From assembly GCA_016215105.1 (NCBI GenBank), contig JACRLJ010000029.1, positions 1 through 33,079 on the forward strand: a DNA stretch of 33,079 nt. The letters run 5' to 3'. The position numbers were made by a program, and so were the translations under genes. Position 1 is the first letter of the stretch; every line of letters starts with the position of its first letter. The DNA is from Candidatus Hydrogenedentota bacterium. GTDB lineage: Bacteria > Hydrogenedentota > Hydrogenedentia > Hydrogenedentales > SLHB01. The notes beneath the pieces were generated by a model. The model did not search any database. It was not told the origin of the DNA and saw nothing but the letters and a program-made list of their open reading frames with translations. Shown piece by piece: positions 1 through 33,079 of this stretch.

Positions 1-119
1 AGTAGGGCGGGGGGTGGGGGGTGGTCAGGGGGTGTACCTGGGGGGCGTGGTGGGGGAAGAGGAAGGGACAAAAGCGACCAAAGGGACATAAGGGACATAA
101 GAAATGATAGGTTTAGATA
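1..119. other. Non-coding edge with short simple repeats
   Basis: This is the region downstream of imuB. It is G-rich on the plus strand at first, followed by three loosely tandem copies of a unit like AAGGGACA(TA) at about 63-70, 81-89 and 90-98. No gene is supported here, and no dnaE2, the usual third member of imu cassettes, is visible before the window edge. Confidence 0.5.
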
Positions 120-1604
120 TCATTGGGCCTCTCCTTGGAGGAACCAGCGGCGGCGCGCGTGGTCGTGGTAAATCCAGAGCCAGCGGCCGCTGCGGGTGCG
201 GACGTAGTGGTAGGCGCGGGAGACCTCGCGGGTCCACCAGCCGCCGGAGACGATTTGCGGGCCGATGACTTCTTCCACGGGGCCGTCGGCGATGCCGGCG
301 ATGAGCCAGCCGTCGGGTTCGCGGCGGTCGCGGGGCGGCAATGCGATGGCGGGGGTGTATATCCGGCGCACGAGTGGGCTCAGGGGCGCTTCCCCCGGTT
401 TGGGCGGGGACAGGCGTTGCAGGCGCTCCCAGGCGTAGCGGGCCTCGGGCAGATGCCCCTCGTTCAGGCGCGCGACCATGACGGCGTCGTTGCCCAGTTC
501 GGCGCGGATTTTCGCAAAGGCGCGGTAGACCGCCTCTTCGTTACGTTGCGGGGTCTCGTGAAAGAGGACGAGTTGCCGTTGCGAGGCGGGTACGCCGTCG
601 GCGCCGAGTTTCACCTCGACCACACCCGAAGTCAGTGAAAGCGTCTCGAGACGGAGACGGAGCAACTGGAGGAGTTGATTGGCGTCGAGCGTGGGGACGG
701 CGGGCGCGACTTCTTCGTTTCGTTCGCTGTGGTTGGCGAGCACGAGCAATAGGCGGATGGTCTTGAGCGCTTCGTGGCGCGCGGAGAGTTCGGCCAGCGC
801 GGATTGCAGCAGGGGAGTCAGCCGGGCCAGCAAGCGGACGAGGTTGTCCTCGGGATAGTCCAGGGAATCGCGGTACTCGATGGGTTCGAGGATGGGACGG
901 GGTTCGAGCGGGGCCCAGCCGTCCCCGCGCGCGAAGCGGTGCAACTCTTCGGCCTCGGCGCCGAAGCGTTTGCGTATGCCCGTGGCCGGGAGCGCGATGA
1001 ACTTGCCCAGGGTGGTGACGCCGAGTTTGAGGAGCGTGTCGCGGAGCGCAAGGTCGAGGCCGAGGCGTTCGATGGGCACACGGCGCAGATAGGCCTGCTC
1101 CTGCTCGGCATCGCCGAAGACGATGTTTTCGGCGCTGGCCCGCGCCGCGGCGTAGCTGCCAAAGCGCGAGAACCCGACGGCGGCGACGGCGCGGAATCCG
1201 GTCTGGAGCAAATCGGCGCGAATGTCCGAGGCCCACACCTCAAGCGAGGGATACAAAAAGCGCAGGCCGGAGGCATCCAGCCAGAAGACGCCGTGTTCGC
1301 GCGTGGACGGTTCGATGCGCGGGCTGAAGCGCCAGAGGCGTTGCGTGATGAGCGCGACGGCCTCGGCGATTTCGGAGTCGGGCGTGACGCCACCCTGAAG
1401 GTCACGAGAGAGAGATAGGCCCGTGGCGTAGCGCATGCCGGGGAGGATCTGGCGGGCGCTGGCGTGCTTGTTGGCCCACTGGATGACCCCCAGGGGCTTG
1501 TCGCGGTCCACGACTACGACGGGCTGCGTTTGCCAGTCGGGGTGGTTGCGCAGCAGCAGTTGCAGCGGCAGCGCGCGAATATCAACACAGGCCGTCCGGT
1601 CCAT
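120..1604 (-). CDS. imuB: ImuB-like Y-family DNA polymerase homologue
   Basis: This is a Y-family polymerase-like protein of 494 residues, the usual size of ImuB. In characterised systems ImuB is a catalytically inactive adaptor that joins ImuA and DnaE2 to the beta clamp in error-prone SOS synthesis. The palm-type motifs are recognisable. An N-terminal hydrophobic-VDI motif holds Asp8, and a WLDA motif holds Asp110 where active DinB enzymes have SLDE, so the second acidic residue of that pair is Ala here. The FYAAVE-type steric-gate segment is not conserved either (ALPLQLLL). A helix-hairpin-helix-like stretch lies near residues 185-215 (LKLGVTTLGKFIALP). The start codon lies 23 nt inside the end of imuA, which indicates translational coupling. 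No dnaE2 is visible downstream in the remaining 119 nt. Family assignment is firm; loss of catalysis is inferred from motifs. Confidence 0.9.
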   Translation of the reverse strand: MDRTACVDIRALPLQLLLRNHPDWQTQPVVVVDRDKPLGVIQWANKHASARQILPGMRYATGLSLSRDLQGGVTPDSEIAEAVALITQRLWRFSPRIEPSTREHGVFWLDASGLRFLYPSLEVWASDIRADLLQTGFRAVAAVGFSRFGSYAAARASAENIVFGDAEQEQAYLRRVPIERLGLDLALRDTLLKLGVTTLGKFIALPATGIRKRFGAEAEELHRFARGDGWAPLEPRPILEPIEYRDSLDYPEDNLVRLLARLTPLLQSALAELSARHEALKTIRLLLVLANHSERNEEVAPAVPTLDANQLLQLLRLRLETLSLTSGVVEVKLGADGVPASQRQLVLFHETPQRNEEAVYRAFAKIRAELGNDAVMVARLNEGHLPEARYAWERLQRLSPPKPGEAPLSPLVRRIYTPAIALPPRDRREPDGWLIAGIADGPVEEVIGPQIVSGGWWTREVSRAYHYVRTRSGRWLWIYHDHARRRWFLQGEAQ

Positions 1605-2211
1605 GGCAAATCTCCGTATGGTTCCAGCCCGGAATCCGGCGCTTGTCTTTGACTACGCGCAATTCGCACAGGAAACAGTCGTGGCCGATGCGTTTGCGCT
1701 CCGTCTCCACCCGCAACGACACCAGCGAACTGGCCGGCGCGTCCCGGACTGTCCTTCGCGTGAGGGCGAGCAGCGCGGTGTGATGTTGCTTGGCCAGCCC
1801 CACGAGCCGGGTCTGCATCGCGAAGGGAAGGTCCAGCTTGCGTCCAATGTCGAGAACGACCAAGGCGAATCCGCCCGAACGGATCAGCGTGTCCGCCACG
1901 CGCGACGCCTTGGCCATATCCGCCACGCGCACCACGGGCAGGGCATCGAGATCGACGCCGGAGGCGGCAAAATCGGGCGGATAAAACGTGGAACCGGTTG
2001 CTCCGATCCAGGCGGCCAGTTCGCCGCGCTGTTGGACCTCGTGGATCAACGCGGCGCTTACGGTGAGCGCCGCGCCCGCCGCGTCCCCGGAGACCTCGAC
2101 GAAACGCCCTGCGAGCGCGTCCACGCTCCAGTCGCGATGAAGGATGTCCTGGGGCGCGTTGAGCAGCGAACTCGCCGGCGCCACGTCTTTGAATTGGGTA
2201 CTGCTCTGCAT
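1582..2211 (-). CDS. imuA: ImuA-like RecA-fold SOS mutagenesis protein
   Basis: This 209-residue protein resembles ImuA, a RecA/SulA-related partner of ImuB in translesion mutagenesis. The part matching the RecA core starts at GRFVEVSGD (about residues 35-43). Where RecA has a Walker A loop there is SGDAAGAALT (41-50), with no GKT/S, so ATP binding by the canonical route looks unlikely. A strand-like AAWIGATG and the following FYPPDF are typical of the family. I chose the ATG at 2209-2211 because the conserved sequence begins soon after it; an in-frame ATG at 2290-2292 would add 27 residues without family character. The gene is the first of the imuA-imuB operon and lies about 100 nt downstream of a promoter overlapped by a LexA-type box. 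Assignment rests on similarity in pattern, size and context. Confidence 0.85.
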   Translation of the reverse strand: MQSSTQFKDVAPASSLLNAPQDILHRDWSVDALAGRFVEVSGDAAGAALTVSAALIHEVQQRGELAAWIGATGSTFYPPDFAASGVDLDALPVVRVADMAKASRVADTLIRSGGFALVVLDIGRKLDLPFAMQTRLVGLAKQHHTALLALTRRTVRDAPASSLVSLRVETERKRIGHDCFLCELRVVKDKRRIPGWNHTEICHGPDGLC

Positions 2212-2317
2212 TGCGCCATCCCGTCCCGTTCCTCTCGTTCCCAAGTACAACTTTGGGAACGAGTTGGAATCCGGGGGCGTGGGCAGGCACAATTCCTGTC
2301 CAACGCCACCAAAGGGT

Positions 2318-2347
2318 AGTGTACTGAATATATATTCAGTATGTCAA
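2318..2347 (-). promoter_or_regulatory. Sigma70-type promoter of imuA-imuB
   Basis: Read on the minus strand, a perfect -35 hexamer TTGACA (2347-2342) is followed by an 18-nt spacer and a -10-like TACACT (2323-2318, 4 of 6 matches to TATAAT). Transcription would run toward imuA, whose ATG lies about 100 nt further on. The spacer is almost entirely the LexA palindrome, so a bound repressor would block the polymerase. Confidence 0.75.
2322..2341. promoter_or_regulatory. LexA (SOS) box
   Basis: This is a perfect 20-bp palindrome, TACTGAATATATATTCAGTA, of the form CTG-N10-CAG with an AT-alternating core. It differs from the classic gammaproteobacterial LexA consensus (TACTGTATATATATACAGTA) only at the two symmetric positions next to the CTG/CAG arms. 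It sits inside the imuA promoter spacer, where a repressor site is expected for an SOS gene. It also lies 82 nt upstream of the divergent plus-strand gene that starts at 2424. No lexA gene is in the window, so the host LexA specificity is unknown. Confidence 0.85.
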
Positions 2348-2423
2348 GAGCGATAAGGACGCGAGGAAGGGTGGATTAATTCATGGATAAGAGACGCTGA
2401 TTACGAAAAAGAGGGGATAAAAT

Positions 2424-3068
2424 ATGGAACCCGTCAGTGAAAAGCTTTTGCCTGAACAACGACAAAAATATGTTCTTGAACATATTCCTTACAGAATTGC
2501 GGCCGTCAATAGGTTTCTCGATATTCTGATCTGGCCGCCGGATCTCACCCAAAAAACGACAATACCGGGACAGCAATCTCTAACTATACCGGTTTACGCG
2601 ATAACGAACGCTTTCATTGAACATGGCCTTGTAAGTTGCCGAAGTCTTCTTAATGTGCTCGGAATTCGGGCCACGGGGAAAAAGAGCCCGACTCCAGAAC
2701 TACACTTTTCTAGCACAGGTAATGAGCCGGACGACATAACGATAAGTGATCTCGGATGCGAACTTATTGGTGAGCGGGACGTGCGAGAGCTTTTTCCTTA
2801 TGATTTTGAAAATGTATGCAAAGCTTGTCTGGATATCATCAGGGTTACGGACAAAGCCGTCGCGCATTTCACTATGGCCACTCTTCCCGAAATGTGGCAA
2901 AAAACTTTTCTGATCTGTGTCGTGATGATCCTAAAGCTGTTTCGAGATCAGGTAAATCCATGCCTCGCGCAACTGGGAACACTCGATGGGGCGAAGATCT
3001 CGGAAGAACACTTTTACCATCTGCCACGTCTCGAAGAATGGATTCTTCAGTCTCGGGTGTCAGTCTGA
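2424..3068 (+). CDS. Uncharacterised helical protein, possibly SOS-linked
   Basis: I do not recognise a named family. The protein is 214 residues, has no signal peptide, and looks mostly helical and cytoplasmic. Patterns that look conserved are FIEHGLVSCRSLLNVLGI (about 64-81), an acidic DD-I-I patch (103-106) and R-VTDKAVAHFT (140-150). The ATG is preceded by a good ribosome binding site (GAGGGG, 2411-2416). The gene is visibly more AT-rich than its neighbours, which suggests horizontal acquisition. It diverges from imuA across the region containing the LexA box. Its stop overlaps by 9 nt, tail to tail, with the small partner gene of the PIN toxin. An RNase of HEPN type was considered but the motif spacing does not fit. 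Confidence 0.6.
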   Translation: MEPVSEKLLPEQRQKYVLEHIPYRIAAVNRFLDILIWPPDLTQKTTIPGQQSLTIPVYAITNAFIEHGLVSCRSLLNVLGIRATGKKSPTPELHFSSTGNEPDDITISDLGCELIGERDVRELFPYDFENVCKACLDIIRVTDKAVAHFTMATLPEMWQKTFLICVVMILKLFRDQVNPCLAQLGTLDGAKISEEHFYHLPRLEEWILQSRVSV

Positions 3069-3245
3069 GTTGACTTTAGGCGGAGCGGCGTCTTTCTTTC
3101 GCTGTTCGAGCCAGCGGCGCATGTCTTCGTTACGGGCCTGCCAATACTGCCATTGCTCTTCGGGTGATTTGCCCTTGAGCGCTTCGTAGATTCGCCGGCC
3201 GCCTTCGCGCTTCATTTCGACGCAATCGAAAGTCTTAGTCTTCAT
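3060..3245 (-). CDS. Small PIN-toxin partner, likely antitoxin
   Basis: This gene encodes a 61-residue charged protein. It starts MKTKTFDCVEMKREGG and continues with a helical, Trp- and Arg-rich tail (EEQWQYWQARNEDMRRWL). It overlaps the end of the upstream PIN gene by 11 nt, so the two are co-translated. Small proteins with this start are known to me as neighbours of PIN-domain toxins, but no DNA-binding fold is obvious, so the antitoxin role is inferred from position and size. I chose the ATG at 3243-3245 over a longer in-frame start at 3293 because the conserved start begins there and because a second copy of the same 16-codon start exists at 3813. Gene order is toxin first, the reverse of most vapBC pairs. 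Confidence 0.7.
   Translation of the reverse strand: MKTKTFDCVEMKREGGRRIYEALKGKSPEEQWQYWQARNEDMRRWLEQRKKDAAPPKVNSD
3197..3230. repeat. 34-bp direct repeat, copy 1
   Basis: These 34 nt, inside the start of the small partner gene, are identical to 3765-3798 in the same orientation. Similarity continues more weakly to the start codon. The two copies lie on either side of the PIN gene. Confidence 0.85.
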
Positions 3246-3699
3246 ATGCAACCACCTCCGTGGGCGCGTGAATGGCGATCTTCGCATACCCACGCGTTAC
3301 GTTCACTTCATTATACAACGGAATCTTCTGGAAATGGACGATATGCCGGAAGTTCCAACTCACGATAATGCGGCATTCGAGGACCGTCGCCATGGCGACG
3401 TGCAACGCGTCGGCCACGGAGGCTTCACCAAGGATTCCTGCATTCAAATAGGCTGTCTGCAATTTGATGGCGTCCTGACGGATTTCGCTTAGTTCACCAG
3501 ATTCCGTTAGCTCTTCAAAGAATCTGAGCACGTGTGACGGCGCGGCGCCGAGCTCGTCTCGAACCAGAGCGGACGAGACCAACTGGAAATTTCCTTGCCG
3601 CACCTGGTCAAAGAATTCACGACTGGCGGCGGCAAACTCATCATCGAACGCGCCGCCAAAAACTGACGTATCCGCATAGACTCGAATCGGTTTCATCAT
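3235..3699 (-). CDS. PIN-domain (VapC-like) toxin
   Basis: This 154-residue PIN-domain protein is expected to be a Mg2+-dependent ribonuclease. The acidic site residues are visible: Asp10 in YADTSVFGG, Glu49 in VRDELG and Asp97 in ADALHVA. The fourth position falls in SWNFRHI, where Asn116 replaces the usual Asp, a substitution common in this PIN subgroup. Two adjacent ATGs start the gene, preceded by GAGGAAATA as ribosome binding site. The small gene that follows overlaps its end and is the likely antitoxin. A second, broken copy of that partner's start lies just upstream at 3736-3813. The target RNA cannot be read from sequence. Chromosomal toxin-antitoxin modules of this type are often gained horizontally, in line with the surrounding patch of accessory genes. 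Confidence 0.85.
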   Translation of the reverse strand: MMKPIRVYADTSVFGGAFDDEFAAASREFFDQVRQGNFQLVSSALVRDELGAAPSHVLRFFEELTESGELSEIRQDAIKLQTAYLNAGILGEASVADALHVAMATVLECRIIVSWNFRHIVHFQKIPLYNEVNVTRGYAKIAIHAPTEVVAYED

Positions 3700-3735
3700 T
3701 ATTTCCTCACAGGAATTCTACGCCACCCAAGGGAA

Positions 3736-3813
3736 TCACACAATCTGGCCTATGTGTTCTATTTGGCCGCCTTCGCGCTTCATTTCGACGCAATCGAATG
3801 TTTTCGACTTCAT
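3736..3813 (-). pseudogene. Truncated copy of the PIN-partner gene start
   Basis: Starting at the ATG 3813-3811, this 25-codon frame encodes MKSKTFDCVEMKREGG, matching 15 of the first 16 residues of the intact partner gene at 3245. It then diverges and stops at 3736-3738. The matching DNA includes a 34-bp exact repeat. Its ATG overlaps the stop codon of the SGNH hydrolase gene (ATGA). I read it as a remnant of a second partner gene or of a tandem module that collapsed. It could also be translated as a short peptide, since the overlap allows coupling. Confidence 0.7.
3765..3798. repeat. 34-bp direct repeat, copy 2
   Basis: This copy is identical to 3197-3230 and lies in the broken partner-gene copy. 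Together the two copies bracket the PIN gene. Confidence 0.85.
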
Positions 3814-4871
3814 GGGCGGCTATCCATGACCATCGCCTCGAAGGCCTGTTCGTATAGCCAGTGACCGAAATCGTTTGGATGGTTTATGTTGTTGCCGAGC
3901 AGTGAGGACTGGTCCTTGCGTTGGAGAACCATGTCCCATGTGCTGTAGACGTCCACGTATGCGCAGTGGGTTTTGGAGGCCGCCTGTTTCGCCGCTGCGG
4001 CGTACAGGGCCATTCGGTGCGTGCCGTAGTGCCAGTTTTCGTTGGGCGGGAAGGTCGAGAAGAGGATCACGTCCGCGCCTTTGCGCTCGCGGATCATGTT
4101 GGTGAGCGTGACCAGATTTTCCTCGTACTTGTCCGGCTCGACGCAGCGAATATTGTGGTCGTTCATGCCGAACCCGACCAACACGAGGTCCGGCTTTTCG
4201 ACGGTCCCGATATACTTGTCGAACAAGCTCAGGGCGTCCTTGGAAGCGTATCCGGGGATCGAGACGTCCTTCACCTCGATCTGGGCTTTTGGGAACTTGG
4301 CCTGCAAGTACTTGGCGTACCGCGCCTGGAATCGCAGATCCGGTTCCGACGCCTCTCCGCCCGCCGTAATGCTGTCGCCGTACGTAGCGATCAAGAACGG
4401 CCCGCCGGCCTCGAGTTTTTTCCGAACGTTCACCAGATACGCACTCTGGTCGTTCGGCTGGGCAAACGGCGTGCCGTGAATCGTCTGGTAGTCCGCCCAG
4501 ACGAACCAGGGGTGATTGGTGAATTCCTTGAGCTTGGTGTGGTCGAAGTCTTTCAATCCGTACATGACGTTCGTGGAATAGTCCGGTATACGGGAGCCGG
4601 CGGTGCGGGCTATCGTCCCTTTTGCATAATCGACCACAAAGTCGCTGCCTTCGGTGTAGACAATGCCCCCGGCTTTACCGGCGACGAATGTGCTGCGCAG
4701 CGTTACGCTACCCTTGACCACGCCATCGAAACACAAAACGCCCGGATCGGTCTTGGCCAAGACCAGACTCTCTCCGACAATGTTCATTTTCTCGTTTCGT
4801 GCGGTCTGGGGGGGAACGGTCATGCACGACACGGCGCATGCCAACGCCAGTAAGATCATCATTTTCTTCAT
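3810..4871 (-). CDS. SGNH/GDSL-hydrolase lipoprotein
   Basis: This 353-residue lipoprotein has a short signal and a lipobox AVSC with Cys16. The N-terminal 150 residues look like a beta-rich accessory domain. The C-terminal SGNH hydrolase domain shows its four blocks: Ser167 in YGDSIT, Gly207 in SIPGYAS, Asn237 in GFGMND, and Asp334 and His337 in NHPNDFGH. Such enzymes are esterases or lipases, and when exported and paired with carbohydrate enzymes they often deacetylate glycans. The substrate here is not readable. It follows the nuclease-like gene by 51 nt on the same strand, so the two may share a transcript. Its stop overlaps the start of the partner-gene remnant. Confidence 0.88.
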   Translation of the reverse strand: MKKMMILLALACAVSCMTVPPQTARNEKMNIVGESLVLAKTDPGVLCFDGVVKGSVTLRSTFVAGKAGGIVYTEGSDFVVDYAKGTIARTAGSRIPDYSTNVMYGLKDFDHTKLKEFTNHPWFVWADYQTIHGTPFAQPNDQSAYLVNVRKKLEAGGPFLIATYGDSITAGGEASEPDLRFQARYAKYLQAKFPKAQIEVKDVSIPGYASKDALSLFDKYIGTVEKPDLVLVGFGMNDHNIRCVEPDKYEENLVTLTNMIRERKGADVILFSTFPPNENWHYGTHRMALYAAAAKQAASKTHCAYVDVYSTWDMVLQRKDQSSLLGNNINHPNDFGHWLYEQAFEAMVMDSRP

Positions 4872-4922
4872 TGGTCTCTTTTCGGATGTGGTTGCGTCTT
4901 CGTGTGGGCAGCCTTCTCTTCT

Positions 4923-5918
4923 TTACAGAAAGAACCGGCGTAATTCGAACTCCACGTTAAAATTGGGATCGGTGAGTCTCTGAGCAATTAGGAGCGCTAT
5001 GTCCCTGCCACAGATGGCGCGAGCCACTTTGCCGTGCATCACGTGCTGTCGTAGCTTTTCGGTCACATCCTTGGTCAGACTATTGGCAACGAATAGCGGG
5101 AACGAGTAGGGAGTTGCCAACGCAACGTAATCACGCATCGCGCGTATGTCGTCTACCGCGCCATTCCACTGACCTGCCTTTGCATCAACGATCAACTCAA
5201 TCACCTGTCCGGCCGGAGAAGTGTAGCGGGCAATACAATCGGGAACGGCCTGTCCTGCGGCGGAGTTTCCCATATATGTCACCTGACAACCCAACGCACG
5301 AAGCGCATATGCCACCATGAGTTCCCATTGATCGGCGCGCACGTGGTCGGCCAGTAAACCGTTGAGAACGGGTGGTATCCATCCTTTGAGCAAGGCTTCG
5401 CGTTCGTCTCCCGCGGAGGACAGCGGCGCTGCTGTCTCAACTGATTTTGTAGGTGCGGGCATCTTTGCTTTGGAGTTGTTTTCTGGGGCAGCCGGAGTGG
5501 CCTTACCATTAGGTATCGCACTACGAAAGAAGGACACTGCGGCGTCAAACCATTGGATGTCGAATACGCCGTCCTTTTTATCGAGAGGTATCAGGAAGGA
5601 CGTAACGGGGCCTTTGAGGTATGGCTTTGGAATAGCGCGCACTCTTTCGACGAGGCCGACCTGCAATGTGGGCGCGCCCGTAAGGGTTGACACACTGGTT
5701 GTTAGCGAAAGCGTATGAACATTTCCTGCAATGTTGACTACATTTCCAGTCGCGATAAGAGTCCCATCCTCGAGCACCGCCAAGAAACCTGCGCCTTTTC
5801 GGATGTGCAGCTTTCCTACCCAAGCATCCAATTGACCCCTTTGAACAGCGGTGAAGAACTCGTCCGCTTTGGATTTCCAACCCACAAATACCGCAGGCCA
5901 AACATCAGCTTCCGCCAT
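4923..5918 (-). CDS. PD-(D/E)XK nuclease-like protein with unknown N-terminal domain
   Basis: The C-terminal third of this 331-residue protein has the layout of a restriction-endonuclease fold. An early Glu199 sits in a helix (DQWELMVAYALRALG). A strand with QVTYMGN leads to VPDCIA (Asp227), and then VIELIVDAKAG (Asp245, Lys247) gives a PD...DAK signature. DDIRAMRDYV (256-265), typical of FokI- and Mrr-like nucleases, follows. The N-terminal 110 residues look beta-rich (GKLHIRKGAGFLAVLEDGTL) and are joined by a Pro/Ala-rich linker (about 138-170). No signal peptide is present, so it should act in the cytoplasm, perhaps in defence or DNA repair. No methyltransferase gene is adjacent, which argues against a classical type II system. 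Nuclease fold is likely; the biological role is unknown. Confidence 0.7.
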   Translation of the reverse strand: MAEADVWPAVFVGWKSKADEFFTAVQRGQLDAWVGKLHIRKGAGFLAVLEDGTLIATGNVVNIAGNVHTLSLTTSVSTLTGAPTLQVGLVERVRAIPKPYLKGPVTSFLIPLDKKDGVFDIQWFDAAVSFFRSAIPNGKATPAAPENNSKAKMPAPTKSVETAAPLSSAGDEREALLKGWIPPVLNGLLADHVRADQWELMVAYALRALGCQVTYMGNSAAGQAVPDCIARYTSPAGQVIELIVDAKAGQWNGAVDDIRAMRDYVALATPYSFPLFVANSLTKDVTEKLRQHVMHGKVARAICGRDIALLIAQRLTDPNFNVEFELRRFFL

Positions 5919-6101
5919 AACCGAAACCCCTTTCCGTTCCGCCGTTTTACTTTTTCATGATTACGTCCTCAACGCGGGTATGCTGTCAGTACTCGAACCG
6001 GCGACGCCCGCTGAGGTTGGACTTCTTTTGGACACTTTACCGTCCAGGCGAGATGGAGTCAATGCATCGCAGGAGACTTTATCGCGTTGCCAATTTCGAC
6101 C

Positions 6102-6779
6102 TCATCCTTTCGGTCGCCAGGACTCCTGATAGGCCGGTATCGCCTTCTTCTTCCCAGCGCGGAGGGCTGGGATGAGTTCGTTGAGGACGGAGATGACGCC
6201 CATGCCGGTGAAGTAGAAGGCGCCGAAGGCCATGACGCGGTAGGGTTCTTCGGGCCAGACGCCGGTCGCGGTGAAGTGCTGGCTGGCGATGACTTCCGGT
6301 GTAACGCCGAAGGCGGGAATGGGGAGGATAACGGTGATGAAGACACCCGCGAGGTAGAGGGCGGTCATGGCGGCCCAGTTGATCATGACGATGTTCTGTC
6401 CCTCGGCGTCGGGCGGGCGGATGACGGTGTTGGGGAGTTTGCCGATGGCTAACATGAGAAACGCGTAGAGCGGCCAGAGTCCGCCGTACATCGCGGAGAA
6501 CGCGGCGGCGAAGATGCAGTAGAAGAGCGCCAGCGCCGAGTACATGAGCGCGCGGGAGCGGAACGAGTCGCCTTTCGAGCCGATGGCCCCGAAGAAGCCG
6601 GAGGAATGGACGACGATGAATTCGAGAATCATTACGAAGGTGAGGTGGTACACCGCGGTATCGCCGAGGGTATAGGGGCTTAGCCACGTAATCAAGAACG
6701 CCGCCGCCCAGCCAAAATCCGGCCCGGCGGACCAGATGAGCCGTCCGGCAGTAATCAAGAGTCGCATAGTCTGTACCAT
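6102..6779 (-). CDS. Multi-spanning membrane protein, unknown function
   Basis: This 225-residue integral membrane protein has about six hydrophobic segments, including WAAAFLITWL, FVMILEFIVVHSSGFFGAIG, ALALFYCIFAAAF, NWAAMTALYLAGVFI and AFGAFYFTGMGVISVL. The second segment carries a Glu and a His, which could be functional. I chose the ATG at 6777-6779 because GCGAGG lies at ribosome-binding distance and the earlier ATG at 6812 has none. I do not recognise the family with certainty. The gene is followed by 183 nt without a gene before the nuclease-like gene. Confidence 0.75.
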   Translation of the reverse strand: MVQTMRLLITAGRLIWSAGPDFGWAAAFLITWLSPYTLGDTAVYHLTFVMILEFIVVHSSGFFGAIGSKGDSFRSRALMYSALALFYCIFAAAFSAMYGGLWPLYAFLMLAIGKLPNTVIRPPDAEGQNIVMINWAAMTALYLAGVFITVILPIPAFGVTPEVIASQHFTATGVWPEEPYRVMAFGAFYFTGMGVISVLNELIPALRAGKKKAIPAYQESWRPKG

Positions 6780-6866
6780 GAGTAGGCCTCGCCCTGACTG
6801 AGGCGGAAGCATACCGGATACGCACCGGCGTTGAAAAGGTTGAACCGGACCTGGACGGCACAGTGG

Positions 6867-6887
6867 TCCGGCTTTTCTAAAGCCGGA
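6867..6887. terminator. Possible hairpin downstream of the lipoprotein gene
   Basis: A perfect 9-bp stem, TCCGGCTTT paired with AAAGCCGGA, has a 3-nt loop and starts 6 nt after the stop codon of the lipoprotein gene. There is no T-run after it on the minus strand, so an intrinsic terminator is only possible, not shown. Confidence 0.35.
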
Positions 6888-6893
6888 GCCGTG

Positions 6894-7601
6894 TTACATC
6901 TTGAGCAGCGTTTCGACCAGCGACGTGTAACCCTTTTCCTTTAGCGTCGCGACCTGGGCTTGGTCGGCGTTGTCGCGGTTGGCCCGCGCGCTAGCAGTCC
7001 GTGCCTCGATCGGCTCTGGGGCGAGCATAACCCACTGCCCCGTGCGCGCATCTACGACCACGGCCCTCAAACGAATGCGCATCCGCTGAGTCTCGTCGGG
7101 AACGAAACGTCCGGCCATGGGCACCCATGATACGGTTTTCGTGGCGAGATTGGCCTGTTCAGCTTCGAGCACGCCCCAGTAACAGACAATGAAATCGTAG
7201 CCACCTTGCGCGGCCGTAAGCCGGAGCGTCTTGGAGAAGTTTGCGGTGGACGAGGTCTTGTCGGGCACGCCGGAGAATTGCGCCACGCGAAAATGGCGCG
7301 CGAGCTCGGTGCACATCGGTTCATCGGGCACGGGCGATCCGGACTGAATAAGGAGGACGGCCTTGCCGGCTTGGAGTTTCACATTGTGTTCCTTGGCGAA
7401 TGCCGCTGCGATGTCCGTGTCGGATATGGGTTGGGTGGGGTCAACTCCCAATACATTGAATTCCGATAGTTCGCCCTCATAGGACGGTTCGTATCCACGG
7501 GCGTGCGATATGGAGCGCCTACTCATACATCCCGTTAGCAAAGTAAGGATGAGTAACCCGCTCAGACTGGAAATGAGTATTTCTTGGCGCCGACGGTCCA
7601 T
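6894..7601 (-). CDS. Lipoprotein of unknown function
   Basis: This 235-residue protein has a lipobox LLTGC (Cys25) after a basic start, so it should be anchored to a membrane. The mature part has a strand-rich region with AVLLIQSGSPVPDEPM and a segment resembling lipoproteins that report on periplasmic state (YDFIVCYWGVLE, residues about 134-145). A Cys in that strand is its only other notable residue. I do not recognise a specific function. The upstream gap of 197 nt to the next gene contains a palindrome at 7752-7771. Confidence 0.75.
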   Translation of the reverse strand: MDRRRQEILISSLSGLLILTLLTGCMSRRSISHARGYEPSYEGELSEFNVLGVDPTQPISDTDIAAAFAKEHNVKLQAGKAVLLIQSGSPVPDEPMCTELARHFRVAQFSGVPDKTSSTANFSKTLRLTAAQGGYDFIVCYWGVLEAEQANLATKTVSWVPMAGRFVPDETQRMRIRLRAVVVDARTGQWVMLAPEPIEARTASARANRDNADQAQVATLKEKGYTSLVETLLKM

Positions 7602-7751
7602 GGTGAATCCTCCCTTTTTGAGACCCCATTCTATCGCTCAAACCGCTCCGTAACTTGCGCTGAACTATAGGGCAGAGACGCCAGCAGTAGCAATCAAGGC
7701 CGTGTGCGCGCTGGCCGCGACACCAGAGAATCCCGGTACTTGAAAGTCTAC

Positions 7752-7771
7752 GGACGGCGGGGACGCCGTCC
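7752..7771. repeat. GC-rich palindrome, REP-like
   Basis: GGACGGCG and CGCCGTCC form an 8-bp perfect stem around a 4-nt loop, 28 nt after the stop of the BNR gene. It has no T-run, so it is more like a short dispersed palindromic element than a terminator, though it might act as either. Confidence 0.4.
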
Positions 7772-7798
7772 CTCCCGTTCGCTCCAGCGGAGGTTTTG

Positions 7799-9202
7799 TT
7801 AGAAGGTCTTAATCTCTTTTGGGACGGAAAAGTTTCCGTTCATTTCGCTGGGCAACTGGTAGACCTTGGTTCCATCGCGATTGGCGAAGTAGAGATGAGA
7901 TTCGGAGGTCTTCAACGGGTTGCCGTCGGCCCAGTAGGCGTAGAAATCCTTATTTGCGCTCAGCGGACGGCGGATGTAGGTGTGGTTGAGGGGACTGTCG
8001 TGGGTAAGTTGGCGAAACTTATTCCACGTTTCGCCGTGGTCCGTGGATTCCCAGATCGCGACTTCGCCGCCGGCGCCGTAGGGTGGAGGACCTGGCTCGG
8101 TGGGGAAGATAGCGCGCCACTTGCCGCGTTCGATGTAGAGACTGCCCATGTCGTAATTGTGATCGACCGTCGTTATGGTGGTGATTTTCCATTCGGCGCC
8201 GGTCCATCGGGCAATGCGCAGCTCGCGCGGGCCGGGGCCCGGCTTCCAACTGCGCGAGATGACGTGAAGGATAATGGGGTGACCTTTGGCGTCGTAGTTC
8301 AGGTCGGAAAGATAGGCCAGCCAGCCCTCGGACTCATAGTCGTGTACCAGCGCGGGATTCTTGGCCTCGGTCAACGGAGTCGAAACCATACTACCGGCGG
8401 CGGTCCGCCAAGTCTTGCCCATATCGGCGGTTTCGAGGTAGTAGACGTTGGTCCGCCAATTGAGACCATGCTTGGTTTTGTCACCTTGGAACGCGTTTGG
8501 GTGGTAGTTGAACGCTGTCCCGACCGATTTGCCGCGAGGCCAACTGATTTGATAGTGGCCTTCGTCAATGTGGGCCAGCTTTTTGGGGTCGCTCCAGGCC
8601 GCGCCGTCGGGACTGGTCTGGTAACAGAGCCCGCGGCCATCCTTATAGCGCGTTTCGAGAAAGAGAAATCCGCGCTTGGGAACGTACCAGGGTTGCGGGT
8701 AGGAATAGTTTGTCTTCAGAACTTGCGTGAATCCGTCCACGCTGTACGGGGCGTCGCTCTTGAAGATGTAGGCCGGCCGCGCTGTGCCGTGGGCGCTAGC
8801 GAAGACCCACACGTACCCTGCCTTGTCCAACGCGATTACCGGATTGTCGTGGGCGTCTTCGGTCTGCTTGTCGAGCAAGATAGTGGGGCGGGGGACTTGT
8901 CCCGTCTTGTGGTCGTAGTAGGAGACCATTTCGACAAGCGCGGTTGGGTTGCCGGGCTTTGCGCCACCGTATACGAAGAAGGTCTTCTTCACCTTGGGCG
9001 CGTATACCGCGAAGGGAATGTGGTCGGCGCAGTAGGTGCCGTAGCCTCCGCTGTATTTGTATACGAATTCGTCGTTTGTGGGCTGGTTGAAATACCAAAT
9101 GCCACGATACCCGGTATCTTTGGGTAAGGGATCGGCAACGGCCAAGGCACAGGCCAGCATCACCGCGCCGGCGGCGCAGATGTGTTTCGACGACAGATTC
9201 AT
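7799..9202 (-). CDS. Secreted BNR-type repeat protein, likely carbohydrate-active
   Basis: This 467-residue exported protein has a signal peptide (ICAAGAVMLACALAVA, residues about 7-22). The mature start GYRGIWYFNQP and the following GTYCADHIPFAVYAP are the hallmark of a family annotated as BNR repeat-containing proteins (BNR_4), found near polysaccharide-degrading genes. BNR-like blades are visible (SPDGAAWSDP, STDHGETWNK). Sialidase-fold propellers usually bind or cleave glycans. The catalytic residues cannot be assigned here. I chose the ATG at 9200-9202 because GGGAG/GTGGGA lies upstream and the signal peptide begins there. It diverges from the formaldehyde dehydrogenase gene across 322 nt. 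Family assignment is good, enzyme activity unproven. Confidence 0.8.
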   Translation of the reverse strand: MNLSSKHICAAGAVMLACALAVADPLPKDTGYRGIWYFNQPTNDEFVYKYSGGYGTYCADHIPFAVYAPKVKKTFFVYGGAKPGNPTALVEMVSYYDHKTGQVPRPTILLDKQTEDAHDNPVIALDKAGYVWVFASAHGTARPAYIFKSDAPYSVDGFTQVLKTNYSYPQPWYVPKRGFLFLETRYKDGRGLCYQTSPDGAAWSDPKKLAHIDEGHYQISWPRGKSVGTAFNYHPNAFQGDKTKHGLNWRTNVYYLETADMGKTWRTAAGSMVSTPLTEAKNPALVHDYESEGWLAYLSDLNYDAKGHPIILHVISRSWKPGPGPRELRIARWTGAEWKITTITTVDHNYDMGSLYIERGKWRAIFPTEPGPPPYGAGGEVAIWESTDHGETWNKFRQLTHDSPLNHTYIRRPLSANKDFYAYWADGNPLKTSESHLYFANRDGTKVYQLPSEMNGNFSVPKEIKTF

Positions 9203-9524
9203 GTTCCCACGTGCTCTCCCGCTCGAACTGAGTTCAGCATGAACCATGCGCCTGTGCGTCTTCAAGGATGGCGCTTGCCAAATGAAGGAATAAGAGCAAT
9301 AATGGGGGCGTTCGGTGAGCGCGGCGGTTTTTCCGGGCTCTGCATGGGAAACGATTCCCGGGGCGGAGTGCGTTGCGTCCTCACATTCTACCTTGGCGCG
9401 CGAGTAGTGCGCCTGTACCGTGACTGAGTACTGATCCTTACGGAGCGAATCGGAACGCGTGAGCGGTTCCGGGTGTGTGGCGGATTACTTCAGGTAACGA
9501 CGGCAGACAAGAGGAGAATGAGCT
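9203..9524. other. Divergent promoter region
   Basis: This 322-nt spacer lies between two divergently transcribed genes. No confident promoter or operator was found. Small inverted repeats (GGGAA-ACGA-TTCCC near 9348 and GGAAC/GTTCC near 9450) are too short to interpret. The only clear signal is the ribosome binding site GAGGAG just before 9525. Confidence 0.5.
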
Positions 9525-10715
9525 ATGGCAGCGAATCGTGGAGTTGCGTACATCAAACCGGGAGTCGTCGAGGTGCAGAGCATTGACTACCCCAAGCTGG
9601 CGATCGGAAAGCGGAAGTGCGAACACGGGGTCATTCTCAAGATCATCTCAACCAACATTTGCGGAAGCGACCAGCACATGGTGCGCGGACGGACCACGGC
9701 GCCGGCCGGGCTCGTGCTCGGACATGAGATCACGGGGAAAGTGATCGAGGCCGGGCGGGACGTCGAGTTCATCAAGGTCGGCGATATTGTGTCCGTTCCG
9801 TTCAATATCGCCTGTGGCCGCTGCCGCAACTGCAAGGAAGGCAAGACCGGGATCTGTCTGAACGTGAACCCGGCGCGTCCCGGCGCGGCTTACGGGTATG
9901 TGGACATGGGCGGTTGGGTCGGGGGACAGGCCGAATACGTCATGGTTCCATATGCGGATTTCAATCTCCTGAAGTTCCCCGACAAAGACCAAGCCATGGC
10001 GAAGATCAAGGACCTTACGCTGCTGTCGGATATCTTTCCGACGGGGTACCACGGGGCAGTGACGGCCGGTGTTGGACCAGGAACGATCGTGTATGTGGCG
10101 GGCGCGGGTCCGGTCGGGTTGGCCTGCGCGGCGTCGTGCCATTTGTTGGGCGCGGCGTGCGTCATCGTCGGTGACATGATCCCGGAACGCCTCAAGCAAG
10201 CAAAGAGCTTCGGGTGCGAAGTGGTGGACCTGCGCAAAAACGCGACTCTGGCGGAGCAGATTGATCAGATTGTGGGCGAGCCGGAAGTGGACGCCGCAGT
10301 GGATTGCGTTGGCTTCGAGGCGCGCGGGCATGGGCACGACACCAAGGTTGAGCGGCCGGCGACCGTGCTGAACGCCGTCATGGAAGTAACGCGCGCGGGC
10401 GGCTCACTGGGTATTCCTGGACTTTATGTAACCGGCGATCCGGGCGCAGTGGACGCCAACGCCAAGATCGGCATGCTCGGGATTCGTATCGGATTGGGCT
10501 GGGCGAAGTCGCACCATTTCACGACGGGCCAGTGCCCGGTGATGAAATACAACCGGCAACTGATGCAGTGCATCCTGCACGACAAGATTAAGATCGCCAA
10601 AGCGGTCAACGTGAAGACCATTTCGTTGAAGGATGCGCCGCAGGGGTACAAGGATTTCGACAAAGGCGCGGCGAAGAAGTTCGTGATTGATCCGCATGGG
10701 ATGATCGCGGCGTAA
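9525..10715 (+). CDS. fdhA: Glutathione-independent formaldehyde dehydrogenase
   Basis: This 396-residue zinc alcohol dehydrogenase family member matches the NAD-dependent, glutathione-independent formaldehyde dehydrogenase of Pseudomonas putida in length and motifs. The catalytic zinc site is Cys46, His67 (GHE) and Asp169. The structural zinc uses Cys97, Cys100, Cys103 and Cys111. The NAD site is GAGPVG (193-198). The reaction is formaldehyde plus NAD plus water to formate plus NADH, in the cytoplasm. A strong ribosome binding site (AGAGGAG) precedes the ATG. The next gene encodes a formate dehydrogenase-like protein, so the product may be oxidised onward. The intervening 215 nt hold an inverted repeat and show no clear transcription stop. 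Confidence 0.92.
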   Translation: MAANRGVAYIKPGVVEVQSIDYPKLAIGKRKCEHGVILKIISTNICGSDQHMVRGRTTAPAGLVLGHEITGKVIEAGRDVEFIKVGDIVSVPFNIACGRCRNCKEGKTGICLNVNPARPGAAYGYVDMGGWVGGQAEYVMVPYADFNLLKFPDKDQAMAKIKDLTLLSDIFPTGYHGAVTAGVGPGTIVYVAGAGPVGLACAASCHLLGAACVIVGDMIPERLKQAKSFGCEVVDLRKNATLAEQIDQIVGEPEVDAAVDCVGFEARGHGHDTKVERPATVLNAVMEVTRAGGSLGIPGLYVTGDPGAVDANAKIGMLGIRIGLGWAKSHHFTTGQCPVMKYNRQLMQCILHDKIKIAKAVNVKTISLKDAPQGYKDFDKGAAKKFVIDPHGMIAA

Positions 10716-10730
10716 GGTCGGTGGATGACT

Positions 10731-10845
10731 CCCCTGTGTCATTCTAGGGCTTCCGTGGGAACGTGTGGACGGAGTATACGCGCGAACGGAGCGGCTGTTG
10801 CACGTTAGACGGAGATTCTTCGCTGCGCTCAGAATGACACGGGGG
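10731..10845. repeat. Intergenic inverted-repeat element
   Basis: Arms CCCCTGTGTCATTCT (10731-10745) and AGAATGACACGGGGG (10831-10845) are inverted repeats with one mismatch in 15. Next to the right arm is the motif AGATTCTTCGCTGCGCTCAGAATGACA. That motif is known to me as a widespread intergenic repeat of environmental bacterial genomes. It looks like a miniature mobile or REP-type element in the space between the formaldehyde dehydrogenase and the oxidoreductase gene. No transposase is encoded in it. Confidence 0.6.
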
Positions 10846-10930
10846 TGTCTATTGGATTTATTTGTTGGGTTTATCGTGTGCGACCTCGCCGGCTAGAGCC
10901 GGTACTGCGAACCAGTGGATGAGAGTAATT

Positions 10931-13129
10931 ATGTCTGATGGGTGTGGCGCAAAACGTATTCCCAAAGCGGCTGGCGGGTGGGCGGCGATTCTATATGCGC
11001 TGCGTATGGCGCGGGAGACCGGCGGCTATTGGCGGATGTGGAAGGCACTGAGGTCGAAGAACGCGTGTAAGACCTGCGCCGTGGGGATGGGCGGGCAGTC
11101 GGGCGGAATGGTCAACGAGCACGGCCATTTCCCCGAGGTGTGCAAGAAATCCGTCCAGGCGATGGCGGCCGACATGCGCGGGCGGATCGGGGATGGCTTC
11201 TTCGACAAATTCGGACTGGAGGAACTGCGGAAACTCAGTTCGCGCGAGCTGGAAGCGGCGGGACGGATCACGGAGCCGCTCTGCGCCTGTCCGGAAGACA
11301 CCCACTACCGTGTGATTTCGTGGGACGACGCGTTCGAGCGCATCGCGCGGAAGCTTAAAGCCACGCCGCCAGACGAGAGCTTCTTCTATTTCAGCGGGCG
11401 CTCCTCGAACGAAGCGGGATTTCTCCTGCAACTGTTCGCACGCCTCTACGGCACGAATAACGTCAACAACTGCTCCTACTACTGTCATCAGGCGTCCGGC
11501 GTGGGACTGAGCAGTGTGTACGGTTCCGGTACGGCCAGCCTTCAGTTGGAGGACGTCGAGAACTGCGACCTGCTCTTTGTGATCGGCGCAAATCCGGCCT
11601 CGAATCATCCGCGATTGATGAGCGCGATTCTTCGGCTCAAACGGCGTGGGGGAAAGGTCATTGTCGTTAACCCGCTGCGAGAAATCGGCCTGGTGAAGTT
11701 TCGCATTCCCTCGAGCCCGGCAAGTCTACTGTTCGGCACGACAATCGCCGATATCTACGTACAGCCTCATATCGGCGGCGACATCGCGTTCCTAGCCGGG
11801 GTCGCCAAGGCAATTCTGGAATCGGGGTCGCAGGACAAGCCGTTCATTGCCAACCATACCGAAAGCTGGCCTGAATTTGAGCAAATGGTTACTGAGGCAT
11901 CGTGGGATACGCTTGTGGAACAGTCCGGTGTGTCCCGTGAGGTAATTCAGCGGGCGGCGGAAGTGTACGCCAACTCGGCGGGCACGGTGTTTGCCTGGGC
12001 CATGGGAATTACGCACCACGAGCATGGCGTAAAGAATGTGCAGATGATCGCCAATGTGGCGCTAATGCGAGGTATGCTGGGAAAACCCAACGCGGGTTTG
12101 CTTCCGATACGAGGACATAGCAACGTTCAAGGTATTGGATCCATGGGAGTGGCGCCCAAGCTGCGCGACGAGGTGTTCTCGCGCCTTCAGAACCATTTCG
12201 GAGTGAAGCTTCCCATAAGTCCGGGACTGGATACCATGGGGTGTCTGGAGCGCGCGGAGGAGGGCAAGATACGGTTCGCGTTCTGTCTGGGGGGAAACCT
12301 GTACGGCTCGAACCCGGATTCGGTCTACGCGCAGCGCGTACTGAGCAGCGTGGATCTGGTGGTTTACCTCAACACAACGTTGAACACCGGACACGCCCAC
12401 GGGACAGGCATGGAGACGATCATTCTGCCTGTGCTGGCCCGTGACGAAGAACGCCAATCGACGACCCAGGAATCCATGTTCAACTACGTTCGTCTGAGCG
12501 ACGGTGGACCTGCGCGTCACGCGAACCTGCGCAGTGAAGTGGAGATTATTTCCCGGATTGCGCGCGACGTCTTGGACGGCGCGAGCCCTGTGGATTGGAC
12601 GGGGATGGAGCAGCACGGGCGCATCCGCGAGGCCATCGCGGCAATCGTTCCGGGCTATGAGGCCATCGGACAGGTCGAGAAGACCAAAGAGGAATTCCAA
12701 ATCGGGGGGCGAACGTTCCGCACGCCGAAATTCAAGACTCCTTCGGGCCGCGCAAAGTTTCATTCGTTTCCTGTGCCGCCATTGAAGGAGATAGGGGGAA
12801 ACGAATTGCGTCTGATGACTATTCGGTCTGAGGGGCAGTTCAACACCGTGGTGTACGAAGAAGAGGACTATTATCGGGGGCAGGAACGCCGTGACGTCAT
12901 CCTCTTGAACCCTCTTGACCGAATTCGCCTTGGACTTGCGGTGGACCAGCAAGTAACCGTTCGGAGCGATACTGGGGCGCTGCGGAATATCCGTGTACGC
13001 GAGATTGATAATCGCCCTGGTAACGCGGTGATGTATTACCCAGAGGCGAATGTGCTCGTACCACGAGTTCTGGATGGTGCTTCGGGGACACCGGCGTTCA
13101 AGAACATTATGGTGAGAGTCCTCCCGTAA
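10931..13129 (+). CDS. FdhF/YdeP-type molybdopterin oxidoreductase
   Basis: This 732-residue protein is a molybdopterin-bis(MGD)-binding oxidoreductase of the FdhF/YdeP family, related to formate dehydrogenase alpha subunits. The catalytic core shows ISWDDAFERIARKL and YFSGRSSNEAGF, followed by NCSYYCHQASGVGL, whose Cys185 is a candidate Mo ligand. An NPASNHPR motif of the MGD site and a C-terminal molydopterin-dinucleotide-binding domain (RLMTIRSEGQFNTVVYEEEDYYRG) follow. Near the N terminus is a CKTC pair (Cys46, Cys49) where relatives have a similar CPGC-type segment. I chose the ATG at 10931 because the conserved sequence starts there. No TAT signal is apparent, so it is cytoplasmic. Its place after fdhA suggests formate oxidation, but YdeP relatives also link to acid resistance, so the substrate is uncertain. 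Confidence 0.85.
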   Translation: MSDGCGAKRIPKAAGGWAAILYALRMARETGGYWRMWKALRSKNACKTCAVGMGGQSGGMVNEHGHFPEVCKKSVQAMAADMRGRIGDGFFDKFGLEELRKLSSRELEAAGRITEPLCACPEDTHYRVISWDDAFERIARKLKATPPDESFFYFSGRSSNEAGFLLQLFARLYGTNNVNNCSYYCHQASGVGLSSVYGSGTASLQLEDVENCDLLFVIGANPASNHPRLMSAILRLKRRGGKVIVVNPLREIGLVKFRIPSSPASLLFGTTIADIYVQPHIGGDIAFLAGVAKAILESGSQDKPFIANHTESWPEFEQMVTEASWDTLVEQSGVSREVIQRAAEVYANSAGTVFAWAMGITHHEHGVKNVQMIANVALMRGMLGKPNAGLLPIRGHSNVQGIGSMGVAPKLRDEVFSRLQNHFGVKLPISPGLDTMGCLERAEEGKIRFAFCLGGNLYGSNPDSVYAQRVLSSVDLVVYLNTTLNTGHAHGTGMETIILPVLARDEERQSTTQESMFNYVRLSDGGPARHANLRSEVEIISRIARDVLDGASPVDWTGMEQHGRIREAIAAIVPGYEAIGQVEKTKEEFQIGGRTFRTPKFKTPSGRAKFHSFPVPPLKEIGGNELRLMTIRSEGQFNTVVYEEEDYYRGQERRDVILLNPLDRIRLGLAVDQQVTVRSDTGALRNIRVREIDNRPGNAVMYYPEANVLVPRVLDGASGTPAFKNIMVRVLP

Positions 13130-13150
13130 TCCGCTATTTGCCGACAGACT

Positions 13151-14649
13151 CTATTGGCGGGCGCTCATTTTGACGCGCCGACACGCTTCGTCCATGAGCA
13201 GCGTCTTTCTTGCCCGGGTTACGTCATTTGCGGTAAGCGTGATTCTTTCGCAGCCGTTCTCGAGTTTCAGGAACGTGTCGACCGTTGGGCTCCAGCAGCC
13301 GGTGAGGTAGGCGTCTTGGGTATTGACGAGGCGCAACGGCGCTACCGCTTCGTCGGCGATTGCGGGGGCGAAGCCGTTCACCTTTAGCCGGCGGACGTCT
13401 TCACACAGCAAGGCCGGCCGCTGGTCGGATTCGCTGAGGCCCAGTTGGACGTTGTCCAGGGTGATCCCCTCGACGTGGCGGCAGAAGAAACCGTACGCGG
13501 GCAAGGGGCCAAACATCGTAACCTCCGGATACTTCTCTTCCAATTCCGGCACGTTTGCGAGCGCCTGTTCCTTGGTCCCTCCGCCCGGGAATGTGATGCG
13601 GACGTTGCTGATTGAAACGTTCTCGATGGGATGACCGGGAATGCCCGCGATGGCGCATCCCGTATGGTAACGTTTGAGATGGCGACCCCATCCAAAGTCC
13701 CGCCATCGACAATTTCCAAGGCAATTCCCGCGATACCGTCGCGGCGGCCGTTCAGGACACTGTCCACCAAGGAGCGCGTGACGACGCAGTTTGAAATGGT
13801 GATGTCTTTGAACCCTCCCGAAGATTCGGTTCCGGCCTTGATCGCGTTGCAGTGGGAACGGAGGATGCAGTCCGACACTACCACCCGTTCTGTCGGCTTG
13901 GCGCCGGTGCTTTTCAGGGTTAGGGCGTCGTCATCCGTGTCGCCAACGCAGCCGCTAATGACTACATCTCTGCAACAGTCGATGTCGACCATGTCGTTAT
14001 TGTGGCCACCATGATTGAAGACGGTGACCCCGCGAAGCGTGACAAAATCGCAGTCGAGATAGTGCTGCATCCACATGGGCGAATTGCGCAGCGTGATGTT
14101 CTCCACGAGCACATTGCGGCAGCTCACCAAGCGAATCAGGTAGGGCCGGTTTGCGTAGCCCGCAACGGGCGCGTAGCGGCCGGTTCCGGCGTACGCCGCA
14201 GTCATCTGTTTCATTTGCTCCTCGGATGCGACCTTATCTCGAAACCGGGCGCCGTCCCCTTCAATGGTTCCACGGCCGGTAATTGCGATGTCAGTAAGCC
14301 CCTCTCCCCAAATCAGAGCGCGGCCGTTGTAGCGATCTGCGCAGGAGGGAAACCGGCATACAATAAAGGGATAGTCATCGACGTTACGGCTCGCCAAGAG
14401 CACGGCGCCGGTGTCAAAATCGAGGCGAATGTGGTCGCGGAGTTGGATGGTCCCGGACACAAAAGTACCTGCCGGAAAGTGGACCGTCCCGCCTCCGCCA
14501 CAGGCGTCAATCGCCGCCTGGATGGACTTGGTATTCAGCGTGACGCCGTCTCCCTTGGCGCCAAAATCGGCAATAGAGATTTGTGTTGGGGTGGCCGCGG
14601 CGACCAGCGGGAATAGGACGTACGCAATTACTACACGATGGAATCCCAT
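13151..14649 (-). pseudogene. Polygalacturonase (GH28) gene, frame-disrupted
   Basis: The gene opens with AAGGAG and ATG (14649) and a signal peptide, then ISIADFGAKGDG, the usual GH28 start. Family active-site blocks are present: HNNDMVDID (NND at 217-219), DTDDDALTLKS (239-241) and CNAIKAGTES (267-274). The reading frame follows the family to ISNVTIRD and then breaks at 13652-13660. The rest, beginning CAIAGIPGHPIENVSISN, continues in another frame to the stop at 13151-13153. The segment normally found between them (PIFIRLGNRGR-type, about 35-45 residues) is absent, so the lesion looks like a deletion with frame change and not a single missed base. A sequencing or assembly error remains possible. 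An intact enzyme would be a secreted pectin or related glycan hydrolase. Confidence 0.8.
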
Positions 14650-14889
14650 AAGCGCTCCTTGTCTGCCTGAGACCATTGGCCTTGTGCATCAAATTGTACA
14701 CTGAACGCGTTCTAAATCGGTTGCCGGCGACATGACGCGATTCGACAACGCGATGGTGCGCGCAGGCGCCGTAGCTGCGCCGATGCCCGACGAGTCATTG
14801 AACCGGGCGAAATACCGTCTTATACTTCACGCAAGGTTTGGTGTATAGGTCTATAGCAGAGTGCGCTTTGGCAGGAGGAGATCCGGGAG

Positions 14890-15555
14890 ATGCGGACGTT
14901 GCGTCTGATTGCGGCGGTCATGTCGGTGTGTGTGGCGTGTCTCTTCACGGGCGGAGTGCTTTTGGGTGAAGACAAACCGCCCGAGGCGGATTCCGCATCC
15001 CCCAAGGACGCGGCCAGTTGGACGACGGACCCGGTCAGTCAGATGGTGTTCTTTGCTGTCCTGGAGGGGTTGTACTCGGACGGGGTGACCAACGACATTA
15101 TCGACTTTATCATTCCACAGAAGCCAGCGACCAAGAAGCCGGACTATACCGCGAGCTTCATTTATACCTGTCCTTTGTGCGAGCCGACTCTGGAGGCGAT
15201 GCGGGTTTACGGCGCTCGGCCGGTCTTCCTGGGGTTTCGGCCGCCGGCGCCGAATACCTTTGGGCCGGGTGTTGACGAACATACGCGAGAACAATTGGCC
15301 AGCCCGGCGCGCGGTGAGCGAGAGGAGGCCCTGCAGCGTCTCTTGGAGAAATGGGTTCGCCGCCGCATGGACACCATGCGGCTGACCGACGCGGAGCGCG
15401 CCGAATGGCAGGGTAAATTCGAGGCCGGGCGCAAGGCGGGTTTGGAGCGCTTGAAGGAGTTTCAAGAGAAGGGTTCTTTCGGAGGAACCTACACCGAATG
15501 GAAACGGTGCGCCGCTTGTGACGGGATTGTCGCGGCTTGCGGCGGCGGACGGTGA
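14890..15555 (+). CDS. Exported protein with two CxxC motifs
   Basis: This 221-residue protein begins with a likely signal peptide (RLIAAVMSVCVACLFTGGVLL). The mature part has two CxxC motifs: one in FIYTCPLCEP (about 92-97) and one in WKRCAACDG near the C terminus. Between them is a helical, Arg/Glu-rich section (residues about 140-195). The four cysteines could bind a metal or form a redox pair; this is inference. The ribosome binding site GGAGGAG is 11 nt upstream. I know of similar exported proteins in planctomycetes and related groups but no function. The 240 nt before it, back to the polygalacturonase start, showed nothing identifiable. Confidence 0.75.
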   Translation: MRTLRLIAAVMSVCVACLFTGGVLLGEDKPPEADSASPKDAASWTTDPVSQMVFFAVLEGLYSDGVTNDIIDFIIPQKPATKKPDYTASFIYTCPLCEPTLEAMRVYGARPVFLGFRPPAPNTFGPGVDEHTREQLASPARGEREEALQRLLEKWVRRRMDTMRLTDAERAEWQGKFEAGRKAGLERLKEFQEKGSFGGTYTEWKRCAACDGIVAACGGGR

Positions 15556-15563
15556 GTTGATAG

Positions 15564-15584
15564 GTCCTATAGGTCATATAGGAC
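15564..15584. repeat. Short AT-rich palindrome
   Basis: GTCCTATA and TATAGGAC form an 8-bp stem around GGTCA, 9 nt after the double-CxxC gene. It lies in a stretch where ATAGGT is repeated. No T-run follows, so a terminator is not supported; it may be a simple intergenic repeat like the tract at 63-98. Confidence 0.4.
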
Positions 15585-15633
15585 TGATAGGTTGGATTGA
15601 TCGGGCGCGGGATCAAGGAAATAGGAGCGCGGC

Positions 15634-15813
15634 ATGCAGCTAGTTGGATGGATTTTGGTTATTGTTGGTGGAGTTCCGTTCTTATTGGATTGCGTTGGAA
15701 TGCTGGGTGTGATTCCGGCGCTTGTGAAAATGAATGTGCCGACGGGTGTCTGGGGAGGTATTGGGGTGGTAGGAATCGTGATTGCGATGATGACGCGTCG
15801 TCCGCGCAGTTGA
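15634..15813 (+). CDS. Small two-helix membrane protein
   Basis: This 59-residue protein runs from an ATG with a good ribosome binding site (AGGAG, 15623-15627) to TGA at 15811-15813. Two hydrophobic segments are clear: about residues 4-31 (GWILVIVGGVPFLLDCVG) and 38-53 (GVWGGIGVVGIVIAMM). A short basic tail ends in RRPRS. The hydrophobic pattern, the ribosome binding site and the lack of any competing gene support it as real, but it is small and unfamiliar. No function is assignable. The following large gene starts 96 nt later, so they could share a transcript. Confidence 0.6.
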   Translation: MQLVGWILVIVGGVPFLLDCVGMLGVIPALVKMNVPTGVWGGIGVVGIVIAMMTRRPRS

Positions 15814-15909
15814 CCGCTTGGGAATCAAGAATTGAGGAAGAGATTGAGCGGGTGTGGGGATTCAGGGCGTGGCTGGGGCGCATTTGTTATTTGCGGAATG
15901 GAGAATAGA

Positions 15910-18900
15910 ATGATGCGCATTGTGGGAAGAAACGTAGCCGTGGTTTGGGTGTGTCTGGCGGTGGCGTGGCTCGCGGGGGCGGATCCGTTGGCCGTCGAGA
16001 TGGGCCCGAATCGGGTGGATACGGTCAAGGATTTTGTGGCCGACTACAATTCGGCCACGCCGAGCAACGCCCTCGGTTCATCCGCGACGTACGACGAACG
16101 CTGCGGCGGTGTTTCGTTGCCCGGCATTTTCCTGCACCCAAAGGACGCCAACGACGCGACCCTATCGTTTCCTGGGGTTGCGGTACCCCAACCGGCGCAA
16201 GGCGGCATGTGCTTCTTGCTGTTCCGGATCGGGGTGCGCGACGGGGTCCAGTGGGCCGCGGCCGCGAACAAGCCGAACGGCGTGCGGTTTGTGGTGGTCA
16301 TTGATGGAAAGCCGGTCTTTCAGGAAGATCTCGCCAAGAGTCAGTGGGAGGCGCGCGCTATTGACATGGCGCCTTGGGCGGGAAAGACCGTCAGCGTCGA
16401 ATTCCACACGAATGCGATTGACAACAATTCCACGTATGACTGGAGCGTGTTCGGTCAGCCTATGCTGGCCACGGTGACCGGCCCAGCGAACTATCAGGAC
16501 TTGCCGAAAGATACGGTAGGCGTGGCGCTCGCCCAGGTCGAGTGTACGGCTCCGTCCACCTTTGCGGTCGCCATGGGCGGCCTTACGGAGCGCGCGATCG
16601 TCTCCGCGCCAGGCACGGCTTGGGTTCCCATTCATTTTACGGAAGTAGCGAATGTAGCGCTGAACGTCGAGAACGGCGCGGCGGAACTGAAAGGTGTGCT
16701 TGCGTCGGCTTACGCGCCTCGGCTGCAAATCAAGGACTTTGCGCTCTCATCCACGCTGGTTTCCGCGAATCATCCGTTCAATGTAGTGCTTACGATTAAG
16801 AACATGGGGCTTGGGGCCTATGTAGGCGGGCTGAACATGTCGCTGGCGACGAGCGCACAGGCGTCATTGGCGGGCCTCGGTGACAATGCCACGAAGTCGT
16901 TTCCATTGCCCAAACTCGCTCCACAAGAAGAGTCCACGCTGATATGGAATGGGTTGTCGGCGCCCGAAGAAGGGAACTGGGCGCTCATTTTTGGGGACCG
17001 CCAGTTGTCATTTCACGTCTACCCGCTGGAACCGAAGACGGCGCCAGAGCGTCCAGACGCCGTTCAGATCGCCGTCTCTCCGCAGGACCCCATTCGGGCC
17101 ACCGCCGCGAACGCTTGGTCGCGTTTGAGCTTTGTGGCGAATGGTTCCGGAGACCCCTATGCCATAGCGGAAACTTGGAACGGCGCCGCATGGCTTCGCA
17201 TGGGGTCGATGTACCCCTTGGCTGCGCTGGCGGTGCGCCACGCGGATGGCACGCGCGAGCGGCTCGCCATCAAGGTCATTTCGTTTGATTCGGTTCAGGG
17301 ATCGCTTCAATTGCGTGGTGAGGCGGCCAGCGCAAAAGGCGCCTCGTGGCCGGTCCTAATCACCTACACGCCCGCGGCGGATTCCGCGCGGATACAAATG
17401 GCGTACACGGTTACTCCGGCATTTGACGCGTCGCTGTTGGCGTTCTACGGCCCCAACATTCTCGCCGGTGATGGCGGTTTCGGCGCGAAGAAAGATTTTG
17501 CGATTTTCCCGGGCCTCGAATACCTCGAGGGGGATGAGGAATCATCTTCGACACGCGATTTGGCGTATCCCTTGAGTGATCGCCGTGTTCCGGCGGCCTA
17601 CAAAGTAGCCACGCCGCTGATGGCCGTGCAGGCCCAAGGCGGCTTGATTGGTCTGCTGTGGAACGCGAAGCAAGAGTGGGCGCCGGGACAGAAGTATCCG
17701 GCCGCGCGATTCGCCGCGCCCCGCGTGGACAGCGGCTACGATCGTATTCTCATAGCTCTTTTTGCGCCCTCCGTCGGACCATTCGTAGAAGAGAACCGCT
17801 TCGAAGCGTTTACGCCTGCTCCGCTCAAGGCCGGGCAACCCCTTGCGCTAAACGCCTGTTTGGTTCTGGATCATGCGTCGCGATATGACACCGCGAGCAT
17901 CGTGGCGGGCCCGCACAAAGGTGGCTTGGTTCTGCAAGCCATGAAACAGTGGTTCGATGTCTACGGTCTCCCCGAACCCACCGCCCAGCCGCGCGCCTGG
18001 GACGCCGAACGCGATCTATCACGCAGCGCCTACTTCCAGGCGGTGTGGAACGAGACTCCCCCGGGTTGGTCGCACTGCCAGGGATGGCTGGGACTGCTTG
18101 CGGTAGGCCACGCGGTTCCGCTCACGCTCGATAAGGAACAAGGCGTCTCGGAGGACGTGCGCAAGGAGATCGATCGCCGGATTCAGGCGGTCGTCAACCG
18201 CGCGATTGACGAAAAGGGGAAGGGCTACCTGTGGGCGGCGGACGGCTGTCACATCATGCGCGGCGAACTCCCGTTCTACTATGGGTTCGTGGCGGAGTCG
18301 ATGAAAGGGATGCTAGCCAACGCTACGCAGACCCTGGCCGGGCGCGAGAAGGGGCTGTGGGTTTGGCGGCCGCAAGACGATCAGCATAGGACGCTGGGTG
18401 TGGACGGTGACCACACGTTGGGCCAGGCGGCAGCCGGTGCGTATGTGGTCCTGCGCGCGGCGCGTCTGACCGGCAACAGCGACTTGGCCAAGCAGGCGCT
18501 TGACGCCATGAAGCAGATGGAGAAATACGAGGTGCCGCGCGGCGCGCAAGTTTGGGAGTGTCCTTTGTATCAACCGGATATTCTGGCCGCCGCACAGGCC
18601 ATTCGCGCGTACACCGAGGCGTTTCGGATCACGGGTGACGAACGTTACCTGGCGCAGGCGCGCTATTGGGCGTGGACCGGACTTCCATTCCTGTATATGT
18701 GGGACCTGGACGGATTTCCGACGATGCGCTACAACGCGATTTCCGTCATCGGTTCGACGTTCTTCACCCACTCGTGGCTGGGTATGCCCGTCGTGTGGTG
18801 CGGTCTGGTCTATGCGTACGCGCTGCAAGATCTAGCTGAGTTCGACAAGTCCTTCGATTGGAGGCGCGTGGCGCAGGGGATCACGAATTCCGCGATGCTC

Positions 18901-19353
18901 CAGCAGTACGTGGAGGGGCCGAGTAAGGGATGTTACCCCGATTCGTGGAACATGGTGAAGAACTCACCCAACCCTGCGGATATCAATCCTGAGAATATTC
19001 TCGTCAATGAATTTCGGCTCCGGGGATTGTCACCCGAAATTCGCTCGGCGCGATTGCCCGGCGTGTTTTCCCCCATTCAACTGAATTCCGCCGCCGACAT
19101 CATCGAGCCCGCGGGAGGGCTTCTTGAGAAGTCGGTACGGTTCGGTCTGAAAGGGGTTCCGGGTTCCACCGTATTTACGACGCTGACGCACGTGTCGGAT
19201 CCTGTAACTATCACTGGCGCAGGCGTACGTGTAGCAAACAGTGATGAACTCCAGGCCGCGCCGTCGGGCTGGATGTATGACGTGGAATTGCACACGGTGA
19301 TTCTCAAGAACGCGCTCACGGCGGACGCCACCAAGTGTGAGATACACTGGTAA
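15910..19353 (+). CDS. Large secreted alpha-toroid glycosidase-like protein
   Basis: This protein of about 1147 residues has a signal peptide (VAVVWVCLAVAWLAGA). The first 200 residues form a beta-sandwich, probably carbohydrate-binding (FLLFRIGVRDGVQW, FVVVIDGKPVFQEDL). A CARDB-like domain follows at about 270-370 (NHPFNVVLTIKNMGLGAY), then a beta-sandwich typical of glycosidases. The last 400 residues are helical with recurring Trp and Tyr (GWSHCQGWLGLLA, LPFYYGFVAESMKGML), as in (alpha/alpha)6 barrels. A catalytic pair cannot be assigned. The stop lies 34 nt before the GH101/DUF5696-like gene, which indicates an operon. The start is at the second of two closely placed ATG groups, chosen because GGAG precedes it. 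Its substrate is unknown; secreted polysaccharide processing is a reasonable inference. Confidence 0.7.
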   Translation: MMRIVGRNVAVVWVCLAVAWLAGADPLAVEMGPNRVDTVKDFVADYNSATPSNALGSSATYDERCGGVSLPGIFLHPKDANDATLSFPGVAVPQPAQGGMCFLLFRIGVRDGVQWAAAANKPNGVRFVVVIDGKPVFQEDLAKSQWEARAIDMAPWAGKTVSVEFHTNAIDNNSTYDWSVFGQPMLATVTGPANYQDLPKDTVGVALAQVECTAPSTFAVAMGGLTERAIVSAPGTAWVPIHFTEVANVALNVENGAAELKGVLASAYAPRLQIKDFALSSTLVSANHPFNVVLTIKNMGLGAYVGGLNMSLATSAQASLAGLGDNATKSFPLPKLAPQEESTLIWNGLSAPEEGNWALIFGDRQLSFHVYPLEPKTAPERPDAVQIAVSPQDPIRATAANAWSRLSFVANGSGDPYAIAETWNGAAWLRMGSMYPLAALAVRHADGTRERLAIKVISFDSVQGSLQLRGEAASAKGASWPVLITYTPAADSARIQMAYTVTPAFDASLLAFYGPNILAGDGGFGAKKDFAIFPGLEYLEGDEESSSTRDLAYPLSDRRVPAAYKVATPLMAVQAQGGLIGLLWNAKQEWAPGQKYPAARFAAPRVDSGYDRILIALFAPSVGPFVEENRFEAFTPAPLKAGQPLALNACLVLDHASRYDTASIVAGPHKGGLVLQAMKQWFDVYGLPEPTAQPRAWDAERDLSRSAYFQAVWNETPPGWSHCQGWLGLLAVGHAVPLTLDKEQGVSEDVRKEIDRRIQAVVNRAIDEKGKGYLWAADGCHIMRGELPFYYGFVAESMKGMLANATQTLAGREKGLWVWRPQDDQHRTLGVDGDHTLGQAAAGAYVVLRAARLTGNSDLAKQALDAMKQMEKYEVPRGAQVWECPLYQPDILAAAQAIRAYTEAFRITGDERYLAQARYWAWTGLPFLYMWDLDGFPTMRYNAISVIGSTFFTHSWLGMPVVWCGLVYAYALQDLAEFDKSFDWRRVAQGITNSAMLQQYVEGPSKGCYPDSWNMVKNSPNPADINPENILVNEFRLRGLSPEIRSARLPGVFSPIQLNSAADIIEPAGGLLEKSVRFGLKGVPGSTVFTTLTHVSDPVTITGAGVRVANSDELQAAPSGWMYDVELHTVILKNALTADATKCEIHW

Positions 19354-19387
19354 TTCTCGTTCGAACCGAAGCTGCGGGGAGAAGGTC

Positions 19388-21505
19388 ATGTTAGCGACTA
19401 TGCTTCTGCTGCTGTGTGCGGGCGCGGGAGAGGACTTGGCCCCGCGGATCGCCGTGCTGCAAACCCACCTGGAACGTTTGCACGCCATCACAGTTCCGGA
19501 GTCGCTTACGCCTGAAAAAACGGCGAAGCTGAACGAGCTCAAGACACTCCTGGACAAGGGCGCCAACTCGGTCGAGGAGTTCAACGGGCTTTACTACAAG
19601 ATAGACGAGGTACGGTCCTGGCTGTGGAAGAACGCAGTCAATAAACCCGCAAAAGCATCGGGGGAATTCAAGGGCACGGACAGCGACTGGGAGATACACG
19701 CTCCAGAGTTGACGCTGCGCGTGTCGAAGGTCGATCTTGCGATGGAAGTGACTACGGCGAAAGCCGCATGGCGGTTTCAACCGTGCGACGATGCTGACGT
19801 CGAGATGGGCGGGGCCAAATTCGGTCTTCGTTCGGCGGCCAAGCAACTGGGTGAATCCTTCGACACGGGCTATAGCAAGGGCTTGGCGCTTACCCTTTCC
19901 GAGTTTCCCGCCGCGCCGGGTTTCGAGCTTCGCCTGACCGTGAATCTTATTGGAAGCGAGATTGTGTTCGAGGCCGTGGCCAAGGACACGGCGGCGGAAC
20001 TCAAGTTCTTGCGTTGGCCCAAACCAATCGTTTTCGGCAATGCCGCGGAAGATCTGTCAGTCATCCCGATGATGCAGGGCATGCTGCTGCCGGGCGACTG
20101 GCCTCAAGAAATCAAGCGCGACGACTTGTGCAACTCGCGTACGCTCTACATGCCGTGGTGGGGGCAAATCCACGATGGCCACGGTGTGCAGACCATCCTC
20201 GAGACCAGCGACGACGCCGGGGTGCGGTACGCGCACCCGTCCGGCGGTCCGACGGTCATTCAACCCTGGTGGGCCGGGAGTCTCGGGAAGCTGCGCTACC
20301 TGCGAACGGTCCGCTACGTGTTTGATGACCAGTCAAGTTATGTCTCGATGGCGAAGCGCTACCGGCGTTACGTGCAGGAAACCGGCCGATTTGTATCGCT
20401 CGATGAGAAGCGCCAGCGCACGCCGAACGTAAACGAGGTGATTGGGCGGCCGGTGATTCACATCGGCGCATTGTACCATTTCGTTCAGCAGGCGTCTCTC
20501 TTCAATAAGGACCGCATCGAGGCCAATCACCAACTAGTGGCCTTCTCGGCGCTGGCGAATCAGTTGTGCGACTTGAAGAAGAAGGGAGTGGGGGATGCGT
20601 ATGTTCATCTCGATGGCTGGGGGTTCTACGGGTACGACAATGGTCATCCCGACGTGCTGCCGCCGGGCGAGGAGCAGGGCGGGTGGGACGGCCTGCGCGC
20701 ATTTGCGGATACTTGCGATGAGTTGGGGTACCTGTTTGCGGTACACGATCAGTATCGCGATTTCTACCTCAATGCGGCTTCGTTTGACGATCGTCTCGTC
20801 GCGACCCGGCAGGACGGTTCGAGGGAGGAACATTCGACGTGGTGCGGCGGCCCGCAGACAATCCTGAGCGCGCGCTTTGCCCCGGAGTATGTCCGCCGGA
20901 ATCATGATTTGTTCGCGAAGCAAGGCGTAAAGGTGCGCGGCGCCTATCTGGACGTGTTTGCGGTGGTCCCGCTCGAGGAGAGTTCGCCGCCGGCCCATCC
21001 GATGATGCGGACCGAGTGCGCGATGTATCGGCGGGAATGCTTCGACGTGCTCCGTGCACGGGGGTACGTAGTCAGTTCCGAGGAACCCGCGGATTATCTG
21101 GCGCCCACGCTTGACCTCGTTCATCATGGTCCCTATTCGACGACGAAAGAGGGTGGCCCGACCGGCATCCCGGTCCCCTTATTCAGTCTGGTCTATCACG
21201 ATTCGCTGTTGCTGCCGTGGGACATGGGGGAGGACGGCGGTTGGGGCATTCCAAAAGGCGACGCAGGCCGTCTGCATTGTCTACTCAACGCGGGTCTGCC
21301 TTACGTCAACGCCGGCGCCACCGAGGAACAGATCGCGCGTGTCAAGGAGGCATGCTCGCTGGGCGCCCGATGCAACACGAAGGAAATGGTGAATCACGAG
21401 TTTCTGGACGCGACACACCGAAAACAGCGTACTACCTTTAGCGATGGAACTCGGGTCACGGTGGATTTCGACGCTAAGACCCATACCATAGAACCCGGTG
21501 TATGA
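19388..21505 (+). CDS. GH101/DUF5696-like TIM-barrel secreted protein
   Basis: This 705-residue exported protein has a short signal peptide (ATMLLLLCAGAGE). It is followed by a helical, possibly coiled-coil stretch (residues about 15-85), a beta-sandwich (about 90-260) and a TIM-barrel region. The barrel shows VIGRPVIHIGALYHFVQQ, then DAYVHLDGWGFYGYDNGHPD, AVHDQYRDFY, GAYLDVFAVV and SSEEPADYLAP. These fit proteins annotated DUF5696 or related to GH101 (endo-alpha-N-acetylgalactosaminidase). The acidic residues in YLDVF and SSEEPAD are candidate catalytic residues, by analogy only. The ATG at 19388 has GGGGAGAAGG upstream. It is cotranscribed with the preceding alpha-toroid protein, and the pair likely handles one glycan outside the cytoplasm. 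Assignment is by motif memory, not by search. Confidence 0.7.
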   Translation: MLATMLLLLCAGAGEDLAPRIAVLQTHLERLHAITVPESLTPEKTAKLNELKTLLDKGANSVEEFNGLYYKIDEVRSWLWKNAVNKPAKASGEFKGTDSDWEIHAPELTLRVSKVDLAMEVTTAKAAWRFQPCDDADVEMGGAKFGLRSAAKQLGESFDTGYSKGLALTLSEFPAAPGFELRLTVNLIGSEIVFEAVAKDTAAELKFLRWPKPIVFGNAAEDLSVIPMMQGMLLPGDWPQEIKRDDLCNSRTLYMPWWGQIHDGHGVQTILETSDDAGVRYAHPSGGPTVIQPWWAGSLGKLRYLRTVRYVFDDQSSYVSMAKRYRRYVQETGRFVSLDEKRQRTPNVNEVIGRPVIHIGALYHFVQQASLFNKDRIEANHQLVAFSALANQLCDLKKKGVGDAYVHLDGWGFYGYDNGHPDVLPPGEEQGGWDGLRAFADTCDELGYLFAVHDQYRDFYLNAASFDDRLVATRQDGSREEHSTWCGGPQTILSARFAPEYVRRNHDLFAKQGVKVRGAYLDVFAVVPLEESSPPAHPMMRTECAMYRRECFDVLRARGYVVSSEEPADYLAPTLDLVHHGPYSTTKEGGPTGIPVPLFSLVYHDSLLLPWDMGEDGGWGIPKGDAGRLHCLLNAGLPYVNAGATEEQIARVKEACSLGARCNTKEMVNHEFLDATHRKQRTTFSDGTRVTVDFDAKTHTIEPGV

Positions 21506-21526
21506 GCACTGCGTCGCGGGTCAGGT

Positions 21527-22606
21527 TTAGCTGGGCACGTTGGAGACTACGGCCTTTGTCATTCGCAGGATGCTGATAACGTCGTCGGTGAATCCAACGG
21601 CGTCAAGGATCGCCGGATTGACGGATTCATGGCCCGTATCGGGTTCAATAGCATAGCCGATGTCCTGGAGCGCCGCGCGGACTTCAACGGCCAGGCACAT
21701 GACGGTAACACCGGGCTCGGCGGTGGAAGAATCGACGACGTACCAACCGTATTGCTGGGCGCACACGGCCAGGATGGCGCCTTGAGGGGTTTTCCAAGGC
21801 ACGGCGTGGACGTCAATATCGCGCGGTATAGCGAGAAGTGTTCCCATGGTGAAATTCGGGTTCGCTCCGCCATAGCCGTACAGAAGATTGCCTGCATATT
21901 GGTCCGCGGCGCTGGCCGGCCACACAAAGTGTCTCGAGGACGAGTACGTGTGCGCAGGGAACATCACCGCCAACGCGTGATTGACGCCGTTCTTGAGTTC
22001 TCCCAAGCGCAATAGGCCTCCCAGGGCGGGCAGACCAGAGCCGCGTCCATAGCCTCGGAGTCCGTCACCGTTGAGAACATCAATGTTGTGGGATCGCGGG
22101 GCGTCGGAAAGCAAGGTCAACAGGGGTTGTCCGGGACAACGCCACCCTCCGACGCCTTCGTCGGCAAGCCAGGTGGCGGGATCTACGATGTTGAAGAGGG
22201 CGTTTCCGACTTTGTTCCACGATACGCCAATGCCCGCCGTTAGCGAGAGATGTCGTTCATAGAGGAGCACACCGGAGGATGTCGCCCGTTGAGGCAGTCT
22301 CCATCCGCGGTTCTTCTCGATTCGCACGAGGGGTTGCGCGGGGTCAGTATAGGCGACAGTGACCAGATCCGGTATGACGCGCGTCGGCGCGTACCTCGGA
22401 TCGCCAAAGATGGCTTCAGTGACATCAGCAAAGGCTCCGTCCGCGGGAACGGGGCGATTCCAAATTGAGCTTTCCGCGAAGGGGCGCCGCGGCAGCAAAT
22501 CCGGTTCCAGCGCCGGAGTGACGTCGCAGGATTGTGGTTGAGTGGCCGGCGGACATCCCAGCGGCAGCATTAGTATCAGAAGTAGAAGACGGACGTTGAG
22601 CTTCAT
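21527..22606 (-). CDS. Lipoprotein of the SxWNxP type, unknown function
   Basis: This 359-residue lipoprotein has a lipobox LPLGC (Cys18). After a Pro-rich spacer comes PFAESSIWNRPVPADG (residues about 42-57), a start I have seen in exported proteins of several phyla without known function. A central RSHNIDVLNGDG and a conserved-looking GVNHALAVMF (about 208-217) follow. The protein looks beta-rich and faces outward. No enzymatic motif is secure. The gene converges with the GH101-like gene with only 21 nt between their ends and no evident terminator. A link to the glycan-processing neighbours is only suggested by context. Confidence 0.7.
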   Translation of the reverse strand: MKLNVRLLLLILMLPLGCPPATQPQSCDVTPALEPDLLPRRPFAESSIWNRPVPADGAFADVTEAIFGDPRYAPTRVIPDLVTVAYTDPAQPLVRIEKNRGWRLPQRATSSGVLLYERHLSLTAGIGVSWNKVGNALFNIVDPATWLADEGVGGWRCPGQPLLTLLSDAPRSHNIDVLNGDGLRGYGRGSGLPALGGLLRLGELKNGVNHALAVMFPAHTYSSSRHFVWPASAADQYAGNLLYGYGGANPNFTMGTLLAIPRDIDVHAVPWKTPQGAILAVCAQQYGWYVVDSSTAEPGVTVMCLAVEVRAALQDIGYAIEPDTGHESVNPAILDAVGFTDDVISILRMTKAVVSNVPS

Positions 22607-22661
22607 TCGTCACCCTCCGACATTTTCCCCAGTTACGAGGAGGTAGGAAAGTCTGGGTCAT

Positions 22662-23102
22662 CTAAATCCGTACGTTGTCCGCTTGCCAGTCCTTCACGAG
22701 CTTCTTGATATCGTCGGCTCTCGTAATGTTTTCCGCAGTGACCCTGCGCACGAGGTCCGGCATTTCGGCGTCTGAGGCAAATCGCAGGCCGATCAACTGG
22801 GACAGAGCCAGTGTTTCGCCCTTGCCCTCGAGATCGCCTTTCAGCAACGCCGCGAGGCGCAGGCGCATTTCCAGACGGATGATCCGGTCCTGCACCTTGA
22901 GCGAATAGACTCGTGCCTTGTACGCGAGAATCAGCGTAGCAACCGCCAGCACAATTGCCGCAGCGGCGGACCATCGCGCCGAATGGCTTGCCAGACCGAG
23001 AAATCCCAAAACGGCGGCGGCCGGATACAGCAACGCCAGCGCGTTCATGATGTAGTCAATGCTTCGGTGATTTCTGTAATTCTGGTGAGGCCGGTCTGAC
23101 AT
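22662..23102 (-). CDS. DUF6526-like membrane protein
   Basis: This 146-residue protein starts with QNYRNHRSIDYI, followed by two hydrophobic segments (LALLYPAAAVLGFLGLA, AAAIVLAVATLILAYKA). A cytoplasmic tail has KVQDRIIRLEMRLRLAALL and ALSQLIGLRFASDAEMPDLV, ending near KDWQADNVRI. This pattern matches the DUF6526 family, which has no known function. It follows the HxlR regulator gene by 72 nt on the same strand, so the two are probably co-transcribed and may be coregulated. The ribosome binding site is weak. Confidence 0.8.
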   Translation of the reverse strand: MSDRPHQNYRNHRSIDYIMNALALLYPAAAVLGFLGLASHSARWSAAAAIVLAVATLILAYKARVYSLKVQDRIIRLEMRLRLAALLKGDLEGKGETLALSQLIGLRFASDAEMPDLVRRVTAENITRADDIKKLVKDWQADNVRI

Positions 23103-23174
23103 GCGTGCGCGCTCCCGAATGGGTTGTTCGTTCGTGTTCCCTGCCGTAAGGGACGAGGACTCGGCAATGGATTT

Positions 23175-23570
23175 CTAGCCCTGAAGGCCTTCGTCCAGCA
23201 GTAGCTGATCTTCGGACTTCTTTGCTTTTCCCGGCCGTTTTGACTTGCCGACGGCTGGTCCCCGTTTCAGGTGCGTCCGGCCCCACTGGGCCAGAACATC
23301 CAGCGCGGGAAGGATCGTTTCACCATGGGGCGTGAGGGTATATTCGACCTTTGGGGGAATTACGGGGTAAATTTTCCGCTGCACCAGTCCATCCGCCTCC
23401 AGGTCGCGGAGGTCCTGCGCCAGCATCTTTTGGGTAATCCGGGGGATCAGTTTGCGGACCTCTCCGAAGCGGTGAACACCCCCCTTTAAGTGCCATAGTA
23501 TCAGGAGTTTCCACTTACCGTTGAGGACGGTAATGGCGGCTTCGATGGGGAGCGTCTCGTTTTCTGTCAT
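23175..23570 (-). CDS. HxlR-family winged-helix regulator
   Basis: This 131-residue DNA-binding protein of the HxlR family shows the typical LNGKWKLLILWHLKGGVHRFGEVRKLIPRIT run with the winged-helix body (residues about 16-105). QKMLAQDLRDLEADGLVQRKIY, containing the recognition helix and wing start, follows. Many HxlR proteins have a sensing Cys just before the core; here that position has Leu (ETLPIEAAITVL), so redox sensing by that route is not expected. A Lys/Arg-rich tail follows. The next gene downstream is the DUF6526 membrane protein, a likely target along with the regulator itself. The 147 nt before it, back to the TIM-barrel gene, show no clear operator. Confidence 0.88.
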   Translation of the reverse strand: MTENETLPIEAAITVLNGKWKLLILWHLKGGVHRFGEVRKLIPRITQKMLAQDLRDLEADGLVQRKIYPVIPPKVEYTLTPHGETILPALDVLAQWGRTHLKRGPAVGKSKRPGKAKKSEDQLLLDEGLQG

Positions 23571-23717
23571 ACTTGGTATATCCCTTAAACTAGATTCGGC
23601 AGCGGACGGTTAGTATTGATGGCGCCTGTACCTGGATCGCCGGGTGATACGAACGTATTCTGCGCCAAGTTGCCGCCGCTGTCAATACCTCCGCTTTCGT
23701 CCTTGTTGCCGCACGCT

Positions 23718-26015
23718 CTACTTCGCGGCCGGCTGCGCCTTCCCTTCCTTTGCCTGCGGCAACCAGCGTTCGAGCAAGTCGTGGCAGTTGATTACCTTCT
23801 CAGCGAGGTCCGCTGGGATGTAGAAGTAATGATTCGAGGCCTCAAATCCGATGCGCGAGTCGGCATTCTGCAGTTCGAGTAGACGCCGTGCGTTGCCGAG
23901 TTCCTCGCGAAGCAGGGATTCGATCTTCCCGAGTTCAGCCGCGCGCGTGTCCGCGCTGGGCGCCTTGGTCAGTTCGTTCCGCGCGGCTACGAAGCGGACT
24001 TGATTCGCGGCGCTGCGGAAGTGAAGGCATGACGCCTCTGCCACCCGAATCTCGTCCTGAAGCGCGCTTGCCTGAGCCGGGGGCGGCGGATTGGCGCCAG
24101 CGGGCGGCGCAAACGCCTTCAGTGCAGTGAGCGCGGCTTCGAAGCCGTCGGCAATCTTGGCAAGCTGTCCCGCGAAGACGTCCGCGGGGTACTGCCCCCG
24201 CCATTGCTCCAAATCATCGTAGGGAAATCCGACCATGGTGGCGCTGTAGCCGGTGGGCTTTTCCCAAAGGAGGTTGGCGGGACCCATCTGCATAGGTTCG
24301 GTGTACAACCCGCCGCCAAAGGGAAATTCCTTGAACGCCTCGCTAAACTGCTTCCATGCGGTGACCACCGCGCCCGCGTGCGCTGCGCCGAATCGGCGAG
24401 TGGCCACCGTCAGCATGGCCTGATCGGGCGTTGCCGGAGGAGTAGACGTCTTGCCAATCTCGGCCACCACTTCGAGATTGGGCGATGGGTAACCGCCCAG
24501 AGTCCATCCCAGCATAAGACCATCCACATGGGCGTCCCGCAGATTGGCCGCGTGTTGCGCGACATTGGCGACGGCGGGGATGTATGGAACTGCCGAGAGC
24601 TCCCACGTGTTGCCAGCCTGAATTTTCGCGATGGTTTTCAGCCCTCGCGCCCGTGCGGCGTTCCAGTGGGCCGTGGCGCGTGGCCCGGGGCCGACCGCTG
24701 AAATCGAGTACTCCCAAATGCTGCTTTTCACTCCGCCGCGATCAATGGGAATACCCCATTCGCTGCCGCTCATCAACGAGGCCTCAGCAGGAAGGGCGTT
24801 CACGGCCGCAACGGCCCACTTGTCCTGCCAACCCCAGTCCCAGGCGAGCAGGCGTGTTTTGGCGCCTGCCTTACGAATGCCGGCTTGGACCAGTGAGTTC
24901 ACTTCCGCGATGACCTCCGCGGCAGTGCGTTTCGAGCAACGCGGACAATCGGCTCCGTGCTCGTGTGACCAGCAGCTCGTGAAATTCTCGGACGCCGTAA
25001 TGGTGAAGAAGCCCCCTAAGTCCGGAACGGCCTTACAGATGCTCGCCACGGAATCGGTGAGGTAGGCTTGCACTTCTGGTGCGCTGGTACACAAGGCGGC
25101 GTGATCGCCTTCGGTAGTCCCTTTCAGCTCTGGATGCTTATCGAAGAACGGCAATGGCATCGCGCGCGGCTCGTTGAAATACAGATAGATGGAAATCCCG
25201 TGCTTACGCGCGCGCGCCACGAGCGCCTTCAGGTTTTCGAGACGCTCCTGATAGCGCTCGCTGAGCTTGGCGTCCCATGGAAACGGCGCGAGTTTGTACA
25301 ACACCGCTTGCAGCCATACCCCATCCACGCCGCTGGCCGCCATCCTCGCCAGATAGGCGTCCGGATAGGGGTCGGCGTCCTTTTCGAGAAGCGGATCGCC
25401 GTATAACGCGAAATACGAATAGCAGAACCGTGGCGAGAAACCGCTGGCGGGCGGGACCGGACTCGGCTCGGACATCGGGGCCGATAGCCGCTGGACGAAC
25501 CCGAACAGCGGGTCGTGCGGCCCGTTCAAGCCCTTCGGGAGCTTGTCGCGCACGATCTTTCCGATGGCGCGCTCGCGGGCCAGCGCGGCCTCGTCCGGCG
25601 GCGAATACTTCAACGGCGCGCACTTCGGTTTCAGACTTCCGAGTTTGATGTAGAGGAAATCGTCCTCTCGCAAGGTATAAGCAAGTTGTTCCGGGGTCCA
25701 ATCCAGGAGGGTGAGTAACTGTTCGTACGGCAACACGTGCCAGTTTCGCCGAATCGCGGTGATATACGAACGCTTCTGAACGTCCGGAGTGATTGTTGGG
25801 GGATCACCGAGACCCATGGCCTGGCCCATCCGGACCATGTCCGCGGGCGCCGCGCCCAAGACCTTCGCCATCCGGTCAACCGGAACCAAGGGCCAATTCC
25901 GCCACACGAACGCATGAACCGCGTCCGGAAAATGTGGACAGGATACGGGAGAGGGCTCCGCGCCCGCCGGAAGTTCCGCTCCCGCGACTAACAAGCTCAG
26001 CATTATCGTGATCAT
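23718..26015 (-). CDS. Secreted TIM-barrel protein with N-terminal helical repeats
   Basis: This 765-residue protein has a signal-like start (MITIMLSLLVAGAELPAG). Residues about 35-70 and 86-121 are two related helical repeats: one reads RNWPLVPVDRMAKVLG and the other RNWHVLPYEQLLTLLD, each continuing P(A/E)-(D/Q)-(M/L). The region after about 195 is TIM-barrel-like (YSYFALYGDPLLEKDAD, GVDGVWLQAVLY, ISIYLYFNEPR). A conserved-looking Glu343 in TASENFTSC and a nearby Cys cluster (348, 357, 360) follow, then a C-terminal helical bundle. It resembles glycosidase-type barrels, but I cannot name a GH family. AAGGAG sits ahead of the ATG at 26013-26015, which I chose over a longer upstream frame. 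It is the last gene of the minus-strand operon and lies 85 nt after its upstream neighbour. Confidence 0.75.
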   Translation of the reverse strand: MITIMLSLLVAGAELPAGAEPSPVSCPHFPDAVHAFVWRNWPLVPVDRMAKVLGAAPADMVRMGQAMGLGDPPTITPDVQKRSYITAIRRNWHVLPYEQLLTLLDWTPEQLAYTLREDDFLYIKLGSLKPKCAPLKYSPPDEAALARERAIGKIVRDKLPKGLNGPHDPLFGFVQRLSAPMSEPSPVPPASGFSPRFCYSYFALYGDPLLEKDADPYPDAYLARMAASGVDGVWLQAVLYKLAPFPWDAKLSERYQERLENLKALVARARKHGISIYLYFNEPRAMPLPFFDKHPELKGTTEGDHAALCTSAPEVQAYLTDSVASICKAVPDLGGFFTITASENFTSCWSHEHGADCPRCSKRTAAEVIAEVNSLVQAGIRKAGAKTRLLAWDWGWQDKWAVAAVNALPAEASLMSGSEWGIPIDRGGVKSSIWEYSISAVGPGPRATAHWNAARARGLKTIAKIQAGNTWELSAVPYIPAVANVAQHAANLRDAHVDGLMLGWTLGGYPSPNLEVVAEIGKTSTPPATPDQAMLTVATRRFGAAHAGAVVTAWKQFSEAFKEFPFGGGLYTEPMQMGPANLLWEKPTGYSATMVGFPYDDLEQWRGQYPADVFAGQLAKIADGFEAALTALKAFAPPAGANPPPPAQASALQDEIRVAEASCLHFRSAANQVRFVAARNELTKAPSADTRAAELGKIESLLREELGNARRLLELQNADSRIGFEASNHYFYIPADLAEKVINCHDLLERWLPQAKEGKAQPAAK

Positions 26016-26100
26016 CGTGACTCCTTGGGATTCCTGGCGTTCACACCACCGCCTGGCGTACACCGTCCCCGCAGTTTCGTGAACGCGCCTCATTGGCGGC

Positions 26101-28806
26101 CTATTTGTTGTTTTGCCCCGAAGCTTCGAGTACCCGTTGAATCGCCGAATCCAGCCACCACCGGTAATCATCGTCCAAAGAGGCGTCGCGGGCCTCTCGC
26201 AGGGCAGGCAGACTTTCCGCCGGTCTTTGCGAAAGATTATGCACCGCGGTCTTTCGCTTTTCATAATCGGTAGATCGAAGGTCCGCAATCCACTGTGTGA
26301 TTGGCGGGGCTTCGGAATCTTTGACCGCCGTGGTATCGAAGCGCACCACAAGGGGTGTGGGATCGGCGCGGAGATCGTCGCTCGTGACTGCGCTGACTTC
26401 GATACGATGCTTGCCTGCGGGAAGATGCGGCGTAACGATCGTTTCCGAGAGCGCCTTTGTCCATGGGCCATCGTCCACACGTACCGTGAGAAAGCTTCCT
26501 TCGCGGGGCGGCTCCATCGTTAGTGTGACTCCCGTAGCAGACAGCTCCTGACTTTTGGCGACGGTCTCCGGTTTGGATTCTTGGAGGGACACCTTCAAAT
26601 AGTGATGTCCATCTTTTTCGTAGTGAAGGAAGCAGTTGCCGGTGGGATCGATCAGGGCGGCGTCCAGAGGCGGCAAGCTATCGAGGGCGGCGAATCGTTC
26701 GTCATGGAAGACGTTTGCGCATACGTCGTACCCGGACCGGAAGAGGCGACCGCTCCACAGATTCCAAGTCCGCCCCAATCTATCCGGAATGGCGGGTGTC
26801 TGAAGGAGGTGGTTCTTTATCGCGGCGGGCGTTTCTCTTGGCGCTGGTTTGATCAATTCTTTCCACGAGCCGGCGCCAGGCGCAAACGGAATCGAATGCC
26901 ACTGTCCATCGTCGCCGCATTCCCATGTTTCCTTCCAAGTGCCCACTCGCAGACGGCCTTCCTTGCTGTAGAAACACGCGCGGTCAAAGACGTTTCCTTC
27001 CGCGAAAATGTCTTTGCGGATGCTCCAACTTTTCCATGCGCGACCCTCAAATGCATAGACCTGCTCGCTGGTGTAGTACGCCAAGCGGCCATCTGGGCCA
27101 TGCACTGGCGTACGTCCAGGGTCAGTGTATTCCACCAGGTGAATTTCCTCCGTTGCGCTATGCTCCAGCGCAGCGCCAAAAGAATCGTAGACGTGCCACG
27201 TGTCCGAGTGCGAGTCGAACACCGAAACCGGTTGCTGGACTTGCTCGGGCAGTGCCCAGATCCGAGACGCGCTGTCTATCGCTAAACACGACACACGCGC
27301 CCCGGACGTACTGGATGGAACAGGCAGGTCTCGCCATTCTGCGCCATCCCAGCGGCTCAAGGCGGGGGTATCCCCGGAACTCAGCGTGTACAGGCGGTAC
27401 GCGTCGTCTTGCAGCAGGCGTGTCTTTGTAGAAAGAGTCTCCAGTACGAGCGGTTCCGTAACCATCGCTTTCAATCTTGCCGCGGGTCTTATGACGCTGC
27501 CGCGAATTTCCCCGCCGAGCAATAGGACTTTGTCGTTTCCATATGGAGCGATACCTTCGATGGAGGAAAAAGGGAGTCCTCGGCGCCAATCGAGAGGAAC
27601 GGCCTCGTCCCTTTCTTCTGGAACGTACCACAACGATGGCTTGTAGTTCGTGACGGCCCACACATCGGAGCCGACGGCAACCAGGTTCACGATCGGCGTG
27701 ACCGCTTTCGATGTTTCGACCAGCTCTGCGCCGGGAAAAGATACCTCATTCCATGCGTCTTCGCGATAGCGCCATATCTTTTTCGGGGTAAAGGCGTACC
27801 ACGTGTCATTTTGGGAGCGAAGTGTTCTGAGCCCCGCTAATGAATCTTCGGTAATTGTCTGGCGTCTTACGCGCATCGTGGAGATATCAATATCCGTCAG
27901 ACCACAAAGCATGGTCGCATCGTCTTTCCTCGTAAATCCGATGGATTTGAACGGCGCTGTACAGGGAGCGACCGGTCCATCCGATGTGAGACGAATGCCC
28001 GAGGGATCCGCGATGGCGAACTCGAAGGAATCGCAGTCCGGCCTCGACATGGTCTGCGGAAGCAAATGCTGGTCTGGCTGCGGGTCGAGTATCAACGTAT
28101 TCCGAAGTCCTGCAGACCGGTCTGTATCCGTCAACTCCTTCATCGGTATCCAGATTCTCCCCCATCCGTCCGATGGCGCCATCTTGGGAATGCGCGAACC
28201 TGCAACGACGCGGATAATCGCGTCGCCCAACGCCGATCCGGCCGGATATGACATTAGGGATTTGGCTTGCTGCGGGTGAAGTAAGAAGGCCTTCGAGTCT
28301 CCCGTAAGTAGCCATGCCGCCATCTTGGAATCGCGAAAGACCTCTATGTGATTTGGGGTCAGCGATGCTGTCCGGGACGGCGACGGTATACACCGGCCGC
28401 GCAATCCACACAACTGAACCAGTTCTCCGGACAGGTCAAGGAAGAACTGCGAACCGTCCGGGCCCGGAAAGAACTGGGGGGCCGAAAGGTTTCCGATTTC
28501 AAAGTTGTCTCCTAGCGCCGCTATGCGCCAAGTATCTTGCTCGAGCGTAATCAGCCATGCGCTTTCCTGCGGCGGGCGCGTCGAAAAGGCCGGGGCGCCG
28601 TTAGGTAGCGTCACTGCGCCTTTTGGATACCCGCGGCAGAGCGCCCAAATCCGCCCTGTGCCGTCACGAGTGATAGCCCGAAATGCTCCGCAGTCAAAGG
28701 TGTTTCCGAGTACGATGCCTTGCCCCCATTCTCTTCCTTTTTCGGGTTCGGCGGACACTGCTCCGAATAGCAGCAGGGCGATGGCGCCGTACGCAAACGA
28801 TCTCAT
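26101..28806 (-). CDS. Beta-propeller / Ig-like / HEAT-like exported protein 2
   Basis: The 901-residue product, from the ATG at 28804-28806, has a signal peptide (FAYGAIALLLFGAVSAEP). Most of it is propeller-like, with recurring D-GRIWA and W-SVR-type blades (RAITRDGTGRIWALCRG; AIDSASRIWALPE; RLAYYTSEQVYAFEG; WKSWSIRKDI). Then come an Ig-like domain (about 740-825, VDDGPWTKALSETI; AGKHRIEVSA) and a C-terminal helical hairpin (ITQWIADLRSTDYEKRKTAV) typical of HEAT-like degenerate repeats. The layout recalls the sensor part of Reg_prop/Y_Y_Y hybrid two-component proteins but without membrane or kinase parts. The start is 1 nt after the stop of the paralogue upstream. Its role, perhaps sensing or binding a ligand, is inference. 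Confidence 0.72.
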   Translation of the reverse strand: MRSFAYGAIALLLFGAVSAEPEKGREWGQGIVLGNTFDCGAFRAITRDGTGRIWALCRGYPKGAVTLPNGAPAFSTRPPQESAWLITLEQDTWRIAALGDNFEIGNLSAPQFFPGPDGSQFFLDLSGELVQLCGLRGRCIPSPSRTASLTPNHIEVFRDSKMAAWLLTGDSKAFLLHPQQAKSLMSYPAGSALGDAIIRVVAGSRIPKMAPSDGWGRIWIPMKELTDTDRSAGLRNTLILDPQPDQHLLPQTMSRPDCDSFEFAIADPSGIRLTSDGPVAPCTAPFKSIGFTRKDDATMLCGLTDIDISTMRVRRQTITEDSLAGLRTLRSQNDTWYAFTPKKIWRYREDAWNEVSFPGAELVETSKAVTPIVNLVAVGSDVWAVTNYKPSLWYVPEERDEAVPLDWRRGLPFSSIEGIAPYGNDKVLLLGGEIRGSVIRPAARLKAMVTEPLVLETLSTKTRLLQDDAYRLYTLSSGDTPALSRWDGAEWRDLPVPSSTSGARVSCLAIDSASRIWALPEQVQQPVSVFDSHSDTWHVYDSFGAALEHSATEEIHLVEYTDPGRTPVHGPDGRLAYYTSEQVYAFEGRAWKSWSIRKDIFAEGNVFDRACFYSKEGRLRVGTWKETWECGDDGQWHSIPFAPGAGSWKELIKPAPRETPAAIKNHLLQTPAIPDRLGRTWNLWSGRLFRSGYDVCANVFHDERFAALDSLPPLDAALIDPTGNCFLHYEKDGHHYLKVSLQESKPETVAKSQELSATGVTLTMEPPREGSFLTVRVDDGPWTKALSETIVTPHLPAGKHRIEVSAVTSDDLRADPTPLVVRFDTTAVKDSEAPPITQWIADLRSTDYEKRKTAVHNLSQRPAESLPALREARDASLDDDYRWWLDSAIQRVLEASGQNNK

Positions 28807-28807
28807 C

Positions 28808-31627
28808 TCATCGCCCTTTCTCACCGGCTGTTGGCGTCGCCTTCTTCAAGGCTTCTTCGCAGCGTTGTATTGCTGAATCGATCCACCATTGCGTGTCCGC
28901 ATTGGCCTTTTCCCTTGCTTCGCGCAACCGCGGGAGCGCTTCGGCGGCGCTTGCTGCTAGAGAGGCGACGGCGTCACGGCGTTTATCATAGTCGGGCGAA
29001 GAGATCTCAGCAATCCACTGGTCGACGTTGTTGACGCTAACCGACACCTCAAGCGATAGCGTTGCCGGGGAGGGAGATATGTCGAAGTGCTCGCTGATCG
29101 CGCGGACCTCGAACGAGTGCTTGCCGCCAGCGACATTTGGCAGTCGAATAGGAACGTCCTTCGTGGCGTCGTGCCATGTCCCATCGTCCATTCGCCAGGT
29201 GTACCAATAGGTCCCGGCGGGTTCCGCGCTGGGTTCGAGCACAATTGTATTGACGTTCTCGATTCGGCCAGTCAGCCGCGTCACGGGCGGGCCTTGGGGC
29301 CGGGATATCGGGACATACGTCACACCTTGGCCACCTCCCTCGACGACGACCGCGATAAAGCCTGAGCCCAGGGGATCGGTATAGACATGTCGAATCCAGT
29401 ACCCCTGGCCAAACGGGGTAAGCTCATCGTCCGAGTAGAGCGGCAGGGATATCCCGTAGGCCGCGCGGTACACCTTTTTCCAGTACTGGAGCCAGAAAGC
29501 CCCCTGCCGGTCGCGAACACACACATCAGGATTGGCGGAGGAGCCTGCCGGTGGCGTGGCTTTGGAGTCACTACGGACGGCTCCCGGGCACGAACAAGCC
29601 GTCAAGTTGATGGAACTCGGGTCCATCTCACGCCACTCGCCCGACAGTTCTAGCAACTGCCTTTTCGCGCCCTGATATTGCAGGCGGCCTAGGGTGTCGA
29701 AACAGACGTACTCTTGGACGTACGGGTCGCGTTGATGGAGGTCCTTGCGTTTGGACCATTGCCGCCATTCCGACCCGTTCGACCACCAAACGCTCTCGTT
29801 GTCTACATAGGCGAGCTGACCTCTAGGGGCGTAGGCTATGCGCCACATACTTCCCAGTTGAGCCGCATTGTAGCCCTGCACGTATTGGGGCAAAAAGACA
29901 GGTTGCTGTGGACGTTCCCCGGCGAGGGCCTCGTGATAATTGGCATAGCGTATCCAGGTTCCTTCCTCGACAGACCCGTAGGGGGGTGGGGTGAAGATTC
30001 TGACTTGGGGGCTACCTACTATCCACAAACGCCCCGAGGAATCGAAAGCCCAGCTAGCGATATGCGGGACCATGGCCATCCTGACTTGGCCCGGGGGCGG
30101 CGTGATCTGACTTGTCGGCGGATTCCCCGACGCGCCGCTTGGGGGATCCGCGCCGAACGTGCGCCATTTTCCGGATTCCCATCGCTTGAACTCGAATCCC
30201 TCTCCGCGCATCCAAATGTACCCCGGCGCATCCTGTATGAGCGTGCCTAAGGATATCGGCTCGACGCTCGGGGTACGAGGCGGGGTTTCGACGAGTGGCC
30301 GTTCTTTGTCACTCAACCAAGACCCGTCTTTCGTAGCGAACAGTATTTCCCCGTTGGGCAGGCGCTGCATGAAGTCTACTTGAGCCAGGGAAAAACCCCG
30401 ATGGCGGTCAAACCGCTCGAGTTTACCGTCTTTCGATACGAACACGGCGCCGTTCCCGTTGTACGCGCCCACCCAAAGCCCAAGCTCGCCCCCGAGAAAG
30501 GGGCGTTCCTGCCCGAATTCAGGCGCCATTTTGTTATCGCCATCCATCGACTTAAGAAGTTCAGTCCATACCCCATCCTTTTCCTGCCAGAGGGAGTTGT
30601 GATCAGACGCATACCACGAGCCTTGATATTGAATTATGCGGGAGAGACCCCTCATGTGCTGACCTGGCGCAAGCCGGATCTCCTTGGCGGAGAGCGTGCG
30701 CACGTCCACCTCCTTTAGCGTGTGACTCATCATACCCAGCCAAAACGTGTTTTCATCTTTGGGCACAGTGAAACTCACATCGTCGTCACGCACGCGGTCT
30801 TGCGGGCTGCGCAGCAACTCGAAATGGGAATTGCGATCTACAATTGAGGTAGGCGGGAAGCCCGCGCCGAGCGTATCGAGGGGCGTTTTCGCCGCATCGA
30901 AGTTCGGATCCAGAATCAGCGCCCATTCAAGAACAGTGTCCCGATTTCTTCCCGTCGGGATTTCGTCACGCGGGTACCAGAAACGTCCCAGCGAGTCTTT
31001 CACGAATTTGACCGCTTGTGCCCCCTCCATCCTGCGTCCAAAGTACGCCCCAAGGCCGAACTTCATGATCGGGTCGTATTTCTTGGGGCCCTCAATGAAG
31101 AACTGCTCAGGCGACCCCCACACCAGCCACGGAACTCCGGAACCGTCTTCAAAAAGCAGCCAATCGCTTTCCTCGCCCTTGCCGTGCGCCAGCGGCATCC
31201 AGCGCGCTCGATCTCCACGAAGCTGGACTCCTGGCGCTTCCGAAAGACTGTTTACGGCGCATACGGTTCCATCCGGACCGGGGTAGAGGTCCTCCATCCA
31301 GAACAATTCCTGAGCGCCGGTATCGGAAATCGGTTTGATGTGAAATGTCTGAAGATACTTCAGTGCGTCCGGCGAGTACGCGAGTTTCGCGGGAGTCCAC
31401 CCCTCTTCAGTCCAACGGGCCAGGATTCGGCTACGTTCTTTTCCGAAGTACATGATTCCCCAGATTGTGTTCTTCGCGTCGGTACAGACTGCATGGACCG
31501 ACGCGTCTTTGACCGCGGCGCCCCACGTAATCGCATCTCCCCAGTCATTGCGCATAGCAGGAGGCGCGGCGAACACCGTTCGGGACATAGCCAATAGAAC
31601 TGCGAGTAGAACTGTGCGATTCGTCAT
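28808..31627 (-). CDS. Beta-propeller / Ig-like / HEAT-like exported protein 1
   Basis: This 939-residue paralogue of the following gene has a signal peptide (VLLAVLLAMSRTVFAAPP) and starts WGDAITWGAAVKDASVHAV, like its neighbour. Propeller blades repeat with GRLWIVG, WWSNGSEWRQW and LAYVDNESVWW. An Ig-like domain follows (about 785-865, WRMDDGTWHDAT; GGKHSFEVRAIS), then VNNVDQWIAEISSPDYDKRR, the same helical-hairpin tail. I chose the ATG at 31625-31627, which has a GGGGTAAGAAG stretch before it; an in-frame ATG 42 nt earlier also exists. The stop lies 1 nt before its paralogue's start and the start is 29 nt after the DUF4139 gene, so the three are one transcript. No enzyme motif was found. 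It is likely secreted or periplasmic. Confidence 0.72.
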   Translation of the reverse strand: MTNRTVLLAVLLAMSRTVFAAPPAMRNDWGDAITWGAAVKDASVHAVCTDAKNTIWGIMYFGKERSRILARWTEEGWTPAKLAYSPDALKYLQTFHIKPISDTGAQELFWMEDLYPGPDGTVCAVNSLSEAPGVQLRGDRARWMPLAHGKGEESDWLLFEDGSGVPWLVWGSPEQFFIEGPKKYDPIMKFGLGAYFGRRMEGAQAVKFVKDSLGRFWYPRDEIPTGRNRDTVLEWALILDPNFDAAKTPLDTLGAGFPPTSIVDRNSHFELLRSPQDRVRDDDVSFTVPKDENTFWLGMMSHTLKEVDVRTLSAKEIRLAPGQHMRGLSRIIQYQGSWYASDHNSLWQEKDGVWTELLKSMDGDNKMAPEFGQERPFLGGELGLWVGAYNGNGAVFVSKDGKLERFDRHRGFSLAQVDFMQRLPNGEILFATKDGSWLSDKERPLVETPPRTPSVEPISLGTLIQDAPGYIWMRGEGFEFKRWESGKWRTFGADPPSGASGNPPTSQITPPPGQVRMAMVPHIASWAFDSSGRLWIVGSPQVRIFTPPPYGSVEEGTWIRYANYHEALAGERPQQPVFLPQYVQGYNAAQLGSMWRIAYAPRGQLAYVDNESVWWSNGSEWRQWSKRKDLHQRDPYVQEYVCFDTLGRLQYQGAKRQLLELSGEWREMDPSSINLTACSCPGAVRSDSKATPPAGSSANPDVCVRDRQGAFWLQYWKKVYRAAYGISLPLYSDDELTPFGQGYWIRHVYTDPLGSGFIAVVVEGGGQGVTYVPISRPQGPPVTRLTGRIENVNTIVLEPSAEPAGTYWYTWRMDDGTWHDATKDVPIRLPNVAGGKHSFEVRAISEHFDISPSPATLSLEVSVSVNNVDQWIAEISSPDYDKRRDAVASLAASAAEALPRLREAREKANADTQWWIDSAIQRCEEALKKATPTAGEKGR

Positions 31628-31656
31628 CTTCTTACCCCCGCGTCTGGTCGCGACCA

Positions 31657-33079
31657 CTACCAAGTGCAATGCGCTGTATAGGTGATCTTCTTCTCTTCCG
31701 CAGGCTTGATCTGCACGCGGAATTCGACCGTGCCGTCAGGCAGCTTCTGGTAGGGGTCCGAGGACTCGGTGATTTCCCATTTCTTGCCGCGGTACAGATG
31801 CTCAATAACGCGGATGACGGCCTCGGTCTTGGTGTCGTTCTTCAAGGCAATCTCGAACGATTCGGTGGCGCCCATCGGCGGTTGGTCCTCTTTGAAGCTG
31901 GTCTGCCGCCGTGAACCCGAAAGGCCCTCCGCGTTCCCCAAGAACAGGCTCACCTTCCCATCAACGGGCAGGGGGCCAATCTTGTCATCACCGAGGAAGT
32001 CCAATTGCCCTTTGTTGCGTCGAAACGCATGCAGCCGGCCTGAGGGCAATGGCGACCCTGGACCGTCTTCCGGCGCATTGGTGAATTCGCCCATCGCGAT
32101 CACTTCTTTACGCGATTCGGTTCCGAGCGTCCGATTCCGCTGCGAACCTTCAAGGTAGTCCGCGCGCATGTTCGCAGGCATTTTCCAGCCGTCGTACACA
32201 TAGGCCGGCGCCAGCGCCGCCTGCTGGCGGCGAACAAACTCGACGCGCACCGGACTTCCGTCAATCAGGGCAACCGGGGCAGGGAGGGAAAAATACTGGA
32301 AGTCGGTCCGTACGGACGGAAGTGGCGCGAAGGTGCGCATCGAACGGGCGGCGGCGTACGCCGCGGCTTGATACGCGTCCGGCGGATAGTATCCTTCTTC
32401 GCCAGGACGCGCCGGTTTGTCCGGGCGATCGGTTGCAGTCGCGAGTCTCAGTTTCGCGTTGTCGAAGCTCTTGCCACAGGTATTGGTCAGGGTCATCCAG
32501 CCAACGAGTTCAAGCCCGCCTTGTTCCGTCAGAATCGCATTGTAGTCCGCCTGCCACGTAATTCCCCGTGTGACATACGACACATCAAGGTCGGCATGGC
32601 CCGCCTGTTTGGACTCCAGTGTCAGGGTCAGGGTCGGATTCAGGGTAACACCCTCGGGAAGCGGGGGAAACTGGGGTTTTCCAGGGACCTCGACGCACAG
32701 CCGTCCGTTGACCTCGATGACGGGCTGTACTCCTCTGCCTGTGTTGGAGCTCCGAAGGATCTTACCGTCAATCGTTCGCGATTCTCCCGCAGTGGTGATC
32801 ACGAACGGAATTGTGGAACCCTCGAAAATGGAATATAGGCCCTCCGGTGTCGCCACTTTGCCTGGATAATCCAACTGGAGCATGCGAACGCCCCCGGGCG
32901 CCGAGCTGTTGAGCACAAAGGAATAGGGTTCCAAGAACGCGGGCACGTTAGATACGACGATTCGGTTGGAACCCTCCTTTAGTTCAGCGGGTATGACATC
33001 GTGGACGACCGCGAAGTCACCGTCGTAAATCGTGAGATCGGCTGCTCCCGTTGGACGTGATACCAATGCAAACATGGCG
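31657..33079 (-). CDS. DUF4139-domain protein, partial
   Basis: This is the first visible gene of the right-hand operon and is cut by the window edge; the frame stays open through 33079. An ATG at 33073-33075 may be internal, since a full signal peptide seems to begin beyond the edge. The seen 470 residues begin ADLTIYDGDFAVVHDVIPAEL and continue with FVLNSSAPGGVRMLQLDYPG, a pattern of DUF4139 N-terminal strands. The C-terminal part has DLDVSYVTRGITWQADY (about 165-181), which is the family hallmark, and ends IKPAEEKKITYTAHCTW. DUF4139 proteins are exported or secreted beta-rich proteins of no agreed function. It precedes the propeller pair by 29 nt, so the genes likely work together. Confidence 0.8.
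   Translation of the reverse strand, partial: AMFALVSRPTGAADLTIYDGDFAVVHDVIPAELKEGSNRIVVSNVPAFLEPYSFVLNSSAPGGVRMLQLDYPGKVATPEGLYSIFEGSTIPFVITTAGESRTIDGKILRSSNTGRGVQPVIEVNGRLCVEVPGKPQFPPLPEGVTLNPTLTLTLESKQAGHADLDVSYVTRGITWQADYNAILTEQGGLELVGWMTLTNTCGKSFDNAKLRLATATDRPDKPARPGEEGYYPPDAYQAAAYAAARSMRTFAPLPSVRTDFQYFSLPAPVALIDGSPVRVEFVRRQQAALAPAYVYDGWKMPANMRADYLEGSQRNRTLGTESRKEVIAMGEFTNAPEDGPGSPLPSGRLHAFRRNKGQLDFLGDDKIGPLPVDGKVSLFLGNAEGLSGSRRQTSFKEDQPPMGATESFEIALKNDTKTEAVIRVIEHLYRGKKWEITESSDPYQKLPDGTVEFRVQIKPAEEKKITYTAHCTW

Follow-up and report, generated by a model that had tools for sequence, protein, structure and literature searches.

The stretch analysed here (the window) runs from base 1 to base 33,079 of a 40.6-kb contig in a genome of 6.7 Mb and 171 contigs, and carries a run of four large open reading frames (ORFs) on the minus strand, in the order DUF4139 protein, propeller protein A, propeller protein B and TIM-like protein. 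The features of the run are listed below.

31657..33079, minus strand: first in the run, a DUF4139 (MuiA-like) protein with 473 of its 495 codons inside the window; PF13598 at 38.8 bits
28808..31627, minus strand: propeller protein A, 939 aa, with a signal-peptide-like start, a propeller region, an Ig-like domain and a helical tail
29033..29293, minus strand: Ig/FN3-like beta-sandwich of protein A, aa 779-865, from AF2, Foldseek and VIA-align
28838..29026, minus strand: tail of protein A (aa 868-930), formed by four helices with pLDDT mostly 75-92
26101..28806, minus strand: propeller protein B, the 901-aa paralogue of A, starting 1 nt past the A stop
23718..26015, minus strand: TIM-barrel, glycoside-hydrolase-like protein, a widespread gene that adjoins the module here only

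The intergenic gaps, with the starts read from the sequence, are exactly 29, 1 and 85 nt. The next gene upstream, encoding a DUF2339 protein, is divergent, and the DUF4139 gene therefore opens the run; it extends past the window and some of its codons on the parent contig are unread. The ORFs and starts thus bear out the same-strand order and spacings given in an initial annotation made from the sequence alone, and two of its assignments, the DUF4139 domain and the paralogy of A and B, were confirmed by the PF13598 score (Pfam cut-off 31.8 bits) and by pairwise alignment (24% identity over 977 columns, E 1e-46), respectively. Common to both propeller proteins are the start, a 'G-LAY..W..WS-RKD' stretch, the Ig-like region and the helical tail.

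Blade repeats were counted with a pattern of our own and compared with 2000 shuffled sequences. In protein A the pattern matched 10 times at 9 sites, whereas shuffling gave a mean of 1.6 and none of the 2000 shuffles reached 10; the signal in B is weak (4 matches at 2 sites, reached in 42 of 2000), and the TIM-like protein, taken as a contrast, gave 2 matches (404 of 2000). The Pfam family Reg_prop exceeded its cut-off only in a propeller of the relative G007 (24.9 versus 20.4 bits); neither A nor B reached it. No match to histidine kinase or receiver domain profiles, or to the Y_Y_Y Pfam domain, was detected in A, B or the scanned relatives. A hydropathy scan placed membrane-like stretches solely at the N-terminus of A and of the TIM-like protein, with none in B or in the DUF4139 protein as read, and likewise found no membrane helix after the ectodomain in A, B and four relatives, which have N-terminal stretches or none. 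By eye, all four N-termini resemble signal peptides, suggesting that the module proteins are probably exported. Searches of the PDB with the single protein sequences returned nothing significant, and a plasmid search with protein A gave no match.

With protein A alone, 3 of 60 genomes matched (own included). The carriers were defined with A1, a profile of the C-terminal half of the propellers: among the 68 genomes of the order, which are the same set as those of the phylum, it matched in 23 at E 0.001 and in 7 at E 1e-8. G055 was dropped as a carrier because its match (E 9.7e-10 over 112 positions) covers the Ig-type part only; the weaker A1 matches, mostly short stretches of the Ig-type part and not read singly, were left out as well, and G015, in which a protein after DUF4139 has a weak Ig-type match (E 5.8e-5), was not counted. 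Six carriers of the 68 remained, namely the own genome (G000), G007, G039, G061, G062 and G066. A propeller gene directly follows a DUF4139 gene in four of the six, on the same strand, with a gap of 29 nt in the window, 20 nt in G039 and about 40 nt in G007, and with either a 4 nt overlap or a 20 nt gap in G061, depending on the start taken.

The individual loci differ in what surrounds this pair. G039 has the order X (a small protein), DUF4139, propeller (1323 aa) and the start of another propeller running off the contig, and a further contig of this genome starts inside a propeller. In G061, DUF4139 is followed by three propellers (905, 1429 and 1422 aa from the first possible start) and X, in ORFs that overlap, while another X diverges upstream; its propeller copies 2 and 3, at 50% identity, represent a tandem duplication. 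G007 has two DUF4139 genes and then a propeller running off the contig, with a propeller C-terminus at the end of another contig, and G066 carries X and DUF4139 at one contig end and two consecutive propellers on another contig. We infer that the split contigs (G007, the second propeller of G039, and G066) belong together. G062 holds a 378-aa propeller copy on a 3.4-kb contig that has no DUF4139 gene. The first-position propellers of G039, G061 and G066 cluster together.

The DUF4139 and propeller genes hence form a real recurring core of three genes, not four, in few carriers. One could argue that these are merely neighbouring genes kept by descent without a functional link, the more so as propellers occur in only six genomes and adjacency is resolved in four. 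However, the order is kept although propellers of the two families are only 19-24% identical, and, given that the own genome has four DUF4139 genes, it seems very unlikely that four genomes would show the adjacency by chance (an estimate, not a computed value). We regard the lack of any functional link as improbable.

X joins the module in one family. The four strongest matches to this protein (E below 1e-38) lie in G061 (two), G039 and G066; three of these four went into the X profile, so the match in G066 alone counts as independent. Segments resembling X, most of them in larger frames, raise the total to 31 of 68 genomes at E 0.001, with none in the own genome.

DUF4139 matches were found in 54 of 60 genomes (own included). 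The window protein shares the DUF4139 domain with MuiA (PF13598, TIGR02231), but it scores far below the MuiA cut-off (TIGR02231, 35.1 versus 112.6 bits). Against the N-terminal domain DUF4140 it gives 17.9 bits (cut-off 27). The other four propeller-linked DUF4139 proteins score 20.9-29.1 bits against the PF13598 cut-off of 31.8, so that the window protein is the only one of the five to pass. In a DUF4139 tree of 34 rows, which carries long-branch warnings, five rows were flagged as long, four of them propeller-linked (G000, G007, G061 and G066) and the fifth from G006; the G039 protein has a long stem, and a clade (100/100) unites G039, G066 and G061. When only the G007 copy adjoining the propeller, plus G066, was labelled as linked alongside the others, the linked rows clustered with 2 changes, and none of 500 shuffles came as low; an earlier labelling with both G007 copies required 3 changes (8 of 500 shuffles as low). 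A single clade of the five linked proteins, a group chosen once the first tree had been seen, was not rejected (AU p 0.495). With the long-branch warnings in mind, this tree suggests that the propeller-linked DUF4139 proteins are a diverged branch.

With regard to the propellers, the family profile A5 matched the ectodomain of the hybrid sensor BT4663 (4a2l) at E 1.5e-6 over the whole chain, with no single stretch passing alone, and that of BT3049 at E 0.023. A full-length AF2 model of A, for which B was the only other row, had a mean pLDDT of 32.8 and was not used for fold searches. The AF2 model of aa 735-939 (mean pLDDT 62.4) consists of a strand-rich part and four helices. Foldseek ranked BT4663 (4a2m) first (E 3.2e-4, TMq 0.34, rmsd 7.9), tied with unrelated FN3 folds; BT4663 or BT3049 chains account for 6 of its 13 matches at E 0.001, and the other 7 come from unrelated proteins, chiefly FN3-type receptors (rmsd 7-8 Å). 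VIA-align matched residues 45-131 of the model to many FN3 domains with Z about 10, and BT4663 was absent among the 50 matches it listed. The profile match thus speaks for a sensor ectodomain, whereas the fold matches reach no further than an Ig/FN3-like domain with the helical tail behind it. Below-cut-off matches in relatives, namely BiPBP_C (Ig-like) in the G039 propeller (E 1e-4) and HEAT_2 in the G061_2 protein (E 7e-4, 20.2 versus 27.7 bits), were also noted, and by analogy the tail of A may be HEAT-like. A scan of named genomes with two short patterns, from which the own genome was perhaps left out, found 7 loci matching 30-66 of the 130 residues of the tail alignment A3.

Kinship with the sensor part of hybrid two-component proteins, proposed initially, is therefore upheld by the family profile, with kinase and membrane helix absent; the export-side sensing or assembly role suggested with it for a surface complex is conjectural. 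The propeller proteins resemble the BT4663-type ectodomain in the propeller region, where the profile matches, and in the Ig-like domain that follows; unlike that sensor, they have no membrane helix, kinase or Y_Y_Y Pfam match, they end in a helical tail, adjoin DUF4139 and are multiplied in tandem. Sensors of this type carry two seven-bladed propellers; the blade pattern is strong in A and weak in B. The ectodomain type is a familiar one, not a new kind, and what is unusual is its occurrence here without a kinase. Given this relationship, soluble propeller receptors might signal to a kinase or sigma-factor system whose genes lie elsewhere, and an FHA-GAF-HATPase gene does lie on the contig, about 4-6 kb upstream of the run. 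Yet the DUF2339 gene and a tRNA nucleotidyltransferase gene separate it from the run, and no membrane or kinase gene occurs inside the run in any of the four resolved loci, making such a sensing system quite unlikely in our view.

The fourth gene behaves differently. TIM-like matches were obtained in 51 of 60 genomes (own included; weak in G016 and G049), the best full-length copies elsewhere being 48-66% identical. None of the DUF4139, propeller and X profiles gave anything at E 0.001 in 20 of 20 TIM-like neighbourhoods, of which 16 offered at least 2 kb upstream and the other 4 only 0.3-0.7 kb, and in G007 and G039 the module and the TIM-like orthologue lie on different contigs. The TIM-like gene is thus an independent neighbour and a slower-evolving one, with 57-59% identity to the G007 and G039 copies versus 25-35% for the propellers. 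Its membership of the set was accordingly not borne out, and the four-gene operon, as well as the expected conservation of its order in other genomes, stands only in part: the trio of DUF4139, A and B recurs and the DUF4139-propeller order is kept in four of six carriers, but the TIM-like gene never accompanies them there. In this genome it may nevertheless be co-transcribed with the module.

As for its enzymatic nature, the TIM-like protein scores 12.4 bits against the PF07488 (GH67 middle domain) cut-off of 23.5, and within the family 3 of the 18 members matched the GH67 middle domain weakly (best E 0.0043), as did 1 of 18 with DUF4838 (E 0.006), a likeness to these TIM barrels in which the window protein itself remains below cut-off. 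Three PDB matches of the family profile (E 0.09-0.35) were taken as chance, and no PDB relative was found by profile. GH28-like and GH101-like genes are present elsewhere in the window. These likenesses, together with the AAGGAG motif that precedes the TIM-like start 85 nt from B, would fit a four-gene catabolic unit, with a polysaccharide bound by the propellers and cleaved by the TIM-like enzyme while the DUF4139 protein serves as envelope helper; however, the empty neighbourhoods, separate contigs and unequal identities described above all speak against it, and no transporter is found among the four genes, so that we consider this unit distinctly improbable.

Most likely the propellers are exported proteins that bind a ligand or serve as a scaffold and work at the envelope together with a diverged DUF4139 protein. 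We infer this function and, with it, the export, location, blade number, ligand, protein contacts and polysaccharide role. MuiA of Pseudomonas has been reported to inhibit swarming and enhance biofilm formation (PMC7603352), and a review presents it as an alginate inhibitor in the envelope-stress regulon whose role should be re-evaluated (PMC10418997); BT4663 is described as binding disaccharides on its propellers (PMC5121618). On the basis of these reports, we propose an envelope glycan-related complex. Tentatively, and at somewhat short of an even chance, we favour an envelope complex that binds matrix or serves polysaccharide, made up of the DUF4139 protein and one to three sensor-ectodomain-like proteins rather than a signalling chain. 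The module proteins would reach the periplasm or the surface, where the propellers may bind a ligand, by analogy with BT4663 most likely a glycan; the Ig domain and tail might dock the propellers to the DUF4139 protein, the helical tail standing where a sensor would continue into membrane and kinase; and the resulting complex would bind matrix or serve an envelope polysaccharide, with no signal chain to the cytoplasm.

A more elaborate version of this envelope complex, which we hold to be rather unlikely, would be an offshoot of hybrid-sensor ectodomains that lacks the kinase and lies wholly outside the cytoplasm, in which tandem propellers with a HEAT-like docking tail relay ligand binding to DUF4139 (plus X in one family) and so build or gate an envelope polysaccharide. 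No description of a receptor complex of this kind was found in the literature searched, and the open-licence full-text literature, in which DUF4139 and propeller were not searched jointly, yielded no account of such a gene set. We consider it highly unlikely that the module serves secretion or surface assembly in the manner of PorZ of the type IX system. No significant sequence match to PorZ of Porphyromonas gingivalis was obtained (B matched 5m11, an antigen that we take to be PorZ, at the chance level of E 0.84), and the tail of A is helical, unlike PorZ. SprA matched in 0 of 68 genomes, a weak argument given that the 14 controls were equally silent. The matches listed by the fold searches do not include PorZ, which carries no weight against this reading. 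What PorZ does share is its build of two propellers and a beta-sandwich, which its authors compared with BT4663 (PMC5121618).

For the favoured envelope complex, the module would be a case of sensor ectodomains reused without their signalling half. DUF4139 proteins are common in the lineage and hardly studied under that name, and a partner that recurs and whose architecture is recognisably ligand-binding offers a handle on their role. The MuiA literature is itself in conflict, with the protein appearing in one place as an alginate inhibitor and in another as a biofilm enhancer.

In three carriers of family f10, a further gene, encoding protein X, is added to the module of DUF4139 (MuiA-like) and propeller genes, and is found at four loci of the relatives, each numbered in its own coordinates:
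L051, 5593-6402, protein X gene
L089, 10213-11304, protein X gene
L088, 16431-17528, protein X gene
L145, 1383-2192, protein X gene
Protein X matched no Pfam family above the cut-off, and a search of the window's own genome found no match to it.

The relative G007 carries two adjoining DUF4139 genes (L049, 1579-4732), of which a slowly evolving copy falls near the C54 copy of the window's own genome on the DUF4139 tree and a faster one adjoins the propeller gene. The pair looks like a duplication with unequal divergence. Tandem DUF4139 pairs of a more canonical type recur away from propellers across several genomes of the order (L128, L129, L130, L016 and L017).

In the TIM-like family, whose window member lies at 23721-26015, C348, H351, C357 and C360 are invariant among 18 aligned proteins, residues that may possibly form a metal site.

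Upstream of the run lie, in order, a divergently oriented DUF2339 gene and genes for a tRNA nucleotidyltransferase and an FHA-GAF-HATPase protein (L047, 2426-7890). Elsewhere in the window are two overlapping genes:
15832-21505, DUF5696/GH101-like protein (19337-21505) and 1173-aa protein, overlapping by 17 nt
The 1173-aa protein gave a weak NPCBM match, below the cut-off, and the protein encoded at 120-1604 an IMS (impB/mucB/samB) domain barely above that domain's own cut-off (24.6 versus 23.2 bits).
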